Shown: in pieces, positions 1 through 29,009 of the stretch
Layout of the letters: each line of letters begins with the position of its first letter
Numbering within the stretch: the first letter of the stretch is position 1
IMG/VR virus record: IMGVR_UViG_3300025000_000340
Coordinates: 1-29,009 of that record
DNA: 29,009 bases
Direction: 5' to 3' (one strand)
DNA from: a virus
Position numbers and translations under genes: made by a program
Notes under the pieces: generated by a model
What the model was told of the DNA's origin: nothing
Seen by the model: the letters and a program-made list of their open reading frames with translations, nothing else
Databases searched by the model: none

Positions 1-119
1 CAGGCTGCGCCGTTGCCCTGATCTGAGTCGTTTTCCCAAGTGACTTTATATGGAAATGGCTTGAGAGTTGGCACTGGCGCGTCGGTCCACGTGTGTTTGC
101 ACTTCGGGCAGGTCGGCAT
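1..119 (-). CDS. zinc-ribbon-like protein, N-terminal part (runs off window)
   Basis: The ATG at 119 overlaps the TAA stop of the preceding lipoprotein gene (TAATG), a typical phage translational coupling. The visible 39 residues begin MPTCPKCKHTW, a CxxC knuckle like the first half of a zinc ribbon. The frame stays open to the window edge. The second cysteine pair would lie outside the window, so zinc binding is inferred. Function is unknown; it is the last visible gene of the minus-strand late block. Confidence 0.55.
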   Translation of the reverse strand, partial: MPTCPKCKHTWTDAPVPTLKPFPYKVTWENDSDQGNGAA

Positions 120-460
120 TACTCCACCTCTTCAAACTCGCCTTGGCCAGCCGGTGAGACTGCGGCAGGCTCGAACGTCTCTTCTTTTGCCACCGGAACA
201 ACCGGAATGATGATATCCTCGCCCTTCTGCAACGATTCGACAACTTTCCCGATATTGCCCTCAAGCCAGTTTTTTGCCGCCTCGATCGCGCCGGAGAAAT
301 CGCCATCAGCTTTTTGGTCGGTGTCGGTTGAGTGGGTTGCCCCGGCTGCGTCAATCCGCATACTCGTGCCAGCCTCGAGGTGGATATCCGTCTGCCGGTT
401 GTTGACTGTGCAACCTGCCAGCAATCCTAATGCAATAACCCCTATCAATGTCTTTTTCAT
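119..460 (-). CDS. predicted lipoprotein, 113 aa
   Basis: The N-terminus MKKTLIGVIALGLLAGC is a textbook lipoprotein signal: two lysines, a hydrophobic core, and a lipobox LAGC with Cys17 as the lipidation site. The mature part is hydrophilic and acidic, with an Asp/Thr-rich stretch and a Glu-rich C-terminus (GEFEEVE). A purine-rich Shine-Dalgarno (GGGGGGAG) precedes the ATG. It lies in a row of small exported proteins downstream of the tailspike. Such proteins can act in lysis (outer spanin) or superinfection exclusion, but no family is recognised and there is no overlapping inner spanin. The export call is firm; the role is unknown. Confidence 0.8.
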   Translation of the reverse strand: MKKTLIGVIALGLLAGCTVNNRQTDIHLEAGTSMRIDAAGATHSTDTDQKADGDFSGAIEAAKNWLEGNIGKVVESLQKGEDIIIPVVPVAKEETFEPAAVSPAGQGEFEEVE

Positions 461-473
461 CTCTACTCCCCCC

Positions 474-842
474 TTAATTTCTCTTAAACCTGCTTGGCGA
501 AATCAGTAACCTGACTACATTCGACGGCTCTGATCGGTCTATGATAGTCGGATCGACAGGATCAACGGAGACAGCCCGGATAAAGAATCGCTGCGTCACT
601 TTGTCATCAAATGTTACGAGACCTGTAGCACCTCGTGCCGACTTTGGAATGCCTCCAATAACAACTACTGCATTATCCTGAGTAACAATTCCGGCATAGT
701 TGCATATCTCAAACCCGGTTATTTCCGCTTCCTCCGCTGCCGTGTAGGTCCAACCAAATGAGAGCGTTTTCGTGATTGTCGCTGCTTGAAGAAGTGTCGG
801 AAATGTCAGCAAGGCAATAACAAGAACCAGTATTTGTTTCAT
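474..842 (-). CDS. secreted fibronectin type III-like protein, 122 aa
   Basis: The signal peptide is MKQILVLVIALLTFPTLLQA, with likely signal peptidase I cleavage after LQA near residue 20. The remainder is about 100 residues of beta-rich sequence. It has a conserved Trp (FGWTY), a central FEICNY segment and a closing SEPSNVVRLL strand, the pattern of a single fibronectin type III domain. Such domains occur on phage structural proteins and exported carbohydrate-binding proteins. It sits 8 bases downstream of the HELRH lipoprotein gene and is probably co-transcribed with it. The family call is from pattern only. Confidence 0.7.
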   Translation of the reverse strand: MKQILVLVIALLTFPTLLQAATITKTLSFGWTYTAAEEAEITGFEICNYAGIVTQDNAVVVIGGIPKSARGATGLVTFDDKVTQRFFIRAVSVDPVDPTIIDRSEPSNVVRLLISPSRFKRN

Positions 843-850
843 AATTTCTC

Positions 851-1195
851 CTATTTGTACCCCATGCAGTGTCGCAACTCATGTTGCAATTGAAAATCAA
901 AACCGCTATACCAAATCTCGCATCCCTTCACCCCACCAGTATTGTCATATGAAACCATGCAGCATGCCGGGACTATGCCAAAATTAAGGAAAACCGATGC
1001 CACTGACAGCCACGGTTTGTACGGCCAGGTCGCTTTGTGGCAGGCTATTGAGGTCGTTACAAAATTTCCTTTGTGGACAATGAGGTTCATCTCAGCAAGC
1101 GGGGTCTCGTTGGTTACTCCTTTCTGTAACGTACGCCCAGGCATCGGAGCGCAGGATGACATGAGCAGAGCGAGGATGGCTATCAGGCGGATCAT
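851..1195 (-). CDS. predicted lipoprotein ending in an HEXXH motif, 114 aa
   Basis: An N-terminal hydrophobic segment (MIRLIAILALLMSSC) ends at Cys15 in a weak lipobox (MSSC). The protein is cysteine-rich (Cys52, 78, 79, 92, 110). Residues 105-109 read HELRH, the HEXXH zinc metallopeptidase signature, followed by CMGYK and the stop. The glycine spacing matches the start of HEXXHxxG, but the chain ends where a third ligand would be expected. It overlaps the upstream gene by ATGA. It could be a small cell-wall or peptide hydrolase used in lysis, or simply carry a chance motif; activity is unproven. Confidence 0.7.
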   Translation of the reverse strand: MIRLIAILALLMSSCAPMPGRTLQKGVTNETPLAEMNLIVHKGNFVTTSIACHKATWPYKPWLSVASVFLNFGIVPACCMVSYDNTGGVKGCEIWYSGFDFQLQHELRHCMGYK

Positions 1196-1455
1196 GCCCC
1201 CACCACCCGGTCATCTCTGGCCTGTCCCTCAGCGCTCCCGTCAACCGACCGAACAATCATCCCACGCGGCCCGATCCGAATCTTCGCTGTCGGCACCAGA
1301 ACCTCCAAATCGACACTGGCGTTGCCGGTGAACTCGGGGATGGCCTGGAACTCTGCACCGAGTGGGGCCTGGAAGTTGCCGGTAGGGAAGGTTGTGCCGG
1401 TGAAGGGGCCGTCTATGCCGAGGGGACCGGGGAATTGTGTTGTTACGAGTTTCAT
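1192..1455 (-). CDS. hypothetical protein, 87 aa
   Basis: This is a small proline- and glycine-rich protein beginning MKLVTTQFPGPLGIDGP and ending in a charged tail. There is no signal peptide, membrane segment or recognised motif. It lies 9 bases downstream of the tailspike stop, and its stop overlaps the start of the HELRH lipoprotein gene (ATGA). The position right after the tailspike suggests a minor virion or tail-associated product, but that is context only. Confidence 0.65.
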   Translation of the reverse strand: MKLVTTQFPGPLGIDGPFTGTTFPTGNFQAPLGAEFQAIPEFTGNASVDLEVLVPTAKIRIGPRGMIVRSVDGSAEGQARDDRVVGA

Positions 1456-1464
1456 ATTTTCCCC

Positions 1465-4155
1465 TTAGTAAATTTCTGGTGTGCCAGCATCCAACAGCGG
1501 ACTGCTTGGTAGCAACGTGTAATCACCTTGACTGAGATAATTTGCAGAATCTCCGGTAAATGCCGCGTTCGGCTCGGTGATTGCCCAGGCTCCATCAGTG
1601 CGGATAAATTCCATATATTCCGAGAAGGTCTTCGACCCTAAGCCGAATGTCTGAAGTAGGGTCTTAAAACCTGCAATGGTGCCCCCAAAAGTCGGACCAG
1701 TACCGTGGAACAGCATGATAACGAAGTTTGGCCCGCCGCAGCACCGTGCGGCAATGGCGAACGTTTCATCATCGACATTAGGGATATTCATCTGTGTAGA
1801 TGTAAATTCGTACAGATTTACAGGATCACCATATTTATACATTACTCCGTCATTAATCGTTGTACCGTTGGCAGCAGCAGCGCCAACTATATTGGAGTTA
1901 TCCTTCAACAGTGCCTCGACACTCGCCCTGCCCGTCCCATAAGCAGTACAGTAGGTTTTGCATACGTAGGCTGGTGATGGTGGGTCGATGGTTGTTCCGG
2001 TAATTGCGTTGCTGCCGTTTCGGTCTGATCCTGTATTAACATACGCCTCAAGATCAAGAATGGATTCCGTGACTTCAAAACGATTATATGCCGTGTCGTC
2101 CCACACTGCTATGTGAGCAGTTGAGATAGATTGAGCAGTTACATTAGCAAGGCAAAGGGAGAGCATGTAGTCGCTGTTTACAGCCCCTGCGGTGATATAT
2201 TTTGTGCACGTCACCACCCCATCGCCTACAGAATTTCCGTGTAATACAGTAATAATACTGACGAGAGTCGGATAGGTAGTCAGGTCGAAACCTTCTGTCA
2301 CGCCGTTTATCGTGACAGATAATGTCCCTGTCCACATCGATGAATCCCCTGTCCGTGTCCCTGCGATAGTCAGCGTTGGAGATGTTCCTGTCGCTGAAAT
2401 TGTAAACGCACTTAGCGTGGAAAGGTTTGAGTGAGTTGCCCCGTGGCATCCTATTTCATTACCATCTGCAATCAACGCTCTCATCGTGTCAATTTCCAAT
2501 GCAGTTGGACGAGTTTGAGATACTGCACTATGGATATCCACGTAATGTGATACCTTTATCTCAGGATTAAGCGCTGCTGCATCCGCCACCGAGATATCCA
2601 AATTGTTACGGTCGTCAAAACGGATTACCAAATCTCCAATAGAGTCATTTTTTGGTGTTGTAAACTCTGGATCAATACTCGCAATGCTACCTGTGACGAC
2701 TGATTTATTGCTCGTATCAAATGTTTTTATACTGGTTGCCTTGGGTTGCCCATGATAATAACAATTCGTTACTACCGGGGCCTTGCTGCTTGCCCCAGAT
2801 TTTATCGGATGAACCCCGAAAAATATTGAATCCGATACGTTTATGGTAGTTGCAGCTGAATTTCCAATATCAAGAAAGCTCTCTGTAAGGGCAGCCCCAG
2901 TTCCCAATACAACACACTTGTTCATTCCAACTGTACTTCCAGCGGGGATACTGTTTATGCACCCTGCATGGTCAAAAACACAGTAATTTAAATACAATTC
3001 AGCGGCGGCAGTGAGATATAATGGGCGTGAGTTTTTGTTAGTCGCAAACGACTTGTGGAATTTAGATCTACTGAATGTATGCTTTCCACCGGATATAGTC
3101 GGTGGGGATGTATAGATATCCCAAGGATAAAATTGGACATCTATCCACTGTGTTTCGCCCGCTGCGCCCAGCAGCAATGGATTGATAAACTCCTGAAATG
3201 TGAATTTATGCTTGATATTTATAAACTTTGCGACACCAGCTGTATGCGTCGTTCTTATCCTCCCGTCAATCGTCACCAAACCGCTATGTCCAGCTGTTTT
3301 ACTGCCCTGAACAACAACCCCTTTAGATACATCAAAATTGGTGGTGTAGGTTTTCCCTGCTGCTCCACCTGAAACCTCTATCACATCACCAGCAGATGCG
3401 GCAGTATGGGCCAGAGCCAGGGTTGTCTTGGCGTTTGCCCAGGACAGCCCATCTCCTGTCCCGGTGGCCGCTGAATCCACATACCAATCTGGCGTAGCAA
3501 GTGGCTCGGGATCGGGCATTGGATAGGGACCGATATTGGATGGAATGGTGCCGGACGGCTCATAGCCAATCGTAAAGCGAGTCCCAATGGGGAGAAGGAA
3601 AGAGGTATCGGCGCTGCCGTAATGTGTTGCTCCATCTGCCACACTATACCCAACCTCGTTGGCATAGTTCGTTCCGCTCCCATCCACTCGCTCAGTGATA
3701 GTCGTACCAACCAACCCTGTCAGGTGATGGCCATTACCCGAAGCATCCAACTCAGTCGTCTGGCCGACATTAACGCCCGGCCAGTACGCCCACAGAACGC
3801 CATCGAGAAACGCTCGCACATCGCAGCAATCAGGGCCGGGGAATGTAAGCGTGCCATTGACTGTGCAGGTCGGCAGATCGCCGGTTGCGGTGAATGTGTG
3901 CGCTGTGGTCAGGCCGGTTACTAGGGCACTGCCTGCGCCGGAGAAGCCGCTGGACTTTACTTGCTGGGTGGTGTGGCTCGAGGGCGGGAGGTATGCTCGG
4001 AGTTTGCTGTCGATGATGTCGGTGCGGTACCAGGCCAGCAAGTTCTCGGTATCGGGGTACAGCCCTGCGTCACCGCCGGCAGCCAAGCCGGAGCCGAACT
4101 GCTGGCCGAACGGCTCGTTGATTAAAGAGCGGAACGGGTCGAAGAAAGCAGACAT
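1465..4155 (-). CDS. tailspike: parallel beta-helix with an inserted CE4/NodB deacetylase-like domain
   Basis: Receptor-binding tail protein of 896 aa. I chose the ATG at 4155 because AGGAG lies 7 bases upstream and it falls just after the previous stop; an in-frame ATG at 4173 would add six residues. Residues below are numbered from 4173. Residues 1-225 form an N-terminal part with a DASGNGHHLTG segment. At about 228 (DWYVDSAATGTGDGLSWANA) a right-handed parallel beta-helix of pectate-lyase type begins and runs to about 505 (SIDPEF). Residues 513-865 resemble a polysaccharide deacetylase: RFDD (Asp520, Asp521) like motif 1, EIGCHGATH (His577, His581) like motif 2, and FVIMLFHGTG (His823) like the C-terminal catalytic His. 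The helix then resumes with a closing repeat, DYTLLPSSPLLDAGT. This suggests that it binds and deacetylates host surface polysaccharide. Confidence 0.85.
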   Translation of the reverse strand: MSAFFDPFRSLINEPFGQQFGSGLAAGGDAGLYPDTENLLAWYRTDIIDSKLRAYLPPSSHTTQQVKSSGFSGAGSALVTGLTTAHTFTATGDLPTCTVNGTLTFPGPDCCDVRAFLDGVLWAYWPGVNVGQTTELDASGNGHHLTGLVGTTITERVDGSGTNYANEVGYSVADGATHYGSADTSFLLPIGTRFTIGYEPSGTIPSNIGPYPMPDPEPLATPDWYVDSAATGTGDGLSWANAKTTLALAHTAASAGDVIEVSGGAAGKTYTTNFDVSKGVVVQGSKTAGHSGLVTIDGRIRTTHTAGVAKFINIKHKFTFQEFINPLLLGAAGETQWIDVQFYPWDIYTSPPTISGGKHTFSRSKFHKSFATNKNSRPLYLTAAAELYLNYCVFDHAGCINSIPAGSTVGMNKCVVLGTGAALTESFLDIGNSAATTINVSDSIFFGVHPIKSGASSKAPVVTNCYYHGQPKATSIKTFDTSNKSVVTGSIASIDPEFTTPKNDSIGDLVIRFDDRNNLDISVADAAALNPEIKVSHYVDIHSAVSQTRPTALEIDTMRALIADGNEIGCHGATHSNLSTLSAFTISATGTSPTLTIAGTRTGDSSMWTGTLSVTINGVTEGFDLTTYPTLVSIITVLHGNSVGDGVVTCTKYITAGAVNSDYMLSLCLANVTAQSISTAHIAVWDDTAYNRFEVTESILDLEAYVNTGSDRNGSNAITGTTIDPPSPAYVCKTYCTAYGTGRASVEALLKDNSNIVGAAAANGTTINDGVMYKYGDPVNLYEFTSTQMNIPNVDDETFAIAARCCGGPNFVIMLFHGTGPTFGGTIAGFKTLLQTFGLGSKTFSEYMEFIRTDGAWAITEPNAAFTGDSANYLSQGDYTLLPSSPLLDAGTPEIY

Positions 4156-4156
4156 C

Positions 4157-4474
4157 TCAATACTCCTGCTCAACCAGAGCGACGCCGATGGTGGCGCCTA
4201 CCGACTCCGTCTTGACGAACTGCAGCCTGATGGGGCTGGGGATAGTGATCGGCTGGGAGGTGGCGGTGATGGTCACCGCGGTGCCGAAGGCGTCGTAGAG
4301 CGGCAGGACGGCGGTCGCCTCCCCGACTGCATTCATCGCTGTGACGATGTTGACCGCGATCGTGTTGGCTCCGAACGGGCCGACTGCGTGGATAGTCTTC
4401 GGGAAGGGTCCACGAGTGAGGTGGATGACGTCCGAGGTCTTGGCTGTGGTCTGCGGGGTGATTATGTCGCCCAT
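4157..4474 (-). CDS. hypothetical structural-region protein, 105 aa
   Basis: A Thr/Val/Ile-rich protein with alternating hydrophobic residues that looks all-beta. There is no signal peptide and no recognised motif. It ends one base before the chosen tailspike start, and the tailspike Shine-Dalgarno is embedded in its last codons, implying translational coupling. Lying between an unidentified 173-residue protein and the tailspike, it could be a small virion, decoration or tail-adaptor protein. That assignment rests on position only. Confidence 0.7.
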   Translation of the reverse strand: MGDIITPQTTAKTSDVIHLTRGPFPKTIHAVGPFGANTIAVNIVTAMNAVGEATAVLPLYDAFGTAVTITATSQPITIPSPIRLQFVKTESVGATIGVALVEQEY

Positions 4475-4491
4475 GGGGGTGCTCCTATATG

Positions 4492-5010
4492 TTAGAAGTT
4501 GATACTCACATTAATCTGCGTGGCGTTGGTCTGGTTGTCTTCCTTACTCTCTTTAGGGATCAGGCCGCCCCAGGCCACCGTCGACTTAATCGCTTCCAGC
4601 CGGGTGCTGGCAGGGGTGCCGTCGCTGTACACCAACTCGTCCAGGACCTCGAGGTAGGCCTCTGCCTGGATCCGGGCCTTGGCTTTGAACGGCAGACCGT
4701 TTTCGCGGACGTCGCGGATGGTCAGGGCCAGTTCTCTCCTGAAGATCGGCGAGTGGGCCAGGACCTCGTAGTCGTCAAAGGTGAGATTGTAACGAGGCAA
4801 GACAGCGTCGAGGTCTTCCACCCCCAAGGCCAGGTCGAGGATGAGGCGAGGGTCCCAGCGGTTAGGGGTTGCAGGGGAGGTCAGGTTGAGACGGGTTGCA
4901 TTTGAGGGGATAAGTACTGCTGGGAGGTCGGGGGTCATGCCCTCGAAGTCGCTGTCCAATAAGTCGGCGAGGTCGTCTTCGAGCAAGGTGTGATGGCTTG
5001 TCAGGTTCAT
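4492..5010 (-). CDS. conserved-looking phage protein, 172 aa (late block)
   Basis: A mostly helical, acidic protein. Its middle (DLALGVEDLDAVLPRYNLTFDDYEVLAHSP, roughly) followed by FRRELALTIRDVRENGLPFKAKARIQAEA and a WGGLIPK segment resembles hypothetical proteins I recall from podovirus-like structural or packaging modules. I cannot name a family. The C-terminus ends QINVSINF. The ATG at 5010 is preferred; a TTG at 5046 would extend it by 12 residues, and neither start has a good Shine-Dalgarno. It is the first minus-strand gene after the divergent region. A role in packaging or head assembly is possible but unproven. Confidence 0.7.
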   Translation of the reverse strand: MNLTSHHTLLEDDLADLLDSDFEGMTPDLPAVLIPSNATRLNLTSPATPNRWDPRLILDLALGVEDLDAVLPRYNLTFDDYEVLAHSPIFRRELALTIRDVRENGLPFKAKARIQAEAYLEVLDELVYSDGTPASTRLEAIKSTVAWGGLIPKESKEDNQTNATQINVSINF

Positions 5011-5434
5011 ACTAAAGGTGGTAGCGTGTTTGCGGAGAAAATGCAAGAGAAAAGTAACAGGATGATACGGAGTGCGGGATTTATTTGGTAGGGTTTTCGG
5101 GGTAAGGGCTTCGGATTTTAGGTGGTTTGGGGTGCGTGGATTGGTTTACGGAAATTTGCTGTAAAAACACTAGGTTATATTTTGGAGGGAGGGATTTTTG
5201 GAGTAAGTACGGGGGTTTACGTGGATTGGGGTCTGGGGGAAGTTTTCCTAACAGAAGGTATGAAATGAAGACCCACCGACCTCCCCCCTTGCCCCCCAGG
5301 CACCCTTCCCCGATATCACGGAGGCCCCTACCCTCTCCCCGCCCGGCGCCCTGGTATCCTCAAACGAAATTCCCCGGCAACCGTCCATGTACGTCTGCAC
5401 CTGGTCAAGTTATGATCCCGGCCCGAGCTGAGAA

Positions 5435-5502
5435 AGTAAACCGAGTATCAAAGCAAACGGATTAACATTGTAAACCAAACAACGAAATAAAAGAGTAAAC
5501 CC
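5435..5502 (+). repeat. GTAAACC boxes upstream of the early promoter
   Basis: Three GTAAACC boxes lie at 5435-5442 (AGTAAACC), 5468-5476 (TTGTAAACC) and 5494-5502 (AGTAAACCC). The last starts 22 bases before the -35 hexamer, as in the related site upstream of the tRNA and the AGTAAACCC sequence at 13042. They are candidate activator or repressor sites. Confidence 0.5.
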
Positions 5503-5515
5503 TTTCACTTTTCTC

Positions 5516-5544
5516 TTGTATCTTTGTGATACATCGAATAATAT
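5516..5544 (+). promoter_or_regulatory. candidate sigma70-type early promoter with internal palindrome
   Basis: TTGTAT (5516-5521), a 17-base spacer and TAATAT (5539-5544) form a plausible promoter about 50 bases before the first early gene. TGTATC-N5-GATACA (5517-5533), a perfect inverted repeat, overlaps the -35 and spacer, a typical place for a repressor operator. Confidence 0.5.
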
Positions 5545-5594
5545 TAATTATAGAGATTGATTGAGAATAACCTCAACTTAAGGAGATGGACATT

Positions 5595-5936
5595 ATGAAG
5601 AAAGCAACCGGCCGCACTAAAGAAAGAGAGTACAGCATAATCCTAGAAAACCTTAGAATGGTCGCTAAAACAAGAGGCTATAAAGTAGATGAGTGTGAAG
5701 AGTATTTCGAGATTTACAGCCCGGTAAATCCTTTCCCATCTATGCAGGTATGGAAAGACGACACTGAGTGTGTGATTGTAAAGGCAAGGATTGACGACGA
5801 TGATCTGTTTTTCGAGGAGCAATTCAACGGACTTGAAAATGCCTTGTCCGCCTTTATGTTACTTGACCAAACGACTAAAGCAATCGCAGAACAGGTGAAA
5901 AAGAACGTACTTAACTTGTTCGGCAAACTCATGTAA
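5595..5936 (+). CDS. hypothetical early protein, 113 aa
   Basis: First gene of the plus-strand early block. The ATG at 5595 is preferred over the one at 5586 because AAGGAG at 5580-5585 sits 9 bases upstream of it. The protein begins MKKATGRTKERE, has a short acidic DDDD stretch, and ends in a helical, lysine-containing tail. It contains no cysteine motif, membrane segment or recognised domain. As the first early product after the promoter at 5516-5544 it may act on host functions, which is inference from position. Confidence 0.7.
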   Translation: MKKATGRTKEREYSIILENLRMVAKTRGYKVDECEEYFEIYSPVNPFPSMQVWKDDTECVIVKARIDDDDLFFEEQFNGLENALSAFMLLDQTTKAIAEQVKKNVLNLFGKLM

Positions 5937-5950
5937 ACCCAAACAACCGA

Positions 5951-5970
5951 GCCGGGCGGGATATCCCGGC
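5951..5970 (+). other. short GC-rich stem-loop between genes
   Basis: GCCGGG (5951-5956) and CCCGGC (5965-5970) can form a six-pair stem with an 8-base loop, between the stop at 5936 and the start at 5984. No T-run follows, so it is not a typical terminator. It may affect mRNA processing or stability. Confidence 0.35.
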
Positions 5971-5983
5971 AAAGGTGGAGAAG

Positions 5984-6217
5984 ATGAAAACGGAAACCTA
6001 CGAATTACCGAGTTTTTGGGCTGCCCCTCTTATCAATGGCGACTACTCAGGCATGGAAGATGATGATATCCAAGCGCTTGAACAATGGTTGGAGAAAGAG
6101 AAACCAGGCCATTGTTGCGATGTTTCGGAAAACTCTTTCTTTGCCTGGCGGCACGATGCGAGCGCCTATGTCCTGGCTTGCGATTGCTCGGAGTTTACCT
6201 TTATAATTGGAGATTGA
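5984..6217 (+). CDS. small DUF6926-like protein, 77 aa
   Basis: The sequence begins MKTETYELPSFWAAPLINGD. The LPSFWAxxLINGDYSGMEDDD pattern and a later WRHDASAY match small accessory proteins of phages and plasmids that I recall as DUF6926; the family number is from memory. It contains Cys-Cys and C-D-C clusters near the end. I chose the ATG at 5984 over a GTG at 5975 because AAAGG at 5971-5975 gives normal spacing. The family has no known biochemical function. Confidence 0.7.
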   Translation: MKTETYELPSFWAAPLINGDYSGMEDDDIQALEQWLEKEKPGHCCDVSENSFFAWRHDASAYVLACDCSEFTFIIGD

Positions 6218-6221
6218 TATT

Positions 6222-6395
6222 ATGAAAATCTTATGCAAAACCCTAGGAATAAAATTCAATCTTGACCTCGAAACTATAGCAATAAATGGCAGGCTTATTA
6301 TACGCAATCGCGGATACATTGTTACATCAATACCGGCTGACAGCAGAACCGCTATTGAATACATGAACCGCGTAAACAGGAGGATTAAATCATGA
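6222..6395 (+). CDS. hypothetical small basic protein, 57 aa
   Basis: The start is set by GGAG at 6209-6212, nine bases before the ATG. The 57-residue product begins MKILCKTLGIKF and ends in an arginine-rich tail (NRVNRRIKS), with net positive charge. It has no recognised motif. It overlaps the next gene by ATGA, so it is part of the 5595-7794 string of small coupled genes. Confidence 0.6.
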   Translation: MKILCKTLGIKFNLDLETIAINGRLIIRNRGYIVTSIPADSRTAIEYMNRVNRRIKS

Positions 6396-6508
6396 AGGGC
6401 CTTATCTGCATACTCCTAGCCGTTCTGCTCTATGCCGGACACTTGGCAATTATCAAGGTTTCCGCGCTTATTGAACCAATAACCTCAGCGCTTGAGGTGA
6501 TGAAATGA
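6392..6508 (+). CDS. tiny membrane protein, 38 aa
   Basis: It starts at ATG 6392, inside the previous stop, with AGGAG 5' of it. The product begins MKGLICILLAVLLYAGHLA, one hydrophobic helix followed by a short amphipathic tail. A single-pass small membrane protein or uncleaved signal anchor is likely. It ends in an ATGA overlap with the next gene. Its role is unknown; early membrane peptides of phages often affect superinfection or host membrane proteins. Confidence 0.55.
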   Translation: MKGLICILLAVLLYAGHLAIIKVSALIEPITSALEVMK

Positions 6509-6681
6509 ACGAAGAACAGATGAACGAAATAAGACTCATGAAAACAAGACTCCCGTTTCGCATTGTTTGGGGAATGCTCCACAAAGACCCACCACATACA
6601 TTCTCTGTACATGCAGACTATGACAACCGAAAGATGAATAAAGCCGCCCGATCTGGACATTATGTAGTCAAAGCACAATAG
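6505..6681 (+). CDS. hypothetical small basic protein, 58 aa
   Basis: Coupled to the upstream membrane peptide by ATGA; GAGGTG lies upstream. The product starts MNEEQMNEIRLMKTRLPFRI and has a central HKDPPHTFSVHADYD stretch rich in His and Asp. No domain is recognised. Its TAG stop is the first base triplet of a 17-base stop/ribosome-site/start cassette that recurs after the next gene. Confidence 0.55.
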   Translation: MNEEQMNEIRLMKTRLPFRIVWGMLHKDPPHTFSVHADYDNRKMNKAARSGHYVVKAQ

Positions 6682-6695
6682 GAGAAATGATATGA
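6679..6695 (+). repeat. 17-bp stop/RBS/start cassette, copy 1 (copy 2 at 6899-6915)
   Basis: TAGGAGAAATGATATGA occurs identically here and at 6899-6915. In both places the TAG is the stop of the upstream gene, GGAG is the ribosome site, and the final ATG is the next start. The exact repeat implies duplication or gene insertion by recombination at these junctions. Confidence 0.75.
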
Positions 6696-6901
6696 GAACA
6701 GAGCACATCAAATCAGTAACGGTGCCCGACGGTTTTCTCGGTGCAACCATTCAAATCAACCTATGTTACGATCCAGAAAGCAAGAAAACACTTGGAGTAT
6801 GGACCGGCGGAACATTTACAAGTCAAGTTCCACTTGCAGTCGATGCGTCCGAAGCACTTTGGCTCATCAATAATCATCCGGCCTGCAAACAATTAAGGTA
6901 G
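6692..6901 (+). CDS. hypothetical protein, 69 aa
   Basis: Bracketed by two copies of the same stop/ribosome-site/start cassette, as if inserted as a unit. The product begins MRTEHIKSVTVPDGF, is beta-rich in the middle (GVWTGGTFTSQVPL) and contains a C-terminal helix. No family is recognised. The flanking repeats suggest that the gene may have been acquired by, or could be lost through, homologous recombination between them. Confidence 0.6.
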   Translation: MRTEHIKSVTVPDGFLGATIQINLCYDPESKKTLGVWTGGTFTSQVPLAVDASEALWLINNHPACKQLR

Positions 6902-6911
6902 GAGAAATGAT

Positions 6912-7031
6912 ATGAAACACATCTTAATAAGACAAGCGCTCTCCAGGTTATTGTCCGAACCCGGTTATTACCGCCTGACCGTTGCAGCCAGGTTACAGGT
7001 AGTTCACTACTACATTTTTGAGGTGATATGA
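6912..7031 (+). CDS. tiny basic protein, 39 aa
   Basis: Started by the second copy of the TAGGAGAAATGATATGA cassette. The product begins MKHILIRQALSRLLSEPGYY and ends VVHYYIFEVI. It is basic and tyrosine-rich, probably helical, with no recognised motif. The stop overlaps the next start. Support is the strong ribosome site plus coupling on both sides. Confidence 0.5.
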   Translation: MKHILIRQALSRLLSEPGYYRLTVAARLQVVHYYIFEVI

Positions 7032-7282
7032 TGCTAAAATGCGAAAATCCAAAAACAAACTACCGAGACATTATTGAAGACTTTAAAGTCAGTGACGAAG
7101 GATTGCAGCACGAAAGCAATATAACTGCAGACTTTGAACACGGCCAATGGTTCATAACATGCCTGTCCTGTGGTGCTCAATGGTCCGTTAATGACGCAGA
7201 AGGAAGAGATGGAGACTACTATCAATTCGACGAAGTCTCCGCTGGGGACACTGAGCGTTGTATCAGACCTGAAGACTGTTAA
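7028..7282 (+). CDS. hypothetical protein with CxxC knuckle, 84 aa
   Basis: Begins MMLKCENPKTNYRD; the start may be either of two adjacent ATGs (7028 or 7031) after GAGGTG. The middle reads WFITCLSCGAQWSVND, a CxxC zinc-knuckle-like motif, and two further cysteines lie near residues 78 and 84. It is strongly acidic overall. A small zinc-binding protein is plausible; function unknown. Confidence 0.65.
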   Translation: MMLKCENPKTNYRDIIEDFKVSDEGLQHESNITADFEHGQWFITCLSCGAQWSVNDAEGRDGDYYQFDEVSAGDTERCIRPEDC

Positions 7283-7344
7283 ACCATCACCGCCTGGCCC
7301 GTCGAGCCTTACATTAAACTCAAAAATTGGAAAGGGGGAATATT

Positions 7345-7794
7345 ATGGAAACAAAAAACATCATTAATGGTTTTGACTTCTCAGCACTACCTATAAGGAT
7401 TGATTATGTCGGCAAGGTCGAGGATAAAGAATGGCCACACTTCCTGTGGAATGTCACCATTACAATGATGGATAAAAAAGGTTATTGGACGGTGCCATAT
7501 AAAACAGGAGTTGGTAGGGTCGAGAAACCTGCAAAAAGCGCATTCAAACGCTACCATCCACAAGAGGCGAGACCCAAAATACCAACAAATGCAGATATCA
7601 TGTGTTCTCTCTTGTTGGATGCAAGTGCAGCCGATGAATCGTTTAGTACCTGGTGTGATAATTACGGATATGACGCCGACAGCATCAAAGCGCTAAACAT
7701 ATATAAAGCGTGTTGTGATGAAGCTATATATCTCCGCAAGACGTTCACACGGGAGCAAATTACCAACATGCAAACAGCGCTTGAAGATTATTAG
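7345..7794 (+). CDS. conserved accessory phage/plasmid protein, 149 aa
   Basis: Started by GGGGG eight bases upstream of ATG 7345. The pattern is one I recall from many hypothetical accessory proteins of phages and plasmids: an N-terminal beta-rich region with an EWPHFLWNVTI segment, then PTNADIMCSLLLDA, FSTWCDNYGYDADS and a C-terminal helix ending ALEDY. No biochemical function is known to me. It closes the first early gene string; the structured non-coding region follows immediately. Confidence 0.7.
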   Translation: METKNIINGFDFSALPIRIDYVGKVEDKEWPHFLWNVTITMMDKKGYWTVPYKTGVGRVEKPAKSAFKRYHPQEARPKIPTNADIMCSLLLDASAADESFSTWCDNYGYDADSIKALNIYKACCDEAIYLRKTFTREQITNMQTALEDY

Positions 7795-7795
7795 A

Positions 7796-7933
7796 GTAAC
7801 AATCAGTTACCTAAAACATGTAGGCTCGGAGGGCAAAATCCTCAAGGTCTACATGTTTTGAGTAGTGAATTGTTACAGATGATGTAACAAGAATATACAT
7901 TTGTAGTAACATTCTGTTACATAAAAAGTAACA
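7796..7933. repeat. array of seven GTAAC half-sites, helically phased
   Basis: GTAAC or its complement GTTAC occurs at 7796, 7806, 7872, 7884, 7906, 7916 and 7928. Neighbours form inverted pairs: TTGTTACA-N5-TGTAACAA (7870-7890), GTAACA-N3-TGTTAC (7906-7920) and TGTTAC-N7-GTAACA (7915-7933). Starts are spaced 10-12 or 22 bases, close to whole helical turns. This is the layout of a cooperative operator or origin/partition binding array. The cognate protein is unknown; the HTH protein at 8690 is the nearest candidate. Confidence 0.7.
7813..7859 (+). other. long hairpin (possible bidirectional terminator or structured RNA)
   Basis: AAAACATGTAG (7813-7823) pairs perfectly with CTACATGTTTT (7849-7859). 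Three more pairs (two of them G-U) and an inner GAGG/CCTC helix (7829-7832 with 7840-7843) extend it. Flanking A and T tracts could make it a weak bidirectional terminator, but the stem is AT-rich and the T-run is only four bases. It lies inside the GTAAC array. Confidence 0.5.
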
Positions 7934-8180
7934 AAACTATACTGCCGCCAGGAGGTCAAATACTAGCGAGGTAGCAGAATTGAGTTAGGAAAGCGCGGAT
8001 CGGACCACGCCTGAGATGATTTTTATCTGAAAAAATTTTGGTGTTTTGCTGAAAAAATGTAAACCGAAACTGATCAGGTCCGCAAAACGATACGTTTCTA
8101 GGAGATCAAACACAGAGATGATGGAGCAAAAAATATCGCCTATTCTTGCCTATTCCTCTGACAGCGGAAGAAAATCACAT

Positions 8181-8193
8181 ACCACAATGTGGT
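8181..8193. promoter_or_regulatory. palindrome ACCACAATGTGGT
   Basis: A perfect 6-base inverted repeat with one central base, in the structured non-coding region between copies 1 and 2 of the 17-bp element. It could be a dimeric regulator site; no cognate protein is identified. Confidence 0.35.
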
Positions 8194-8369
8194 GTTTTAG
8201 GAGGTCTGGCGGGAGGTCGTGTATCATATTGCGGACCGAGATGAGGTGAAAATTAATTTTTCTGTGTCATAGTTTACATGAAAAAGGGCATTTCTAGAGG
8301 TTTTAGCGGCAGCGATGGGTTCCAGCCAGGATGAGAAAATCTAATAAAATCATACCCCTTATATTATAC

Positions 8370-8394
8370 TTATTAAATAATATATATATATATA
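8370..8394. other. A/T-only stretch, candidate DNA-unwinding element
   Basis: Twenty-five bases contain no G or C, ending in seven TA repeats (8381-8394). The surrounding 8341-8405 is also very AT-rich. Lying between copies of the 17-bp element, it fits a melting site of a replication origin, but could equally be ordinary AT-rich control DNA. Confidence 0.45.
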
Positions 8395-8635
8395 GTAAAA
8401 AAAGACATAAGCACTGCCTACGCGCTGGCCATTTGGTCCGCGATATGATACATCAGCCTAACATTGGCCTATCTACCAATTTAATTGATATAGCATATTA
8501 CGGACCAAAATACATACAAACTGAGTATTAATTTCTTTTTTTGTGAAACTTCATCATACCGTCCCACCTAACCATCTGGAATCATTATAAATCAATCTGA
8601 AAAAACTTATTTCCACATTATTTCTTGTAAATCGC

Positions 8636-8663
8636 TTGACATTAACTACTTGCGTAGTATATT
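8636..8663 (+). promoter_or_regulatory. promoter of the double-HTH regulator with embedded operator
   Basis: TTGACA (8636-8641), a 16-base spacer and TATATT (8658-8663) form a strong sigma70-like promoter. ACTAC-TTGC-GTAGT (8645-8658), a perfect inverted repeat, fills the spacer, so a bound protein would block RNA polymerase. AGGAGG (8675-8680) and the ATG at 8690 follow. Autoregulation by the encoded HTH protein is likely. Confidence 0.65.
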
Positions 8664-8689
8664 ATTGATACATAAGGAGGAAGAACACA

Positions 8690-9079
8690 ATGGATGGACA
8701 ACGATTGAAAGAAGTGCGACACATGGCAGGCTGGACAGTTTTCTACGCAGCCAAACAATTCAACATCTCAGAGAGCTATTATAGACGGCTCGAAAAATCA
8801 ACCAGCGTCCCGGCGCGTATAGCCGACTTTATGGAAATCAAAGCAAAGGAAGACCCAAGGTATATAAAGACAGAAAGACGAGCCACCCCAGCTCATTTAA
8901 CCGCCTTCCGCCAGGCCTTCCGCCTGACCCAGGAAAAAGCCTCCACCCTGCTGGGAGTCTCAAGGATCACCTGGAATCGCTGGGAGAACGGCCAGACGGC
9001 AATCCCTAAACACATGCTCCACACACTGCGGGGCATGGTCGCACAACTCAAATCAGAAAAAGAGGGGGTAAACTCATGA
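8690..9079 (+). CDS. double helix-turn-helix (XRE-like) regulator, 129 aa
   Basis: Two Cro/CI-type helix-turn-helix units are visible. The first spans about residues 4-50 (RLKEVRHMAGWTVFYAAKQF...SESYYRRLEK). The second spans about 69-118, with FRLTQEKASTLLGVSRITWNRWENGQ, the standard XRE pattern. The two are joined by a basic linker. AGGAGG lies 9 bases upstream of the start, and the promoter contains a palindrome suited to self-regulation. It adjoins the repeat-rich region 7795-8689, so it could be the protein that reads those sites, as repressor, activator or initiator. DNA binding is well supported; target and sign of regulation are inferred. Confidence 0.8.
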   Translation: MDGQRLKEVRHMAGWTVFYAAKQFNISESYYRRLEKSTSVPARIADFMEIKAKEDPRYIKTERRATPAHLTAFRQAFRLTQEKASTLLGVSRITWNRWENGQTAIPKHMLHTLRGMVAQLKSEKEGVNS

Positions 9080-9234
9080 GTTTTGAAATATTAAGAGACA
9101 GCAAAGGCACTCCGTCTCATGTGCATATCGATGACGGCTTTATGATGACTTCCAGACCATATGCTGAGGACACAGACGGCCGGATGGAGCACCAACTCAA
9201 GGCCGCTGTAGAGTCGCTGGGCCTGGTGTACTGA
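9076..9234 (+). CDS. hypothetical protein, 52 aa
   Basis: Starts at ATG 9076, overlapping the regulator stop (ATGA), so it is translationally coupled. The product begins MSFEILRDSKGTPSHVHIDD and ends AAVESLGLVY. It is acidic and contains a HVHIDDGF segment. No family is recognised. A GC-rich stem-loop begins right after its TGA. Confidence 0.6.
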   Translation: MSFEILRDSKGTPSHVHIDDGFMMTSRPYAEDTDGRMEHQLKAAVESLGLVY

Positions 9235-9277
9235 GCCGCCCGGCTCCTGGGGAGGGACACGCGCCCTCCTCGGCGGC
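9235..9277 (+). other. GC-rich two-part stem-loop after a stop codon
   Basis: GCCGCC (9235-9240) can pair with GGCGGC (9272-9277), enclosing an inner GGAGGG/CCCTCC stem (9251-9256 with 9264-9269) and a 7-base loop. It starts directly after the TGA at 9232-9234. No T-run follows, so it is more likely an mRNA structure (processing, attenuation) than a Rho-independent terminator. Confidence 0.45.
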
Positions 9278-9317
9278 GAGGCAGCACGGACAAAACACTT
9301 ATAAACAAGGAGGACAT

Positions 9318-9497
9318 ATGCCCAAACCCTCAACAGTAGCAGACATATTTGAGCAGTTAAGGACGCACGGCATCGCGCCGTGGCAGGATGAGGATAAACC
9401 AGCAGAGGAGGACAAAAACCATGGCAATGAATACCGAAGACGTAAGAGAGTGGCTGTGCGCCCGCAAAGGCTGCAACCAGACTGTAGCCATAGATGA
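9318..9497 (+). CDS. small hypothetical protein overlapping the next gene, 59 aa
   Basis: A strong AAGGAGG lies four bases upstream of ATG 9318. The product begins MPKPSTVADIFEQLRTHGIA and includes PWQDEDKPAEEDK, then a very basic tail (RRRKRVAVRPQRLQ). The first 35 residues look like a real protein. The tail is encoded by DNA that also encodes the next gene in another frame, a 77-base overlap. Either this gene is real with a long overlap, or it is a truncated remnant. Confidence 0.45.
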   Translation: MPKPSTVADIFEQLRTHGIAPWQDEDKPAEEDKNHGNEYRRRKRVAVRPQRLQPDCSHR

Positions 9498-9573
9498 GGG
9501 TGGCCTGACCCTTGTCATCGTTGAGACTGGTAAATACCTCGAAATAGGTGGCACACCGGAGGACGAAGAATGA
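9421..9573 (+). CDS. small hypothetical protein, 50 aa
   Basis: ATG 9421 is chosen over an upstream ATG at 9388 because GAGGAGG ends about nine bases before it. The product begins MAMNTEDVREWLCARKGC and ends GGTPEDEE. It is acidic, with two cysteines (Cys13, Cys18) and a beta-rich middle (LTLVIVETGKYLEI). Its stop overlaps the next start. Function unknown. Confidence 0.6.
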   Translation: MAMNTEDVREWLCARKGCNQTVAIDEGGLTLVIVETGKYLEIGGTPEDEE

Positions 9574-9716
9574 AATCCCTACTCCTCTACGCCGCAGCAG
9601 CATCCCTGATAGCCCTCATGGCCTTCGCTTTCATCCACACCCTGCCGAAGGCCATCGACAAATTGACCCAGCACCAGACTGAGATAAAGGTGACCTATGA
9701 CAACGCCCAGTATTAA
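9570..9716 (+). CDS. single-pass membrane protein, 48 aa
   Basis: Begins MKSLLLYAAAASLIALMAFA, one hydrophobic helix, followed by a charged C-terminal tail (PKAIDKLTQHQTEIKVTYDN). It is coupled to the upstream gene by ATGA and overlaps the next gene by 20 bases. It is probably an inner-membrane protein with its tail on one side. Function unknown. Confidence 0.6.
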   Translation: MKSLLLYAAAASLIALMAFAFIHTLPKAIDKLTQHQTEIKVTYDNAQY

Positions 9717-10068
9717 GCCAACAAGAGTCATCCATCCACCAAGACGCGTCACCCTGCCCTCCGGGCAGAAGACCTGGGAGTTTGACTGTGACGACGGTAA
9801 GACTTACACCTCGGGCGACCTGGCAGCCCTCATCGGGCTTGCGAGGGGGGCAAGCCTGATGCAGCGGCTGTCTATGATGGACTGGGACAGCGAGTGGCTC
9901 CTCGCCCCTCCTGCCAAAAGAGGGTTCTCCCTCACCGGCGAGGCGGCTAAGAACGCAGGCAGCGCTGAGTGGGCCGCGCTGTCAGGTAAGGACAGGAGTG
10001 CAAACTTGTGGAAAATTCCTGCCGCAGGGACGTTTGAACTAACTTTATCTTGCAGCGGCGAGCGATAA
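9697..10068 (+). CDS. putative HTH-containing protein, 123 aa
   Basis: The segment at residues about 36-65 (YTSGDLAALIGLARGASLMQRL, then DWDSEWLL) resembles the winged or MerR-like helix-turn-helix units that precede HNH domains in phage nucleases: a GELA-like helix, a G-[LI]-x-R turn, then QRL. No HNH or other catalytic motif follows. A DNA-binding role is a moderate inference. AAGG sits upstream of the ATG, inside the previous gene. The promoter-like box TGTAAACTGAGTCACATT follows its stop. Confidence 0.6.
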   Translation: MTTPSIKPTRVIHPPRRVTLPSGQKTWEFDCDDGKTYTSGDLAALIGLARGASLMQRLSMMDWDSEWLLAPPAKRGFSLTGEAAKNAGSAEWAALSGKDRSANLWKIPAAGTFELTLSCSGER

Positions 10069-10070
10069 AC

Positions 10071-10088
10071 TGTAAACTGAGTCACATT
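10071..10088 (+). promoter_or_regulatory. TGTAAAC-n-GTCACA box, copy 1 (copy 2 at 13075-13092)
   Basis: TGTAAACTGAGTCACATT here and TGTAAACCGTGTCACAGT at 13075-13092 match at 15 of 18 positions. Both lie in short intergenic gaps just upstream of plus-strand genes. It is a candidate binding site of a phage or host regulator; no convincing promoter hexamers accompany this copy. Confidence 0.4.
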
Positions 10089-10112
10089 AACCACTACTTT
10101 AAGGAGACCACC

Positions 10113-10238
10113 ATGAAAACCTACAGCGAAGACACCCCGCTCGACAGCCTGTCATGGAAAGAAAAACTCACCTGGTTCTGTTTCACCATCGCTTGGGCTG
10201 GGTTTATTTGCGGAACTTTTGCCTGGTTGGGGAGGTAG
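10113..10238 (+). CDS. small membrane protein, 41 aa
   Basis: AAGGAG lies six bases before ATG 10113; the 15 bases AAGGAGACCACCATG recur exactly at 21618-21632. The product begins MKTYSEDTPLDSLSWKEKL and ends in one hydrophobic helix rich in Trp, Phe and Gly (TWFCFTIAWAGFICGTFAW), so it is a tail-anchored or single-pass small membrane protein. Function unknown. Confidence 0.6.
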   Translation: MKTYSEDTPLDSLSWKEKLTWFCFTIAWAGFICGTFAWLGR

Positions 10239-10241
10239 AGA

Positions 10242-10457
10242 ATGAAAGACATTTCTTTTGCAGCAGACAAAACTTTGCTCGATGTAGTTGAGGACGGGTT
10301 CAGCCAAATCGAAGAAGGCGAGGGGTTTGAATACATCATCGGCAAAATCAGAGGAGGCGCCCTGAAGGTTGTTTTCGAGCCCGAATCATCTGATTTTGAA
10401 TCTGTGGTAATCGACGGTGTTGATGGGTTTGGTTACACTTTGGTCTTTGAGGTGTAG
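10242..10457 (+). CDS. hypothetical acidic protein, 71 aa
   Basis: Three bases after the previous stop, with GGGGAGG upstream. A strongly acidic product (MKDISFAADKTLLDVVEDGF and so on) with alternating hydrophobic beta segments and no cysteines. DNA-mimic proteins of phages can look like this, but nothing specific supports that. It is followed after two bases by the HTH gene. Confidence 0.6.
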   Translation: MKDISFAADKTLLDVVEDGFSQIEEGEGFEYIIGKIRGGALKVVFEPESSDFESVVIDGVDGFGYTLVFEV

Positions 10458-10459
10458 TT

Positions 10460-10651
10460 ATGACCCCCGAACAAGTCAAATTCATCCGTACCACCCTTGG
10501 GCGGACCCAGCAGGACATGGCTAAGATCCTCGGGGTCTCCGTCAGCGTCTGGAAACTCTGGGAGTCAGGTGGAGGCGGACCGAAGCCGGAGAACATGACT
10601 AAACTTCTGAAACTCCACCACCACGTCGTCGGGCGGGAGGGGAGGGAATGA
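10460..10651 (+). CDS. XRE-family helix-turn-helix protein, 63 aa
   Basis: The whole protein is one XRE-type domain: VKFIRTTLGRTQQDMAKILGVSVSVWKLWESGG, with the QQDMAKILGVS recognition turn, followed by a short helix. It resembles the second HTH of the 8690 regulator. It overlaps the DNA polymerase start by ATGA. It likely controls this replication operon or binds near the origin; such a small protein would need to dimerise. Confidence 0.75.
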   Translation: MTPEQVKFIRTTLGRTQQDMAKILGVSVSVWKLWESGGGGPKPENMTKLLKLHHHVVGREGRE

Positions 10652-12810
10652 TCAAAGTAACCCTCGACTGGGAAACCGCCTACGGCAAACACCCAGTGAC
10701 GCAGGAGAACATCACCCTGTCGAAAATGACAACGGAAGAGTATGTCCGTCACCCCCTCTTCAAAGTCCACGGCCTGGGGGTCAAAATAGAGCGTGAGCGA
10801 GCATTTTACATCTACAAGCGAGACGACCTCCTGCACTTCCTGAAGGCCCACCCCTGGCAGGACTCTTTCGTCTGCTGCCATCACACACATTTTGACGGCG
10901 CCATACTCTCCTGGCGGGCAGGGATCAAACCGGCGTTATGGGGCTGTACTCTGAGCATGGCCCGCGCCCTCTACCCGCACGAGTCAGTGAGCCTGGCCAA
11001 CATCGCCCGTCTGCTGCAGCTCGGCGAGAAAGGACACGAGCTGGTCAACTTCGTCAATCTCTGGGAACTGACCGACGAGCAGCAGCGGATACTCGGTGGG
11101 TATTGCTGCAACGACGTGGAGCTGACCTCCGATGCTTTTGATGCGATGAAACGGAACTTTCCGCCGTCCGAGCTACGGTTGATCGACCTGACCATCCGCT
11201 TGTTCACCGAGCCGGTGCTGCAGGTGGAGCGCAGCATTCTGATCGAGGAGTACAAACGTGAGCGTAGGAGCAAGCGGGTGCTGCTGAAGAAGTGCGCGAC
11301 GGACAAGTCCGTGCTCGCTTCCAACGACCAGTTTGCCGCCCTGCTGTTGACCCTCGGCGTGGACCCCCCCAAAAAACTCAGCCCTTCAAAAGTCAAGGAT
11401 GGGCGAGTGGACCCGGACAACGTCGGTGAGCCACCGCTCGGGATACTGCCTTCGTTCAAAACTGCAGGCCTGCCAGTTGGGGACCGAGTGCGGATGAAGG
11501 AGGAGAAAAACTCCTACCCTTGGGCCTACGCCTTCGGCAAGAGCGACGAGGAGTTTAAGATGCTCCTCGACCATCCGGACGAGCAGGTTCAGGCTGTGGT
11601 CGAGGCCCGCATGGGTATCAAATCGACAATTAAGGAAACCCGCAGCAAGCGGTTCTTCAAGATCGGCAAGCGCGGGGCGTTCCCGGTGTACCATAATTAC
11701 TACGGGGCGAGAACTGGCAGGGATTCCGGCGGCGACAAGCAGAACACTACCAATCTGAATCGGGTAGATCCGCGTGACCCAACATCCGGGGCGCTGCGAC
11801 GGTCCCTCAATGCTCCTGAGAAGCACGTTCTTGTGGTACGCGACCTCGGACAGATCGAAGCGCGGAAGCTCTCTTATGCTGCCGGCCAAGAGGATCTGCT
11901 GGACCTGTTCCGCGCCGGCGGCGACCCTTACAATCGCCAAGCGACAAAAATCTTCGGCTATGAGGTCAATCGCAAGCTCGACGAGTTCTGGCTGGAGGGT
12001 TTGGTTGGCAAGAGCTCGACGCTCGGAAATGGTTACGGTATGGGCTGGTCAAAGTTCCAGGAGTCCCTGCGGGTCGGGTTCATGGGCGCGCCACCGTTGC
12101 TGTTTGATCAAGTTGCCGCGCAGAAGCTGGACGCTGACATTGACACATTTTGCCATCAGAGAAGCTACAAGCCTGGATACGCCTTCCTGCGAGACGAGGC
12201 ACTGGCAATGAAGCCCCTTAATGTTGACGAAGAAACTCACCTCTGGCACTGCGCAGCCGTGAAGCAGATAGTTGATAAGTACCGGCAGAGTAACAAAGCG
12301 ATCGTAGATTTTTGGGGCGAAGCACAACGAGCGCTCGACGCGATAGTGCGGGGGGAAACTATCCCAGTTGGCAAGCGTAACCTCGTGACTACCTGCCCCG
12401 AAGGGTTTCTTCTCCCTAACGGCATGAAAATCAGGTATTATAAGCTGCAGCGCAATGATAGCGGCGAGTTTCGCTACCTTTCCAATCGACGCAAAAAAGA
12501 GTGGTCGTACCTGTACGGCGGCAAGGCGGTGGAAAACATTATCCAAGCCTTGGCCCGAATCGTCCTCACTGACCAAATGCTGGAGATCAACCGCTGGCTG
12601 AAGCTGCAGCGGCAGACGGACAAAGGCAAGACATACTCGGTGGTGACCTCGACCTACGACGAAGTAGTAGCCTGTGTCCCGTTTTACCGCGCCGACGACT
12701 GCCTGCAGATGATGAAGGAAGTTATGGCCACGGCGCCGGCATGGTGCCCGGACCTGCCGTTGAAATCTTCCGGTGGGTATGCGGTGAGCTACGGGGATTG
12801 TGAAAAATAA
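10648..12810 (+). CDS. family A DNA polymerase with 3'-5' exonuclease
   Basis: Phage replicative polymerase, 720 aa. The exonuclease domain (about 1-190) shows motif I LDWET (Asp7, Glu9), motif II HHTHFDGA (Asp83) and motif III YCCNDVE (Asp156). The polymerase domain shows RTGRDSGGDKQNTTNL (355-370), motif A RDLGQIEAR (Asp399, Glu404), motif B K455-SSTLGNGYG, the GGKAVENIIQALAR helix (624-637) and motif C TYDEVV (Asp671, Glu672). Motif C has Tyr670 where Pol I enzymes usually have His. There is no 5'-3' exonuclease domain, as in other phage enzymes of this size. It is coupled to the upstream HTH gene by ATGA. Confidence 0.95.
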   Translation: MIKVTLDWETAYGKHPVTQENITLSKMTTEEYVRHPLFKVHGLGVKIERERAFYIYKRDDLLHFLKAHPWQDSFVCCHHTHFDGAILSWRAGIKPALWGCTLSMARALYPHESVSLANIARLLQLGEKGHELVNFVNLWELTDEQQRILGGYCCNDVELTSDAFDAMKRNFPPSELRLIDLTIRLFTEPVLQVERSILIEEYKRERRSKRVLLKKCATDKSVLASNDQFAALLLTLGVDPPKKLSPSKVKDGRVDPDNVGEPPLGILPSFKTAGLPVGDRVRMKEEKNSYPWAYAFGKSDEEFKMLLDHPDEQVQAVVEARMGIKSTIKETRSKRFFKIGKRGAFPVYHNYYGARTGRDSGGDKQNTTNLNRVDPRDPTSGALRRSLNAPEKHVLVVRDLGQIEARKLSYAAGQEDLLDLFRAGGDPYNRQATKIFGYEVNRKLDEFWLEGLVGKSSTLGNGYGMGWSKFQESLRVGFMGAPPLLFDQVAAQKLDADIDTFCHQRSYKPGYAFLRDEALAMKPLNVDEETHLWHCAAVKQIVDKYRQSNKAIVDFWGEAQRALDAIVRGETIPVGKRNLVTTCPEGFLLPNGMKIRYYKLQRNDSGEFRYLSNRRKKEWSYLYGGKAVENIIQALARIVLTDQMLEINRWLKLQRQTDKGKTYSVVTSTYDEVVACVPFYRADDCLQMMKEVMATAPAWCPDLPLKSSGGYAVSYGDCEK

Positions 12811-12822
12811 AAGGAGAAAATT

Positions 12823-13041
12823 ATGGCAAAGCAACCGTACTACCACAGGTGCGAAGGGGTAGTGCTGTTTACCGCAACACAATCGGTGACGGAGGAAGAG
12901 TTTGTCAAGGCGGTAGAAAAAGCCCTTAAACCGTTTGGCGTCGTAAAGGGTACTGTTGAAGTGGAATGTGTGACAAATGAAAACGGAATCCTGTTTTCTG
13001 GCTGGTGTGAGCCTGAGCCAGGGGACCCCTCAGATTTATAA
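12823..13041 (+). CDS. hypothetical protein, 72 aa
   Basis: AAGGAG precedes ATG 12823, 12 bases after the polymerase stop. The product starts MAKQPYYHRCEGVVLF, has a helix (EEEFVKAVEKALKPF) and beta segments, and ends acidic and proline-rich. A small alpha/beta fold is likely. No family recognised. It ends just before an AGTAAACCC box and a strong hairpin. Confidence 0.65.
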   Translation: MAKQPYYHRCEGVVLFTATQSVTEEEFVKAVEKALKPFGVVKGTVEVECVTNENGILFSGWCEPEPGDPSDL

Positions 13042-13092
13042 AGTAAACCCCGCAACTTTTTACTTGCAATAGTTTGTAAACCGTGTCACAGT
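13042..13092 (+). promoter_or_regulatory. AGTAAACCC element with TTGCAA and TGTAAAC-n-GTCACA box
   Basis: AGTAAACCC (13042-13050) is followed 13 bases later by TTGCAA (13064-13069), the same geometry as the promoters at 5494-5544 and 20990-21042. A TGTAAAC-n-GTCACA box (13075-13092) follows. The -10 region is poor (CACAGT at 17-base spacing), so an activator may be needed. It precedes a hairpin and the 13179 gene. Confidence 0.4.
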
Positions 13093-13108
13093 GAATTGTA
13101 CAGCGCCC

Positions 13109-13166
13109 GATGCCCTCGCAGGATCGCACTCTGGCTGGGTAACTGACTGCGAGGGCATCATTTTTT
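13109..13166 (+). terminator. perfect 13-bp hairpin followed by six T
   Basis: GATGCCCTCGCAG (13109-13121) pairs perfectly with CTGCGAGGGCATC (13147-13159), and A then TTTTTT follows. This is a strong Rho-independent terminator signature. The 25-base loop is unusually long. AAGGAGG immediately after the T-run serves the next gene, so read-through or a promoter downstream would be needed for that gene, or the element acts as an attenuator. Confidence 0.75.
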
Positions 13167-13178
13167 AAGGAGGGGAGT

Positions 13179-13379
13179 ATGAAAGATTTGCAGCGATACA
13201 CTCCTACAAGAGAGTGGGATTTGGCAGTGATGGCAGAAGACGACATCGGAGAGTACGTAAAGCTGAAGGATGTTGACGAGCTTATAAAGTTTCTTCACGC
13301 TCAGGTGCAATACCAAAAAGATCGTGCCGACGCAAACTGGAAAGCCCTGTGTGAGTGTAGAAATGAGGAGAACCTATGA
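13179..13379 (+). CDS. hypothetical acidic helical protein, 66 aa
   Basis: AAGGAGGGG precedes ATG 13179 directly after the terminator-like hairpin. The product begins MKDLQRYTPTREWDLAVM and is mainly helical, with a likely amphipathic segment over residues 29-62 (KDVDELIKFLHAQVQYQKDR and on). It may be a short coiled coil. It is coupled to the next gene by ATGA. Function unknown. Confidence 0.65.
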   Translation: MKDLQRYTPTREWDLAVMAEDDIGEYVKLKDVDELIKFLHAQVQYQKDRADANWKALCECRNEENL

Positions 13380-13591
13380 GAGCATGGGATAATCAAAACA
13401 AGCGGTGGCTTGAAGTTATGTCTATTTCCTTTTCTGGGGAAGACATAGTAAAAATTGAGGCTAAGGTGCCAGGAAGTAACATACTCGCTGTTGGGTGGTA
13501 CACAGTAGAGCGCGAAGACCTTGCAAGGGTGGCTATTGTAGGGGCAGTTCTGCACAACACAGATTTATTACCCCTTCCGGAGGAAAAATGA
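13376..13591 (+). CDS. hypothetical protein, 71 aa
   Basis: Starts in an ATGA overlap with the previous gene. The product begins MRAWDNQNKRWLEVMSISF; WD/KRW openings of this kind are common in small YopX-like phage proteins, but the rest is too short and divergent to assign. It has a beta-rich middle and a hydrophobic segment (DLARVAIVGAVLHNTDL). It is coupled to the nuclease gene downstream by ATGA. Confidence 0.65.
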   Translation: MRAWDNQNKRWLEVMSISFSGEDIVKIEAKVPGSNILAVGWYTVEREDLARVAIVGAVLHNTDLLPLPEEK

Positions 13592-14292
13592 TTGAAGTTT
13601 TGAACGCCCGCGGAAAGAAGTTCTCGTGGAGCTACACCGCCCTGACCGCCTACGAAAACTGCCCGAAGGCCTACGCCGCCAACCGTTTTTACTGCACCAT
13701 CCCCTGGGTAGACACTGAGGCGATCATCTACGGCAACAGGGTACATAAGGCCGCTGAGCTTTTCTTGAAAGGCATCCCACACCCGGACCTTGAGGCATTG
13801 AAACCTGTCGAGAAATACGCCGAGGCCATGCTCCGCTCCGGCCACAAGGTCGAGGCCGAGCTTGAGATCGCCCTGACCAGGCAGTTGAAGCCTGTGTCCT
13901 GGTTCGCCAAGGATGCCTGGTTCAGGGCTAAGCTCGACGTGGTGGTTACCAAGGTCAAGGAGTCCTCGGTCAACCTCTTCGACTGGAAGACCGGCGGCAA
14001 GATCAAGGACGACGAGGACCAGCTGCGGGTCTGCGCCGCCGCCTTGTCGGTGGGCAGGCCATACCTGCAGGAGTTTGGCGGCAAATATATCTGGACTAAG
14101 CACCAGCAGACGACCGGCATCAAGCCGATCACCAAGGCAGAGATCCCCAAGGTCTGGCAGGAGTTCCTGCCTCGGGTGCAGAGGATGGAGGACGCCTGGG
14201 CGTCGGAGAACTTCCCGGCCAGACCCTCCGGTTTATGTCCTTGGTGCCAGGTAAACGATTGCGCTTCACGGCGCGGGGAGAGGAGAGTATGA
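13588..14292 (+). CDS. RecB/Cas4-like PD-(D/E)XK nuclease with probable Fe-S cluster, 234 aa
   Basis: Start set by GGAGG seven bases upstream and the ATGA overlap. The N-terminal WSYTALTAYENCPKAY motif is typical of the RecB/AddB/Cas4 group. The nuclease core shows GNRVHKAAE (His53), a central Asp (Asp117 in KLDVVV), DWKTG (Asp132, Lys134) and Gln145. Cys25 together with C217-PW-C220-QVND-C225 forms the four-cysteine arrangement that holds a 4Fe-4S cluster in Cas4 and AddB. It likely processes DNA ends in phage recombination. No cas1/cas2 or CRISPR array is nearby, so a CRISPR role is not suggested. Confidence 0.85.
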   Translation: MIEVLNARGKKFSWSYTALTAYENCPKAYAANRFYCTIPWVDTEAIIYGNRVHKAAELFLKGIPHPDLEALKPVEKYAEAMLRSGHKVEAELEIALTRQLKPVSWFAKDAWFRAKLDVVVTKVKESSVNLFDWKTGGKIKDDEDQLRVCAAALSVGRPYLQEFGGKYIWTKHQQTTGIKPITKAEIPKVWQEFLPRVQRMEDAWASENFPARPSGLCPWCQVNDCASRRGERRV

Positions 14293-15188
14293 AAGCAAAA
14301 ACAATCAGGCGAGTGCTCGAAGCGAAAGTAAAGGACTGGGTAGAATCGGTAGACGACCAGGTAGTTGCGAAAGTCATTAAGGAAAACACAATCATAACCG
14401 GGGGCTCAATAGCCTCAATGCTCCTGCAGGAGCGGGTCAACGACTACGACGTGTACTTCAAGACCGAGTCCGCTGCGAAGACGGTGGCTCAATATTACGT
14501 TGACAAATACAATGCCGCGCACAACCCAAAGATTGTTCCCGAAGTAAAGATCCTCAACGGCAGGATCCAGATAGTTGTCAAGTCCGCCGGCATGGCAAGC
14601 GAAGAAACGGACGATAGCAAGTACCAGTATTTTGAAACTCTGCCAGAGGACAACATTGAAAGTGCGGAGTACGTCGATCCGGTCGAGGCAGACCTTGAAG
14701 CAGCAACAGAAGGCGACGATGGAGAGAAGTATCGCCCTGTGTTCATGTCATCCAACGCCATCACCCTCTCCAACAAAATCCAAGTTATCATCCGCTTCTA
14801 TGGCTCTCCGGACGAGATCCATGCAAACTACGATTTTGCCCACTGCACCAGTTGGTGGTCGTCTTGGGATGGGCATCTTGAACTACGTCCAGCGGCGATG
14901 GAAGCTTTGCTCGCCAGAGAGCTTCGGTACCAAGGCTCAAAGTATCCGCTCTGTTCGATTATTCGGACCCGTAAGTTCATCAAGAGAGGGTTTTCTATAA
15001 ATGCTGGGCAGTACCTGAAGATGTGTATGCAGCTGAGTGAACTCGACCTGACAAAAGTCGATGTGTTGGAAGACCAGCTTACTGGCGTAGATGTGGCCTA
15101 TTTTCATCAGGTCATCTCTTACTTGCGAGACGCAAAAAAGGACTTCGACGCTGCGTATATTTGTGAGATAGTCGATAAGATTTTCTAA
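14289..15188 (+). CDS. nucleotidyltransferase-superfamily-like protein, 299 aa
   Basis: Start ATG 14289 follows GAGGAGAG and overlaps the nuclease stop. Residues 37-57 (TGGSIASMLL, then NDYDVYF) match the core of the polymerase beta-type nucleotidyltransferases: GGS (38-40), then Asp52 and Asp54 as the metal-binding pair. A possible third carboxylate is Asp182 (ANYDFAHC). An acidic insert lies around 125-147. Phage members are often annotated simply as nucleotidyltransferase; the substrate (RNA, tRNA 3' end or protein) is unknown. The phage also carries a CCA-ending tRNA-like gene at 21062, so an RNA substrate is possible. Confidence 0.75.
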   Translation: MKAKTIRRVLEAKVKDWVESVDDQVVAKVIKENTIITGGSIASMLLQERVNDYDVYFKTESAAKTVAQYYVDKYNAAHNPKIVPEVKILNGRIQIVVKSAGMASEETDDSKYQYFETLPEDNIESAEYVDPVEADLEAATEGDDGEKYRPVFMSSNAITLSNKIQVIIRFYGSPDEIHANYDFAHCTSWWSSWDGHLELRPAAMEALLARELRYQGSKYPLCSIIRTRKFIKRGFSINAGQYLKMCMQLSELDLTKVDVLEDQLTGVDVAYFHQVISYLRDAKKDFDAAYICEIVDKIF

Positions 15189-15200
15189 GGAGTGACCAGC

Positions 15201-15347
15201 ATGATCACCTCATACGAAGACTACATAGACTGGTGCTGGGACCGAGATCAGGAGCCGCTGTCCGAGGATGAGTGGGCAGCAGAGGTCGCACAAAACCGGG
15301 CCGACAGGCTCATAACCAACAAGGAGATGGATGATGCAGGGGAGTAA
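15201..15347 (+). CDS. small acidic protein, 48 aa
   Basis: AAGGAG precedes ATG 15201 by about 10 bases. The product begins MITSYEDYIDWCWDRDQEPL and is very acidic and Trp-rich, mostly helical. It overlaps the start of the DHH gene by 17 bases, and that gene's GGAG is inside its coding sequence, so the two are coupled. Function unknown. Confidence 0.6.
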   Translation: MITSYEDYIDWCWDRDQEPLSEDEWAAEVAQNRADRLITNKEMDDAGE

Positions 15348-16203
15348 GCCAGTAACAGTTTTGTGGCACCATGATGCAGATGGGTTTGCCTCAGCCTACG
15401 CAGCCTGGAGAGTCTACCAGGACACGGCGACATACATCGCTGTGCAGTACAGCCAGCCGGTCCCTGAGATCCCCGAGGGCACGACGCACCTGCTCATCGT
15501 CGATTTCTCTTACGACCGTGAGACCTGCGACGCCCTCGCCGCCAAGTACGCGCTGCTGGTCATCGATCATCACCGGTCGGCGGAAGAGAATTTGCGAGGC
15601 AGCAACTATGCCATCTTCAGCATGAACAAGTCCGGCTGCGCTCTGACCTGGGAGTATTTTCATAAGCGAGAGCCGATGCCTGCCATCCTGGCTTATGTCC
15701 AGGACCGGGACTTGTGGAAGTTCGAGTTGCCCAATTCAGAAGAGGTAAGTCTCTATATCGCTACTTTACCGTTTGATTTTGAGGATTGGCACAAAGAGGC
15801 TACTCGTTTAGACTTCTCCCCTCGCGCGTGGAAGTTCGGTAGTTACCTTCGTTCCTTCCGCAACGGCCAGATCCAAGCTGCCCTGCGCGACGTTAGGGTC
15901 ATGTTCTGGGACATCCATGAGGTGCCGGTGCTCAACTGCTCGGCCAACGTCAGCGAGGTCGGCAACGAACTCTGCCGAGCGTACCCTGACGCTCCGTTCT
16001 CCGCGACATACTGCGACAGGAAGGGGGTGCGGTCGTGGTCGTTGCGGTCGGTTGGGGGTTTCGATGTCTCTGAGATAGCTCGGCGGTATGGTGGCGGGGG
16101 GCATTCGCGAGCCGCAGGATTTGCTACGCCGATAGGCACTTGGCCTGAGAACTTCTTGCTGTCTCTGGAGCCTGCGACTGAGACGACTCATATTCTTGTA
16201 TGA
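15331..16203 (+). CDS. DHH-family phosphoesterase (RecJ/NrnA-like), 290 aa
   Basis: Conserved DHH motifs are present in order: HHDADG (13-18), IVDFS (Asp58), VIDHHRS (Asp79-His80-His81), YVQDRDLW (Asp125/127), and a C-terminal DHHA1 nucleic-acid-binding loop GGGGHSRAAGF (254-264). These bind two Mn2+/Mg2+ ions and hydrolyse phosphodiesters in short RNA/DNA or in cyclic dinucleotides. The length fits an NrnA-like oligonucleotide nuclease better than full RecJ. In this operon it may degrade primers or recycle nucleotides; degrading a host cyclic-nucleotide signal is also possible. The start may be ATG 15334, which has better spacing from GGAG. Confidence 0.88.
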   Translation: MMQGSKPVTVLWHHDADGFASAYAAWRVYQDTATYIAVQYSQPVPEIPEGTTHLLIVDFSYDRETCDALAAKYALLVIDHHRSAEENLRGSNYAIFSMNKSGCALTWEYFHKREPMPAILAYVQDRDLWKFELPNSEEVSLYIATLPFDFEDWHKEATRLDFSPRAWKFGSYLRSFRNGQIQAALRDVRVMFWDIHEVPVLNCSANVSEVGNELCRAYPDAPFSATYCDRKGVRSWSLRSVGGFDVSEIARRYGGGGHSRAAGFATPIGTWPENFLLSLEPATETTHILV

Positions 16204-16224
16204 CTTTCTTTGGGAGGAGTGATG
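16201..16224 (+). repeat. stop/RBS/start cassette, copy 1 (copy 2 at 16450-16474)
   Basis: TGACTTTCTTTGGGAGGAGTGATG here and a near-identical 25-base copy at 16450-16474 each start with the upstream gene's TGA stop, carry the purine ribosome site and end with the next ATG. They differ by one substitution and one inserted A. This suggests duplication at gene junctions. Confidence 0.75.
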
Positions 16225-16452
16225 TATCCATCAATCTTTCTCATAATCGCGGTGCCTTTGTTGCTGTCAGGCTGCGACTCTAAATTTTGGAAGCCTTTAC
16301 AGTGCTTGGAAACAAGTAAGGTAGTAGAGATAGAAGCTATTATCTACCGGGGAGGGATTGTGCGGCTGGAGAACGGTCTAAGCGTGGACGTGGGGCAGCC
16401 GCACGAACCAGTTAAGGTAGGCAGCGAGTGGTGTGTTAAATATTCACGATGA
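16222..16452 (+). CDS. small predicted lipoprotein, 76 aa
   Basis: Start ATG 16222 follows GGGAGGAG. The N-terminus MYPSIFLIIAVPLLLSGC ends in a lipobox (LSGC), with Cys18 as the predicted lipidation site, although the usual positive N-terminal residues are missing. The mature part is short and beta-rich, with a second cysteine pair (Cys31, Cys71). It is flanked by copies of the TGACTTTCTTTGGG cassette, so it may be a recombined-in accessory gene. An exported early lipoprotein could act in superinfection exclusion, which is inference. Confidence 0.65.
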   Translation: MYPSIFLIIAVPLLLSGCDSKFWKPLQCLETSKVVEIEAIIYRGGIVRLENGLSVDVGQPHEPVKVGSEWCVKYSR

Positions 16453-16471
16453 CTTTCTTTGGGGGGAAGTG

Positions 16472-16669
16472 ATGGACGACTGGCTCAGCGAGTACAAAGA
16501 GATGATCGATGACTGTCTGAAAACCAAGAGCAGGGAAGACCGACTGACAGAATGGGAAGCTGAGTTTCTCAACTCTGTAGAGACGCAGATGGTGTCCAAG
16601 AATACCATTTCCCAAAAGCAGATAGATGTGCTTGAGAGGATTTGGGAAAAAGTTACTTCGAGAGGGTAG
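16472..16669 (+). CDS. hypothetical acidic helical protein, 65 aa
   Basis: Started by the second TGACTTTCTTTGGG cassette. The product begins MDDWLSEYKEMIDDCLKTKS and is acidic and almost wholly helical, rich in Glu, Lys, Leu and Ile, with QIDVLERIWEKV at the end. It could be a small adaptor or inhibitor. No family recognised. It lies four bases upstream of the VRR-NUC gene. Confidence 0.6.
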   Translation: MDDWLSEYKEMIDDCLKTKSREDRLTEWEAEFLNSVETQMVSKNTISQKQIDVLERIWEKVTSRG

Positions 16670-16672
16670 AGG

Positions 16673-17047
16673 ATGACTACTCCAGAAAGCAAAATCAAAT
16701 CTCTTGCGAGAGACCTCCTCGCTCGCTACGACATCCAGCCGGCCAGCAAGGCAGGGACGTTCAAGCAGGCAGCAGGCTGGTACTACTTTGCGGTACAAGG
16801 GATAATGTCGGTGCGTGGAATACCTGACATAATAGGGCAGCATCGAGGGGTCTTCTTCGGGGTAGAATTAAAGGCCCCCGGCAAGAACCCCACCGGCTTC
16901 CAAAAACTCCAGATCGACGCCATCTCCTGCTCCGGCGGAGCTTGTTTCGTGGTGGATGGGCCTGAGACTTTGAAGGTGTTTGAGGAATGGCTGGAAGAGA
17001 TAGATGAGGGAGCCAATTTCCAAGAGTTCTTGGACTCGGAGGTTTGA
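16673..17047 (+). CDS. VRR-NUC domain nuclease, 124 aa
   Basis: A stand-alone VRR-NUC fold of the PD-(D/E)XK superfamily. RGIPDIIG (Pro51, Asp52), FFGVELKAPG (Glu65, Lys67) and the following Gln-rich helix (FQKLQIDAI) are the classic active-site set. Phage members act as structure-specific nucleases, often compared with Holliday junction resolvases. Here it likely resolves branched replication intermediates, working with the polymerase, SNF2 helicase and RecB-like nuclease of the same operon. The ATG at 16673 follows GAGGGTAGAGG. Confidence 0.9.
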   Translation: MTTPESKIKSLARDLLARYDIQPASKAGTFKQAAGWYYFAVQGIMSVRGIPDIIGQHRGVFFGVELKAPGKNPTGFQKLQIDAISCSGGACFVVDGPETLKVFEEWLEEIDEGANFQEFLDSEV

Positions 17048-17048
17048 G

Positions 17049-17459
17049 ATGACTGACATCTATTTTCCTATGCTATTAGGGCATCTGGTAGGTGACTACC
17101 TGCTGCAAAATAACTGGATGGCACTCAACAAAGGAAAGGCTTCTCTGCTTGGATATAGTTCATGTACGACTCACTGTGTAATATACGCTGCAGCGGTTTG
17201 TGCTGTAATGGATGTGCTGAGACTTGACTGGTTTATTTTTGTCGCCGCAGGGCACTTCTTATTGGACAAATACAGTGTAGGTGACTGGTGGTTGAAGGTC
17301 ATTGGCGGGCGGAGCCCTTCCGTATTTGTGAGTACACCTGCAGAAGGAAACTCAATGACGTACTTACAGGCAGGGTTCACTGCAGTTGTGTATGCCGTTG
17401 CAGACAACACCATGCACTTGCTGATTATGTTTTTTGGTTGGAGGATGTTATGGGCTTGA
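17049..17459 (+). CDS. DUF3307 membrane protein, 136 aa
   Basis: Start ATG 17049 follows GGAGG. The opening LLGHLVGDYLLQNNWMALNKGK fits the DUF3307 family, whose members begin with a His-x2-3-Asp-x-LLQ helix. Several hydrophobic helices follow (YAAAVCAVM, FIFVAAGHFLL, a C-terminal LLIMFFGW), giving about four membrane passes. The family is widespread in phages and bacteria with no established activity. It overlaps the next gene by 10 bases. Confidence 0.8.
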   Translation: MTDIYFPMLLGHLVGDYLLQNNWMALNKGKASLLGYSSCTTHCVIYAAAVCAVMDVLRLDWFIFVAAGHFLLDKYSVGDWWLKVIGGRSPSVFVSTPAEGNSMTYLQAGFTAVVYAVADNTMHLLIMFFGWRMLWA

Positions 17460-17815
17460 ATTTTATGTTCTCGCGGGCACGTGCTGACTATCCATACCCT
17501 CCACGCCCCGGGGCTACGACGTTCCTTCCTAACCCCGATCCCAGCAAATACACCATCGTACGAAAAAACCAGATAGGCACACATTTACTAATGGAAATCC
17601 AATATGTTGGGTGTATTAATTACGAAGGCAGAAAAATACTGGTGTTTACAAACTGCGAGTGGCGAGATCTCAAATCACAGCGCATCATAGATCCTCATTT
17701 CAGTGATAATTCATCACTTCGTTACCCGTTTGCCAGATTCGCACCAACTGCATTAGGGTGGGAGATGGCAGAAATATTGTGCTACGCCTTACTACAAAAA
17801 GGAGGTTTGAGATGA
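17450..17815 (+). CDS. hypothetical protein, 121 aa
   Basis: ATG 17450 overlaps the DUF3307 stop; GGAGG sits nine bases upstream within that gene. The product begins MGLNFMFSRARADYPYPPRP. It has a Tyr/Pro-rich opening, a beta-rich middle and a C-terminal helix. No known motif. Strand and frame are supported by coupling on both sides (ATGA at the 3' end). A second ATG lies at 17465. Confidence 0.65.
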   Translation: MGLNFMFSRARADYPYPPRPGATTFLPNPDPSKYTIVRKNQIGTHLLMEIQYVGCINYEGRKILVFTNCEWRDLKSQRIIDPHFSDNSSLRYPFARFAPTALGWEMAEILCYALLQKGGLR

Positions 17816-18075
17816 ACAACCTGTACTGCTCCTCCTGCGGCAAGAAGACCTTGCAGGAAACTGACGATGAAGACTATGAGGTCGGAACCCTCCACGCTTG
17901 CCTGTCCTGCGGAGCAGTTTACTGGATGTCTCCTGCTGTGGATGTCGAAGTAACTGCTGAGCCGGATCCGCACGATGTGTTCCAACCACTCAATTCTGTG
18001 ATCGAAGTAACTCTCGCAGCGTTGAATCTGCTGAACCATCCCAGTCTTGGGTATATCAATAGGGTGTATAAATGA
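17812..18075 (+). CDS. zinc-ribbon protein, 87 aa
   Basis: The N-terminal 40 residues form a clean zinc ribbon: YCSSCGKKT, then HACLSCGAVYW, two CxxC pairs about 25 residues apart. The C-terminal half is hydrophobic and helical (VIEVTLAALNLLNHPSLG). AAAGGAGG precedes ATG 17812. A small nucleic-acid or protein adaptor is plausible. One of several zinc-knuckle genes in this window. Confidence 0.7.
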   Translation: MNNLYCSSCGKKTLQETDDEDYEVGTLHACLSCGAVYWMSPAVDVEVTAEPDPHDVFQPLNSVIEVTLAALNLLNHPSLGYINRVYK

Positions 18076-18221
18076 CCACCATACTGCTTGCTTGGATTGA
18101 ATGCGTGTATAAGAAGGATTTCGAGCTTCTGTACATTGGTACAGTGATTATTGATGTTGTAGCGGTTATTACTTTAGCAGAGTTGGTAACAGCAGCACTT
18201 AAATTTTTGGGCAACTCATGA
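18072..18221 (+). CDS. small membrane protein, 49 aa
   Basis: Joined by ATGA overlaps to genes on both sides. The product begins MTTILLAWIECVYKKDFELL, then has a long hydrophobic segment (YIGTVIIDVVAVITLAELV) long enough to span the membrane. Function unknown; support is coupling plus a membrane-like composition. Confidence 0.55.
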   Translation: MTTILLAWIECVYKKDFELLYIGTVIIDVVAVITLAELVTAALKFLGNS

Positions 18222-19780
18222 CCATCCGTGTCTTAAACGACCACTACGTCATCGAGTCCGACAACGCCGGCCAGTTCCGCGCCCTGTTCCCTGATCTCAA
18301 GGAGGCGGTGGTGCAGGGACGTCAGTTCGTCGCCGTGCCGCACACCCTCGAGGTCGCCCGGGTGCTCAATAACATCGGCTGTAAAGTTCAGTCCCCGATC
18401 AGGACACAGTACGACTGGCCCGGGAGATACACTCCGAGGTGGTATCAAATTGAGTCGGCGGAGTTTTTCACCTTTTACTCTCGCTGCTACTGCCTATCCG
18501 AGATGCGTACGGGAAAAACCCTCAGCGCCCTGTGGGCTGCCGACTACCTCCGCCGCGCCGGCAAGATCCGCCGCACCCTGATCGCCGCCCCGCTCTCCAC
18601 CATCTACGATGTCTGGGAGCAGAACATCTTCGAGAGCTTCCCGCTGCGCACCTTTGCCGTCTTGCACGGTAGCCGGCAGAAACGCCTTGAGCTACTCGCT
18701 CGGCCGCATGACTTCTACATCGTCAATCATCATGGCATGGGGCTTATTGAAGAAGCCCTTGCCGCCCGCCCGGACATCGACCTGGTGATCGTTGATGAAT
18801 TAGCCGAACTTCGCTCAGCGAAAAATAAGAAGGGCGTCCTGTGGGCGCCGATGAACCGAGTATTGAACAAGCAGGGCATTGTCCGCTCCGCCTGGGGATT
18901 GACCGGTACACCGACTCCAAACGAACCACCTGACGCCTTCGGACAATGCAAGCTGATCACCCCTGAGAACTACCGAGGCCACTTCACCAGCTTCAAGCAC
19001 GAGACCATGCTGCAGTTTGGACCGTTCAAGTGGGTGCCAAAGAAAGGAGCAGAGGAGTCCGTCGCCAGGATATTGAAACCAGCCATCCGGTTCAAGCGGA
19101 CGGTCTGCTCCACCATGAAGCCATGTTTCATCGATCGGCGGGCCCAGTTGTCGGCGGAGCAGGAGAGAGCGTACAAGCAGCTGCGCAACCAGGCTGCCAC
19201 CGACCTGCGAGGACAGACAGTTACAGCAGTTAATGCTGCGGTATTATTGAGTAAATTGATACAGGTCAGCTGTGGCGTAGCTTATGATGCAGAAGGTAAA
19301 CTGGTCAAGTTCGACTTCGGCCCGCGGTTGAAAGTCCTTGAGGAACTGATCGAGGCCAACAACGAGAAGGTCTTGGTCTTCGTGCCGTTCACCGGGGTTC
19401 TGAACACCCTCGCCACCGAGCTCCGCAAGCGGTGGTCGGTGGCAGTCGTCGACGGCAGCGTCTCGGCCGGCCGGCGAGCGCAGATCTTCCGGGAGTTCCG
19501 TTCGCTGCCCGATCCATGGATCATCATGGCCAACCCGGACACCATGGCCCACGGTCTCGACCTCACCGCCGCTTCCCTGTCGATCTGGTATGCCCCTTAC
19601 TTGAAAGCAGCCAAGGTCCAGCAGGCCAACGCCAGGACAGATGGGTCAAAACAGTCGGCCAAAATCGACATCGCCCATATCTATGCAACAGCCGAAGAGA
19701 AACGTGCTTACGATGTCTTGCTCGGTAAGGGGCGCTTTCAAGACGTCGTCCTGGAGATGGCAAACAAAGGAGGAAGGTAA
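18218..19780 (+). CDS. SNF2-type (superfamily 2) DNA helicase/translocase, 520 aa
   Basis: Motifs in order: EMRTGKT (Walker A, 95-101), LIAAPLS (motif Ia), VDELAEL (192-198, Walker B, DELA rather than the usual DEAH/DEAD), WGLTGTPTPN (motif III, 226-235), KVLVFVPF (motif IV), MANPDTMAHGLDL (motif V) and QQANARTDGSKQ (motif VI, 468-479, Arg473). The compact size and GLTGTPTPN place it in the phage SNF2/RapA-like group. These remodel or reanneal DNA and help in replication or recombination. It is coupled to the genes on both sides by overlaps. The N-terminal 70 residues are a separate small domain without a known motif. Confidence 0.9.
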   Translation: MTIRVLNDHYVIESDNAGQFRALFPDLKEAVVQGRQFVAVPHTLEVARVLNNIGCKVQSPIRTQYDWPGRYTPRWYQIESAEFFTFYSRCYCLSEMRTGKTLSALWAADYLRRAGKIRRTLIAAPLSTIYDVWEQNIFESFPLRTFAVLHGSRQKRLELLARPHDFYIVNHHGMGLIEEALAARPDIDLVIVDELAELRSAKNKKGVLWAPMNRVLNKQGIVRSAWGLTGTPTPNEPPDAFGQCKLITPENYRGHFTSFKHETMLQFGPFKWVPKKGAEESVARILKPAIRFKRTVCSTMKPCFIDRRAQLSAEQERAYKQLRNQAATDLRGQTVTAVNAAVLLSKLIQVSCGVAYDAEGKLVKFDFGPRLKVLEELIEANNEKVLVFVPFTGVLNTLATELRKRWSVAVVDGSVSAGRRAQIFREFRSLPDPWIIMANPDTMAHGLDLTAASLSIWYAPYLKAAKVQQANARTDGSKQSAKIDIAHIYATAEEKRAYDVLLGKGRFQDVVLEMANKGGR

Positions 19781-20094
19781 TGCAAAGACACATCAATGAC
19801 ATGATGGCCGGGGAGCATATCGTTCTGATTTTTCCAACATACCGAGACGCCAGAGAAGCCGCGAATAGCCGCTGCCCACCGGGGGCAATAAATATTCTGA
19901 GCGAAATACGGCTGGAGCACAGGCCATCCGCCGGATGGATTCAGTTTGGTTATGCTGGGATGAATTGTGAAAGGTTACAAGGAATCCTTGCTGACATCCG
20001 TTTTGTGTCAGACGCAGATCTCTTAGTAACCAGTCAATTTAAAGATTTCGCCCGGGAAAGGTCTGATAGGTATATCAAGCATAACGGATTATGA
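19780..20094 (+). CDS. hypothetical protein, 104 aa
   Basis: The start overlaps the helicase stop (TAATG), with AGGAGGAAGG upstream. The product begins MQRHINDMMAGEHIVLIFPT and appears alpha/beta: an IVLIFPTYRDAREAA opening like a Rossmann-type beta-alpha unit and an acidic middle, ending KHNGL. No catalytic motif identified. It overlaps the PP-loop gene by ATGA. More AT-rich than the helicase. Confidence 0.65.
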   Translation: MQRHINDMMAGEHIVLIFPTYRDAREAANSRCPPGAINILSEIRLEHRPSAGWIQFGYAGMNCERLQGILADIRFVSDADLLVTSQFKDFARERSDRYIKHNGL

Positions 20095-20987
20095 ACCTTT
20101 CACTCATAGAAATACATCAGCGGCAGAACCTCCCGCTCGATCAAAAGATTGCCTGGGCAAGGGATCGGATAAAGGAGTGGTACGAAGCTTGGGATGGGAA
20201 GGTCTATGTCGCCGATTCTGGCGGGGCTGACTCGACAGTGCTTCGACATCTGGTTCGACAACTATACCCCGATGTACCCTCGGTATTTGTGAATACCGGG
20301 CTTGAGTTTCCTGAAATCGTCGCATTCATGAAAACCATTTCAAACATAGTATGGTTGAAACCGAAAATGCCCTTCGTAGAAGTCATCAAGCGGTATGGGT
20401 ACCCTGTGGTAAGTAAAGAGGTCGCCATGGCTATTTCTCGCTGCCGAAATACAAAGTCAGAGGATCAGCGGAGGTTGCGCCTGTATGGTGGTACGAACCC
20501 CTCCACCGGTAAAAAGCAGTCTGTCGGAGTGATTCCACAGAAGTATCATTATTTAGTCACTGCGCCTTTCAAAATCAGTGAGCAGTGTTGCGAATGTATG
20601 AAGAAGCAACCGTTCTATAAGTACCACAAAGACACTGAACAAGTTCCGTTTGTAGGAGTAATGGCGGCTGATGGCCGAAGCCGGCTGCGAAGTTACGCTG
20701 CTCATGGATGCAATATCTTTGACCGAAAGAAGATGATGTCTCGCCCGCTTTCAATCTGGACCAAGGACGATATCTGGCGATGTATTAGAGCAGGCATACC
20801 TTATAGCCCTATCTACGACATGGGCTACGACAGGACGGGCTGCGTGTTTTGCATGTTCGGGTGCCAGATGGAGAAAGAGCCTCGCTTTGTGAAACTGAAA
20901 CAAACCCACCCAAAACTCCACAGATACTGCATGGAGTATCTCGGGCTGAGAGAAGTCCTAGAGTTTATGAATATACCCTATGAATAA
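20091..20987 (+). CDS. PP-loop ATPase, PAPS reductase-like (phage CysH family), 298 aa
   Basis: SGGADS (43-48) is the pyrophosphate-binding PP-loop, followed by VNTGLEFPE (68-75), the second ATP-pyrophosphatase signature. Later EQCCECMKKQPF (165-175) and TGCVFCMFGC (249-258) give cysteines 166, 167, 169, 251, 254 and 258, suited to an Fe-S cluster or sulfur relay. Phages carry many such proteins, annotated as phosphoadenosine phosphosulfate reductases. Actual roles of PP-loop enzymes include sulfur transfer to tRNA or DNA, so true PAPS reduction is not proven. The tRNA-like gene lies about 75 bases downstream. Confidence 0.85.
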   Translation: MNLSLIEIHQRQNLPLDQKIAWARDRIKEWYEAWDGKVYVADSGGADSTVLRHLVRQLYPDVPSVFVNTGLEFPEIVAFMKTISNIVWLKPKMPFVEVIKRYGYPVVSKEVAMAISRCRNTKSEDQRRLRLYGGTNPSTGKKQSVGVIPQKYHYLVTAPFKISEQCCECMKKQPFYKYHKDTEQVPFVGVMAADGRSRLRSYAAHGCNIFDRKKMMSRPLSIWTKDDIWRCIRAGIPYSPIYDMGYDRTGCVFCMFGCQMEKEPRFVKLKQTHPKLHRYCMEYLGLREVLEFMNIPYE

Positions 20988-20989
20988 AA

Positions 20990-21042
20990 AGTAAACCCCT
21001 TCACAAATAATTGTTGACAACCCGTTTACAAAGAGCTAAGGT
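20990..21042 (+). promoter_or_regulatory. promoter of the tRNA/downstream operon with AGTAAACCCC box
   Basis: AGTAAACCCC (20990-20999), then TTGACA (21014-21019), a 17-base spacer and TAAGGT (21037-21042). The -35 is perfect, the -10 weak. GTTGACAAC is itself a palindrome across the -35, and GTTTACAAA in the spacer is the complement of TTTGTAAAC seen at 13073. It likely drives the tRNA and the 21187-28462 genes. Confidence 0.6.
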
Positions 21043-21061
21043 TGAGTTGAATGAGCGAAAA

Positions 21062-21163
21062 CGCAGCGTGGTGGAATTGGTAGACGCCTGACCAACCAGT
21101 AATATGTCAGAGGAGTAAGTTGGTTGCTTACTTTTGCAGGTTCGAGCCCTGCCGCTGCGACCA
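21062..21163 (+). tRNA. aberrant class II (Leu-like) tRNA with enlarged anticodon loop
   Basis: A perfect 7-bp acceptor stem (21062-21068 with 21153-21159), a Leu-type D arm (GTGGAATTGGTAGACGC), a perfect T arm (GCAGG-TTCGAGC-CCTGC), discriminator A and encoded CCA are all present. The anticodon stem CTGAC/GTCAG (21088-21092 with 21106-21110) encloses 13 bases instead of 7, with no T at the place of U33 counted from the 5' side, so no anticodon can be assigned. The variable arm AGTAAG/CTTACT has a 7-base loop. CAACCA in the anticodon loop is exactly complementary to TGGTTG in the variable loop. It may be functional RNA, decoy or degenerate tRNA. Confidence 0.75.
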
Positions 21164-21186
21164 TTTAATTAAACCGGGAAGTAAAT

Positions 21187-21435
21187 ATGAAATACGAAAT
21201 CAGCGGGATAAAATATGAACTCGCCAATAAGCGGGGAAAAGCACGGCGAGTGAGAAACATAAACCGCCCAGAATGTCCTGTGTGTAAGAAAAGACTGCGT
21301 CTGGTCCTGGTAAGCACACCTTGGCATGACCACCTATTTTGGGACTGCCCTTGCACGAAGCAATTATTGGAGGATATACAGGCCTGTAAACTGGTTGCGG
21401 ATAGAGACCTAGAAGATGAAGGGAGAACGGAATGA
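21187..21435 (+). CDS. zinc-ribbon protein, 82 aa
   Basis: Preceded by GGGAAG six bases upstream. The product begins MKYEISGIKYELANKRGKARR, with a basic N-terminal part, then CPVCKKR and, about 25 residues on, DCPC, giving a four-cysteine ribbon (CxxC...CxC). First protein gene after the tRNA. Coupled to the next gene by ATGA. A nucleic-acid-binding role is plausible from the basic N-terminus. Confidence 0.65.
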   Translation: MKYEISGIKYELANKRGKARRVRNINRPECPVCKKRLRLVLVSTPWHDHLFWDCPCTKQLLEDIQACKLVADRDLEDEGRTE

Positions 21436-22181
21436 CCAAACCAGTAGGTATGATGAGTATGGCGGAGTATAAGATCCTGCACCAGGTCTGCCCGAAGTGC
21501 GGCAGGGCCCCGAACCGGCTCACCAGTGTCAACTACCCGGCCCCGCCGGACCTCAACGTCGTCGAGTGCATGTGCAACTGGATCGGCACTGTCAACGAAC
21601 TGAAACCTCAAAAGAAGAAGGAGACCACCATGCGAAGCCCGAAAAAAAACAGACCCGATCCAACCGGTTGCCCGATCTGCGGCCACACAGAGTTTTCTTC
21701 GACGTTACTTGGAAGTATTGGCGGGATAGATGCTAATATTCTGACTTGTGGTAACTGTTTGTGGAAAGGTATTCGAAGTGACCTTGGCTACACTGTGGCC
21801 ATTACTGTCGATATGGTCATCGAGAAGTACGTTGCCACTCGAGACCTGATCACGGAAAAGAAAAAGGCCCTTGACGCCGAGCTTGCCGACCTCAAGGCCC
21901 TGCAGGAGAAACGCGAGGCCTGGCTGATGTCCGAGATGACTCGGGTCGGTGCCACCTCGCTGAAGACCCCGCACGGCACCAGCTACATTGAAACCATGGA
22001 CTCTGTTTCCGTGGCTGACTGGGAGACATTCTTCACTTGGGTCCAGGCCAACGCCGAGTTTGAGTTCCTGACCCACGCGGTCTCCAAGACCGCGGTCAAG
22101 CAGCGACTCGAGGACGGGCAGGCGCCTCCTCCGGGGGTTAATTTTACAACATTCAAAGGCATTAAGGTGAGAAGATCATGA
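21432..22181 (+). CDS. two zinc ribbons plus coiled coil and conserved phage C-terminal domain, 249 aa
   Basis: Residues about 20-50 form ribbon 1 (CPKCG, then CMCNW). Residues 80-112 form ribbon 2 (CPICG, then CGNCLW). A charged coiled coil follows (EKKKALDAELADLKALQEKRE). The C-terminal HGTSYIETMDSVSVADWETF ... SKTAVKQRLEDG ... PPGVN resembles a conserved domain I recall near ssDNA-binding and recombination genes in many phages; its function is unknown. An internal ATG at 21630 has a perfect AAGGAG six bases upstream, so a 183-residue product starting MRSPKKNRP is also likely. The long form may be a fusion of two former genes. Confidence 0.7.
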   Translation: MTKPVGMMSMAEYKILHQVCPKCGRAPNRLTSVNYPAPPDLNVVECMCNWIGTVNELKPQKKKETTMRSPKKNRPDPTGCPICGHTEFSSTLLGSIGGIDANILTCGNCLWKGIRSDLGYTVAITVDMVIEKYVATRDLITEKKKALDAELADLKALQEKREAWLMSEMTRVGATSLKTPHGTSYIETMDSVSVADWETFFTWVQANAEFEFLTHAVSKTAVKQRLEDGQAPPPGVNFTTFKGIKVRRS

Positions 22182-22459
22182 AATCATTTAACCCGGCTCT
22201 GGCGAAAGATCTTATCTACGAATTGAAGACTATTCAAGGAGGTCCGCGGGAGCAGGCCCTCGTAGCAGCCGAGCTGTTCAGAACTATTGATACGCATTAC
22301 AAGGACCAAATCCTCGTACTCGAAGCTCGGGTACAGGTCCTTGAGCAAGACGTAATCTACACAGAGCTTCTGAAAATTAGGAATTTATCCGAAAGGATTT
22401 TAACAGCAGTGCAACCGCCCCCAGAGGGCACCGACCAATCTCAAGGAGATAACACATGA
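22178..22459 (+). CDS. hypothetical coiled-coil protein, 93 aa
   Basis: ATGA-coupled to both neighbours. The product begins MKSFNPALAKDLIYELKTIQ; its centre (KDQILVLEARVQVLEQDVIY) has heptad-like leucine/valine spacing typical of a coiled coil, and the tail is proline-rich. It lies directly before the ssDNA-binding candidate and may be a partner of it. No family recognised. Confidence 0.65.
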   Translation: MKSFNPALAKDLIYELKTIQGGPREQALVAAELFRTIDTHYKDQILVLEARVQVLEQDVIYTELLKIRNLSERILTAVQPPPEGTDQSQGDNT

Positions 22460-23562
22460 GCAATCTCGACCTGATGATCCCAGACCGCACGACCATTCCG
22501 TCATATATCCTTGATCCTACCCTCGCCAAGCAGGCCAACGACGAGGCGGCTGCCGGCATTTCCACCGGGATGCCTCCCAGAGTGAAGCTGTCGATGAAGC
22601 AGTTCAAGCTCGTTGATGCTGCTGGGGAAGAAACCCTGTTCCCGCCGAGCAAAATGATTATTGGTCCGGATGAAAATTCGTACCTGCCGGTGGTCGTGCT
22701 GCGGGCCAAGAAACCCCTGCAGAAAGCATGGTACGCCACAGCCTACAACCCGAATGAGGACGGGAAGCAGCCTGATTGTTTCTCTACCGACGGTGAGCGG
22801 CCTGACCCGACCTCTCTGGCAGTACAGAGCGACCTCTGTGCCACCTGTCCGCACAACCAGTTTGGCAGTGCGGTAGATCAGAGCGGCAACGCGATGAAGG
22901 GTAAGGCCTGCGCCGACAGCAAAATCCTGGCTGTGTTTGTCCCCGGCAGCAGGAAAGTAGAGACTGATCCGAAGATCTACCAGTTCAAACTCCCGCCCGC
23001 CAGCCTGAAGAACTTCGGTATGTACGTCAAGCAGCTGTCATCCGCTGGCATCCCGCTCGGCACCGCCCAGACCTTGGTCGGCTTCGACATGACCAAGGAG
23101 AACCCGGTGCTCATCTTCAAATTCGGCGGTTTCCTGCCTGAAGCATCCCTGCCCAAGCTGTCCGAACTCGCAGCCCTGCCGGAGATCGAGGACATCATCG
23201 GCGGGTTCAACGCTCCTGCACTGCCGGCGCCTCCGGTTGTCCGCCAGCTTGCCGACGCACCTCCCCCGGCCACTGACTTCGCAGAAGCCCAGGCCAAAGC
23301 TGATACAGAAGCAAAAACCAAGGCCGACGAAGCCGCAGCAGCCGCCAAGTCCAAGGCCGAGAAAGCCGCGGCCACCAAGGCAGCCAACAAGAAAGCTAAG
23401 GAAGAAGCTGAGGCCAAAGCCAAGGCGGATGCCGAAGCGCAGGGTGGTGGAGAGTTGCTGGACGACCTCGGTCTTGACCTCGGCTCGGTCCCGGCCGCCG
23501 CAGCTGCAGCTTCTCCCGGCGAAGTAACCGACGACCAACTGATGATGGACCTCGGTCTGTAA
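22456..23562 (+). CDS. probable phage ssDNA-binding protein with Ala/Lys linker and acidic tail, 368 aa
   Basis: The N-terminal 1-255 is a mixed beta domain containing a possible zinc site: Cys108, C128-AT-C131 (CATCPHNQFGS) and Cys152 (GKAC). Residues 274-330 are an Ala/Lys/Glu-rich linker like TolA. The end carries two acidic leucine motifs, LLDDLGLDLG (334-343) and QLMMDLGL (361-368), like the acidic tips by which single-stranded DNA-binding proteins recruit partners. Position upstream of the primase-helicase fits this role. ssDNA binding is inferred from architecture and context, not from a named family. Confidence 0.65.
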   Translation: MSNLDLMIPDRTTIPSYILDPTLAKQANDEAAAGISTGMPPRVKLSMKQFKLVDAAGEETLFPPSKMIIGPDENSYLPVVVLRAKKPLQKAWYATAYNPNEDGKQPDCFSTDGERPDPTSLAVQSDLCATCPHNQFGSAVDQSGNAMKGKACADSKILAVFVPGSRKVETDPKIYQFKLPPASLKNFGMYVKQLSSAGIPLGTAQTLVGFDMTKENPVLIFKFGGFLPEASLPKLSELAALPEIEDIIGGFNAPALPAPPVVRQLADAPPPATDFAEAQAKADTEAKTKADEAAAAAKSKAEKAAATKAANKKAKEEAEAKAKADAEAQGGGELLDDLGLDLGSVPAAAAAASPGEVTDDQLMMDLGL

Positions 23563-23574
23563 GATTAACCTTCC

Positions 23575-23600
23575 GGCAGGGGCAGAACATCGCTCCTGCC
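23575..23600 (+). other. intergenic stem-loop after the ssDNA-binding candidate
   Basis: GGCAGGGGC (23575-23583) pairs with GCTCCTGCC (23592-23600), nine pairs including one G-U, with an 8-base loop. It begins 12 bases after the stop at 23562. No T-run follows, so it is probably an mRNA-stabilising or attenuating hairpin that favours expression of the upstream protein. Confidence 0.5.
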
Positions 23601-23624
23601 TTCGCATAAGAGAAGAGAGCCTCC

Positions 23625-23918
23625 ATGTCAGAATCAGCGAAACAGAAAGTAGAGTTCATCTTCCGCATCATCGATGTTGCCGAAATGAAGCAGGTAGATT
23701 TCTCATTTATCACTGGCATCTCCAGGGAGACCATCCACCGCTGGAAAAAGGGTCACAACGTGGCGGACCAGCTACGGCTCACAAGGGCGTACTGGTACGC
23801 GCAGATGATCCAGAAAGGCTGCAAGGCTGGCCGGTTCCCGCTGCCTGAAAAACTCAAGACAACGGAGCGGCAGGCGCTGCTGAAGAAAATCGTTGCGGAA
23901 ATGTCACGTCCACAGTAG
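23625..23918 (+). CDS. helix-turn-helix protein, 97 aa
   Basis: Residues about 20-44 (EMKQVDFSFITGISRETIHRWKKG) are a helix-turn-helix of the XRE/phage type, with the Q-x-D...TGISRETIHRWKKG recognition helix. The remainder is basic and helical (RLTRAYWYAQMIQKG, then ERQALLKKIV). It precedes the primase-helicase gene and may be a loader-like or regulatory DNA-binding protein. AAGAGAGCC precedes the start, a weak ribosome site. Confidence 0.7.
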   Translation: MSESAKQKVEFIFRIIDVAEMKQVDFSFITGISRETIHRWKKGHNVADQLRLTRAYWYAQMIQKGCKAGRFPLPEKLKTTERQALLKKIVAEMSRPQ

Positions 23919-23961
23919 GTAACGAAGCGATACATATATAACCTACAAGTGGAGGTGATGG

Positions 23962-26838
23962 ATGTTCCTACACCGGCTCCTTCCCGGAGAAGGGTATTAC
24001 TGCGTCGCGATGCTGTTGCCTGGTGGTGGGTTTCGTCATTATTTCCACGACAACCTCGACGCCGCCGTAGCCAACCTCCTCGCTTTGGATAAAGGCGGCA
24101 ATACCGTATACATAACTCAGGCGGCATTCAGCCCTGAGAAGATCGAAGAGGCCCAGGCGCATAACCGATCGCTGCCACGGGGGCTGCTGAAGGACGAGTA
24201 TAAAAAACTCGCCATGAAGACCAGGAGCCAGGTCAATACCCTGACCCTGAAGAACTTCTTTTTGGACATCGACTGCGGCGAGAAGTGGCCGCTGAAGAAC
24301 CAGAGCGAGGGCTGCCAAGCCCTGAAGCAGTTCATCGATGACACCGGCCTGCCGATGCCCGCCGTGGTCAACTCCGGCAACGGCCTCTATGCCCACTGGA
24401 TCCTCACTGAGCCGATCCCTACGGCGCAGTGGCAGACCGTGGCCTACACCCTGAAGAAAGTCGTAGCGGCCTACGCCCCTGCGATCGGTGCCGATTCTTC
24501 CCGCACCTCCGACCCGGCCTCGGTCCTGCGCATCCCCGGCACGACCAACCGCAAGCCCGGCAAGGAGCCCAAGCCGGTGCAGCTGATCCACGACCCAGGC
24601 GACATCGAGTTCGAGGAGTTCACCGCCCGCCTGCTGGCCGCAGCGCAGAAGAAAAAGGTCCAGCACCAGGCTTTGCTGCCTCCGAAAGTCAACACTGATA
24701 TCAACGCCGAGTTCTTCGTCCATGACGACGTGCCCAGCGACGCCAACCTGATCGCCGACAAGTGTGCTCAGATCAGCCAGATGCGAGCAACAGGGGGCAA
24801 CATCAGCGAGCCTGTGTGGTATGCCTGCATCGGTGTCCTGGTTCACTGTGTCAACGGGCCGGAAATTATCCACGCCTGGTCGCAAGGCTACTCCGGCTAC
24901 ACCGTCAGTGAGACCGACGCCAAAATCCAGCAGTGGCGGGACGCGGGAGTGGGACCTACGACCTGCGCCAAGCTCGGCTCCGAGAACGCCGGCGGCTGCA
25001 TCGGCTGCCCGCACAATGGCAAGATCAAGAGCCCGATCGTCCTCGGTCGGCCGGAACCGGCGAAAAAGGAAGTCCCTGTCGAAGAGTGCGAACCGCCGGC
25101 CGGCTACCGCCGCACCGAGGAGGGGCTGTTTGCCGAGGAGGAGGGGCGCTGGGTACGCTTTTATGATCAGGACCTGCACATATCTTGTCTCGCTTACGAC
25201 GAGTCGCTGGGCTACGAGGTGACCACCCTCCGGCACCGCTTGCCGCACGAGGGCGAGATGGAGTGTACGATCAGGTCGTCGCTGGTCCACGACCCCAAGG
25301 CGCTGATGACCATACTGTCAGACAATCATATCAAGGTGGTAGGCATGAATGAAAAGAAAAAGATGGTTGGCTACATCGAGTCGTACCAGGCGAAGCTGCA
25401 GAGAAACCGTCGAATGACCCGACTGCTATGCCAGATGGGCTGGAAAGAGACCAGCGGCGGCAAGCCGATGTTCGTCCATGGCAGGAAGATCTACCATGCC
25501 GACGGATCCTGTGAAGAGGCGAGTTTGGCCCGCAACGTGCCGAAGTCGGCGGAGGGTTTCCGGCAGCAAGGTTCGCTTGAGAAGTGGTCGGCAGCCACCG
25601 AAGTCTTTACCAACCGCGGCATGGAGCCGTTCGCTTTCGCTCTGCTGGCCGGGTTCGGGGCCCCGCTGATGAAGTTCACCGGCTTTGACGGCGCCCTAAT
25701 CTCAATGGTCGGCGAGTCCGGTGCCGGCAAGACCCTGATGCTCCGTTTCAACCAATCGATCTGGGGCTACCACAACGACCTGATGATGCTCAGAGACGAC
25801 ACCAAGAACGCGTTGGTGTCCAGGCTCGGGGTCTACGGAAACCTGCCGCTGGTGGTCGACGAGGTGACCAACATGCCGGGGATTGAGATCTCGGACTTCG
25901 TCTACAAGGTCACCCAGGGGCGGGACAAGGCACGGCTGACCAAGAACTCCGAGGAGCGCAAGCTGATCAACGCCTGGAACACCCTGGCTGTAACCTCGTC
26001 GAACGCCTCGTTGATCGACAAACTCTCCGAACTCAAGCACGACGCCTCCGCCGAGATCAACCGGGTCTTCGAGTACCCGGTGCCGGAGATGGACTGCTTC
26101 AAGAGCCAGGTCGCCTCGCAGACCTACTGGACCATCCACGAGAACTTCGGCCATGCCGGCGAGGTCTACGCTAAGTACCTGGTACGCAACATCGACGTGG
26201 TCAAGTTCGCCATCGATAAGATGCGCGAGAAGATCGACCTGCGGGCGAAGGTGCGGGGGGATGAGAGGTATTGGTCGGCCGTTGCTTCGGCGTCTCTAGT
26301 CGGCGGAGCGATCGCCAAGTCGCTGGGGCTGATCAAGTTCGACGTGGTGCCGACGATGGAGTGGGTGATCAAGGTAATCCGCAACATGCGCGGCGACAAA
26401 GACGATCTGGTCGGCGACCCGGTCGGCATCCTTGGCCAGTTCCTGGATGAACACGCCTCCAACCGTTTGCTGGTCAAGGGCGACTATCGGCCAAGAGGTA
26501 TCTGCACGATCATCGAAGCTCCGCGGGGCCCGCTGCTGATCCGCTACGAGTTGGACAGCAAGATTCTCTACCTGTCCCGGGCGGCGTTCAAGACCTGGGT
26601 TGCCCGCCGGTTTGGGTCCTATACCCAGATCAAGGTCGAGCTTGAGAAGAAGAAGATTTTGCGGGATGCCAACAAGCCGAAGTGCTTGGGGTCGAACACC
26701 TTTTACGACTCAGCCTCGCAGCCTTGCTGGATGATCGATATGAAGAACCCTAAACTGGGGGCAGTAGTGGAGAACTTGGTGGAGGTAGCTGATGCACTGG
26801 CAAAAGCACCTCTGCATTTAGCCGGGAAAAGGAAATGA
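23962..26838 (+). CDS. primase-helicase: prim-pol (AEP) plus DUF927 ATPase, 958 aa
   Basis: The start is set by GGAGG six bases upstream. The N-terminal prim-pol domain shows FFLDIDCG (Asp102, Asp104), VNSGNGLYAHW (His145) and SSRTSDPASVLRIPGTTNRK, with R190-IPGTTN the typical nucleotide-binding end. A cysteine cluster follows (Cys335, Cys346, Cys349, CPH), a likely zinc site. The C-terminal DUF927-type P-loop ATPase has GESGAGKT (584-591, Walker A) and LPLVVDEV (Asp633, Glu634, Walker B). Together these make primers and unwind DNA at the fork, replacing separate DnaG/DnaB functions. It is the largest gene in the window and GC-rich like the polymerase. Confidence 0.9.
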   Translation: MFLHRLLPGEGYYCVAMLLPGGGFRHYFHDNLDAAVANLLALDKGGNTVYITQAAFSPEKIEEAQAHNRSLPRGLLKDEYKKLAMKTRSQVNTLTLKNFFLDIDCGEKWPLKNQSEGCQALKQFIDDTGLPMPAVVNSGNGLYAHWILTEPIPTAQWQTVAYTLKKVVAAYAPAIGADSSRTSDPASVLRIPGTTNRKPGKEPKPVQLIHDPGDIEFEEFTARLLAAAQKKKVQHQALLPPKVNTDINAEFFVHDDVPSDANLIADKCAQISQMRATGGNISEPVWYACIGVLVHCVNGPEIIHAWSQGYSGYTVSETDAKIQQWRDAGVGPTTCAKLGSENAGGCIGCPHNGKIKSPIVLGRPEPAKKEVPVEECEPPAGYRRTEEGLFAEEEGRWVRFYDQDLHISCLAYDESLGYEVTTLRHRLPHEGEMECTIRSSLVHDPKALMTILSDNHIKVVGMNEKKKMVGYIESYQAKLQRNRRMTRLLCQMGWKETSGGKPMFVHGRKIYHADGSCEEASLARNVPKSAEGFRQQGSLEKWSAATEVFTNRGMEPFAFALLAGFGAPLMKFTGFDGALISMVGESGAGKTLMLRFNQSIWGYHNDLMMLRDDTKNALVSRLGVYGNLPLVVDEVTNMPGIEISDFVYKVTQGRDKARLTKNSEERKLINAWNTLAVTSSNASLIDKLSELKHDASAEINRVFEYPVPEMDCFKSQVASQTYWTIHENFGHAGEVYAKYLVRNIDVVKFAIDKMREKIDLRAKVRGDERYWSAVASASLVGGAIAKSLGLIKFDVVPTMEWVIKVIRNMRGDKDDLVGDPVGILGQFLDEHASNRLLVKGDYRPRGICTIIEAPRGPLLIRYELDSKILYLSRAAFKTWVARRFGSYTQIKVELEKKKILRDANKPKCLGSNTFYDSASQPCWMIDMKNPKLGAVVENLVEVADALAKAPLHLAGKRK

Positions 26839-26848
26839 GGGGGAGAGG

Positions 26849-27073
26849 ATGAGCACAGAAACGCGTAAGTTCACAGTGGGCGACGTCATCAGGATGCCGG
26901 GGTACCAGACTCAGCCCGGCCGTTTCCGATGCTGGAAAATTGTTGGTGTGTACCTTGGAGGCGTCAATCAAGAGGGGTCTTATGGATTGTACCCGCTTGA
27001 CATTCTGCGCAACAAAATAATCAACGTCCCTTGCCTAATGTTGGAAACGCACCCACACATCGAAAGGGTGTAG
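26849..27073 (+). CDS. hypothetical protein, 74 aa
   Basis: GGGGGAGAGG precedes ATG 26849, 10 bases after the primase-helicase stop. The product begins MSTETRKFTVGDVIRMPGYQ and looks like a small beta-barrel (alternating FTVGDVIRMPG, FRCWKIVGVYLGG, SYGLYPLDIL). Such SH3-like phage proteins are common but unassigned. Its base composition is closer to neighbouring small genes than to the core enzymes. Confidence 0.6.
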   Translation: MSTETRKFTVGDVIRMPGYQTQPGRFRCWKIVGVYLGGVNQEGSYGLYPLDILRNKIINVPCLMLETHPHIERV

Positions 27074-27076
27074 CTT

Positions 27077-27187
27077 ATGAACCTCAAATGGTTTTTCAAC
27101 CTGTTCACAAAGAAGCCCCGCCGGGATCTCGACTACCTGCGGAAACTTATGAAGGTCGCGTCAACTGCCATAGAGAGGGTGTCATGA
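27077..27187 (+). CDS. tiny basic protein, 36 aa
   Basis: Begins MNLKWFFNLFTKKPRRDLDY and is coupled at its end to the next gene by ATGA. It is basic and helical, with an aromatic, membrane-seeking N-terminus. The ribosome site is weak (AAAGGG). Support is mainly gene packing; it could be non-functional. Confidence 0.4.
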   Translation: MNLKWFFNLFTKKPRRDLDYLRKLMKVASTAIERVS

Positions 27188-27396
27188 AAATAAGAATTGA
27201 GAAGGAAGTGCCTGACGGAGACACCTGCATCGGATGCAAAGAATATGACTACCATGCTGAGTGGTGCAACTTCTTCAGAATGGCTAGCGTTGGAGAAGAC
27301 AAAAAGCATTACAAATGCCTTGAAGCAGCCGAGGCATACGCAAAAACTGTAAACTTGAAACCCGAGAGTATATCTGAAACAATATTATCGAGGTGA
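27184..27396 (+). CDS. cysteine-rich small protein, 70 aa
   Basis: The ATG at 27184 overlaps the upstream TGA. The sequence MKIRIEKEVPDGDTCIGCKE continues to HAEWCNFF and YKCLEAAE, giving CxxC plus two more cysteines: a likely single zinc site. Similar small knuckle proteins occur in many phages without known function. AGAGGG lies upstream of the start. ThyX follows after two bases. Confidence 0.65.
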   Translation: MKIRIEKEVPDGDTCIGCKEYDYHAEWCNFFRMASVGEDKKHYKCLEAAEAYAKTVNLKPESISETILSR

Positions 27397-27398
27397 GT

Positions 27399-28286
27399 AT
27401 GAAAATAATCAAACCGTCAGTTGAGTTTTTCGGAGCAGTACCGACAGAATATAATGCTGCTCTCAAGTTCATCGAAATGGCAGGCAGAACTTGTTACAAG
27501 TCAGAAGACAAGATCACTGAAGATAGTGCTGAAGGATTTGTCAAGAAGCTGATCAAAGCTGGGCATCTGGCTATGGTTGAGCACTCGAATTTTGTGGTGC
27601 GAACTCCCAAAATTGAACTCGATGTGCGCGGTGTAATAGGAAAGTATTTGAACTACTACTACACCGATAAGTACCTCTACGTAGGGGGGAGTCTCACTGC
27701 GTGGTATCAGCGTGGCAAAGAGATGGGCTGGAAGAACCTGTTTGAACCGTTCCTTCATCAATACGGTATGCTATTCTCGATCGGCGATAAGTTCGACACC
27801 GCATTTGATGCCGCGGCTCCTCCGCTTCAAACAGTTTGGCAACCCTGCCCCCACGACGAAATCCCCAAGGAACTTCACCGCTACTCAGCAAAGTTCATCT
27901 GTGATCGCGGCGTCAGTCATGGGTTGGTTCGGCATCGTCCTTGCTCTTTTGATCAAGAATCAACCAGATATGTGAGCTATGGTGGCAAGAATATAGAATT
28001 TATTGAGCCGGATGGTTTTGAAGAATGGAACTTGGCCTCTCAGATTATTTTTAAGGCGCAATGTCGATCTTCTGAAAGTGCATATAAATTTATGGTAGGT
28101 CTGACAGATGGATGCTCTCCTCAGCAAGCCCGCGCTGTCCTACCCAATGCTCTGAAGACCGAGATCGTGGTCACAGCAGATGCTGCTGAATGGGCGCATA
28201 TCAGGAAGCTACGAACAGCGAAGTCGGCTCATCCTGATATGCAGCGAGTAATGAATATGGTGCCTTGGGAGGAATTTCTAAAATGA
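27399..28286 (+). CDS. thyX: FAD-dependent thymidylate synthase ThyX, 295 aa
   Basis: Flavin-dependent thymidylate synthase: dUMP to dTMP using methylene-tetrahydrofolate and NAD(P)H. The diagnostic RHRxxSxxxxSxRY motif is present as RHRPCSFDQESTRY (178-191). GHLAMVEH near residue 56 matches the conserved His-rich helix near the start. Length is slightly above the usual 220-260. I chose the ATG at 27399 (GAGG upstream) over a GTG at 27393. It raises the dTMP pool for phage replication and can bypass host thyA. Coupled to the next gene by ATGA. It is more AT-rich than the primase-helicase, suggesting separate acquisition. Confidence 0.95.
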   Translation: MKIIKPSVEFFGAVPTEYNAALKFIEMAGRTCYKSEDKITEDSAEGFVKKLIKAGHLAMVEHSNFVVRTPKIELDVRGVIGKYLNYYYTDKYLYVGGSLTAWYQRGKEMGWKNLFEPFLHQYGMLFSIGDKFDTAFDAAAPPLQTVWQPCPHDEIPKELHRYSAKFICDRGVSHGLVRHRPCSFDQESTRYVSYGGKNIEFIEPDGFEEWNLASQIIFKAQCRSSESAYKFMVGLTDGCSPQQARAVLPNALKTEIVVTADAAEWAHIRKLRTAKSAHPDMQRVMNMVPWEEFLK

Positions 28287-28462
28287 ACCTCCTCAAATTC
28301 ATATCTACCCACCGCATCCAGGGTGCCTTGTTGCGGGAGTTTATCAGTATGGGTTTATGGAAACCGGCAATGATGTCCTGCGATGAGCTTATTGTCGCAA
28401 GGGAAAAAGAGATCGAAAAACTTAAAGAGCTGAAGGCAATGCTCGAAAAGGAGGTTGGGTGA
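28283..28462 (+). CDS. hypothetical helical protein, 59 aa
   Basis: The ATGA overlap with thyX and GGAGG at 28269-28273 support ATG 28283. The product begins MNLLKFISTHRIQGALLREF and ends in a charged coiled coil (REKEIEKLKELKAMLEKEVG). It shares a final TGATG with the next gene. A small oligomerising or adaptor protein is plausible; no family recognised. Confidence 0.6.
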   Translation: MNLLKFISTHRIQGALLREFISMGLWKPAMMSCDELIVAREKEIEKLKELKAMLEKEVG

Positions 28463-29009
28463 TGCAAATACGCTGCACCAAGCATGGAGACTGGGACACT
28501 GACTGGGTAACAGTAAACGTCTGCCCTCATTGTTACGCTGAAGAATTGGTAGGCCCTATCAAGCGCTGCCCGGTGCACCACAAGGGCTTCACCGAGGCAA
28601 GTTGCCCGGAATGTGTGAATGAATCCACATCACGCATCATGCAGAATTGGAAGGAAAGGGTAGAGACAGCCACTACCGAAGAGTTCGACCCCAACGGCAA
28701 GGCACTACGATCAGGATATGGAATAGTAGAGACAGCCGCAGAAGGTACTCCTGTGCTGCTTCCTAATCAGTGGTATTGTAGAATGCACGGAGTATACAAG
28801 CCTCCAGCAGATGGGGCTTCGGCTTACGCGGGATATGGTTATCACCGTGTGGCCTGTCCCCTGTGTGCGGCCGCCGGCATCCAGGTGCAACTCGATGCTG
28901 AGAAAAAGATCTGTGAGCCACTGGAGGGGCGGAAAGGAGACTTGGAAGTCAGGTGCAAATCTTCTTTGGAGTTCGACCCCAACGGCAAGAAAGCAAGCGA
29001 CCCCGGCAG
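28462..29009 (+). CDS. multi-zinc-ribbon protein, N-terminal 182 aa (runs off window)
   Basis: The frame is open from ATG 28462 (TGATG coupling; GGAGG upstream) to the window end. CxxC-type knuckles recur: VNVCPHCYAEE, then RCPVHH...ASCPECVNES, then WYCRMHG...ACPLCAAAG, so at least two or three treble-clef or ribbon units. The residues EFDPNGK occur twice and are encoded by an exact 21-bp direct repeat (28681-28701 and 28969-28989), which hints at a tandem internal duplication. Function unknown; it may bind nucleic acid. The C-terminus is not visible. Confidence 0.65.
   Translation, partial: MQIRCTKHGDWDTDWVTVNVCPHCYAEELVGPIKRCPVHHKGFTEASCPECVNESTSRIMQNWKERVETATTEEFDPNGKALRSGYGIVETAAEGTPVLLPNQWYCRMHGVYKPPADGASAYAGYGYHRVACPLCAAAGIQVQLDAEKKICEPLEGRKGDLEVRCKSSLEFDPNGKKASDPG

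What the first reader, a model, noticed from the sequence alone, without database searches (positions are those of the whole stretch)
21062..21163. tRNA with enlarged anticodon loop complementary to its variable-arm loop
Acceptor, D and T arms and CCA are excellent, so the gene is under constraint. Yet the loop closed by CTGAC/GTCAG has 13 bases. CAACCA at 21093-21098 is exactly complementary to TGGTTG at 21121-21126 in the variable-arm loop, so a six-pair kissing interaction or an alternative helix is possible. No anticodon follows normal rules. It might resist a host anticodon nuclease, act as a decoy, or sense a ligand or stress.
Basis: partly seen in the sequence, partly recalled or inferred. 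Interest (0 to 1): 0.75.

Follow-up and report, generated by a model that had tools for sequence, protein, structure and literature searches.

The report
Phage leucine-type tRNA without usable anticodon
A bacterial virus carries a small gene that keeps the top half of a leucine tRNA (the part that enzymes load with leucine) but has replaced the part that reads the genetic code, and other viruses carry similar RNAs, which hints at a tRNA-like job outside ordinary protein synthesis.

Summary
Bases 21062-21163 form a Leu-type tRNA body (acceptor, D and T arms, A73, CCA) whose anticodon stem closes a 13-nt loop; there is no 5-7-5 anticodon arm. It is not an isolated oddity. A related phage has a tRNA at the same locus with 53/54 identical body positions and an unrelated centre; two more relatives carry the same body with compensatory acceptor changes and further centres. 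I collected 25 such genes: acceptors pair 7/7 in 22, A73 in 23, U48 in 24, while positions 26-33 look random. 21 distinct bodies keep 99.4% of pairs through 83 two-sided changes. Decay does not explain this. The kept set matches what published work says E. coli LeuRS needs; the lost parts are dispensable there. Best reading: a decoding-dead, probably leucylated 'top-half' tRNA from an operon leader. What it does is not shown; titrating or decoying acceptor-end enzymes, or mRNA punctuation, are candidates. The loop-loop complement (P about 0.016) is not kept in the relative; antisense pairing is no better than chance.

The parts
21014..21042 (+). Promoter: TTGACA (21014-21019), 17-nt spacer, TAAGGT (21037-21042)
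   Evidence: Sequence. The -10 is weak and the consensus scan misses it, but TTGAC[AT]-N17-TA[ACG][AG][AG]T recurs after the helicase gene in divergent relatives L166, L167, L172, L173, L176, and the window's own version in L012-L017.
21062..21163 (+). Leu-type tRNA-like gene with no usable anticodon
   Evidence: Rfam tRNA 29.5 bits; covariation of bodies
21062..21068 (+). Acceptor stem 5' strand CGCAGCG, pairs with 21153-21159
   Evidence: 7/7 pairs; pairs 1-72 and 2-71 show compensatory changes in relatives
21071..21087 (+). D arm GTGGAATTGGTAGACGC with A14, A15, G18G19, A20a
   Evidence: Identical in L021; Leu-type in L087, L166, L195, L196
21088..21110 (+). Anticodon-position hairpin: CTGAC, 13-nt loop CAACCAGTAATAT (21093-21105), GTCAG
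   Evidence: Sequence, constrained fold
21111..21135 (+). Variable arm AGGA-GTAAG-TTGGTTG-CTTAC-TTTT; last base is U48
   Evidence: Constrained fold; U48 kept in 24/25 class members
21136..21152 (+). T arm GCAGG-TTCGAGC-CCTGC
   Evidence: 5/5 pairs; one compensatory change in L166
21153..21163 (+). Acceptor 3' strand CGCTGCG, discriminator A73, encoded CCA
   Evidence: Sequence
21187..21435 (+). 82-aa ORF starting 23 nt after the CCA (no Pfam match); first gene of the operon behind the tRNA
21432..22181 (+). Gam-like / Gp157-like protein (weak match); the gene behind the same promoter in relatives
   Evidence: phrog_253 Mu Gam-like 2.4e-5; relatives
18218..19780 (+). DNA helicase, the syntenic anchor used to find relatives
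   Evidence: phrog_62 7e-82; relatives
20091..20987 (+). PAPS-reductase-family gene upstream of the promoter; lies between helicase and promoter here, not in L021
   Evidence: phrog_424 1.5e-49; L021 promoter follows the helicase directly

Best explanation
The gene makes a decoding-dead Leu-type tRNA. It is transcribed as a short leader (start about 21049, inferred) of the operon that begins at 21187, cut out by RNase P and the host 3' processing enzymes, and, because it keeps the leucine identity set (A73, A15-U48, G18G19, A20a, D-T loop contacts) while lacking an anticodon, very probably charged with leucine by host LeuRS but unable to read a codon. Its function therefore lies in the top half (acceptor, T and D arms) and the central third is free to be replaced. 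Shown: the body is constrained and covaries, and the centre is replaced between relatives. Inferred: transcription, processing, charging. Not shown: what the charged or uncharged top half does. My first guess is that it engages or titrates enzymes that act on tRNA top halves; my second is that it punctuates the leader mRNA.
For: Syntenic relative L021: body 53/54 identical and promoter conserved, while flanking genes have synonymous difference 0.32-0.56 (dS 0.41-1.02) and the centre aligns no better than shuffled (P 0.23). L087 and L166, related phages, carry the same body with compensatory acceptor changes and other centres. Six bodies: 100% paired, 7 double-sided cells, 0/500 shuffles. 21 bodies: 99.4% of cells paired, 83 double-sided cells, all seven acceptor pairs covary, though the search pattern for most of them never asked for the acceptor. 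In 25 genes U48 is T in 24 (P 2e-14), A73 in 23, acceptors 7/7 in 22, while 26-33 including U33 look random. Second independent pair L056/L102: body 54/54 identical, anticodon loops 10 and 19 nt and unrelated, flanking DNA 73%. PMC9976931: E. coli tRNA-Leu without anticodon arm and variable arm is still leucylated; A73, A15-U48, G18G19, A20a are needed. PMC11143913: RNase P accepts acceptor-T-stem substrates.
Against: No expression, processing or charging data. U48, A15 and G18G19 are needed for any tRNA elbow, so they do not prove LeuRS recognition. The D-loop and T-loop motifs were part of the search pattern. The promoter-plus-body segment of window and L021 could be alike through a recent exchange rather than selection. 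L195 and L196 lack an encoded CCA. L082 and L097 have G73. The class was picked by hand, and seven members can form a 4-5 pair, 17-nt arm somewhere in the centre. Some members are near other tRNAs (L074, L050, L076, L097).
Confidence: 0.55

Rival explanations
1. Decaying phage tRNA-Leu: an ordinary tRNA lost its anticodon arm through insertions and is on its way out.
For: The tRNA is absent or a fragment in other relatives: L030/L013 keep only the first ~24 nt, L016 and L014 a few bases. ARAGORN does not see it.
Against: Body 53/54 identical where flanking synonymous sites differ by 32-56%; compensatory changes in the acceptor and T stems of related and unrelated phages; U48 kept in 24/25.
Confidence: 0.15
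2. Leader punctuation: the tRNA shape is an RNase P and 3'-end cutting site that trims or stabilises the downstream mRNA, and charging is irrelevant.
For: Sits between promoter and first gene in window, L021 and L166. Next start codon 15-37 nt after the 3' end in L021, window, L087, L195, L044. RNase P is known to cut other phage RNAs (M3, C4; PMC11143913).
Against: Many close relatives use the same promoter and operon without it. A73, D arm and U48 would not all be needed for RNase P alone. L056/L102 lie in a ~900-nt non-coding stretch far from a start codon.
Confidence: 0.25
3. Kissing-loop or two-state RNA switch, as the first reader proposed (loop-loop pairing CAACCA/TGGTTG, or the alternative 8-pair helix).
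For: Exact six-base complement; P 0.016 by shuffles; alternative helix only about 2 kcal/mol weaker.
Against: Not kept in L021; centre-closing stems over 24 genes not above shuffles (combined P 0.31).
Confidence: 0.05
4. tRNA as a scaffold for a variable antisense or guide segment.
For: Constant frame with variable centre is what such a design would look like.
Against: Longest complement of each centre to its own phage is 9-11 nt, as in shuffles, for four phages. Host targets could not be tested.
Confidence: 0.08
5. Functional decoding tRNA after removal of a small insertion (intron) or by unusual decoding.
For: Some phage tRNAs met here (L048, L035, L064) look like Leu(UAA) with an insert between U34 and A35, so inserts do occur.
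Against: No pair of cut points in the window's 13-nt loop or L021's 23-nt loop leaves a canonical U33-anticodon loop by eye; no group I or bulge-helix-bulge motif seen; the two loops share nothing.
Confidence: 0.07

Closest known systems
Bacterial tRNA-Leu (class II)
   Same: Acceptor, D arm, T arm, A73, A15-U48, G18G19, A20a, CCA, long variable arm
   Different: No 7-nt anticodon loop, no U33, no anticodon; centre replaced between close relatives
Minimal E. coli tRNA-Leu variants lacking anticodon arm and variable arm (Larkin 2002, as reviewed in PMC9976931)
   Same: Keeps what LeuRS needs, lacks what it does not need
   Different: Those are laboratory constructs; here it is a natural phage gene with an unrelated centre
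Phage tRNAs that evade tRNA-targeting defences (PMC10264068, PMC11555353; abstracts read)
   Same: Phage-borne tRNA gene
   Different: Those keep a working, slightly altered anticodon loop or replace cleaved host tRNAs; this one cannot decode
Phage T4 RNAC and RNAD, small RNAs of the tRNA region with unknown role (PMC3014915)
   Same: Phage RNAs made alongside tRNAs with no decoding role known
   Different: Not compared by sequence here; resemblance is a lead only
Phage RNase P substrates M3 RNA and C4 antisense RNA (PMC11143913)
   Same: Phage RNAs cut by RNase P
   Different: Not tRNA-Leu bodies as far as I know; not compared by sequence here
Allo-tRNAs and other non-canonical class II tRNAs (PMC7609411)
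   Same: Odd class II tRNAs
   Different: They keep a 7-nt loop and decode; acceptor branch is 8/4 or 9/3 (from memory), here it is 7/5

Membership tests
Canonical decoding tRNA | 7-bp acceptor, 5-bp T stem with TTCRANN loop, CCA | tested here: met
Canonical decoding tRNA | 5-bp stem with 7-nt anticodon loop, U33 and an anticodon | tested here: not met
   13-nt loop, A at the U33 place; ARAGORN no call; none in L021, L087
LeuRS substrate (leucine identity set) | A73, A15-U48, G18G19, A20a, D-T loop tertiary bases | tested here: met
   Sequence of window and class counts against the published list
LeuRS substrate (leucine identity set) | Is aminoacylated with leucine | not testable with these tools
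   Needs transcript and enzyme
tRNA pseudogene | Body drifts at the neutral rate, stems broken | tested here: not met
Intron-containing tRNA (group I, bulge-helix-bulge) | Insert whose removal restores a 7-nt loop with anticodon | tested here: not met
   13-nt and 23-nt loops inspected by eye; no Rfam group I match
tmRNA or permuted tRNA | Split halves with tag reading frame | tested here: not met
   ARAGORN tRNA/tmRNA search found none at this place
RNase P substrate | Cleaved at the acceptor 5' end | not testable with these tools
   Needs processing assay; acceptor-T domain with CCA is present

The most novel reading that the evidence does not exclude
Phages of several unrelated lineages carry decoding-dead Leu-type tRNAs that keep only the leucylatable, CCA-bearing top half, and use them as decoys or sinks for host enzymes acting on tRNA acceptor ends, including acceptor-end-directed antiphage effectors (3'-CCA pyrophosphorylating toxSAS, tail-cleaving Cas12a3, acceptor-extending MenT; PMC11559606, PMC12851939, PMC10435456).
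Probability: 0.18. Interest if true: 0.82.

Novelty: new variant of a known kind. Interest (0 to 1): 0.58.

Why it matters
Why phages carry tRNAs is an old question, and the usual answers (codon supply, replacing cleaved tRNAs) both need an anticodon. A recurrent phage tRNA that keeps the chargeable half and discards the anticodon would point to a role outside decoding. ARAGORN skips nearly all such genes, so they would have gone largely uncounted. The idea is directly testable with one transcript, LeuRS and RNase P.

Tried and rejected
Kissing loops: P 0.016, not conserved. Antisense or guide function: complement to own phage no longer than in shuffles for four phages. Leader-trailer helix around the window's tRNA: P 0.013 uncorrected, lost in L021; strong only in L056/L102. 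Common closing stem in the centres: not above shuffles. Common neighbour gene across the class: none found among ORFs within 3 kb, apart from related phages. Known ncRNA families at 14 class loci: only tRNA plus two unrelated small RNAs. tRNA-Leu with the same acceptor in 85k species genomes: no match to a strict pattern. Isolated-phage relative of the tRNA: none, only partial matches; nearest isolated phages by helicase share 33-39%. Paper searches for oversized phage anticodon loops found no description; the library is partial. Hits set aside from the class: tandem-duplication artefacts (L046, L117, L118, L131, L144, L147, L148, L107), normal 7-nt-loop class II tRNAs, and intron-like Leu(UAA) genes in arrays.

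Full report
What is there. The window is a 29,009-base virus record. Bases 21062-21163 read as a class II tRNA: acceptor CGCAGCG/CGCTGCG, D arm of the leucine type (GGAATTGGTAGAC), T arm GCAGG-TTCGAGC-CCTGC, A73 and encoded CCA. Rfam's tRNA model reports it at 29.5 bits, cut-off 29; ARAGORN does not. The anticodon position holds CTGAC-[13 nt]-GTCAG, then a variable arm GTAAG-TTGGTTG-CTTAC. The complement CAACCA/TGGTTG is exact. With shuffled loop letters, six or more pairs occur in 1.6% of trials.

Surroundings. The gene follows a promoter TTGACA-17-TAAGGT and precedes an operon that starts with an 82-aa ORF and a Gam-like protein. The -10 is poor and the consensus scan misses it, but the same -35/-10 layout stands after the helicase gene in divergent relatives. 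Upstream are a helicase and a PAPS-reductase-family gene.

Relatives of the same phage group. Scans with the PAPS-reductase and Gam-like proteins, with the promoter and with a helicase alignment gave some 60 loci. One record (L022/L155) is identical to the window over 17,112 bases, so it is not independent. L012/L021 has a tRNA at the same place: 53 of 54 body positions identical, the centre unrelated (alignment score no better than shuffled, P 0.23). Its anticodon-position stem CTGAG/CTCGG still resembles the window's CTGAC/GTCAG, with one compensatory swap at the closing pair, but the loop is 23 nt and different. Flanking genes differ at 32-56% of synonymous sites; at the lowest of these rates one or no change in 54 sites has a probability near 3e-8 (my arithmetic). 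A recent exchange of the promoter-body segment could also lower divergence, which I cannot exclude for this pair. L087, a phage with the same gene order (helicase, Gam-like, 349 aa, 96 aa, primase), carries GCCAGCG...CGCTGGC upstream of what by position and relatedness is a nuclease-type gene, and L166 carries AGCAGCG...CGCTGCT behind its helicase promoter. Both have yet other centres (68 and 30 nt). L030/L013 retain only a 5' fragment, and other relatives have the promoter with no tRNA. Thus the element comes and goes, but where it is whole the body is kept.

Covariation. Six bodies (window, L021, L087, L166, plus L195 and L196 from a pattern scan) are 100% paired, with changes on both sides at three pairs, 0 of 500 shuffles as good for cells paired, two-sided cells and covariation score. 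The pattern fixed five acceptor pairs, so for L195 and L196 only pairs 1-72 and 2-71 are free evidence.

A wider class. A pattern for leucine-type D and T arms with an over-long centre and CCA gave 73 viral and 48 genome loci. Sorting them by acceptor pairing and by the presence of a 5-7-5 arm left three kinds: ordinary class II tRNAs with long variable arms, duplication artefacts, and genes with no normal anticodon arm. I kept 25 of the last kind by hand, counting L166, L195 and L196. Their acceptors, which the pattern never asked for, pair 7/7 in 22 and 6/7 in 3. A73 occurs in 23. The last base of the otherwise unalignable centre, position 48, is T in 24 (P 2e-14 against the centres' own composition). 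Positions 26 to 33, U33 included, look random. Twenty-one distinct bodies keep 99.4% of their pairs, with 83 two-sided changes and all seven acceptor pairs covarying; sliding the partners by 1-3 bases gives 35-43%. A second close pair, L056 and L102, repeats the pattern: 54 of 54 body positions identical, loops of 10 and 19 nt, neighbouring DNA 73% identical. In a scan blind to the centre (acceptor GCGCNTG), 15 of the other 16 loci hold a normal Leu tRNA, all but one with further tRNAs on the fetched locus (the exception, L202, is a 1.1-kb fragment); one locus, L205, has no complete tRNA after the 5' half (my reading). The two aberrant genes have no neighbour tRNA on the fetched DNA. In the class as a whole, about half of the loci have no other tRNA (my count), but several do (L074, L050, L076, L097), so solitude is a tendency.

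What it is not. Antisense: longest complements to the own phage are 9-11 nt, as in shuffles. Structured sensor: centre-closing stems are not above shuffles over 24 genes (combined P 0.31); individual centres fold a little better than shuffles, which variable-arm hairpins can explain. Leader-trailer helix: strong only in L056/L102. Shared neighbour gene: none.

Mechanism. The kept and the lost parts split as the literature splits tRNA-Leu for LeuRS. Reviewed work on E. coli states that tRNA-Leu variants without anticodon arm and variable arm stay active, and that A73, the A15-U48 pair, G18G19, A20a and the D-T loop contacts are needed (PMC9976931). The window has all of these. The same review says in one place that the anticodon arm is essential for LeuRS editing and in another that charging-active variants stay active in editing, so I draw nothing from editing. 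RNase P is reported to accept hairpins made of acceptor stem, T stem and T loop (PMC11143913). I therefore infer a matured, leucine-chargeable RNA that cannot decode. Shown: constraint on the body, replacement of the centre. Inferred: transcription, maturation, charging. Open: the use. Three uses fit a top half: decoy or sink for enzymes acting on acceptor ends, mRNA punctuation in the leader, or a leucine donor for a non-ribosomal reaction. Acceptor-end-directed antiphage effectors exist (PMC11559606, PMC12851939), which makes the first testable, but no evidence here selects it.

Verdict. Real, constrained, and part of a recurrent kind that ARAGORN mostly skips. I call it a new variant of a known kind (phage tRNA genes). 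I found no earlier description in the held library, which is partial.

Noticed in passing
L033, L034, L036-L039, L043, L053, L054, L062, L066, L072, L077, L078, L080, L090: About 16-18 viral contigs carry class II, long-variable-arm tRNAs with an anticodon loop such as CTGTTTA or TTGTTTC (anticodon GUU, normally Asn) on a TCTGGGG-like acceptor. An Asn anticodon on a Ser/Leu-type body is unusual.
   Followed up: no
L048:5454-5572, L035:6617-6733, L064 minus strand: tRNA-Leu(UAA)-like genes with a 30-45 nt insert between CTT and AAAA of the anticodon loop, the place of the group I intron in tRNA-Leu(UAA), but far too short for one. In L035 and L048 the array has other Leu tRNAs but no normal Leu(UAA).
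   Followed up: partly
L063, L114, L146: Leu-type tRNAs whose anticodon stem is extended to about 9 pairs with TTG...CAA above the normal stem and a further hairpin inside; two lie in bacterial genome assemblies.
   Followed up: partly
L056:~880-1015 (minus), L102:~3250-3415 (plus): The aberrant tRNA is bracketed by a long AT-rich inverted repeat whose arms differ between the two phages but stay complementary, in a roughly 900-nt stretch with few ORFs and no Rfam match beyond tRNA.
   Followed up: partly
window 25037-25123 (minus): ARAGORN calls a tRNA-Ala(CGC) antisense inside the primase-like ORF 23962-26838; probably a chance match.
   Followed up: no
L166:2768-2840: An 11-pair inverted repeat (TCCGCACCCGG...CCGGGTGCGGA) directly after the tRNA, enclosing about 50 nt; could be a further structured RNA.
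   Followed up: no
L108, L127, L151: Pedobacter genomes hold a near-identical class II tRNA with a possible GUC anticodon in a mismatched long stem and G73.
   Followed up: no
L028 / L014: The window's promoter sequence occurs twice in one relative, each copy in front of a different gene, as if the promoter is a mobile or repeated cassette.
   Followed up: no
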